Assembly: GCA_016794485.1 (NCBI GenBank)
Contig: JAEUHV010000326.1
Coordinates: 1 to 36,743, forward strand
Direction: 5' to 3'
Source of the DNA: Planctomycetota bacterium
GTDB taxonomy: Bacteria > Planctomycetota > UBA1135 > UBA2386
DNA: 36,743 bases
Below, piece after piece: positions 1-36,743 of this stretch (positions within the stretch are counted from its first letter, which is position 1; each line of letters opens with the position of its first letter). Position numbers and translations under genes: made by a program. The notes beneath the pieces were generated by a model. That model did not search any database, had not been told where the DNA came from, and saw only the letters and a list, made by a program, of their open reading frames with translations.

Positions 1-395
1 GTACGGAGGTGGGGAGGGGATCGAGCATGGTGCGGCGGAGCTACGAGGTGGCAAACACGTCGCGGCGAACCTGGGCAGACTCCAGGTACGGACCTCTGGC
101 CCGGATCGAGAAGCGGTCGGCGGCGGCGGTGCCCCGGCGGCACCGTGGGACGAAGTCGGGCGCGGCGTGTTCGGGATTGCGCCCTTACCAGATCCACTCG
201 ATCCGACAAGGGGTCGAGCCGCGCCCGCGTGGGTTGTCGGCATCGGGTGCGCGCGCAAATCGAACTGGTGCGCGCGCGGTCGCGATTCGATGTCGAGTGG
301 CCATCGGTGCGTGCGCCGATGGGCGCGCGAAGGAACGCGACGAGTTACGTCGCGGCCGCGGCGCGCAGATTTTTTTCACGCGGTGCGGCGCGCGT
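1..395. other. Left-edge region without a supported gene
   Basis: Several overlapping open frames cross this stretch on both strands, but all are Arg/Ala-rich and none resembles a protein family, so no gene is called. Two structures are visible. A 7-bp inverted repeat at 127-145 (CGGTGCC, loop CCGGC, GGCACCG) has no U-tract. A GC-rich stretch at about 345-362 is followed by seven T residues at 370-376 on the plus strand, which resembles a weak rho-independent terminator for a rightward transcript, although no rightward gene is recognised here. The neighbouring gene at 396-2795 ends at the right-hand border of this region. Confidence 0.4.
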
Positions 396-2795
396 TCACA
401 ACGCGCCGATCGTCAACAGCAGCGCGTTCGAACTCGTCGTGCGCACGAGCGCGAGCGCCGCGTCGAGTTCGAGTCCGATCACCTGCGTGCGCACGACGAG
501 ACCGACGAGTCCGGCCGAGTTCGGCACGGCGAGCGGTGCCGCGACGCGGCCGTTCGCGGGGAACAGCACGCCGAGGAACAGCGGGTCCACGAGCTGCGAA
601 CAGCCCGGAGCGCCGAGCGGCAGCGGTGCGGCGAACGGCGTGGTGCCGACCGCGTGCAAGGCGAGCGACAGCGGCGTCATGCCGACTGCCTCGCTGTCGA
701 ACGTGCTGCCGAGCCACGGCCGGTCGAGCGTCGACAGTGTCACGGGACCTGCGCCGCCGGCACATCCGGCGCCGAACGGCACCACGCTGGCCGGGCAGGT
801 GGCGATCGCCATGCCGAACGACGCCGAGACCAGGCCCTCGATCGCCGTGAACACGCCGCTCGCGAACAGTTCGCCGCGGTTGCTCGCGCCGAGCCAGGTG
901 ATGTCGCGGTTGGCCGTGGCGAAGGTGGTCCAGGTGCCACCGTGCCACCGGCGCAACACGCTGGTGAAGTTGGCCGAGTAACCGAGTGACTCCGCCGCGA
1001 CCAGATCGCCATCGGGCAGTTCGACCACCGCCTTGGTGATGCCAGGACTGCCGCCGCCGACCGGCAACCAGGTGCTGCCGTTCCACTCGAGGACGCCGAC
1101 GGAGACGCCGTTGATGGCGAGGAACCCGCTCGCGACGATGTTGCCGTTGGCGCGCACCAGGACCGACGTCGCGCTGCCGGTGAACGGCGGCAGCCCCGTC
1201 CAGGTGCCGTTGGCGTAGGTGTGCAACCCGTTCAGGGAAGCCGTGAAGCCACCGACCACGACGAGGCGACCGTCCGGATGCGCGGCCATGCGGGTCACGT
1301 GCGTTTGCACGCCCGGGACCGGCGTCCACGTGGCGCCGTCCCAGCGGTTCAACGACGGGCTGCCGAGGCCGCAGCTGTAGAGGGAGCCGTCGGTGGTGTA
1401 GGCGAGCTGTGACGGCGGCCAGCCCAGGCCGCCGCCGAGGGTCGTCCAGGTCGAGCCGTTCCAACGGGCGATGCGGTTCGCCGGCGCGCCGCCGGCCTCC
1501 GTGAAGAAGCCGGCGACGACCACGCTGCCGTCCGGGGCCGCGGTGACTGCGGTCACGACGTTGTCCACGCCGAGGCCGAGCGGATGCCATGCCGAGCCGT
1601 CCCAGCGCGCGACGAACCTGGCGGCCACGCCACCGATCGAGGTGAAGTCACCGCCGACGATCATGTCGCCGTTCGGCAGTGTCGCGAAGGTTTGCACCAG
1701 CGGTGGCTTCGGCGCACCGAGACGGGCGTAGGCCGCGCCGTTCCACTCGAGCACGCCGAACTCGGCGGCGATTCCGTCCGGAGAGACGGTGGTGGCAACG
1801 GCGATCGAGCCATTGCTGCGCCGGAGGATGGAACTCGAGCCGTAGCCGGTGAAGTCGCCGATCGGCGTCCACGCCACGCCATTCCACCGTTCGAGTTCGC
1901 GCACGCCCGACTGCGAGCGGGTGGCGAGCAGATCCGTGCCGTCCATGGCCAGCGCGAACACGGCCTGCGGGCGGCCATTGCCGACCGGTTGGATCGACGT
2001 GCCGTCGAAGCGCACCAGGTGTGGGCTGGTCAGTGCCGCAGCCAGGCTGAACGCTCCGCCGATGTAGACGTCGCCCGAAGGTGTCGCCGCCAGCGCGTAG
2101 ATCGTGGCGTTGATGCTGCTGGTGCCGCCAATCGTGGACCAGTTCGTGCCGTCGAACCGGAACAGGCCCAGCGAGCCGCCACTGGCACCGCCGACGAACA
2201 GGTCGCCGTTCGGCGTCCGGGCGAGCGCGCGCCGCGGCGTGGTCCAGTTCGGTTGCGTGCCGAACGTCGTGAACGTGCTGCCGTTCCAGCGGCTCAGCCG
2301 GTTGGTGGCGACCGCGCCCGAGGTCGTGAAGTTGCCGGCGATCGCGAGTTCGCCACCCGGCAGGGCCTGCAAGGCATGGACGACGCCGTTGGTGCCGCCG
2401 CCAAGGTCGTGCCAGGCGGTTCCGTCCCAGCGGGCGAGGTTGCTGGCGGCGACGCCGCCGGCAGACGTGAACTGGCCGCCGACGACGACATCGCCGGTGC
2501 TCAGCACGGCAACTGCGAAGACTTCGCCATTGGTGCCGCTGCCGAGGGCCGACCATTGGCTGCCATTCCAGCGCGCGACGTGGTTGGCGATCTGGTGGTC
2601 CGCGACCAGGAACCGGCCGCCCGCGACGACGTCACCGTTCGGCAGTTCGGCGAGGCAGTGGATCTGGTCGTCGGGGCCGGGTGCTGCCGGACCGACCTGC
2701 CAGGCCGGTTGGCACTGGCCCAGGACCGAGCCGGCGAACCAGGGGAGAGTGAACGCGAACGCAGCGGCGAACCGCCAGAGGGGTCGGGCAGGCAT
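396..2795 (-). CDS. Exported beta-propeller-type repeat protein with shared C-terminal module
   Basis: The 799-residue product begins with a Sec signal peptide (residues 1 to about 26, hydrophobic core then a small-residue cleavage site before QCQPAW). Residues 30-650 hold roughly fifteen degenerate repeats of about 40 residues. Their core is a Trp-containing 'RWNGSxW..LG.G' strand followed by 'L.NGDVVVGGxF....GG', which is typical of delta-60/kelch-like beta-propellers. The last 130 residues form a separate module that begins FGAGCAGG, contains PGCSQL, then VPNSAGLVG and RTQ, and ends with SSNALLLTIGAL. The same module is recognisable on other exported proteins in this window (14468, 27168, and partly 10187 and 7581). 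The role is unknown; an extracellular or cell-surface structural or binding protein is an inference. The ATG start is chosen because it gives a clean signal peptide. Confidence 0.85.
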   Translation of the reverse strand: MPARPLWRFAAAFAFTLPWFAGSVLGQCQPAWQVGPAAPGPDDQIHCLAELPNGDVVAGGRFLVADHQIANHVARWNGSQWSALGSGTNGEVFAVAVLSTGDVVVGGQFTSAGGVAASNLARWDGTAWHDLGGGTNGVVHALQALPGGELAIAGNFTTSGAVATNRLSRWNGSTFTTFGTQPNWTTPRRALARTPNGDLFVGGASGGSLGLFRFDGTNWSTIGGTSSINATIYALAATPSGDVYIGGAFSLAAALTSPHLVRFDGTSIQPVGNGRPQAVFALAMDGTDLLATRSQSGVRELERWNGVAWTPIGDFTGYGSSSILRRSNGSIAVATTVSPDGIAAEFGVLEWNGAAYARLGAPKPPLVQTFATLPNGDMIVGGDFTSIGGVAARFVARWDGSAWHPLGLGVDNVVTAVTAAPDGSVVVAGFFTEAGGAPANRIARWNGSTWTTLGGGLGWPPSQLAYTTDGSLYSCGLGSPSLNRWDGATWTPVPGVQTHVTRMAAHPDGRLVVVGGFTASLNGLHTYANGTWTGLPPFTGSATSVLVRANGNIVASGFLAINGVSVGVLEWNGSTWLPVGGGSPGITKAVVELPDGDLVAAESLGYSANFTSVLRRWHGGTWTTFATANRDITWLGASNRGELFASGVFTAIEGLVSASFGMAIATCPASVVPFGAGCAGGAGPVTLSTLDRPWLGSTFDSEAVGMTPLSLALHAVGTTPFAAPLPLGAPGCSQLVDPLFLGVLFPANGRVAAPLAVPNSAGLVGLVVRTQVIGLELDAALALVRTTSSNALLLTIGAL

Positions 2796-2855
2796 GTTCT
2801 TCCTCGGAATCGGAGGGTGGGCGACCGCGCGACTCTAGTCCTTGCCTGCTGGGAG

Positions 2856-2877
2856 GAAACCTGCCGCGGCGGGTTTC
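2856..2877 (-). terminator. Hairpin between two minus-strand genes, possible terminator
   Basis: A near-perfect palindrome has arms GAAACC and GGTTTC, with further pairing toward a GC-rich centre. It lies in the 169-nt gap downstream of the haem protein at 2965-4245 and upstream of the repeat protein at 396-2795. It could end transcription of the former. No U-tract follows on the minus strand, so this is either an L-shaped high-GC terminator or an unrelated RNA structure. Confidence 0.3.
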
Positions 2878-2964
2878 GTCGCCAGCCGCATACGTTCGGT
2901 ATCCCTTCGGCCTGCGGCCGCCGGCTCCACCCTGACGGCCGTCGACCGGCGGTCGGCGCGGTTC

Positions 2965-4245
2965 TCAATAGCCGGCCAGGGTCGCCTGCAGGTGCGCGTG
3001 CAAGACGCCGCGCTGCTCGACCGAGAGCTGCACGCCGCCGGGAATGCGGCCGCGCTTCAGGGTGATGCGCAGGCGTTCCAGCACTCGTTCGCGCAGCGGT
3101 TCGGGCAGGGCGGCGAACGCCGGCGAGTGCACCATCGGCGACAGCGGCAGCACGAAGGTGCGTTCGCGCAGGTCGAACCGGCCGAGGCGCGTGCCGGTCG
3201 GGTCGGCCGGCCAGAGCGTCGGGAACACGCCGGCGAACGGTTCCGCCGCCGCCGCCGGTGTTGGCAGCGCCGGTTCGTCGGCGAGCAGCAGCGCAGCGGC
3301 GATCTCGCGCGCGAGGCCGTCAGCGATGCGCGCGGTGGTCGGCCGCAGCCCGCCGCCGGCGGCATCGTCGTGGTCCCCGGTGTGCAGTTCGCGGTCGCAC
3401 GCCAGCAGCCAGCGCATCTGCAGCGACGCGCGCACCAGCAGGTTGTGCACCGTGGCCTGCTGCTCGAAGGCGAGCAGCGCGCCGACGTCGCTGGTCGGCG
3501 CGAGGTAGTCGTCCACGGCGAACTCGGCGGCGAACGCGCGCAGGTCGGTTGCGGCGCGCGGCGGCACGTGCCAGCGGCGCTGCTCGTCGCGCACGGCGAT
3601 CCCGTTGCCGCGATGTTCGCCGGCGAACGTGCCGGTGACGAACCAGCCGCCCCAACGTTCGGCGAGCGGCGTGCCCGTCGTCACGTCGGTCTCGCCCGCG
3701 CTCGCGATCGGATCGCCGTCGGCGTCGGGGAACACCGACCGCAGGACCAGCCCCGGTTCGTCGTGCGTGCGGCCGCTGGCGTGGCACGACAGGCACGAAT
3801 CGTCGCGCCGCAGCAGCGGGGGCGAGTCGGGATCCTGCGCAAGCGAATAGAAGACCAGGCCGAGCTTCGGGTCGCCGGCGGCGATCTCGAGCACCGCGGC
3901 ACCCGGCACCCAGCCGACGTAGACGTCGGGGCCGAAGTAGATCGCGCGCGGGCTGCGCGGCCCGATGCGATGGCGCTGCAGGCTGGTCTTGCTGAACACC
4001 AGCATCTGGCTCGACTCCGGGACGCCGAGCGCCGCGAGCAGCGCGCGCAGGCGGCCGCTCTTGCCGTTCGCCGGCAACGTCGTCTCGCCGGCGGCGAGCC
4101 GTTCGTTCAAGGCGGTGATCGCGTTGGCGTCGGCGGTGCGCGGGTAGTCGATCGCGGCGCGCAGGTGGAAGCTCTGCGCCGGCACGGGACCCATCGCCAC
4201 GGCGACGGCGACCAGTGCCGGCAGGAGCTGCGAACGCGCGGACAT
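2965..4245 (-). CDS. Exported mono-haem c-type cytochrome-like protein, unknown function
   Basis: A 426-residue protein with a signal peptide (about residues 1-23, ending VPAQ). It has one c-type haem attachment motif, CLSCH (Cys151, Cys154, His155), in the context DDSCLSCHASGRT, followed by a conserved-looking 'EPGLVLRSVFPD..GDPI' segment and a 'RWGGWFVTGT' stretch. The rest is mostly helical by composition, with no other domain recognised. The haem motif implies a periplasmic electron-transfer or redox role; the partner is unknown. It is divergent from the PSD/PSCyt cytochrome protein starting at 4480, which suggests a related redox or degradative function, but this is inference. The start ATG gives the signal peptide directly. 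Confidence 0.75.
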   Translation of the reverse strand: MSARSQLLPALVAVAVAMGPVPAQSFHLRAAIDYPRTADANAITALNERLAAGETTLPANGKSGRLRALLAALGVPESSQMLVFSKTSLQRHRIGPRSPRAIYFGPDVYVGWVPGAAVLEIAAGDPKLGLVFYSLAQDPDSPPLLRRDDSCLSCHASGRTHDEPGLVLRSVFPDADGDPIASAGETDVTTGTPLAERWGGWFVTGTFAGEHRGNGIAVRDEQRRWHVPPRAATDLRAFAAEFAVDDYLAPTSDVGALLAFEQQATVHNLLVRASLQMRWLLACDRELHTGDHDDAAGGGLRPTTARIADGLAREIAAALLLADEPALPTPAAAAEPFAGVFPTLWPADPTGTRLGRFDLRERTFVLPLSPMVHSPAFAALPEPLRERVLERLRITLKRGRIPGGVQLSVEQRGVLHAHLQATLAGY

Positions 4246-4315
4246 CGGGCGTCATGGTCGGGCGTCGGCGTCGCGACGCAAGAGGGCCGAACACCCCGGC
4301 CGGTTCGCGCGGCGG

Positions 4316-4438
4316 GTGCGGGTCGGGACCGTGACGGTCGCTCTGCACGAGGCCGAACCTGCGGCGCTGGCGATCGATGCGGCGGCGCTGGCCGCGCTGC
4401 GGGTGCTGCAAGCGGAACCACCGCCGCCGAAGAAGTGA
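4316..4438 (+). pseudogene. Small ORF or C-terminal gene remnant
   Basis: A short frame opens with GTG at 4316 (alternative GTG at 4331) and ends at TGA 4436-4438, giving about 40 residues: Ala/Leu-rich helix-like sequence with an EPPPPKK tail. Third codon positions are overwhelmingly G or C, as in the real genes here, and the frame stays open leftward into the antisense of the haem gene. It looks like the C-terminal end of a gene whose body has been lost, or a very small protein. No family is recognised. It ends 41 nt before the PSD-type gene at 4480. Confidence 0.22.
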
Positions 4439-4479
4439 GGGCTCGTCCGCGCCCGCCTCGACGCAGTAATACTGTGCGG

Positions 4480-6282
4480 ATGCGCTGCCGGGTCCTCGTC
4501 CACGCCGCCATGATCGCCGTCGCCACGGTCGGCGCGGCGTCGGCGCAGGATGGGTTGCCCGCGGTCGTGCAGAAGCACTGTGGCAGCTGCCACGCGGGCG
4601 CCGACGCCGAACGCGACTTCGACCTCGAGCCCTTGTTCGCCGGTGGCGCCGGTTCGGTCGCGGTGGCGACGATCGACAAGGCGCTGGCGCGCGTGCGTTC
4701 GCGGACGATGCCGCCCGCCGACGAGCCCGTTCCCGACGCCGCCGAACGCGAGGCGGTGCTGGTCGCGTTGGAGGCGCTCGCCGCGGTCGAAGCCGACGCT
4801 GCCGTGGTGACGATGCGGCGCCTGTCGCGCACCGAGTACGAACGCACCGTGCACGCGGTGGCCGGCCTGCGCCTGCCGCTGGCGGAGTTCCTGCCCGAAG
4901 ACCCGCGCACCTACGGCTTCGACAACGGTGGGGACGGCATGGCGGTGTCACCGCTGCTGTTCGAACGCCACCTCGACCTCGCCGGCCGCATCGCCGACGC
5001 GATGCTCGCCGATCCGGCGACGACCGCGCGCGTGTTCGGCGACGGCAAGGACCTCGCGGCGACGTTCGGGCCGTTCCTGGCGCAGGCGTTCCGGCGCCCG
5101 CTCGACGACGGCGAACTGCAGGAACGGCTCGGCGCGCACGAACGGTTGGCCGGCACCGTCGGCGAGTCCGCTGCGCGCGCGGCCCTGCTGCGGTCGGTGT
5201 TCGCCTCGCCGTCGTTCCTGTTCCGCGTCGAGCGTGGCGTGCCCGACGCACCGACGCAGCTCACGCCGCACGAACTCGCGGTGCGGCTCGCCTACTTCCT
5301 GACCGCGGCTCCGCCCGATGCCGCGCTGCGCGCGCGCGCCGATGCCGGCGACCTCGGCACCCCGGACGCGATCGCCGCCGAAGTGCGGCGCCTCGTCGCC
5401 GCCGACGCCGGCCGTTCGCTCGCCGTCGACTTCGCCGCGCAGTGGCTGCGCTTCCGCGACGTGTTGACCGCCAACGCCGACTTCCGCCGCTATCCGCAGA
5501 TCTGGCAGCACGACCTGCGGCCGTCGTTCCACGAAGAAGCGGTCGCGTTCGTGCAGGGTCTCGTGCGTGACGACGGGCGTGTGCTCGAGCTGGTCGACGC
5601 CGACCACACCTGGCTGAACGCGACGCTCGCGAAGCACTACGGCTTCGGCGACGTCGCCGGGGCCACGTTCGTGAAGGTGCCGGTGCCCGACCGCCGCCGC
5701 GGCGGCGTGCTCGGCCTCGGCGCCGTGCTGATGGTGAGTTCGCATCCGCTGCGCACGAGCCCGGTGCTGCGCGGGCGCTGGATCCTCGACCAGCTGCTCG
5801 GCACGCCGCCGCCGCCGCCGCCCGCGAACGTCGAACCGCTGCCGGCCGACGACGTGCCCGTCGAAGGGGCTTCGCTGCGCGCGCGCCTCGAACGGCATCG
5901 CCGCGACCGTGCCTGCGCCAGCTGCCACGCGAGCCTCGACCCGCTCGGCTTCGCGCTCGAGAACTTCGACGTGGTCGGCCGCTGGCGCACCGAACTGCAC
6001 GGCCAGCCGATCGACGCGCAGGGGGAACTGCCGGACGGCACGAAGCTCGACGGGCCGGTGGCGTTGAAGGACGCGCTGCTGGCGCGCGGCGACGACGTGC
6101 GGCGGGCGGTGGTCCGCGCACTGCTCGTCTACGCGCTCGGCCGGCCGACGACCATTGCCGACGAAGCCGAGATCCGCCGCCTCGTCGCGGCCGTGCGCGC
6201 GGGCGACGATCGCTTCTCGGCGGCGTTGGTGGCGGTCGCCACGTCGCCGTTGTTCACCCGTCGTTCCGGAGGTGCCCGATGA
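4480..6282 (+). CDS. Planctomycete cytochrome protein, DUF1587/1592/1588/1585 type
   Basis: The ATG at 4480 gives a 600-residue protein with a signal peptide (about residues 1-22). A first haem c motif, CGSCH (Cys34-His38), marks the PSCyt1-like N-terminus. Next come a DUF1587-like segment ('RLSRTEYERTVHAVAGL', about 109-125), a DUF1592-like region (about 240-400, with 'LAVRLAYFLTAAPPD' and 'FAAQWLRFRDV'), a DUF1588-like region with a second haem motif CASCH (Cys479-His483) followed by 'LDPLGFALENFDVVGRWR', and a DUF1585-like end ('RAVVRALLVYALGRP'). These proteins are exported and abundant in Planctomycetota. Their biochemical role is unproven; electron transfer linked to polymer breakdown has been proposed. 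The stop overlaps the next start as ATGA (6279-6282), so translation is probably coupled. Confidence 0.92.
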   Translation: MRCRVLVHAAMIAVATVGAASAQDGLPAVVQKHCGSCHAGADAERDFDLEPLFAGGAGSVAVATIDKALARVRSRTMPPADEPVPDAAEREAVLVALEALAAVEADAAVVTMRRLSRTEYERTVHAVAGLRLPLAEFLPEDPRTYGFDNGGDGMAVSPLLFERHLDLAGRIADAMLADPATTARVFGDGKDLAATFGPFLAQAFRRPLDDGELQERLGAHERLAGTVGESAARAALLRSVFASPSFLFRVERGVPDAPTQLTPHELAVRLAYFLTAAPPDAALRARADAGDLGTPDAIAAEVRRLVAADAGRSLAVDFAAQWLRFRDVLTANADFRRYPQIWQHDLRPSFHEEAVAFVQGLVRDDGRVLELVDADHTWLNATLAKHYGFGDVAGATFVKVPVPDRRRGGVLGLGAVLMVSSHPLRTSPVLRGRWILDQLLGTPPPPPPANVEPLPADDVPVEGASLRARLERHRRDRACASCHASLDPLGFALENFDVVGRWRTELHGQPIDAQGELPDGTKLDGPVALKDALLARGDDVRRAVVRALLVYALGRPTTIADEAEIRRLVAAVRAGDDRFSAALVAVATSPLFTRRSGGAR

Positions 6283-7565
6283 CGTTGCCCGCTTGCAGCC
6301 GACGCACGTTCCTGCGCGGCACGGGAGCCACGCTCTGCCTGCCGTGGCTGGAAGGTCTCGCGCCGAAGCGGCCGCCCGCGTTCCCGACCCGGCTCGCGAT
6401 CCTGGTGATGCCGAACGGCGCCCTGCCTTCGGCCTGGCATGCCAAGCCCGCGGCGTTCGGCGGCTGGGAGCCGTCGTTCATCCTCCAACCACTCGCGAAG
6501 TGGCGCACGCAGGTGACGGTGCTGCGTGGTCTCGCCAACAAGGAGAGCATCGACGGCGACGGGCACTACGCGAAGGTGGCGCCGCTGCTCACCGGCGTGA
6601 AGATCCGGCGCACCGGCGGGCGCGACCTGCACAACGCGGAGTCGATGGACCAGGTCGCGGCGCGGCATCTGGGTGCGACCACGCCGCTGCCGTCGCTCGA
6701 ACTCGGCTGCGATCCGATCTACCCGGTCGAGGACATGGGTTACTCGAGCATCTACGGCGGTTCGATCGCGTGGAGCGCCGCCGACCGGCCGTTGCCGAAG
6801 GAGATCGTGCCGGCCCGCGTGTTCGACCGCCTGTTCCGGTCGCAGGCGCTGGCCGCCGATGCGACGCGCGCGAGCGTGCTCGACGCGGTGCGCGCCGATG
6901 CGAACCGGCTGCGCGCCCGGCTGGGTCGCCGCGACCAGCAGCGGCTCGCCGAGTTCGAGGACAGCGTGCGCGCGCTCGAACGGCGCATCGAGGCCACCGC
7001 CGCGCGCGGTGCGGCGCCCGCGATCGACGGCAAGCAGGCGCCGCCGGACGGGGCACCCGCCGACCACGCCACGCACGTCGAGTTGATGACCGATCTGATC
7101 GCGCTGGCGTTCGCGACCGATGCGACGCGCGTGGTGACGTTCCTCTTGGCGAACGAAGTCAGCGGCCGCGACTTCTCGTTCCTGCCGGGCTGTGCCGGCG
7201 GCTTCCACGACTTCTCGCACCACGAGGGCAAGGAGGCGAAGAAGCGGCCGTACGCGACGATCAACCGCTGGTACGTCGAACGGTGGGCGGCGCTGCTCGA
7301 CAAGCTCGCGGCGCTGCCCGAAGGCGACGGCACGGTGCTCGACCATTCGTTCGTGGTGTTCGCGTCGGCGATGTCGGACGGCAACGAACACAGCCCGCAC
7401 GACCTGCCGATCCTGCTCGCCGGCCGCGGCGACGGCACCCTGCCGCAGGGGCGGCTCGTGCGATCGCCGCGCGACACGCCGTTGTGCCGGCTGTGGCTGT
7501 CGCTGCTGCAGCGCACGGGTTGCCCGGTCGAACGTTTCGGCGACGCCGACGTGCCGTTGCTCTGA
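6279..7565 (+). CDS. DUF1552 family protein
   Basis: A 428-residue protein starting in the ATGA overlap with the preceding cytochrome gene. The N-terminus carries a twin-arginine-like leader (SRRTFLRG, then 'TGATLCLPWLEGL'). The body matches the DUF1552 pattern: 'LAILVMPNGALPSAWHA', a charged helical middle (about 205-235), 'ATDATRVVTFLLANEVSGRDFSF', and 'HDFSHHEGK' (the HxxSHH signature region), then 'NEHSPHDLPILLAGRG'. In Planctomycetota this family nearly always pairs with the DUF1587/1592/1588/1585 cytochrome protein, and the two are thought to act together in the periplasm. Tat export would imply folding or cofactor insertion in the cytoplasm. The activity is unknown; the fold is related to sulfatase/phosphatase-like DUF1501 proteins only by loose analogy. 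Confidence 0.92.
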   Translation: MTLPACSRRTFLRGTGATLCLPWLEGLAPKRPPAFPTRLAILVMPNGALPSAWHAKPAAFGGWEPSFILQPLAKWRTQVTVLRGLANKESIDGDGHYAKVAPLLTGVKIRRTGGRDLHNAESMDQVAARHLGATTPLPSLELGCDPIYPVEDMGYSSIYGGSIAWSAADRPLPKEIVPARVFDRLFRSQALAADATRASVLDAVRADANRLRARLGRRDQQRLAEFEDSVRALERRIEATAARGAAPAIDGKQAPPDGAPADHATHVELMTDLIALAFATDATRVVTFLLANEVSGRDFSFLPGCAGGFHDFSHHEGKEAKKRPYATINRWYVERWAALLDKLAALPEGDGTVLDHSFVVFASAMSDGNEHSPHDLPILLAGRGDGTLPQGRLVRSPRDTPLCRLWLSLLQRTGCPVERFGDADVPLL

Positions 7566-7580
7566 GACCGCCGGCGCCGG

Positions 7581-8771
7581 TCAGCGCACCACGCCGCCGA
7601 CCAGTGGCGACGCGTACCACGCCCCTGAGGGCGCCAACTGCGCGGCCTGCACCCAGGCGCAGGCACCGAGCAGCCCGGGGCTGGACGGAACGGCGATGTT
7701 GGTGCTCACGGTGGCGCCGGCGGCCGGGAACGCGAGCTGCAACGGCACGAACGTGGCGGACTGCAGCCAGTAGATGCCTTCGATGCCGGGGGCCACAACG
7801 CCGATGGCGTCGAAGGAGGCCCCGATGAGCAGCGGTCCCAGCGAGGTGCCCGACGTTGCGACCACAGTGGCGGTCTGGCCGCGCACGAAGCCCGCCGTCA
7901 TACGCAGTCCGACGAGGTTGCCATCGGCCAACACGCCGCCCGTCGTCGGCGTGCCGCCGAGGATCGGCACGAGCGTGTTGCGGGCGAGGCGGGTCGAGGC
8001 GATTCCGCTCACGGCGCTCTGTGCCAGTGGTCCGACACCGGCCTGCAGGTTCGAGTCGGTGATGCGCACATCGGTGCCCCATGCCGCGTGGATCGCTGGA
8101 TTCGATGCGGCCGGTACCGGACAGAACGCGCACCAGCAACCGGTTCCACCCCGCGCGGTGAGGCCCGACGCCGTGACCGCGCCGCCGTAGATCGCCAGTG
8201 CGGGCGTGCCGACGATCTGGCCGTAGGCGAAGTCGAAGCAGTCCTTGGGCAGCAGCGTGCAGTCCGTCAGCGACACGAGCCCCCCGTAGATGGCGGAGCC
8301 GCCGTAGTTCCAGCCGACGCGCATGGTGCAGCGCTGCAGCGACACGCGCCCGGAACTGATCGCGACGGTGGGGTCGCCGGGGCCGATCAGGCAATCCTCG
8401 ATGCTGGCATCGCCCGAGATGTCGAGCCCATGCGGGGTGTTCGGGTAGGTCGGATTGCCCGTGGTGATGCCCTGTTCGAAGTCGAGGCCGACCAGGCGCG
8501 CCCGCTGGCCGGCGGGAACCTGGACCACCGAGTTCCACGGGCCCGTCATCGTCGGCGGACTGTCGAGGCCATGAATCGTCGCCGGGCCGATCACGGTCAG
8601 CCCCTTGGCCAACACGAATCGCGCATAGGTCCCCGGTGCCAGCACGACGATGTCGCCGGGCGCGGCGTTGGCGAACACCTGGGTCAGGTTCGCCGGCGGC
8701 GCGACGTTCCATACGGTTTGCGCAAGGATGGCGGGACTGAGGGCCAAGACGGCGGCGAGGCAGGGGCGCAT
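7581..8771 (-). CDS. Exported right-handed beta-helix protein
   Basis: The ATG at 8771 gives 396 residues with a signal peptide (about 1-18, ending AILAQ). An upstream in-frame frame exists, but only this start gives a leader. Residues 20-260 read as a parallel beta-helix: 'PGDIVVLAPGTYARFVLAKGLTVIGP' is the opening rung typical of NosD/pectate-lyase-like folds, followed by short rungs such as 'SIEDCLIG', 'VSLQRCTM' and 'VSLTDCTLL'. The C-terminal 80 residues ('IAVPSSPGLLGACAWVQAAQLAPSG') resemble part of the C-terminal module of other exported proteins in this window but lack its terminal SN motif. The substrate is unknown; a carbohydrate-binding or structural surface protein is an inference. 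It is convergent with the DUF1552 gene, 15 nt apart. Confidence 0.8.
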   Translation of the reverse strand: MRPCLAAVLALSPAILAQTVWNVAPPANLTQVFANAAPGDIVVLAPGTYARFVLAKGLTVIGPATIHGLDSPPTMTGPWNSVVQVPAGQRARLVGLDFEQGITTGNPTYPNTPHGLDISGDASIEDCLIGPGDPTVAISSGRVSLQRCTMRVGWNYGGSAIYGGLVSLTDCTLLPKDCFDFAYGQIVGTPALAIYGGAVTASGLTARGGTGCWCAFCPVPAASNPAIHAAWGTDVRITDSNLQAGVGPLAQSAVSGIASTRLARNTLVPILGGTPTTGGVLADGNLVGLRMTAGFVRGQTATVVATSGTSLGPLLIGASFDAIGVVAPGIEGIYWLQSATFVPLQLAFPAAGATVSTNIAVPSSPGLLGACAWVQAAQLAPSGAWYASPLVGGVVR

Positions 8772-8869
8772 GGGTCGGTTCGTTGGCAATGGAAGTGATT
8801 GCGTCTCCCGATGCGAGACCATAGCCCGGGGGTCGGCCGTGGCAACCCGACCCGATGCGACAGCCGCGG

Positions 8870-8990
8870 CTACAGGATGGTGAACGTCCACACGTCGGAC
8901 AACTGGTTCGGCTGGCCGTTCGCCAGCGTCGGTACGGGCCGGCCGAGGAACGGGGCAGCGGCAGCGGACCACCGCGGGAGTCCGGTGACA
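8870..8990 (-). pseudogene. Possible C-terminal remnant on the minus strand
   Basis: In the gap between two divergent genes, a minus-strand frame ending at TAG 8870-8872 encodes a tail that reads like a natural protein end ('QPNQLSDVWTFTIL'). The frame is open upstream into the antisense of the binding-protein gene but has no start of its own. It may be the leftover end of a kelch-like exported protein. The evidence is only the protein-like composition, so chance is quite possible. Confidence 0.15.
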
Positions 8991-9024
8991 AGCTGCCCTG
9001 GCCAGTGGCGTAGAGTCGAAGGCG

Positions 9025-9831
9025 ATGTCGGACCGCTTCCCCGAACGCATCGTCTGCCTGACCGAAGAGGGCACCGAGACCCTGTACCTGCTCGGCGAGC
9101 AGCACCGCATCGTCGGCATCTCGGGGTTCACGGTGCGCCCGCCCGAGGCGCGCCGCGACAAGCCGAAGGTGAGCGCGTTCCTGTCGGCGGACACCGAGCG
9201 CATCGTCGCGTTGCGCCCCGACCTCGTGCTCGGCTTCTCCGACCTGCAGGCCGACATCGCGCGCGACCTCGTGCGCGCCGGGCTGGACGTCTGGATCACC
9301 AACCACCGCACGGTCGCCGGCATCCTCGCGTACGTGCAGCGGCTCGCCGGTCTCGTCGGCGCGCACGAACGTGGCGAACGGCTCGTCGCCGAACTAGAAG
9401 CAGGGCTCGCCGCGGTGGGGGCCGCCTCCACCCGCTTCACGCGGCGCCCGCGGGTGTGGTTCGAGGAATGGGACGAGCCGCTGATCAGCTGCATCGGCTG
9501 GGTGCACGAACTGGTCGCGATCGCCGGCGGCGACGGCCTGTTCCCCGAGCGCGCGACGAGCCACGCCGCGAAGGGCCGCATCGTCGCCGACCCGAACGAG
9601 GTGATCGACGCGCGTCCCGACGTGATCGTCGGCTCGTGGTGCGGCAAGAAGTTCCGCCCCGAGCAGGTGCGCGTGCGGCCCGGCTGGCAGGCCGTGCCCG
9701 CGGTCCGCGACGGCGAATTGCACGAGATCGACTCGTCGCTGATCCTGCAGCCGGGGCCGGCGGCGTTGACCGATGGGGTGCGGGCGCTGCACGCGATCTT
9801 CACGCGATGGCAGACGCGGCAGCCTCGCTGA
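9025..9831 (+). CDS. BtuF/FecB-like periplasmic-binding-fold protein without signal peptide
   Basis: A 268-residue protein of the class III periplasmic binding family (cobalamin/iron-siderophore type). It opens with 'RIVCLTEEGTETLYLLGEQHRIVGIS', has 'ERIVALRPDLVLGFSDLQADIARDLVRAGLDVWI', a long linking helix region (about 100-140) and a second lobe with 'PLISCIGWVHELVAIAGGDGLF' and 'DVIVGSWCGKKF'. Family members normally carry a signal peptide, but the N-terminus here (MSDRFPERIV) has none, and no upstream in-frame start supplies one. No ABC permease or ATPase gene adjoins. It is probably cytoplasmic; a corrinoid- or metal-chelate-binding role is an inference from fold only. Confidence 0.82.
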   Translation: MSDRFPERIVCLTEEGTETLYLLGEQHRIVGISGFTVRPPEARRDKPKVSAFLSADTERIVALRPDLVLGFSDLQADIARDLVRAGLDVWITNHRTVAGILAYVQRLAGLVGAHERGERLVAELEAGLAAVGAASTRFTRRPRVWFEEWDEPLISCIGWVHELVAIAGGDGLFPERATSHAAKGRIVADPNEVIDARPDVIVGSWCGKKFRPEQVRVRPGWQAVPAVRDGELHEIDSSLILQPGPAALTDGVRALHAIFTRWQTRQPR

Positions 9832-9867
9832 GGCGCGCACGTCGTGTCGGTGAGGCCGACCACGTCG

Positions 9868-10179
9868 TCAGGCTGGATGCTCCCACACGGACAGCAGGCC
9901 GTGCCGCCGCCAGCCGGTCGTCAGCAGCCACGTGTGCGCGTCGGTGACCGGGCGAACGACGGCCTCGATGCCGCGCACGACGATCGTCTCGCGAAAGCCG
10001 TCGAACCACGGCGCCGACGTGTACGTGTCGATCGCCTGAGGAACGCCGACTGCGCGCCCTTCGGCCGCGTGCTTCTTGCCGTTGCCGAGCACGTAGCGCA
10101 GCGCGTTCCTGACCTCGCGGGGCGAGCGCAGGATGCGGTCGTGGTAACGATCGGCGAACACGCGGCCGCGGCGGTTCCA
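9868..10179 (-). pseudogene. C-terminal remnant of a REP-associated (RAYT/Y1) transposase
   Basis: The frame reads 'DRLWNRRGRVFADRYHDRIL', then 'SPREVRNALRYVLGNGKKHA', and ends VWEHPA at TGA 9868-9870. This is the conserved C-terminal half of Y1-type REP-associated tyrosine transposases, whose 'GxxFadRYH....SPrEvrnALrYvl.N..KH' block is characteristic. The N-terminal half, including the HUH metal-binding motif, is absent. A GTG at 10161 could start a 97-residue product, but it would be catalytically dead. The homologous frame runs straight into the last codons of the exported protein at 10187-11980, whose TGA lies inside the start of the remnant. This suggests that a recombination joined that gene to an older RAYT copy. 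Confidence 0.75.
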
Positions 10180-10186
10180 CAGCCGG

Positions 10187-11980
10187 TCACAGCGTGCCGA
10201 GCGTGCACTGCAGGCCGTTGCTGACCCGCGTCGTCGGGCCGATGCCCGAACTCGTGAACGTGCCCGCCTGCACGTAGAGCTGCACGCCGACCAGGGACGG
10301 CGGCAGCGCCGGGATCGTGAACGGCGTCCACGTCTGCGTCGGGCCCGGGAACAGGTTGTTGCCGCTGATCACGTCGATCGACGCGTGCAGCATGCAGTCG
10401 TTCGGCAGCCCGAAGATGGACAGCGGCAGCGCCGGGTTGACGACGCCGACCCAGCCGAGGTGCAGGATCGCGCTCGGGTCGATGTTCGACGTCACTGCGT
10501 TCCACGGCGTCGCCACCAGGGTCTGCACCGGGCGGTTCGGCGCGGTCAGCACGAGCGGATAGGTGTCGATCAGGTCGATCGTGTGCGGGTTGCTGCCGAA
10601 CGTCGAGATGTCGCTGTTGCCCGGATCCGCGCTGACGCCGCCCGGCGAGTAGCCGGTGAGCCACGGGTGCGGGTGGAACGGGCTGTAGCTGCCGAACTCG
10701 ATCGTCCAGTTGCGCGTCGCCAGGTCCCACGTGATCTGGATCGTCACCGGCAGGTTGGTGTTCTTGGCGAACACGTTGAACCACGTCGCGACCGCGGTCG
10801 TCGGCGACGGTTCCCAGTAGTAGACGTTGCCGCCGCCGGTGGTGCTCGGGTTGAGGTCGGTCCACGCGCTGAGCTGCGGCGATGGCTGGTTGAGCATCGT
10901 CGGCACGAGCGGCACCGGTGCGTTCGAGTTGCCCGGGCCCAGCGCCAGCCAGCCGTTCGAACCGATCCACATGCCGAGCGTGCCGACGTTCATGCTGGTG
11001 TCGTCGCCGAGCGGCACCGGGGCGAGGCCGATCGGGAAGATCACGCCGGGGCCGGGGCCGGTCGTGATCGTGTAGCCGTTGCCGTTGAACGTGCCGGTGA
11101 CCATCAGGCCGGCGAGGTCCTGGTTCCAGCCGGCCAGGTGTTCGTAGAACGACGCGAAGCGCGACGTGCAGCCCGTGCCGACGGTGTGCAGCCGCGCGCA
11201 CGCGTTCGGGTTGGACGTCATCGAGTACGGCAGCGCGGGTGCGGTCGCGCCGACCGACGTCACTGCGCCGGTGTTGGGATTGCAGTGCGACAGGAAGCCG
11301 CCCGGCATGTCGCCGACCAGGAAGCAGCGGCCGGTGCCACGATCGAACGTGACGTCGCCGACGCCGCCGCCGGGGAACGGCGCCAGCGGCACCGTGGTCT
11401 GGATCGCCGCATTCGCCTTGTTGACCTTGCGCAGCACGGAGCCGAACTGGCTCCACACGTACATCTGGCCGAACTCGTCGAAGCCGAGGCCGGAGTAGTC
11501 CGCCCCGCCGGGCAGGTCCTGCGGCAGGTTGCCGACGGTCGTGCAGACGCCGTTGCTGGTGTTGATCGTGAACAAAAGGCCGAGGCCGTCGACCGCGTAG
11601 AGCACGCCGGTGGTCGGATCGAACGCGATGTCGCCCTCGACCCAGACGAACTGCGTCAGGCTGGCGATCCAGGTCGGGGTGCCGGTCACCGGGTTGATCG
11701 AGAACAGCATGCCCGAGGCGGGCACGCCGCCGCTGCCGTGCGAGATCGCGTAGAGCGTGCCGTTCGGCGCGAAGTCCAGCGAGTTGGGCGCACGGTTGGC
11801 GCCGGTGTTGATCGGGCGCGGGTTGGTCGCTGCACCGGTGGTGGGGTTGATGTCGTAGAGCGTCGAAACCGACGGGTTGAAGCCGCCGCAGTCGAGCCCG
11901 AGCAAGGGGCAGTTCTGCTGGGCGGTGGCGGTGGCGCCGGCGAGCATGGCTGCGGCGAGAAGTGGCAGGAACGGGTTCAT
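10187..11980 (-). CDS. Exported repeat protein with partial shared C-terminal module
   Basis: The ATG at 11980 gives 597 residues with a signal peptide (about 1-21, ending ATATAQ). Residues 30-250 contain several 'LYDINPTTGAAT' / 'LFSINPVTGTPTW' / 'LFTINTSNGVCTTVGNL' units, a beta-propeller-like repeat in which a time- or value-dependent quantity is followed by NP-TG turns (similar to DUF4394/NHL-type exported proteins). Residues 280-500 form a beta-rich domain with many Trp and Asn residues. The end ('IPALPPSLVGVQLYVQAG', then 'VSNGLQCTLGTL') matches the last part of the module on the proteins at 396, 14468 and 27168. Its function is unknown. The stop codon lies within the RAYT remnant. Confidence 0.8.
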   Translation of the reverse strand: MNPFLPLLAAAMLAGATATAQQNCPLLGLDCGGFNPSVSTLYDINPTTGAATNPRPINTGANRAPNSLDFAPNGTLYAISHGSGGVPASGMLFSINPVTGTPTWIASLTQFVWVEGDIAFDPTTGVLYAVDGLGLLFTINTSNGVCTTVGNLPQDLPGGADYSGLGFDEFGQMYVWSQFGSVLRKVNKANAAIQTTVPLAPFPGGGVGDVTFDRGTGRCFLVGDMPGGFLSHCNPNTGAVTSVGATAPALPYSMTSNPNACARLHTVGTGCTSRFASFYEHLAGWNQDLAGLMVTGTFNGNGYTITTGPGPGVIFPIGLAPVPLGDDTSMNVGTLGMWIGSNGWLALGPGNSNAPVPLVPTMLNQPSPQLSAWTDLNPSTTGGGNVYYWEPSPTTAVATWFNVFAKNTNLPVTIQITWDLATRNWTIEFGSYSPFHPHPWLTGYSPGGVSADPGNSDISTFGSNPHTIDLIDTYPLVLTAPNRPVQTLVATPWNAVTSNIDPSAILHLGWVGVVNPALPLSIFGLPNDCMLHASIDVISGNNLFPGPTQTWTPFTIPALPPSLVGVQLYVQAGTFTSSGIGPTTRVSNGLQCTLGTL

Positions 11981-12244
11981 GGTGGGTGGCCTCGCCCAGG
12001 AAGGACCCGCCCGGCCGGAACGCACGCGCAGATTTTCGCGAACGAGGGAGCAGAATGGGCGCACCGCGCAAAGGGTGGCGTGATGACCCTGCCGACATCG
12101 TCTTCGACCGAAGTCCCCGACCCGCGCGCCGAGATCGTTGCATCGGCCGGGTGGCACGGTGCGCACGCCGCGTTCTTGCTGGTGCTTCCGGCCAAGTGAT
12201 CCGCCTCCGTTTGTAGATCGGGTGGGCAGGCGTAGCTTGCTTTC

Positions 12245-13735
12245 GTGTCGAGATCCCACAGCCTCGTCGATCCCGGTCTGTCGCGGCTGATCGGGCACAG
12301 CAACGTTCTGCTCGACACGGCCTATCGTTATGTCGAGGCGGAACGGTGGACTGCGGACCTCGTCGCCCGACTGGCTACGACGGGCACGCGCCAATGGCTC
12401 GCCGCGTCGAAGCAGCGTTCGTATTGGACCCCGTCCCAGTTGGGAGAGGTAGTGGTCGCGCCGGCGCCCGTTCGCCAGGCGCTGCTCGCGTGCGCGAGCC
12501 TCGCCGCCTCGGGCCGCGTTCGCGAGCGCGCGGTGTCCCAACTCGGGGAGCGCGGCGATCCGAAGGCACTGCGGTTCCTGATGCCGCGCCTCGTCGATTG
12601 GGTACCGGAAGTGCGGGCTGCAGCAGGCTCTGCCGCCGTGTCGCTGCTGGCGAACGCCGATGTGGAGACGCTGCTCGAACTCGGCAGCGCCGTGCTGCCA
12701 TGGGCCCGACAGCACAGTGATCCAGAACTGGGTGCGTTCCTGGTCGCGTGGCGCGGTCGGGTCGCTGCGGGAGCGTCGGCGCCGCTGCGGGCGTGGTTGC
12801 AGAACCCCGGAGTCGCCGGTCGCGCGGCCGTGTTCGGCGAACTGCTCGCCCACGTGGACGAAGCGATGCTGGTGACTCTGTTGCGGGATCGCGACCAGCG
12901 CATGCGCGGCCTCGCGGCGGCCAGGTTGGCGACCGCCGCATGGCCGCTGCCGCCGGCGACCTTGACGCTGGTCTTGGATGGCGCCGGAGCACTCGCCGTC
13001 GCGCGCTTCCTGGGTTCGCTCGCCCGCGAACGTCTCGACGAACTGACACCGCAACTTCTCCAGCTCTGTTGCGTGCGACAACGGCGCGTGCGGGCGCAGG
13101 CGATCGCCGGCCTGGCGCGGCTCGGCGTGGACGCAGCGCAGCATGCGCGCGAAGTGCTGGCAGGGTCGGCTCCAGGCGATCTGGCCGGTGCACTCCACTG
13201 CCTCGGCGAAACCGGAACGGCGGCCGACGCGACCCTGTTGGCTGCCCACGTCGACCACGGCGATGCGCGCGTGCGTTGTGCGGCATTCACGGCGGTGGCC
13301 CGATTCGGTGCCGAGCGCTGGCTCGACACGGCCCTCGCGTGGTTGCGTCGACCGTCGGCCCAAGAACGTCGCGCGGCATTCGATCTGTTGCTCCGATTGC
13401 CGCGGTGGCGATGGCTGGATCCGGTTCGCAGCTTGGTCCGCGATCGGACCGTTCCGGCCGCAACGCTGGTGTCGGCGCGCAACCTGCTCGGGCGTGGATG
13501 CCTGCTCGTGCGCTGGGAGGTCGTCCCGGACGTGCTGGAAGCGATGCTGGCCGGACACGCACTGGGCAGCAACGTCGATCGGCTGCGCAGGGGGCTGGCC
13601 CGTCTCGATCTGCGTGGGTGGATCCGGCCCGACGCTGCGACCAGGGCGGCCTTGGCCGAAGTGCTCCCCGCGTGCCGTGCCGAGACGGCGTTCGCTCCGT
13701 TTGCCGCACGCATCGAAGCGATGCTGCGCCGCTGA
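12245..13735 (+). CDS. HEAT-repeat protein, unknown function
   Basis: A 496-residue protein from a GTG at 12245, with no signal peptide or membrane segment. The composition (Ala, Leu, Arg) and spacing fit a stack of about ten helical-hairpin repeats of the HEAT/PBS-lyase type: 'RERAVSQLGERGDPKALRFLMPRLVDWVPEVRAAAGSAAVSLL', 'MRGLAAARLATAAW', 'RVRAQAIAGLARLG', 'ARVRCAAFTAVARFG' and 'ERRAAFDLLLRLPRWRWLDPVRSLV'. Such repeats make protein-protein scaffolds. No catalytic motif is seen, and neighbours (an exported protein behind it, a convergent glutathione peroxidase ahead) give no functional clue. It is probably a monocistronic cytoplasmic protein. The start could also be slightly downstream, but the GTG gives the longest repeat-like N-terminus. 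Confidence 0.8.
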   Translation: MSRSHSLVDPGLSRLIGHSNVLLDTAYRYVEAERWTADLVARLATTGTRQWLAASKQRSYWTPSQLGEVVVAPAPVRQALLACASLAASGRVRERAVSQLGERGDPKALRFLMPRLVDWVPEVRAAAGSAAVSLLANADVETLLELGSAVLPWARQHSDPELGAFLVAWRGRVAAGASAPLRAWLQNPGVAGRAAVFGELLAHVDEAMLVTLLRDRDQRMRGLAAARLATAAWPLPPATLTLVLDGAGALAVARFLGSLARERLDELTPQLLQLCCVRQRRVRAQAIAGLARLGVDAAQHAREVLAGSAPGDLAGALHCLGETGTAADATLLAAHVDHGDARVRCAAFTAVARFGAERWLDTALAWLRRPSAQERRAAFDLLLRLPRWRWLDPVRSLVRDRTVPAATLVSARNLLGRGCLLVRWEVVPDVLEAMLAGHALGSNVDRLRRGLARLDLRGWIRPDAATRAALAEVLPACRAETAFAPFAARIEAMLRR

Positions 13736-13850
13736 GCCCTGAGTTGCCAAAGGGAACGGAACGCGTGATCGCCACGTCAGCCGTTGCCAGCCTCTCCGGA
13801 CGCTGGCCATTGGCTCACGAGGACGTCGGACGCAACTCTCACGCGCGCGT

Positions 13851-14324
13851 TCAGCCGAGCGCGCGGTCGATCGCGGCGACCAGCGCCGGATCGTCGGGCG
13901 CCACCGTCGGCTCGAAGAAGCCGAGCACGTTGCCGTCGCGGCCGATCAGGTACTTGCCGAAGTTCCAGCCCGGCAGCTTGCCGGTGGCCTTGTGCAGGAA
14001 CGCGTAGACCGGGCTCTGGCCTGGGCCGGCCTTGGTCTGCACCTTGGCGAACAGCGGGAAGTCGACCGCGTACTTCGTGGTGCAGAATGCGCGGATCTCG
14101 GCCGGCGTGCCCGGCTCCTGCGCACCGAAGTCGTTGCTCGGGAACGCGAGCACCGCGAAACCCTTCGCGGCGCGGCTCCGGTGCAGCTTCTGCAGGGCTT
14201 CGTACTGCGGGGTCAGCCCGCACGCACTGGCGACGTTGACGACGAGCGTGACCTTGCCAGCGTGCGCGGCGAGGTTGGCGGGAGTCGCATCGAGCGACGC
14301 GGCGGAGAGCGCGTAGAAACTCAT
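13851..14324 (-). CDS. Glutathione peroxidase family (thiol peroxidase)
   Basis: A 157-residue protein that reduces hydroperoxides. The catalytic tetrad is complete: Cys35 in 'NVASACGLTPQY', Gln69 in 'FPSNDFGAQEPG', and Trp120-Asn121 in 'WNFGKYLIGRDG'. Cys81 in 'FCTTKYAVDFP' matches the resolving Cys of thioredoxin-dependent members, so the real electron donor is probably thioredoxin rather than glutathione. The active site is Cys (a sense codon), not selenocysteine, in contrast to the thioredoxin-like gene at 26668. There is no signal peptide, so it acts in the cytoplasm. It is convergent with the HEAT-repeat gene and divergent from the exported protein at 14468; no operon partner is apparent. 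Confidence 0.96.
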   Translation of the reverse strand: MSFYALSAASLDATPANLAAHAGKVTLVVNVASACGLTPQYEALQKLHRSRAAKGFAVLAFPSNDFGAQEPGTPAEIRAFCTTKYAVDFPLFAKVQTKAGPGQSPVYAFLHKATGKLPGWNFGKYLIGRDGNVLGFFEPTVAPDDPALVAAIDRALG

Positions 14325-14467
14325 GGGGCCGCGAGGTTACCGCGGTGGCCCGGATCGACTCGCGCTGGTTTCGCCACTCGGGGATCGGCGTGGCCGACTG
14401 GGTCGCCAGGGATGCGGGGCTGTCACCTTGGCCGCGAGATGGCTACACGTAGCCAGGGGACAAGACC

Positions 14468-15463
14468 ATGCCACCATGCCATGCCGTGTCGATCGTCGTC
14501 GCGTTGGCCGTAGCCGCCACGGCCCAGACCTACACGTTGCCGCTCGGTACGACCTCGAACTGGTTCACCGCCGTCGGCGGAGCGACCACATTCGAGGTCG
14601 TGGCCAACACCCCGGTCACGTGGACCGATCTCGAGTTCCAGATCGGGCCCGGGACGCCAGCCGGAGCCAATGCCTCGGTCAGCATCTGGATTTGCTCGTT
14701 CGGTGAGGTGGAAGCCCGGCGTGGCTACACCAGCACGCTGGTCGGGACCACGGTGCCCGTGGTGGCGACGGGAGCCGCGAGCCAGACCGTGCTCGCTCCG
14801 ATCGTGCCGGCGGCGCCGTTTGCGTCGCTGACCTTGCCCAGCATCTACCACTTCGGCATCACCTTGGTGGCGCACAACTGCAGCCTGCGTACGACGAGCG
14901 GGACCTTGTCATCCATCACCGGGCAGATGACGGCCAGCGGCGGCGCCCAGTTTTCCACCCCGCCCGGCCCAGGAACACCGCCGCCGATGCAGGACCAGCG
15001 CCACCTCGCGGGTTCGATCCGCTACGTCGTCGGCGGCACGCCGATCAACCTGGGGGAGATGCTCACGTTCGGTGTCGGTTGCGGCGGTCTGGCCCTGTCG
15101 CCTTCGGGTGCGGTCGGACTCGGCCAGACGGTGACGTTGACGACGACGCCGGGCGTGGCCACTCCCAGTGTGGGCGTGTGCTTCTTGTCCCTCGATACCC
15201 TCCTCGGCCACGGACCGGGTGGCATCGACCTCGTCTTCCTCGGCATGCCCGGCTGCGGCCTGCTTGCCGACTTCGCGAACGGGTTCATGGCGACGATCGC
15301 CAACCATCCGTCGGTGCCGGCCGGCCTCTCGTTCTCGTTCGCGGTGCCGAGCTCGCTGGTGTTCTCCGGGTGGACGGTTTGGGCGCAGTCGGCTTGGATG
15401 CAGCCGGGTCTCAACCCGCTCGGCATGTCGGTTTCGAACGGCGTGCGCCTGCGACTCTGGTGA
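14468..15463 (+). CDS. Exported protein with shared C-terminal module
   Basis: A 331-residue protein with a signal peptide (about 1-20, ending ATAQT). Residues 20-190 are a beta-rich domain with a 'NTPVTWTDLEFQIGPGTPAGANASVSIWICSFG' core; no family is recognised. From about residue 200 it carries the module found elsewhere in this window: 'FGVGCGGL', a 'LSLDTLLGHGPGGIDLVFLGMPGCGLLAD' segment, 'FAVPSSLVFSGWTVWAQSA' and the ending VSNGVRLRLW. The module on otherwise dissimilar N-terminal domains suggests a general role such as surface anchoring, secretion or assembly, which is inference. The start ATG at 14468 gives a normal leader; a purine-rich 'GGGGA' lies close upstream. Confidence 0.8.
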   Translation: MPPCHAVSIVVALAVAATAQTYTLPLGTTSNWFTAVGGATTFEVVANTPVTWTDLEFQIGPGTPAGANASVSIWICSFGEVEARRGYTSTLVGTTVPVVATGAASQTVLAPIVPAAPFASLTLPSIYHFGITLVAHNCSLRTTSGTLSSITGQMTASGGAQFSTPPGPGTPPPMQDQRHLAGSIRYVVGGTPINLGEMLTFGVGCGGLALSPSGAVGLGQTVTLTTTPGVATPSVGVCFLSLDTLLGHGPGGIDLVFLGMPGCGLLADFANGFMATIANHPSVPAGLSFSFAVPSSLVFSGWTVWAQSAWMQPGLNPLGMSVSNGVRLRLW

Positions 15464-15615
15464 ACGGCGCCCCGGCTGCCGCCGGCAGTCGGTCCAACGG
15501 CGCGCGGCGGGCGTGGGAGGCGCATCGGGGGGAGGCCCTCGCCCCCGGGAATATCTGGCCACACATGTCGCGGTCGGCTCGTATCACGTAGCGTCGCCCC
15601 ACCGGACGAAACCGC

Positions 15616-16647
15616 ATGAAGCTCACTACCTTGTTCGTTCTCGCCACCTCGGCCGTGCTCGCGGCGCAACAGAAGCCCGCGAAGCCCGCCCCCAACGCCA
15701 AGTCCACCGCGATCGCCGCAGCGCCTGCTGCCCAGTCGGGTGCACACGCCTCGCTGAAGGCCCTGCAGGACGACTTCCGCGCCCGCAAGTTCGCGGCGCT
15801 CGACGCCTACGCCAAGGCCAACCCGAAGGCCGCCGACGTCGCCGACGCGCTGTCCGAGGCGGTGTCGTTGGCGCAGGAGCTGGCCCGTCCCGACGACGTG
15901 CTGCGCCTCGCCGAGATGTTCCTCGCCGGCCATGCCGACACCGAGGCGGCGATGGGCATCCGGCTCGCGCGGGCCGGGGCGATGCGCGACAAGGGCGACG
16001 TGGCCGGCGCCCAGAAGGACCTCGAAGCGATCGTGAACGGGGATGGTGACATCCAGTCGCAGGTCGAGGCGGTGACGCAGCTCGCCGACATGTTGGTCGC
16101 GGCCGGCAAGAAGGAAGAGGGCTTGAAGGCGCTGTCGGACTTCGGCGACGCCAAGTCGAAGGTGCGCGGTCTCAAGGAGCACCTCGCCGGCATCGCCAAG
16201 AACTACGAGCTGATCGGCAGCGACCCGACCCCGATCACCCAGAACGACCACGCCGGCAAGCCGATCGATCTCGCTGCCTACAAGGGCAAGGTGTTGCTGA
16301 TCGACTTCTGGGCGACGTGGTGCGGCCCGTGCATGGGCGAGCTGCCGAACGTCATCGCCGCCTACGACAAGTTCCACGCCCAGGGCTTCGAGATCCTGGG
16401 TGTGAGCCTCGACGAGAACAAGGAAGCGTTCGAGAAGTGCATCGCCGACAAGAAGATGTCGTGGCGGCACCACTTCGACGGCAAGGGCTGGCAGAACGAA
16501 GTCGCGCAGGCCTATGGCGTGCAGTCGATCCCCGCGACCTACCTGATCGGCCCGGACGGCAAGGTCGCCGCGGTCGGTGTGCGCGGCGAACGGCTCGGCA
16601 AGGAGATCGCGCGCCTGCTCGGCAAGCCCGCCGGCGCCAAGAAGTGA
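15616..16647 (+). CDS. TlpA-like periplasmic thioredoxin with TPR-like N-terminal region
   Basis: A 343-residue protein with a signal peptide (about 1-18, before QQKPAKPAP), a low-complexity Ala/Pro/Lys linker, a helical TPR-like region (about 45-195) and a C-terminal AhpC/TSA-Redoxin (TlpA/ResA) domain. The domain has the active site WCGPC (Cys236, Cys239) in 'LLIDFWATWCGPCMGELPN' and a cis-Pro loop 'GVQSIPATYLIGPDGKV'. Family members reduce disulfides outside the cytoplasm, for example in cytochrome c maturation. Here the many c-type haem proteins nearby are plausible beneficiaries (inference). It is probably monocistronic, convergent with the membrane protein at 16655, 7 nt away. Confidence 0.93.
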   Translation: MKLTTLFVLATSAVLAAQQKPAKPAPNAKSTAIAAAPAAQSGAHASLKALQDDFRARKFAALDAYAKANPKAADVADALSEAVSLAQELARPDDVLRLAEMFLAGHADTEAAMGIRLARAGAMRDKGDVAGAQKDLEAIVNGDGDIQSQVEAVTQLADMLVAAGKKEEGLKALSDFGDAKSKVRGLKEHLAGIAKNYELIGSDPTPITQNDHAGKPIDLAAYKGKVLLIDFWATWCGPCMGELPNVIAAYDKFHAQGFEILGVSLDENKEAFEKCIADKKMSWRHHFDGKGWQNEVAQAYGVQSIPATYLIGPDGKVAAVGVRGERLGKEIARLLGKPAGAKK

Positions 16648-16654
16648 CGTCGCG

Positions 16655-18070
16655 TCAGCGCCCCGCGCCGCCGCGGGGTGCCAACGCCATCGCTGCGCCG
16701 AGGGCGCACAGCGGCACGACGTGCGCGACGGTGCGCGCCGCCGCGGTCGACAGGTGCCAACCGAGGTCGGCGTGCGTGCCGACGAACACCAGGGCATAGC
16801 CGGCGATCGCGCTGCCGGCGATCGCCGCCAGCAGCGCCGCGCCTTCGCCGAGCCAGCGTCGGCGGCTGCTGGCCAGTGCCACCGTGGCCGCGAGCGCGAA
16901 CACGATCGGGAGCAGCCGGTGTGCGGCCGGATCGATCGCCATGCGGCCGAAGTACTCCGCCACCTGCGGGCCGTGCGTCGCCGCCTGGTCGACGATGCGG
17001 GTCGCGAGACCGCGACCGCCCGCCAGGGCCGGATCCGTCAGGTCGGTGCGCAGGTCGAACGTGTGCAGGAACACGCGGTGCAGCGTCCAGGTGACGGCCG
17101 GCACCAGGAGCCAGCCGAGTTCGCGGCGCGGCAAGGCCGGGCGTGGCCGTTCCGGCGCGGTGCGCGCGAACGACCAGGCGGCGGTCGGCAGCGCGATCGC
17201 GAGCAGCAGCATCGTGCCTTCGTTCTTGCTGGCGAGCAGCGCTGCGGCGGCGAGGCACGCGAGCCGCCACCACACGCGGGCCCCGGTCTCGTGCCAGCGC
17301 AGCAGCGCATCGACCGTAGCCAGTGCCGCGAACGCGACCGCGGTGTCGGCGTAGGCGCGGGTGGCGCCGGCGGTGGCCAGGGTTCCGCTGCACGCGACCA
17401 GGGCGGCCAGCGCCACCGGCGTGTGCGCGCGGCGGGTCGCGGCGGCCGACAGCAGCAGCAGCAGGGCGACGCCGAAGAACTGCACCGGCAGCCGGTTCTC
17501 GAAGTGCAGCACGCGGCCCGAGCCGGCGAACGCGAGCACCTGCACCAGCGGCTGCAGGTTCGGGTAGTCGGCATGCGACACCATGGCCAGGCTCTGGCCG
17601 AGTTCGATGTCGTTCGCGCCATGGAGCGCCTTCGCCTTGGCGGCCCAGATCTCGGCTTCGTCGCCGATCCGGATCGGTTCGGCGTTGACGACCATGCCGT
17701 CGTGCACGAGCCCGAGCACGACGGCCGCGGTGGCGGCGAACGTGAGCCCGCGCGCGGTGCGGGACGGGGCGGCGAGTGCGTCTCCGGTCGCAGCGGGGGG
17801 CTGGCAGCGCCACAACAGCCAGGCTCCGGCCAGCAGCGCCACGATCGGCAGCAGCAGGCCCGGCCACGGTTGTCCGAGCCACAGCCACGCCGCGGTGCAC
17901 GCGGCGAGCGCGACCTGGCCGGTGAGCCACGCGTACGCGAGTTGCACGCGCACGCCGGCGCCGCGCGGCAGGCCGAGCGCGCGCACGAGGCCGAGGCCGA
18001 ACACCGTCGGAGCGACGATGGCGGTCGCGGCGACGACGGCGAAGCTCAGGATGCCTTCGACAGCCGCCAT
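16655..18070 (-). CDS. Polytopic membrane protein, GT-C glycosyltransferase-like
   Basis: The ATG at 18070 gives 471 residues (an alternative ATG at 18100 would add 10 polar residues). There are about ten hydrophobic segments. After the second pair of helices comes a loop with an acidic 'IGDEAEIWAAKAKALHG' segment and 'YPNLQPLVQ', a layout typical of GT-C enzymes (PMT/ArnT-like), where an Asp or Glu in the first large periplasmic loop is catalytic. Later helices are rich in Leu, Ala and Trp, with the amphipathic stretch 'HTFDLRTDLTDPALAGG'. These enzymes transfer sugars from polyprenyl-phosphate donors to lipids or proteins. The assignment rests on pattern only. Its start overlaps the 3' end of the upstream gene by 25 nt, so the two are probably co-translated. 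Confidence 0.7.
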   Translation of the reverse strand: MAAVEGILSFAVVAATAIVAPTVFGLGLVRALGLPRGAGVRVQLAYAWLTGQVALAACTAAWLWLGQPWPGLLLPIVALLAGAWLLWRCQPPAATGDALAAPSRTARGLTFAATAAVVLGLVHDGMVVNAEPIRIGDEAEIWAAKAKALHGANDIELGQSLAMVSHADYPNLQPLVQVLAFAGSGRVLHFENRLPVQFFGVALLLLLSAAATRRAHTPVALAALVACSGTLATAGATRAYADTAVAFAALATVDALLRWHETGARVWWRLACLAAAALLASKNEGTMLLLAIALPTAAWSFARTAPERPRPALPRRELGWLLVPAVTWTLHRVFLHTFDLRTDLTDPALAGGRGLATRIVDQAATHGPQVAEYFGRMAIDPAAHRLLPIVFALAATVALASSRRRWLGEGAALLAAIAGSAIAGYALVFVGTHADLGWHLSTAAARTVAHVVPLCALGAAMALAPRGGAGR

Positions 18071-18579
18071 AACGTCCACTTCGCCGCGCGATGGCTGCAC
18101 TGCCAGCCCGGGCGGCCCTCCGGTTCGGGGTCGCCCTGCAGCACGAACAGCCAGAGGTCCTGGCCCGGCTTCGCCTCGAGTTCGGCGAGAGCGATCGGGT
18201 CCGGCACGCTGCGCAGGAACGGGCGCGGAAACAGCAGCGCAGTCAGTTGCAGGAACAGTCCGTTGCGCGCGGCCAGGCGTTCGAACTCGGCCTGGCTCAC
18301 GCCACCGGCCTGCAGCCGCGCGAGCATCTCGGGCGTCACCACGAACTGGCGGTTGAGCACCACCGTTCCCGGTGGCACGCGTTCGGGCAGTTCGCGCAGC
18401 AGGGCGGCATCGTCGCCGAGCACGCGCTGCACGCGCTCGGTCGTGGTGGCGTCGAGACGGAACGACCAGCCGACGCCGGCGTCACCGGCCGCGACCACGC
18501 GGCGGCCGAGCTCGATCGCCGTCGCCGCCGCCTGCCACACCACGACGGCGGCGAGGGCGATGCGGACGAAGCGAGGCAT
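18046..18579 (-). CDS. Small single-pass membrane protein coupled to the GT-C-like gene
   Basis: The ATG at 18579 gives 177 residues; a longer frame upstream is Arg-rich and unlikely. One N-terminal membrane segment (about 5-22, 'VRIALAAVVVWQAAATAIE') is followed by a soluble, probably periplasmic domain with 'LPERVPPGTVVLNRQFVVTPEML' and 'LFLQLTALLFPRPFLRSVPDPIALAELEAKPGQDLWLFVLQGDPEP'. No family is recognised. The 'D..A..RY..P..LR..PDP' flavour and the coupling to the downstream polytopic protein suggest a partner or substrate-handling subunit of the same envelope pathway (inference). It is divergent from ileS, 101 nt away. Confidence 0.65.
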   Translation of the reverse strand: MPRFVRIALAAVVVWQAAATAIELGRRVVAAGDAGVGWSFRLDATTTERVQRVLGDDAALLRELPERVPPGTVVLNRQFVVTPEMLARLQAGGVSQAEFERLAARNGLFLQLTALLFPRPFLRSVPDPIALAELEAKPGQDLWLFVLQGDPEPEGRPGWQCSHRAAKWTLWRLSKAS

Positions 18580-18680
18580 GGGGGCGCAGTGTCGCCCTGG
18601 ACGCAGTGTCGTCAAGGCGGCGTCGGCGCATGGCGCCGTCGTTGCGCGTGCCGGCGCGCGCCGCCACACTGCTCGGCCTC

Positions 18681-21839
<3,159 letters not shown>

Positions 21840-21889
21840 TCGTCAGGCCGAGGTCGTGGTCCGGTTCGCAGCAGATTTCTCGACTACCA

Positions 21890-21918
21890 TGTCGAGCACG
21901 CCAGCTCCGCTCCGACTA
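21890..21918 (+). promoter_or_regulatory. Candidate ECF42-type promoter for the DGPF gene
   Basis: TGTCGA at 21890-21895, a 17-nt spacer, then CGACTA at 21913-21918. This matches the promoter described for ECF42 sigma factors (TGTCGA at -35, CG(A/T)C at -10). It lies 36 nt upstream of the ATG at 21954. The -35 element sits in an inverted repeat (CTCGAC at 21879, GTCGAG at 21891), which may be fortuitous. The same architecture recurs at 23599. Confidence 0.65.
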
Positions 21919-21953
21919 CGGGGCGGCGGCCCAACCGGCCGACCGAACGAACC

Positions 21954-22343
21954 ATGAAGTACATGCTGATGATGTCGTGCACGCGCCGGGACTTCGAGTC
22001 GCTCGGCGGGTGGTCCCCGGCCGAGTTCCAGGCGCACATCCGGTTCATGAAGTCCCTGAACCACGAGCTCCAGGCGAGCGGCGAATTGGTGCTGTGCGAA
22101 GGGCTCGAACCGCCCATGCTCGCGAAGCTCGTGCGCGCCGAGCGCGCCGACGCGCCGATCGTCACCGACGGGCCGTTCGCGGAGACGAAGGAGTTCCTGG
22201 CCGGCTTCTGGATCATCGACGTGAAGACGCCGGAACGCGCCGTCGCCATCGCCGCGAAGGCGTCGACCGCACCCGGGCCGGGTGGCCGCCCGCTGATGAT
22301 CCCGATCGAGCTGCGTGCAGTCGGCCAGATCCCCGAGGCGTGA
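21954..22343 (+). CDS. DGPF/YCII-domain protein of an ECF42 locus
   Basis: A 129-residue protein beginning 'MKYMLMM' and containing 'GEL.........R....IVTDGPFAETKEFLAGFWIIDV', which is the DGPF motif (Asp-Gly-Pro-Phe) that names this group of YCII-related proteins. The C-terminus carries 'PGPGGRPLMIPIELR'. The fold is a ferredoxin-like dimer; the catalytic role is unknown. In many bacteria one or more DGPF genes adjoin an ECF42 sigma factor gene and are its targets. Here the sigma factor gene follows after a single base (TGA-C-GTG), so translation is probably coupled, and the candidate promoter at 21890 lies just upstream. It is cytoplasmic, with no leader. Confidence 0.93.
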   Translation: MKYMLMMSCTRRDFESLGGWSPAEFQAHIRFMKSLNHELQASGELVLCEGLEPPMLAKLVRAERADAPIVTDGPFAETKEFLAGFWIIDVKTPERAVAIAAKASTAPGPGGRPLMIPIELRAVGQIPEA

Positions 22344-22344
22344 C

Positions 22345-23580
22345 GTGCCGGGCGCGTCCGACGAGCCGATCGCGCGACAGTTGCGCGAACTCGCGCCGCG
22401 GGTGCTCGGGGCCGTCGTGCGCCGGCATCGGGATTTCACGGTCGCCGAGGACGCGGTGCAGGAGGCGATGCTGGCCGCGGTCACGACGTGGCCCGGCCAG
22501 GGCGTTCCAGCCAACCCCGGCGGTTGGTTGTTCGCGGTCGCGTGCCGGAGGCTCGCCGACGCGACCGACGCCGACCGGGCGCGCGCGCGGCGCGAAGCGA
22601 ACGTCGCTGCCGCTGCGGCGACGACCTCGCCGCCGCCCGAACTGCCCGACGGGCTGGTCGACGAGACCTTGCAGATGCTGTTCCTCTGTTGCCACCCCGC
22701 GTTGACCGATGCCTCGGCGGTGGCGCTGGTGCTGCGCGCGGTCGGCGGGCTGACCACGGCGGCGATCGCGCGTGCGTTCCTCGTGCCCGAAGCGACGATG
22801 GCGCAGCGCATCAGCCGCGCCAAGGCGGCGATCGCCGACGCCGGCGGCGGGTTTTCGCCGGTCGACGCGGCCGAGCGCTTGCGACGCCACGACGCGGTGC
22901 TGCAGGTGCTCTACCTGATGTTCAACGAAGGCCACGCCCAGACCGCAGAGGCCGGGCTGCTCGACGTCGACTTGTGCGACGAGGCGATCCGGCTCGCGCG
23001 GCTCGTGCACGCCGAGGTGCTGGACCACGCGGAGACCGCGGGACTGCTGGCCTTGCTGCTGCTGACGGATGCTCGGCGCGAGGCGCGGACCGGACCTCGA
23101 GGCGAACTGATCGCGTTGGACGAGCAGGATCGTTCGCGTTGGAACCGCGCCCGCATCAGCGAAGGCCAAGAGTTGCTCGAGCGCACGCTGCAGCCTGACG
23201 GCGTGGGGCCGTTCCAGGTGCAGGCGGCGATCGCGGCCCTGCATGCCGAGGCGCCGACGTTCGCCGCCACCGACTGGCCGCAGATCCTGTCGCTCTACGA
23301 CGTCCTGCTGCAACTGCAGCCGAGCCCGGTCGTGGCGCTCAACCGCGTCGTCGCCGTGGCGATGGTGCACGGTCCGGCGGCGGCGATGCCGCTCGTCGCC
23401 GAACTGGCGCGGGACCCCGGGCTGGCCCGCGGCCACCGGGTCCTTGCGGTGGCGGCCCACCTGCACGAACGGCTCGGCGATCGCGCCATGGCGCGCGACC
23501 GTTACCTCGCCGCTGCCGAGCGCACCGACAACCTCGCCGAGCGCACCTGGCTCCGGGCCCGGGCGGCGCGGCTCGCCTGA
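22345..23580 (+). CDS. ECF42-type RNA polymerase sigma factor with long C-terminal extension
   Basis: A 411-residue sigma factor starting at GTG 22345 (no ATG is available; a GTG at 22315 would overlap the DGPF gene). Sigma-2 region: 'VVRRHRDFTVAEDAVQEAMLAAVTTWP' (about 25-50), then 'GWLFAVACRRLADATDADRAR'. Sigma-4 region: 'TTAAIARAFLVPEATMAQRISRAKAAI' (about 140-170). The DUF6596-like 'LYLMFNEGHAQTAEAGLLDVDLCDEAIRLARL' and the TPR-like C-terminal half (about 190-410, with 'VALNRVVAVAMVHGPAAAMPLV') are the hallmark of ECF42, where the extension replaces an anti-sigma factor in control. It directs polymerase to TGTCGA-type promoters. The two candidate sites flanking the gene suggest autoregulation and control of both neighbours. 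Confidence 0.93.
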   Translation: MPGASDEPIARQLRELAPRVLGAVVRRHRDFTVAEDAVQEAMLAAVTTWPGQGVPANPGGWLFAVACRRLADATDADRARARREANVAAAAATTSPPPELPDGLVDETLQMLFLCCHPALTDASAVALVLRAVGGLTTAAIARAFLVPEATMAQRISRAKAAIADAGGGFSPVDAAERLRRHDAVLQVLYLMFNEGHAQTAEAGLLDVDLCDEAIRLARLVHAEVLDHAETAGLLALLLLTDARREARTGPRGELIALDEQDRSRWNRARISEGQELLERTLQPDGVGPFQVQAAIAALHAEAPTFAATDWPQILSLYDVLLQLQPSPVVALNRVVAVAMVHGPAAAMPLVAELARDPGLARGHRVLAVAAHLHERLGDRAMARDRYLAAAERTDNLAERTWLRARAARLA

Positions 23581-23598
23581 GCGATTCCGTGTGCGCCG

Positions 23599-23627
23599 CG
23601 TCGAGAACGCCGTCGCGGTTCCGACTC
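23599..23627 (+). promoter_or_regulatory. Second candidate ECF42-type promoter, upstream of the PhnB-like gene
   Basis: CGTCGA at 23599-23604 (one mismatch to TGTCGA), a 17-nt spacer, then CGACTC at 23622-23627. The spacing and -10-type element equal those of the site at 21890. It lies just after the sigma factor stop and 42-51 nt before the start candidates of the exported VOC protein at 23670/23679. Confidence 0.5.
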
Positions 23628-23669
23628 GTCGGCACGCGGCCATGGTGGCCGCCGCAACCCAGAACCAAG

Positions 23670-24260
23670 ATGCAACGCATGCGCACCCTGTCCCTGTTCT
23701 TGCTCGCCGCCGGGTCACTTCTGACCGGCTTCGTTCCCCAGGACCCCGCCACCACAGAGCCCAAGGCCGCGACGCCGGCCACCGCCACGATGCCCAGGAT
23801 CACCACCGCCCTCTGGTTCCCGAACGACGCCGAGCCGGCCGTTCGCTTCTACGTGTCCGTGTTCGCCGACGGCAAGATCCTCGACGAGGCGCGTTGGCCC
23901 GAGGGCGGCTTCGGCCCGAAGGGCAGCCTGATCTCGGCGACCTTCCGCGTGGCGGGCATGGAGCTGATCGCGATCAGCGGCAACTCGCAGAGCCGGTTCA
24001 ACGAAGCGATGTCGCTGATGGTCACGGTCGAGACGCAGAAAGAGATCGACGACTACTGGCAGAAGCTGTCCGCCGACGGCAAGGGCCAGTGCGGTTGGAC
24101 CAAGGACAAGTTCGGCGTGTCGTGGCAGATCGTGCCGCGCGAACTGCTGGCGATGATGGCCGACAAGGACCCGGCGAAAGTGAAACGCGTCAGCATGGCG
24201 ATGATGCAGATGCAGAAACTCGACCTGGCGAAGTTGCAGCAGGCGTTCGCCGGCGCGTGA
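23670..24260 (+). CDS. Exported PhnB-like VOC-fold protein
   Basis: From the ATG at 23670 (or 23679) the product is about 196 residues: a Sec signal peptide (hydrophobic 'LSLFLLAAGSLLTGF', no lipobox Cys), a Pro/Thr/Ala linker, then a PhnB-type vicinal-oxygen-chelate domain. The domain motifs are 'TTALWFPNDAEPAVRFYVSVF', 'FRVAGMELIAISG', 'FNEAMSLMVTVETQKEIDDYWQKLSADGKGQCGWTKDKFGVSWQIVP' and 'MMADKDPAKVKRVSMAMMQMQKLDLAKLQQAF'. Cytoplasmic PhnB-like proteins commonly accompany ECF41/42 sigma factors, where they may act on small molecules or serve as sensors. Here an added leader sends it to the periplasm. The promoter at 23599 suggests membership of the same regulon (inference). Confidence 0.88.
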   Translation: MQRMRTLSLFLLAAGSLLTGFVPQDPATTEPKAATPATATMPRITTALWFPNDAEPAVRFYVSVFADGKILDEARWPEGGFGPKGSLISATFRVAGMELIAISGNSQSRFNEAMSLMVTVETQKEIDDYWQKLSADGKGQCGWTKDKFGVSWQIVPRELLAMMADKDPAKVKRVSMAMMQMQKLDLAKLQQAFAGA

Positions 24261-24332
24261 CGCGGCACGGAACGACGACTGGTGTGACGATGGCGCATGT
24301 GGTCCGCTTGGGCGGATACCCTCACGATCCAC

Positions 24333-25157
24333 ATGTTCTGCTCCACCGACCTCGCCGCCCGCATCGAACGGGCCGAACGCCGCCTCGTCGCGTCGGCGGT
24401 CGCGCGCGTTCGCCAGCGTGTCCCCGACACGTTCACCGCCGACATCGCCGGTGGCTTCGTCGCGTGCACCGAGCCCGGCTCGCCGCTGAACAAGGCCGTC
24501 GGGCTCGGCTTCGCGCCGTTCGACGCGGCGGCCTGGGCCGCGGTCGAGGCCGAGCACACTCGCCGCGAGGCGCCGCTGCAGGTCGAACTCAGCACGCTCG
24601 CCGATCCGGCGCTGGCGCACGAACTGGCCGGCCGCGGGTTCCGGTTGGTGAACTTCGAGAACGTGTCGGGCCGGCCGCTCGCGCCGGGCGAGCGCCCCGC
24701 AATGCCGCCGGGCCTGGTCGTCGACGTCTGTCCGGCCCACGCGATCGAGCGCTGGCTCGACGTGATCGTCACCGGGTTCTGCACGCCCGACACCCAGGGC
24801 GTGGCGTCGCACGAGGCGTACGACCGGGCCCTGATCGCCGGCATCGTGCGCGACTTCGCCAACGCCGACGGCGTGACGCTGTTCCTCGCCACGCGCGCGG
24901 GCGATCTGGCCGGGGCCGCGTCGATGCGGCTCGACGACGGCGTGGCGCAGTTGTGTGGTGCCGCGACCCTGCCGGCGCACCGTCGGCACGGCGTTCAGAC
25001 GGCGTTGCTGGCGCACCGCCTCGGCAGGGCCGCGGCGGCCGGCTGCGACCTCGCGGTCGCCACGACCCAGCCCGGCTCGAAGTCGCAACAGAACATGCAG
25101 CGTGCCGGGTTCCACCTGCTCTACGGCCGCAGCATCCTGGTGCGCCCGCCGGCGTGA
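24333..25157 (+). CDS. GNAT-family N-acetyltransferase
   Basis: The ATG at 24333 gives 274 residues; an ATG at 24297 would add 12 residues. The C-terminal half has the GNAT core: 'TLFLATRAGDLAGAASMRLDDGVAQLCGAATLPAHRRHGVQTALLAHRLGRAAAAGCDLAV', where the R-x-x-G-V/A-type acetyl-CoA loop is 'RRHGVQTALL', followed by 'QQNMQRAGFHLLYGR', the usual terminal strand and turn. The N-terminal half (about 1-130) is a divergent second GNAT-like lobe, with 'VAC' and 'NKAVGLGFAPFDAAAWAAVE'. The substrate is unknown. It follows the ECF42 locus on the same strand, but no ECF42-like promoter precedes it, so membership of that regulon is not supported. Confidence 0.85.
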   Translation: MFCSTDLAARIERAERRLVASAVARVRQRVPDTFTADIAGGFVACTEPGSPLNKAVGLGFAPFDAAAWAAVEAEHTRREAPLQVELSTLADPALAHELAGRGFRLVNFENVSGRPLAPGERPAMPPGLVVDVCPAHAIERWLDVIVTGFCTPDTQGVASHEAYDRALIAGIVRDFANADGVTLFLATRAGDLAGAASMRLDDGVAQLCGAATLPAHRRHGVQTALLAHRLGRAAAAGCDLAVATTQPGSKSQQNMQRAGFHLLYGRSILVRPPA

Positions 25158-25159
25158 CG

Positions 25160-25903
25160 TCACGCCAGCGTGCGGCGCGTGAACGCGTGCTGCAGGACGA
25201 GTTTCGGCTCGGGCACGAGGCCGTTCGCGTGGCGCCAGGACTGCAGTCGTTCGAACTCCGCGCCGTTCAGGCACGCGTCGACCATCAGCAGCACGCGCCG
25301 ATGCGGGCTGTCGTTGCCGGTCTCGTGGTCGAGGAACCCGTCGAACAGGAGGCACGTGCCTTCCTGCCAGGTGACGATGTCGCGTTCGATCCGCATGCGG
25401 GCGCCGTCGGGGACTTCGAGGGCGAGGTGGGCGCGCAGCACTTCGATCGCCTTCGCGTCGCGATGGGCGTAGATGTGGCAGTACGGCTCCTGCCACGAAA
25501 ACACCGCGGCGGTGACGCCTGGGATCGCGCGCAGTAGGCGCGTGGTCTCCGGCGCGCGGAGCTGGTTCTCGGCGAAGTGCCGTTCGATGCCGGGGTAGTG
25601 GCTCGACATGAACAGCGGCATCACCAGCCACGTGCCGCCGTAGGCCGCACGATCGGGCCACTCGAAGAAGTCGTCACGCTGCAACGTCGCAAACTCGGCG
25701 TGGATCGCGGCGTGATGTGCAGCCAGCTGCCGGGTGAACTCGAACGCGTTCGGATCTAGTGCCGTGTCCAGGAAGTCACCTTGCGTTTCGCGGGCCCTCG
25801 CCGCCCCTGGCGGTGTCGCGACTCCTCGCCAGATCTCCCGGATATGGCTCCGGGATCGCTCCTTGCCAGGAACGACGATGACCTCGCGAGAACCCAATGC
25901 CAC
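25160..25903 (-). CDS. Aspartyl/asparaginyl beta-hydroxylase-like dioxygenase
   Basis: About 247 residues from a GTG at 25903; the start is uncertain, since no ATG exists in the N-terminal part. A TTG at 25897 has a better-placed GGAAG in front, and homologues begin nearer 'DTALDPNAFEFTRQL'. The Fe(II)/2-oxoglutarate core is clear: 'GIERHFAENQLRAPETTRLLRAIPGVTAAVFSWQEP', then 'HIYAHRDAKAIEVLRAHLALEVP', which holds the His-x-Asp-type ligand and the Arg/His that binds 2-oxoglutarate, then 'EGTCLLFDGFLDHETGNDSPHRRVLLMVD', with the second metal-binding His. Relatives hydroxylate Asp/Asn side chains or lipid A acyl chains (LpxO). The substrate here is unknown. It is third in a minus-strand operon after the selenoprotein and the sirtuin, 34 nt behind the sirtuin stop. 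Confidence 0.8.
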   Translation of the reverse strand: MALGSREVIVVPGKERSRSHIREIWRGVATPPGAARARETQGDFLDTALDPNAFEFTRQLAAHHAAIHAEFATLQRDDFFEWPDRAAYGGTWLVMPLFMSSHYPGIERHFAENQLRAPETTRLLRAIPGVTAAVFSWQEPYCHIYAHRDAKAIEVLRAHLALEVPDGARMRIERDIVTWQEGTCLLFDGFLDHETGNDSPHRRVLLMVDACLNGAEFERLQSWRHANGLVPEPKLVLQHAFTRRTLA

Positions 25904-25937
25904 TTCCGGGACAAGGCACTGGCAGCATGGTTCCCTG

Positions 25938-26666
25938 TCATTGCTGCGGGACGCCGATCGATCGTGCCAGCGCCGCCAGCATGGTCGGTACGCAGTCCAT
26001 TGCGCGACCCGGGTGCCAGTGGTCGCGTCCGTCGAGGTTGTCCGGCTCGTCGAGCGACTGCACCCAGGTCGTGGCGCCGTTGGCGCGCGCGGTCGCCAGC
26101 ATGCCGGCCGCCGGCCACACCTTGCCACTGGTGCCGATCGCGACGAAGTGCGTGCAGCGACGCAGCGCGCGTTCGATCTCGGCCATGTGGAACGGCATCT
26201 CGTGGAACCACACGATGTGCGGGCGCAGCCGCGGGTGCTCGCACGCAGCGCACGGCACGAAGCGCCCCGGGTCCACGTGCACGCGGTCTTCGACCACGGT
26301 CTCGCACCTTTCGCAGCGCAGCTTCACGAGTTCGCCGTGCATGTGCAGCACGTCGCTGCCGGCGCGGTCGTGCAGATCGTCGACGTTCTGGGTCACCAGC
26401 ACGAACTCGTGGCCCGCGGCTTCGAGCCGCCTGGCGAACGCGGCCAGCGCGTGGTGCGCGGCATTGGGCTGCACGGTGCGCAGCTGCGCGCGGCGTTCCT
26501 GGTAGAAGCGCCACACGAGGCGCGGATCGCGTTCCCAGCCGTCCGGGGTCGCGACGTCCTCGACGCGGTGGCCTTCCCAGAGGCCGCCGGCGTCGCGGAA
26601 CGTGCGCACCCCGCTGTCGGCGCTGATGCCGGCTCCGGTCAGAACGAGTACGTGGTGTGGCGGCAT
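25938..26666 (-). CDS. cobB: Sir2 family NAD-dependent deacylase (sirtuin)
   Basis: A 242-residue protein with the complete sirtuin core: 'LTGAGISADSGVRTFRD' (NAD loop), 'TQNVDDLH' (92-99), catalytic His110 in 'LHMHGEL', four zinc-binding Cys (118, 121, 139, 142 in CERC and CAAC) and 'IGTSGKVWPA'. Tyr55 and Arg58 in 'FYQERR' match the class III pair that favours removal of succinyl/malonyl groups, so it may be a desuccinylase as well as a deacetylase. Its ATG lies 1 nt after the stop of the thioredoxin-like selenoprotein gene, so it is translationally coupled to it. The gene symbol is assigned by family. Confidence 0.95.
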   Translation of the reverse strand: MPPHHVLVLTGAGISADSGVRTFRDAGGLWEGHRVEDVATPDGWERDPRLVWRFYQERRAQLRTVQPNAAHHALAAFARRLEAAGHEFVLVTQNVDDLHDRAGSDVLHMHGELVKLRCERCETVVEDRVHVDPGRFVPCAACEHPRLRPHIVWFHEMPFHMAEIERALRRCTHFVAIGTSGKVWPAAGMLATARANGATTWVQSLDEPDNLDGRDHWHPGRAMDCVPTMLAALARSIGVPQQ

Positions 26667-26667
26667 C

Positions 26668-27054
26668 TCACGAACCGAGCAGCTTCTTCAGGGCCGCATC
26701 GATGCCGTCGCGCGTCTGCTTGTGGCCCGACTCCGACCACAGCACCTTGTCGGCTGCGTCGGTCACGACCATGCCGTGGATGTCGAGGCCGTACCGCTTG
26801 ATGCGGTCCTGGCTGTCGCCTTCGTCGTGCTTGACGACCTTGCAGTCGACCTTGCCGGTGTAGTCCTTTGCGAGCCCATGCACGATGGGCTCGACTCGGG
26901 CACACTGGGGTCAGCCCGGCATCGTGAAGTAGGTGAGCGCCAGCGGTCCGGCCTTGGCGGGCGGGGCCGATGGCGATGTCGGTGAGTTCGGGGCATTCGC
27001 CCCGCCGCAGGCGGCGAGGGCGAAGGCTGCGAACACGGAAGTGGCGCGCAACAT
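26668..27054 (-). CDS. Thioredoxin-like selenoprotein lipoprotein (in-frame UGA read as Sec)
   Basis: Read through the TGA at 26911-26913, this 128-residue product has a lipoprotein leader with lipobox LAAC (Cys16), a Pro/Ser linker (about 17-37) and a thioredoxin-like domain. The domain has 'LALTYFTMPG', then Sec48-Pro49-Gln50-Cys51, then 'ARVEPIVHGLAKDYTGKVDC', 'YGLDIHGMVVTDAADKVLW', and ends 'ALKKLLGS'. The TGA sits exactly at the first position of a CPxC motif, preceded by a beta strand and followed by a helix. A perfect hairpin lies 17 nt downstream of the UGA (26871-26893). The other genes here use TGA freely as a stop, so genome-wide reassignment is not the explanation. Without read-through, two truncated genes would remain. 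The cis-Pro loop is not obvious, so the redox partner is unknown; it is presumably an envelope lipoprotein. A nonsense mutation or sequencing error of a Cys codon is the main alternative. Confidence 0.8.
26871..26893 (-). promoter_or_regulatory. Candidate bSECIS hairpin for Sec insertion
   Basis: On the minus strand, arm CGAGCCCAT, loop CGUGC, arm AUGGGCUCG: a perfect 9-bp stem. It starts 17 nt after the UGA at 26911-26913. The loop has 5 nt with G in second position, and 27 nt separate the UGA from that G. These features meet the published bacterial SECIS rules (G among the first two loop bases, loop 16-37 nt from the UGA). The hairpin lies inside the coding sequence and encodes residues 54-62. 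Confidence 0.75.
26911..26913 (-). other. Predicted selenocysteine codon (UGA)
   Basis: A TGA in frame between 'TYFTMPG' and 'PQC'. It corresponds to residue 48 of the thioredoxin-like lipoprotein and to the first Cys position of a CPxC redox motif. It is annotated as Sec rather than stop because of motif position, the downstream hairpin and intact coding sequence on both sides. Confidence 0.75.
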
Positions 27055-27167
27055 CGGCGCGACGCTAGCCGGGGTGGCAGGGGCCCGCCAAGCCCGTCGC
27101 CTCGTGGGCTGGGATTTCGGTGTGATCCGGCGCGCGCCGTTCCGCTCCTCCTGGACGAGGAATCCGC

Positions 27168-30100
27168 ATGTCCACACGCTTCGCCGCTCGTCCCGTCCTT
27201 CTCCTGCTCGCCGCTGCGCTGCCCGGCCAGCAACTGGTGCGCGACATCGCGCCGCCGAACTCGCAGCGCAGCAGCAACGTGGCGCAGATCGTCGACCTCG
27301 GCGGCGTCGCGGTGTTCGTCGGTACGTCCGCGCACGGCACCGAGCTGTGGCGGTCCGACGGCACGATCGCCGGCAGCTACCTGCTGAAGGACCTGGCTCC
27401 GGGAACGGCGAGTTCCTACCCGACGCGGCTCACGGTCGCCGGGCCGTACGTGTTCTTCACCGCCACCGTGCCCGGGCTCGGCAACGAACTGTGGCGCACC
27501 GACGGAACCGCGCAGGGCACCATTTTGCTGCGCGACGGACAGCCGGGCAGTGGCACCGGTGCGCCGAACGAAATGGTCGCGTACGCCGGCCATCTCTGGT
27601 TTCCCGCGTACACGCCCACGAACGGCTGGGAGCTCTGGCGCAGCGATGGTACGCCGGCCGGCACGGCCCAGTTCGCCGAGCTGGTGCCCGGCGCGGGCGG
27701 CTCCAATCCGGCCAACCTCGCGGTCGGCAACGGCCTGTTGTTGTTCTCGGCCTTCACGTCCACCAACGGCACGGAGTTGTGGCGCAGCGACGGCACCTCG
27801 GCGGGCACGGGCATGGTCCGCGACCAGAATCCCGGCATCGGGAGTTCGGCGTTCCTGCAGATGGTCGGCACCCAAAACGGCGTCTACTGGGTCGGCAGCG
27901 ACGGCCAGGGGGCCGGGCACGAACTGCACTGGAGCGATGGCACGTTCGCCGGCACGCGCCTCGTCGCCGACATCGTGCCCGGAGTGAATGCGCCGTCGTA
28001 CCAGTACCTGACGCCGTTCGGGAACCGTGTGTTGTTCGCGCTCGACGACGGCACCGGCTTCGGCACCGAACCGTGGACCAGCGACAGCACCGCGGCCGGC
28101 ACGCTGCGCCTCGCCGACGCCAATCCGGGCAGCACCGGTTCGTCGCCGTACGAGTTCATGGCAGCCGGCTCCGGGCGCGCCGTGTTCGTCGCCAACGAGC
28201 CTGCGTCCGGCTACGAATTGTGGGGCACCGACGGTACGCCGGCGGGAACGTCGCAGCTCGTCGATCTCCTGCCGGGAGCCAATTCGTCGAGCCCGCAGTA
28301 CCTGGCGCCCGGTCTCGGCGGCGTCTTGTTCTCCGGCATCGACCAGGCGCACGGACGTGAGTTGTGGTTCACCGACGGCACGACCGCCGGCACGCACCTC
28401 GTCGCCGATCTCTACGCCGGTGTGGGCAACAGCTCGCCGCAGCAGATGGGAGCGGTCGGCAACCGCGTGTTCCTGCGCGCCTACTTGCCGGCGGTCGGCT
28501 ACGAGCTGTTCGTCACCGACGGCACGGCGGCCGGTTCCGTGTTGGTCGCCGACCTGGCGACGCCGGTCGGCGATTCGTCGCCGCGGTCGTTCGTCGCAAC
28601 CAGCAACGGGGTGGCGTTCCAGGCCACCGACTCGGGCACGAAGCTGTGGCGCAGCGATGGCACGACGGCCGGGACGTTCGTGCTCGACTTCGGGCCCAGC
28701 AGCAGTGCGTACGGGACGAACGTCGTGCTCGGCGGCATCACCTACATGAACGGCTACGTTCCGACCCTCGGCTACGAGCTGTGCCGCAGCGACGGCACGC
28801 AGGCCGGTTCCTTCGTGTTGGACGTGCGGCCGGGCAGTGCGGGCAGTGACCCGACCAACCTCGCCGCGGTGAACGGCAGGCTGTGGTTCAGCGCGATCGC
28901 GACCGGACTCGGCTACGAGCCCTACGTGTCCGACGGCACGTTGGCCGGCACCGTCGCCCTCGGCGACCTGCACGCCGGCAACGGCAACTCGAACGCGAGC
29001 GGTTTCACGGCCTGTGGTCCGACCCGTGTGGTGGCCAACGCCTACACCGTCACCACCGGCAACGAGCTGTTGGTCAGCGACGGCACGCCGGCGGGCACGC
29101 AGTTGCTCGACCTGCTGCCCGGCAGCCAGGCCAGCGACCCCACGTCGTTCTGTGCGGTCGGCAACCTGACCTACTTCTCGGCCTATGCGCCGGCGACGGG
29201 ACGCGAGCTCTGGGTGACCGACGGTACGTTGGCGGGCACGCACCTCGTCGCCGACATCGCGTCCGGCACCGGCTACGGCAACCCGCGGCAAATCGTTCGG
29301 CTGGCGAACGGCACCCTGTTGTTCCTCGCCACGGCGCCGGGTTCGGGCAGCGAGATCTGGCGCAGCGACGGCACCGCCGGCGGCACGGCACTCGTCGGCG
29401 AAGTGGTGGCGGGCGGTGGCCAGGGCAACGTGCTCGACCTCTGCGCGGTCGGCAGCCGTGCGTACTTCACCGCCGACGACGGCGCGACCGGCCGCGAACT
29501 CTGGGTCACCGACGGCAACACCGTCACCCTGGTGCGCGACATCTGGCCGAGCCAGCCCGACGGCGTGACGTCGGGCACGCTGCGCGCGCGGCCCGGGGCC
29601 AACGGCGTGGTGTTCGCCGGCAGCGACGGCAACGACGGTCTGCAGATCTGGGTCAGCGACGGCTCCGCTCTCGGCACCACGCAGGTCGGCAAGGTCGGGC
29701 CGTGGGCAGGCTCGGGCGCGGTCGAGATCGGCGATTTCAACGAGCTGGCGGGCGACACGTGGTTCTGGTGCGACGACGGCATCACCGGCAAGGAACCGTG
29801 GCGCATCACCATCGCCGGCGTGGTCGCGGCGGTGACGACCTTCGGCCAGGGCTGTGCGGGCAGCGGCAACCTGGTTCCGGCGATCGGCGCGCTGGGCCTG
29901 CCGCAGCTCGGCAACGCCGGCTTCGCGATCCGCGTGCAGAACGGCCTGCCGGGGTCGCTCGGCGTGGTGGCCCTCGGTTCGGCGCCGACGCTGCTGCAGA
30001 TCGGCAACTGCCGGGTGCTGGTGGCGCCGCCATGGACGACGTTGCCGGTGGTGTTCCTCGACGGGGCCGGTGCCGGTGCTGCGCCGCTGCCGATTCCCGC

Positions 30101-30218
30101 GAACCCGGCCCTCGAAGGCGTGGCGCTGCACGGGCAGTACGTCGTGCTCGACCCGAACGGGCAGTTCCTGGCCTTCGCGTCGCTGAGCAACGCGCTCACG
30201 ATGTTGCTCGGCAACTGA
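27168..30218 (+). CDS. Exported ELWxSDGT-repeat protein, 1016 aa, with shared C-terminal module
   Basis: A signal peptide (about 1-19, ending AALPGQQ) is followed by 17-18 repeats of about 50 residues spanning residues 40-890. Each has a G-x-E-L-W-x-S/T-D-G-T-x-A-G-T core, a short 'LV.DL.PG...S.P' segment and a 'L.AVGN.LFFSA' strand pair, a pattern that suggests beta-propellers. Copies differ in sequence, so the array is old rather than recently expanded. The last 130 residues carry the module seen on other exported proteins here: 'TFGQGCAGSG', 'GALGLPQLG', 'PIPANPALEGVALHGQYV' and the end LSNALTMLLGN. Function is unknown; a cell-surface scaffold or adhesin-like role is inference. A GAGGAA 6 nt before the ATG supports the start. 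It is divergent from the selenoprotein gene. Confidence 0.87.
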   Translation: MSTRFAARPVLLLLAAALPGQQLVRDIAPPNSQRSSNVAQIVDLGGVAVFVGTSAHGTELWRSDGTIAGSYLLKDLAPGTASSYPTRLTVAGPYVFFTATVPGLGNELWRTDGTAQGTILLRDGQPGSGTGAPNEMVAYAGHLWFPAYTPTNGWELWRSDGTPAGTAQFAELVPGAGGSNPANLAVGNGLLLFSAFTSTNGTELWRSDGTSAGTGMVRDQNPGIGSSAFLQMVGTQNGVYWVGSDGQGAGHELHWSDGTFAGTRLVADIVPGVNAPSYQYLTPFGNRVLFALDDGTGFGTEPWTSDSTAAGTLRLADANPGSTGSSPYEFMAAGSGRAVFVANEPASGYELWGTDGTPAGTSQLVDLLPGANSSSPQYLAPGLGGVLFSGIDQAHGRELWFTDGTTAGTHLVADLYAGVGNSSPQQMGAVGNRVFLRAYLPAVGYELFVTDGTAAGSVLVADLATPVGDSSPRSFVATSNGVAFQATDSGTKLWRSDGTTAGTFVLDFGPSSSAYGTNVVLGGITYMNGYVPTLGYELCRSDGTQAGSFVLDVRPGSAGSDPTNLAAVNGRLWFSAIATGLGYEPYVSDGTLAGTVALGDLHAGNGNSNASGFTACGPTRVVANAYTVTTGNELLVSDGTPAGTQLLDLLPGSQASDPTSFCAVGNLTYFSAYAPATGRELWVTDGTLAGTHLVADIASGTGYGNPRQIVRLANGTLLFLATAPGSGSEIWRSDGTAGGTALVGEVVAGGGQGNVLDLCAVGSRAYFTADDGATGRELWVTDGNTVTLVRDIWPSQPDGVTSGTLRARPGANGVVFAGSDGNDGLQIWVSDGSALGTTQVGKVGPWAGSGAVEIGDFNELAGDTWFWCDDGITGKEPWRITIAGVVAAVTTFGQGCAGSGNLVPAIGALGLPQLGNAGFAIRVQNGLPGSLGVVALGSAPTLLQIGNCRVLVAPPWTTLPVVFLDGAGAGAAPLPIPANPALEGVALHGQYVVLDPNGQFLAFASLSNALTMLLGN

Positions 30219-30228
30219 CCAACGCGTG

Positions 30229-32823
30229 TCAGCGACCGCTCGGCAGCAGGGCCCGGAAGCGCGGCAGCTCGCGCACCGGAGCGTAGACCGCGTCGTCGGG
30301 ATCGAGCCGCATGCCGTCGGCAACGGCGCCTTCCAGCATGGTGAGCGCCTCGTCGGCGAGTTGGCGGTGTCGTTCGCCGTCGAGTTGCGACGCACAGCGC
30401 AGCAGATCGCGCGCGGCCCGGCCGGTGTTCTCGTCGCCGGGGAACGTGCCGAGCTTGCGCGCCGCCCGCTCGAGGGCCGGCCAGTCCTTCAGGTTGCGCA
30501 GGCAGACGCCGTAGGTGCGGTAGTGCTGCGCCAGGTAACGCTGGGCCGTGCGGTCGTCGGGCGTGGCGGCGAGCACGAAGTCCTGGTCGGCGATCGCGCG
30601 TTCGATCCAGGGGCGGGCCTCGGCATGGCGTGCCTTCGCCTGCAACGCCGTCGCGTGCAGGTTCGCGGTGCGGCCACGATGCCGACGAACCGAGAGGTCG
30701 TGTGGATAGTCGCGCACCAGTTCGTCGAACATGCCCAGCGCCTGCGTCGTGTTGTCGAGCACCTGGGTGGTGCGGCGTTGGTCGTACTCCAGCGAGGCGA
30801 GCTCGTGTGCGGCCATCGCGCGGAGCAGCCGGGGAACGGGCCAGCCCGACTCGTCGCCCGAACCCACGGTGGTCGCCGCCAGCACGGATTCGAGCAGTGG
30901 GCGGGCCGCGGTCGCATCGCCGGCGTCGCGCAGATTGGCGCCGAGCGCGAGCCGTGCACTCGACAGTTCGGGGCTCGGCGCGCCGGCGGATTCGGTGCGT
31001 TCGAGGATCGCCACCGTCTCGCGGCAGGCCTGGACCACGGCCATGCGGTCGCCGCGCGCGTCGGCGACCCCGCCGGTCAGGTCGCTGATGTCGGCGAGTT
31101 CGCGGGCCGCGGCGTTGGCGAGGGCCTTCGGGAAGGTGGCGTCGAGGTCGCGCCGTGCCGACTCCAGCCGAGTCGCGCAGTCGTCGACATGGCCTTCGCG
31201 CAGCTCGATCCAGGCGAGCAAGCGATGGCCGCGGGCGCGCAGGAGGCGTTCGTGCGGAGCCGTCACGTCGGCGGCCAACGCCAGCAGTTCGACCAGTGCC
31301 GCCCGGCCCTTCTGCAGGTTGCCGAGGCGCGCCGCGATCTGCGCGATCTCGAACAGGGTGCGACGGCGCAACTCCTGCACCCGGTGGGCATGGGTCGGAT
31401 CGTCGGCGAGTCGCGCGAACTGGGCGAGGGCGGCGTCGAGCAGGGCGCCCACGGCGTTCTGCACCGCCGGCAGGTTGCGCAGCTTCGGCAGCGCGACACT
31501 GCCGAGCAGGGTGTCGATCGCGTCGAGGGTCGCGGCGGTGCTGCGGTCGGCGCGCTGCACCTGTTCGGCCAGCGCGTCGTTGGCGGCGCGCTGCTGCCAC
31601 AGCAGGATCGGCGGCACCGCGGCGGCCACCAGCAGGGCGGCGCCGACGGCGGCGGCGAACTGGCGATGGCGGGCGACGAAGCGCCGGCTGCGCACGTGCC
31701 ACGGCAACCGGCGTGCGGCGATCGGTCGTTGCTCGAGCACCGCCTGCAGGTCGTCGGCGAACGCGTGCGCGCTCGGGTAGCGCCGCGAGCGCTCGACGTC
31801 CATCGCGGTGTCGACCACGAGGAGCAGTTCGGGCGGCGCGCCGGACGGGCGCAGCGACCGCCGTTCCCCGGCCAGGATCAGTTGACGCAGCCGTTCGGGC
31901 TGGTCGAGGTCGAACGGCGGTTGCAGGCCGAGCAGGCAGTGCAGCAAGGCACCGAGGCCGTAGACGTCGGTGCGTTCGTCGGCGCCTTCGCCGCGCACCT
32001 GCTCCGGCGCCATGTAGGCCGGCGATCCGGCGGCCGAACCCGAGCGGGTGAGTCGTGCGTCGCCCTGGGCCTGGGCGAGGCCGAAGTCGAGCACCACGGC
32101 GCGGCCGTCGGCGGTGAGCATCACGTTCGACGGCTTCAGGTCGCGGTGCAGCACGCCGCGGGTGTGCGCGTGCTGGATGCCGAGGGCGGTGTCGTGCACG
32201 AGCTTGCTGACCACGAACCACCATGGGCGGCGGGCGAAGCCGCTGCGGTCGCTGGCGTCGCTCTCCGGCGTCGCGAGCAGCGCGCGCAGGTCGTCGCCGA
32301 CGAGTCCGCGCGGGTCGCGGCCGGCGAAGGCGCGCACCACCGCTTCGGCGCTGCGACCGCGCAGCCGCGGCATCGCGTACCACGGCACGCCGTCGACGGC
32401 GCCGGTGGCCAGGATCGGCACGATCGCAGGATGTTCGAGCCGGGCGACCGCGTCGATCTCGCGGCGGAAGCGTTCGCGGGCGCCGTCGAACAGCAGCAGT
32501 TCCGGGCGCACGACCTTCAAGGCCACCTGGCGTCCGAGCGACTCCTGTTCGGCGAGGTGCACCACGCCCATGCCGCCTTCGCCGAGCTTGTCGAGGATGC
32601 GGAACTCGCCGAACGCGCGCGGCGTGCCGGTCGGCGCCCCGACGAGGTCCGCCTGGCGCAGGTCGGCGAGGGCCTCGCGCAGGCGAACGGCGTGTTCGGG
32701 ATGGGCGTCGACGAAGCGCTCGGCGGCATCGAGTCCGTCGCGTTCGAGCCGGGCCAGGGCCTCGGCCAGCAGGGCCTCGAGCGGGTGGGCGTGGTCGTCG
32801 GCTGCGTCGTCGGGGGTGTTCAC
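30229..32823 (-). CDS. Membrane Ser/Thr protein kinase with TPR-like sensor region
   Basis: A GTG at 32823 gives 864 residues; the ATG at 32862 overlaps the divergent sigma gene and is less likely. An N-terminal helical region is followed by a Hanks-type kinase domain (about 70-340): glycine loop 'LGEGGMGVVHLAEQ', Lys in 'VALKVVRPE', catalytic 'HRDLKPSNVMLT', metal-binding 'DFGLAQA', and 'APEQVRGEGADERTDVYGLGALL'. One transmembrane segment follows ('FAAAVGAALLVAAAVPPILLW', about 420-440), then about 420 residues of TPR-like helical repeats on the far side. Planctomycetes often place such kinases beside an ECF sigma factor. Here the sigma gene begins only 37 nt away on the other strand, so the kinase probably modulates it (inference). 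Confidence 0.92.
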   Translation of the reverse strand: MNTPDDAADDHAHPLEALLAEALARLERDGLDAAERFVDAHPEHAVRLREALADLRQADLVGAPTGTPRAFGEFRILDKLGEGGMGVVHLAEQESLGRQVALKVVRPELLLFDGARERFRREIDAVARLEHPAIVPILATGAVDGVPWYAMPRLRGRSAEAVVRAFAGRDPRGLVGDDLRALLATPESDASDRSGFARRPWWFVVSKLVHDTALGIQHAHTRGVLHRDLKPSNVMLTADGRAVVLDFGLAQAQGDARLTRSGSAAGSPAYMAPEQVRGEGADERTDVYGLGALLHCLLGLQPPFDLDQPERLRQLILAGERRSLRPSGAPPELLLVVDTAMDVERSRRYPSAHAFADDLQAVLEQRPIAARRLPWHVRSRRFVARHRQFAAAVGAALLVAAAVPPILLWQQRAANDALAEQVQRADRSTAATLDAIDTLLGSVALPKLRNLPAVQNAVGALLDAALAQFARLADDPTHAHRVQELRRRTLFEIAQIAARLGNLQKGRAALVELLALAADVTAPHERLLRARGHRLLAWIELREGHVDDCATRLESARRDLDATFPKALANAAARELADISDLTGGVADARGDRMAVVQACRETVAILERTESAGAPSPELSSARLALGANLRDAGDATAARPLLESVLAATTVGSGDESGWPVPRLLRAMAAHELASLEYDQRRTTQVLDNTTQALGMFDELVRDYPHDLSVRRHRGRTANLHATALQAKARHAEARPWIERAIADQDFVLAATPDDRTAQRYLAQHYRTYGVCLRNLKDWPALERAARKLGTFPGDENTGRAARDLLRCASQLDGERHRQLADEALTMLEGAVADGMRLDPDDAVYAPVRELPRFRALLPSGR

Positions 32824-32860
32824 GGGGCTTTGCGGCGTGGGTGATACTGTGCGCCGAGAC

Positions 32861-33457
32861 ATGGGCGAGTCCAGCCTGCCCCTCGTCACGCGGGCCCGAG
32901 GCAACCACCAAGAAGCCGTGGAGCAGTTGCTGGTGCAGCATCTGCCCGGCCTGCGGGCGTGGCTGCGCCTGCGCATGGGGGCGCAGTTGCGCGCGCGCGA
33001 GACCCCCGACGATCTGGTGCAGTCCGTGGCCCGCGAAGTGCTGCTCGGGCTCGGCGAGTTCGAATGGCGTGGCGAGGCCGCCTTCCGCCACTGGCTCTAC
33101 CTGAAGGCGCAGCGCAAGCTGGTCGACAAGGCGCGGTTCGTCGGGGCCGAGCAGCGCACGCCGCAGAAGGAACGCGACCTCGACGCGCTGGCCAGCGGTG
33201 TCGTCGCCGGACTCGTCGCGGACACCCCGAGCCACGCGGCAGTGGGGGCCGAGGAGGTGCGGCGGATCGAGGCCGCGTTCGCCGAGTTGCCGGGCGACTG
33301 GCAGGAGGCGATCAGCTTGCACAAGTTGTGCGGCATGGACGTGCACGAAGTCGCCGCACGCATGCAGCGCAGCGAAGGGGCCGTCCGCAACCTGGTCTGG
33401 CGGGGCTTGTCGCGCCTGGCCCTGCGCATCGGCGACCTGCGGCGGGAGGCTCGGTGA
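32861..33457 (+). CDS. Small ECF sigma factor divergent from a Ser/Thr kinase
   Basis: A 198-residue protein from the ATG at 32861. Sigma-2 region: 'LVQHLPGLRAWLRLRMGAQLRARETPDDLVQSVAREVLLGL' and 'FRHWLYLKAQRKLVDKARF'. Sigma-4 region: 'AFAELPGDWQEAISLHKLCGMDVHEVAARMQRSEGAVRNLVWRGLSRLA'. The degenerate 'DDLVQSV' in place of the usual D-A-E-D-L-x-Q fits the planctomycete kinase-linked ECF group (often called ECF01-Pl-like). It is probably activated by phosphorylation from the divergent kinase rather than by an anti-sigma factor, as none adjoins. It is convergent with the Rrf2 gene, 25 nt away. Confidence 0.88.
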   Translation: MGESSLPLVTRARGNHQEAVEQLLVQHLPGLRAWLRLRMGAQLRARETPDDLVQSVAREVLLGLGEFEWRGEAAFRHWLYLKAQRKLVDKARFVGAEQRTPQKERDLDALASGVVAGLVADTPSHAAVGAEEVRRIEAAFAELPGDWQEAISLHKLCGMDVHEVAARMQRSEGAVRNLVWRGLSRLALRIGDLRREAR

Positions 33458-33482
33458 CGGCGCGGCGGTTGCCGGCGACCCG

Positions 33483-33905
33483 TCACCCGAGCGCGCGGCC
33501 GCCGCGCGGCTTGCCGGCGACGTCGCCGAACGTGCAGCTGTTGGCCCAGGTGTCGAGCCCCTGGCGCAGCCGGCTCCACAGCGGGTGCAGGGCGCACGGT
33601 TGCGCCTCGTTGCAGGCGGCGTAGCCGAACGCGCAGCCACCGTCGATCTGCACGTCGAGCGCCTGCAGCGCCGCCGCCATCGTGATGCGGGCGGCGGGCT
33701 GGGCCAACGAGAAGCCGCCGCCGTGGCCGCGTTGCGACCGCACCAGCCTGGCGACGACCAGCTTGCGCATGACCTTCGACAAGTACTGCTGGGGCACCCC
33801 CGTGCGGGCCGCGAGGTCCTTGGCGTTCAGGCTCTCGCCGGCGACCAGGCCCGCCAGCACCGCCATCGCGCGCAGGCCGTAGACGACGGTCAGGTTGAGC
33901 AGCAT
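33483..33905 (-). CDS. Rrf2 family transcriptional regulator (NsrR/IscR-like)
   Basis: A 140-residue winged-helix protein. The recognition region is 'AKDLAARTGVPQQYLSKVMRKLVVARLVRSQRGHGGGFSLAQP', typical of Rrf2. Three Cys that could bind an Fe-S cluster are present as C91-X6-C98-X5-C104 ('GGCAFGYAACNEAQPC'), close to the IscR/NsrR C-X5-C-X5-C spacing, with a further Cys124. NsrR-type proteins sense nitric oxide and control nitrogen-oxide genes. The neighbouring cytochrome c and nosZ make an NO- or redox-responsive control of the nos locus likely (inference). It follows the fasciclin gene on the same strand with a 43-nt gap, so the two are probably co-transcribed. Confidence 0.93.
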   Translation of the reverse strand: MLLNLTVVYGLRAMAVLAGLVAGESLNAKDLAARTGVPQQYLSKVMRKLVVARLVRSQRGHGGGFSLAQPAARITMAAALQALDVQIDGGCAFGYAACNEAQPCALHPLWSRLRQGLDTWANSCTFGDVAGKPRGGRALG

Positions 33906-33948
33906 GGGAGCATTCTGTTGACGGCCGCGGTCGATCGCCAGATCCCTG

Positions 33949-34497
33949 TCAGTTCGCCGGTGGCAGCAACACGCCGTCGACCACGTGCACGATGCCGTTC
34001 GAGGCGCGCACCGTCGCTACCACGGTGGCGTCGTTGATCTTCAGCTTGCCGTCCACGACCGTGATCGCGACCTTCTTGCCGTTGGCCATCCCCAGCTGCT
34101 TGCCGGCCATGCCTTTCAACGTCGCTTCGTCGTAGACCGCCGCGGCGACGTGGTACTTGAGGATCTCCTTCAGGTCCGCCTGCTTGTCCGGCTCGACCAG
34201 GCCCTCGACGGTGCCGGCCGGCAGCTTGCCGAACGCGGCATCGGTCGGGGCGAACACGGTCAGCGGCCCGGGGTTCGCGACCGAGGCCACGTAGTTGGCG
34301 GCCTGCAGTGCGGCGACCAGCGTTTTGTGGTCCTTCGAGCCGATCGCGATGCTGACGATGTTGTTGGGGTCGAGCGGCGGTGGGGTGGTAACGGCCGGCG
34401 TGGCCGGCTTCGGGTCGGTCGGCTTCTGGGTCGCGTTGCCGGTGTCGGTGCCGCACGCGGCCAGCAGCAGGAAAGCGGTGGAGACGAGTCTGCGCAT
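33949..34497 (-). CDS. Fasciclin-domain lipoprotein
   Basis: The ATG at 34497 gives 182 residues with a lipoprotein leader (lipobox LLAAC, Cys at about 15), a Thr/Pro linker (about 18-43) and one FAS1 domain: 'TLVAALQAANYVASVANPGPLTVFAPTDAAFGKLP', 'LKEILKYHVAAAV' and the end 'NGIVHVVDGVLLPP', the standard H2 box. FAS1 domains mediate adhesion or bind small ligands. In several non-proteobacterial denitrifiers fasciclin genes lie near nosZ. The gene is upstream of the Rrf2 regulator and divergent from cytochrome c/nosZ, with a 256-nt shared intergenic region. Confidence 0.94.
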   Translation of the reverse strand: MRRLVSTAFLLLAACGTDTGNATQKPTDPKPATPAVTTPPPLDPNNIVSIAIGSKDHKTLVAALQAANYVASVANPGPLTVFAPTDAAFGKLPAGTVEGLVEPDKQADLKEILKYHVAAAVYDEATLKGMAGKQLGMANGKKVAITVVDGKLKINDATVVATVRASNGIVHVVDGVLLPPAN

Positions 34498-34531
34498 GGT
34501 CTTGGTCCTGGATTGACAGAGGACAAACTCA

Positions 34532-34546
34532 TCCAGAAACACTGGA
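34532..34546. promoter_or_regulatory. Inverted repeat, candidate operator in the nos intergenic region
   Basis: TCCAG, spacer AAACA, CTGGA: 5-bp arms. It lies 35 nt upstream of the fasciclin ATG, just left of the stronger repeat at 34550 and overlapping a GGAATTCC palindrome (34544-34551). It could be part of the binding site of the Rrf2 regulator; chance is possible. Confidence 0.3.
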
Positions 34547-34549
34547 ATT

Positions 34550-34565
34550 CCGGATACGCATCCGG
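34550..34565. promoter_or_regulatory. Inverted repeat CCGGAT-N4-ATCCGG, candidate operator
   Basis: Perfect 6-bp arms around ACGC, 53 nt upstream of the fasciclin start and 189 nt upstream of the cytochrome c start. Its position in the divergent promoter region beside an Rrf2 regulator gene makes it the best operator candidate here. It does not match the E. coli NsrR or IscR consensus closely. Confidence 0.4.
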
Positions 34566-34640
34566 CCGGGGCCGGGGTGGCCGTGCAGCGGGGCGGTGGC
34601 CGTGGGAGCCCGTTCGTGGACGGGCCGTTCGGGCCCGAAA

Positions 34641-34660
34641 TCTACGAACGGCTGCGTAGA
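34641..34660. promoter_or_regulatory. Inverted repeat TCTACG-N8-CGTAGA near the cytochrome c promoter
   Basis: Perfect 6-bp arms separated by eight bases, 94 nt upstream of the cytochrome c ATG. Could be an operator or a hairpin in the leader RNA of the nos transcript. It differs in sequence from the repeat at 34550, so if both are operators they serve different proteins. Confidence 0.3.
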
Positions 34661-34753
34661 CGGCGGGCGACTAGGGCCCGGGCGAGGTCTTCGTGCATTT
34701 CGGGACACGCAGATCCATTAAGATCGTCGAGCCAACCGGCTCGCCGTACGTCG

Positions 34754-35185
34754 ATGACGCTCCACAACCGAATCGCCTCGTTCCTGCTCCTGGTCTCCTT
34801 CGGCACGTTCACCGCCTGCGGCGGTGGCGCGGCGCCGCCCCCGCCCGGATCGAGCGGTCCGGCGGTGCGGAGTGCGCAGCCGACCCCGGCGGCCAATCCG
34901 GCCGAAGACCCGCAGAACCTGTTCAACACCGTCTGCTACGTCTGCCACGGCACCACGGGCCACGGCGACGGGCCGGGTGCCGCCGCACTCGAGCCCAAGC
35001 CGCGCTCGTTCGCCGACGCGAAGTGGCAGGAGTCGGTGACCGACGCGCAGATCGAGAAGGCGATCGTGTTCGGCGGCGCCGCCGTCGGGAAGAGCGCGAT
35101 GATGCCCGGGCACCCGCAGTTCAAGGGCAAGGACGCGGTGCTGAAGGGCCTCGTCGCGATCGTGCGCGGATTCAAAGGCAAGTGA
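34754..35185 (+). CDS. c-type cytochrome lipoprotein upstream of nosZ
   Basis: The ATG at 34754 gives 143 residues: a lipoprotein leader (lipobox FTAC, Cys22), a Pro/Ala-rich linker to about residue 48, then a class I cytochrome c domain. The haem attachment is CYVCH (Cys61, Cys64, His65), followed by 'GTTGHGDGPGAAAL'. 'VGKSAMMPGHP' supplies the axial Met. A longer frame upstream is Arg-rich and rejected. The gene is 20 nt ahead of nosZ on the same strand. A membrane-anchored cytochrome in this place most likely delivers electrons to NosZ, as in other clade II nos operons (established by analogy, not shown here). Confidence 0.95.
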   Translation: MTLHNRIASFLLLVSFGTFTACGGGAAPPPPGSSGPAVRSAQPTPAANPAEDPQNLFNTVCYVCHGTTGHGDGPGAAALEPKPRSFADAKWQESVTDAQIEKAIVFGGAAVGKSAMMPGHPQFKGKDAVLKGLVAIVRGFKGK

Positions 35186-35205
35186 CCCAGACCCTCGAGG
35201 ACCCC

Positions 35206-36743
35206 ATGCCATCCAGACCGACCCTTCGTTCGCCACGACCCGTGGCCATCCTCTCCCTCGCCGTGCTCGCCGCGTGTGGCGGACGCCAGGCCACCAACGG
35301 CGGTGGCGGTGCCGGCAGCGACGTGCTGGCGCTGATGAACGCCCGCGGCTTGTCCGAGAAGGACGTCACGGCTGCGCTCAAGACCTACACGCCGACGGGC
35401 AAGCACGACGAGTACCTGACGTTCGCGTCGGGCGGCCACGGCGGCAACCTGATCGTGATCGGGGTGCCGAGCATGCGCATCCTGAAGTACATCGGCGTGT
35501 TCACCCCCGAGCCGTGGCAGGGCTACGGCTACGGCGACCAGAGCGGCGAGGTGCTGGCGCAGGGCTTCCGCTCTGGCCAGGCGATCACCTGGGCCGACAC
35601 GCACCACCCGGCGTTCAGCGAGACCGAAGGCGACTACGACGGCAAGTACGCGTTCATCAACGACAAGTGCAACCCGCGCGTCGCGGTCGTCGACCTGTCC
35701 GACTTCATGACCAAGCAGATCGTCGGCAGCGAGCTGATCGCGTCCGAGCACGGCGCCACGTTCGTGACGCCGAACAGCGACTACGTGATCGAGACGTCGC
35801 AGTACCCGGCCCCGCTCGGCGGCGTCTACGCCCCGATCGAGCAGTTCGACGAGAAGTACCGCGGCGCGATGATCTTCTGGAAGTTCGACAAGCAGAAGGG
35901 CCGCATCGTGCCCGAGCAGTCGTGGGCGATGGAACTGCCGCCCTACATGCAGGACCTCGCCGACGCCGGCAAGAAGGGCAGCGACGGCTGGGTGTTCTGC
36001 AACTCGATCGACACCGAGCGGGCCTACGGCGGCATCCTCGAAGGCAAGCCGGCCCTGGAGTCGGGCGCCACGCAGAACGACATGGACTACCTGCACTGCA
36101 TCAACTGGCGTGCGGGTGAGGAAGTCGTCAAGGCGGGCAAGACCGAGACCATCGCCGGCATGCGCGTGATCCGGATGTCCGTCGCGATCGAGAACGGCCT
36201 CTTGGCGTTCGTGCCGCAGCCGAAGAGCCCGCACGGCTGCGACGTCACGCCGGACGGCACCGCGGTCGTGGTCGGCGGCAAGCTCGACACGCACACCACC
36301 GTCTACGACATCCAGAAGATCACGGCGCAGATGGCGGCGAAGAAGTTCACCGGCAAGGACCCGTACGGGGTGCCGATCCTGGACTTCAAGGACTCGATCG
36401 TCGGCCAGTGCGAGATCGGGCTCGGCCCGCTGCACACGGTGTTCGACGACAAGGGCTTCGCCTACACGTCGGTGTTCATCGAGACCGTGGTCGCGAAGTG
36501 GTCGCTGAAGGACCTGAAGGTCGTCGACAAGATCGACACGCACTTCAACATCGGCCACCTGGTCGCGGCCGAGGGCGACACGGTCAGCCCGGACGGCAAG
36601 TACCTGATCGCGATGAACAAGTGGGCGCTCGACCGCTTCGCGCCGGTCGGTCCGCTGCTGCCGCAGAACTTCCAGCTGATCGACATCAGCGGGCCGAAGA
36701 TGCAGCTGCTCTACGACATGCCGCTGCCGCTCGGCGAGCCGCA
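35206..36743 (+). CDS. nosZ: Nitrous-oxide reductase, clade II, lipoprotein-type leader (truncated by window end)
   Basis: The first 512 residues of NosZ, which reduces N2O to N2. Start ATG 35206, with GAGG 5 nt upstream. The leader is of Sec/lipoprotein type ('AILSLAVLAAC', Cys24), not the twin-arginine leader of clade I. CuZ-binding histidines are visible: His133-His134 in 'DTHHP', His182 in 'SEHGATF', 'SPHGCDVTPDG', 'GLGPLHTVFDD' and 'HFNIGHLVAAEGDT'. The seven-bladed propeller runs through 'DKCNPRVAVVDL', 'GGKLDTHTTVYD' and 'QLIDISGPKMQLLYD'. The C-terminal CuA cupredoxin domain lies beyond the window. Cytochrome c is directly upstream; nosL, nosD, nosF and nosY are expected downstream but cannot be seen. 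Confidence 0.97.
   Translation, partial: MPSRPTLRSPRPVAILSLAVLAACGGRQATNGGGGAGSDVLALMNARGLSEKDVTAALKTYTPTGKHDEYLTFASGGHGGNLIVIGVPSMRILKYIGVFTPEPWQGYGYGDQSGEVLAQGFRSGQAITWADTHHPAFSETEGDYDGKYAFINDKCNPRVAVVDLSDFMTKQIVGSELIASEHGATFVTPNSDYVIETSQYPAPLGGVYAPIEQFDEKYRGAMIFWKFDKQKGRIVPEQSWAMELPPYMQDLADAGKKGSDGWVFCNSIDTERAYGGILEGKPALESGATQNDMDYLHCINWRAGEEVVKAGKTETIAGMRVIRMSVAIENGLLAFVPQPKSPHGCDVTPDGTAVVVGGKLDTHTTVYDIQKITAQMAAKKFTGKDPYGVPILDFKDSIVGQCEIGLGPLHTVFDDKGFAYTSVFIETVVAKWSLKDLKVVDKIDTHFNIGHLVAAEGDTVSPDGKYLIAMNKWALDRFAPVGPLLPQNFQLIDISGPKMQLLYDMPLPLGEP

Follow-up and report, generated by a model that had tools for sequence, protein, structure and literature searches.

The gene at 26668..27054 on the minus strand of the window, the whole 36,743-nucleotide stretch of DNA that was analysed, is best read as encoding an oxidoreductase with a thioredoxin fold, anchored at the envelope, from a new family that is dominated by Sec and widespread in Planctomycetota. 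When TGA is translated as Sec (U), the gene encodes 128 residues, with Sec48 at an in-frame UGA (26911..26913, minus strand) that opens a UPQC motif. The frame runs from an ATG at 27054 through TGA 26913-26911 to a terminal TGA at 26670-26668, and is divided into two half-ORFs by the first of these TGAs alone. Its translation reads MLRATSVFAAFALAACGG...LALTYFTMPG-U-PQCARVEP...KKLLGS, wherein a lipoprotein signal and a Pro/Ala/Ser-rich linker precede the strand LALTYF, MPG, the TGA, and finally PQCARVEP...LLGS. The original prediction gave no strand; the two half-genes in one frame with a single TGA between them, the lipoprotein leader, and the strand and MPG followed by PQC are all present as it described them, on the minus strand. 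The signal peptide and its lipobox LAAC span 27007..27054 (minus strand), and the presumed lipidated Cys16, for which lipidation is predicted, lies in an alignment column kept in at least 90% of 17 homologues. Due to its UGA, a gene of this kind is easily overlooked or wrongly annotated as two fragments. At 71% G+C, 80 codons would stay open after the TGA by chance with P ~0.23, so the frame alone proves little; it is the homologues and the conserved hairpin that place the selenoprotein gene far above chance.

Homologous genes number 53, including that of the window, and are spread over 52 Planctomycetota genomes, with exactly one in-frame TGA apiece. An initial search, of 100 relatives, brought the family to 17 genes (the window's among them). 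Across the 154 genomes of the order, a profile search recovered 33 genes from 32 genomes; each of the genes in both sets also has exactly one TGA. Searching the class covered as many genomes as the order, the single addition being an ordinary thioredoxin-like match, and a search of the phylum (392 genomes) contributed 20 further genomes with a TGA-containing member. Three close relatives, all from planctomycetes, came from a scan of the collection, and a tblastn search of plasmids returned no match. When 52 genes were aligned, the column of residue 48 held U in 51 and Cys in one, and the TGA of all 51 UGA genes fell in this one shared column, as UxxC. The motif itself varies among homologues (UPQC, UMLC, UPLC, UMFC, URDC, UPFC, UGMC, and others), and the second Cys, the resolving Cys51 (26902..26904, minus strand), is invariant in all 52 aligned sequences. 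The sequence beyond the UGA is conserved in homologues through to the C-terminus. A bacterial selenoprotein is marked by an in-frame UGA whose flanks are both conserved and at which homologues have Cys or Sec, as is the case here, and on comparative grounds UGA48 is almost certainly read as Sec.

Four features make up the family signature: the lipobox, UxxC, an HG whose His takes the place of the thioredoxin cis-proline, and a further conserved motif, GH, next to the active site. Among the 52 aligned sequences, the His and Gly of HG are present in 50 and 52, respectively, and the Gly and His of GH in 47 and 52. The sole putative Cys homologue, L093 from genome G196, has CPFC and sits on a long branch; it keeps GH, lacks the His of HG (VKGL is found instead), and is without the conserved hairpin, and its status as a Cys orthologue of the Sec family is uncertain. 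The other inspected matches without a stop, L101 among them, were considered as Cys orthologues and rejected, as they are CxxC thioredoxin-fold proteins that do not carry the family signature. With 53 Sec genes against one putative, distant Cys gene, it seems that Cys could hardly take over the function. The original prediction is supported by each of the computational checks that it had proposed; it missed both the size of the family and its two conserved His residues, one of them at the cis-proline position.

Directly downstream of the UGA is a bSECIS-like hairpin (26871..26893, minus strand), which is predicted by RNA folding and which covaries and holds one position across the family. Its sequence, CGAGCCCAU-CGUGC-AUGGGCUCG, forms a perfect 9-bp stem from arms 26893-26885 and 26879-26871 around the loop CGUGC (26884-26880). 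The stem starts 17 nt after the UGA, as originally described, and the loop starts 26 nt after it. The bSECIS model calls for an apical loop of 3-9 nt on a stem of 4-16 bp, with a G at loop position 1 or 2 and a distance of 16-37 nt from the UGA (PMC13188914); the window hairpin, with its 9 bp, its G at loop position 2, and its distance of 26 nt, falls within these ranges. Folding of the window sequence gave z-scores of -1.97 (51 nt) and -3.19 (71 nt), and an Rfam scan of the window gave no match.

The hairpin is also a property of the family. At least 3 contiguous base pairs form at one fixed place in 49 of 51 family sequences, whereas 1000 synonymous recodings, a control that leaves the relatedness among the 51 sequences in place, averaged 15 sequences with such a hairpin at that place and never exceeded 27. 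The inner pairs swap between C-G and U-A and between G-C and A-U across the family, with changes on both sides of the stem, and none of the registers slid by up to 9 nt offers three good consecutive inner pairs in the 51 genes. The Val codon in the loop is GTG in 40 of 48 sequences, even though family genes as a whole favour GTC for Val. Stems are mostly longer in the window's clade. In the large f8 clade the perfect stem is typically only about 3 bp and the outer stem is bulged, which makes the SECIS of these members less canonical. A strict 4-bp bSECIS search consequently left many f8-clade members unmatched, and these were resolved by the fixed-position test with its recoding control. A hairpin held at a fixed position in this way is a source of many natural bSECIS variants.

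The host genome, a Planctomycetota MAG that is 83% complete, encodes machinery for Sec insertion, for which the original prediction had proposed a search. It contains selB (349.9 bits against a cut-off of 242), a tRNA-Sec with anticodon UCA (76.1 bits), and selD (346.4 bits). Host selD is itself a UGA gene (L018:1501-2418, minus strand), with its in-frame TGA in GSGUAAK, and adjoins selA at a contig end. Only the C-terminal part of selA (model positions 277-454) is present, because the contig ends there, 4 bases from where the match stops. A tRNA-Sec was found in 50 of the 52 family-bearing genomes compared with 67 of 99 genomes in a phylum sample scored at 58 bits or more (Fisher p ~3e-5, for samples that overlap and are phylogenetically non-independent). 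The two gene-bearing genomes in which none was matched, G040 and G309, may possibly reflect assembly gaps. G040 is 92% complete and its congener G128 has a tRNA-Sec; contig C10 of G040 also carries two UGA copies of the family gene (L031/L054 and L044) about 3 kb apart. Sec use is common in Planctomycetota, since a strong tRNA-Sec occurs in about two-thirds of the sampled phylum members and in 91 of 101 genomes of the near-relative set.

A gene for a SIR2-family protein (25938..26666, minus strand; Pfam PF02146, 139.8 bits) begins 1 nt after the selenoprotein stop. The SIR2 gene is probably co-transcribed with the selenoprotein gene, and probably translationally coupled to it as well. The same gene order is repeated in the congener G003 (L021) and is absent in G005. 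When the neighbours of 20 homologues were clustered, no partner was kept beyond close relatives, and none pointed to a substrate or reductant; the genes had been called crudely, as longest ORFs, which is a noisy method at such G+C. On the other side lies a divergent 1016-aa ORF (27168-30218, plus strand), which contains an ELWRSDGT-type motif and matches nothing in Pfam.

The predicted structure places the protein in the thioredoxin fold class. An AlphaFold2 model built from four sequences (the window's and those of related loci) has the order beta-alpha-beta-alpha-beta-beta-alpha, with a pLDDT of 90.4 and a pTM of 0.83, and its best PDB matches by Foldseek are thioredoxins with a TM of ~0.8. 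In this model U48 lies directly before helix 1, which puts the dyad at the N-terminus of that helix and agrees with the earlier claim of a redox motif at the right place in a thioredoxin-like fold. Two profile alignments set His93 of His93-Gly94 (26773..26778, minus strand) at the thioredoxin cis-proline position, and an hhalign column match sets Gly110-His111 (26722..26727, minus strand) at the position of thioredoxin G92-A93. Both positions border the active site in thioredoxin. Cis-Pro is more conserved across the thioredoxin fold class than CxxC, and is likely part of the substrate-binding site (PMC2757866). With a conserved His facing the active site in place of cis-proline, the chemistry is probably unlike the disulfide exchange of ordinary thioredoxin; this His yields a specific and testable prediction on that chemistry.

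The protein is probably a lipid-anchored, extracytoplasmic Se/S oxidoreductase that works through Sec48 and Cys51. Bound to the stem-loop that follows, SelB would direct the ribosome to read UGA48 as Sec, an insertion that is predicted here. Sec48 and Cys51, spaced as Sec48-x-x-Cys51 where helix 1 begins, would then serve as the redox centre: the selenolate would attack the substrate, and the selenenyl intermediate would be resolved by Cys51 to give a Se-S bond, which would be reduced by an envelope reductant. His93 and His111 may tune or assist the selenolate. Redox catalysis, like its direction, is a prediction. The wider picture is put forward more tentatively: a phylum-wide, almost wholly Sec-dependent family may carry, at the planctomycete cell surface, a U-C-H-H site that arose by the change of cis-proline to His. 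If true, this would be a new type of active site, for metal binding or for His-assisted selenolate chemistry.

The strongest alternative holds that Sec48, Cys51, His93, and possibly His111 form a surface site for a soft metal such as Cu(I) or Hg(II), so that the protein would scavenge or chaperone metal instead of acting as an oxidoreductase, and would still be a selenoprotein. Among NCBIfam models, the one that comes nearest for the window protein, though below its threshold, is that of SaoT, presumably part of a Sec-assisted organometal gene set. Also in favour of a metal site is the His that nearly all members carry in place of cis-Pro, since it has been proposed that cis-proline keeps metals from binding to the CxxC sites of thioredoxins (PMC2757866, citing Su et al. 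2007). A parallel is seen in the Sco copper proteins, whose thioredoxin fold is membrane-anchored and carries two Cys together with a conserved His (PMC6307045). However, the motif is UxxC rather than the CxxxC of Sco, a Sco Pfam match is absent, and the crude neighbourhood analysis showed no metal-related gene adjoining, which leaves this explanation unlikely.

Still less likely is that the protein reduces peroxide, selenite, or another small molecule, with its His acting like the Arg found at the cis-proline position of peroxiredoxins, where it helps activate the peroxidatic Cys (PMC2757866). Sec is known in peroxidases (PMC13188914), but the 17 members scanned gave no peroxiredoxin or glutathione peroxidase Pfam match. 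That the gene is a pseudogene or a sequencing error, its TGA being a true stop or a misread TGC or TGT, could draw on the chance openness of the frame, and is effectively refuted, as the TGA recurs at one column in 51 of 52 aligned genes, which come from many families of the phylum, and the protein is conserved before and after it. Reassignment of UGA (for example to Trp), or nonspecific readthrough instead of a Sec system, is contradicted by the use of UGA as terminator in the window gene and several homologues, by the tRNA-Sec, SelB, and SelD of the host, and by the fact that the only non-UGA homologue carries Cys, not Trp.

The proposed lipid-anchored oxidoreductase belongs to a family that is apparently unnamed and undescribed so far, as judged from a literature search of mainly open-access, non-preprint papers. 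In searches of Pfam and NCBIfam, the window protein stays under the cut-off of every model, and even the best matches of the 52 members have weak E-values, which fits the original view that this is not a standard named selenoprotein. A 2026 review tabulates many UxxC thioredoxin-like selenoprotein families; judged by names, motifs, and listed models, the present family is not recognizable in that table, and the main text of the review contains no word starting with "Planctomycet".

Several known systems resemble the family in part. SaoT (NF040730), a small thioredoxin-like UxxC (seleno)protein, is the best NCBIfam match of the window protein at E 2.7e-6, but the score is 26-27 bits against an equivalog cut-off of 65, over a partial domain alignment. 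TsoX (NF045809), the TUGYCR redoxin (NF053656), and the Rcas_1661 thioredoxin-like (seleno)lipoprotein (NF041057) are similar selenoprotein families, two of them described as thioredoxin-like and one a lipoprotein; their matches are faint (E 2e-5 to 0.1, in 1-5 members only) and their named motifs are others. Sco (SCO1/SenC) has a CxxxC motif with a distal His. The window family differs from Sco in having UxxC and no match to its Pfam model, and shares a His, which is located at the cis-Pro site. Closest in structure are thioredoxin (PF00085) and Sec-containing thioredoxin (UxxC), with which the family has in common the fold, the helix-1 dyad, and the profile and PDB matches, although the window protein scores 19.5 bits, below the PF00085 cut-off of 23.5. 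Where PF00085 has a cis-Pro before strand beta-3, a His is aligned. Ultimately, the new family is set apart from thioredoxin by having no WCGPC, a His for cis-Pro, an additional GH, a lipoprotein anchor, and nearly always Sec.
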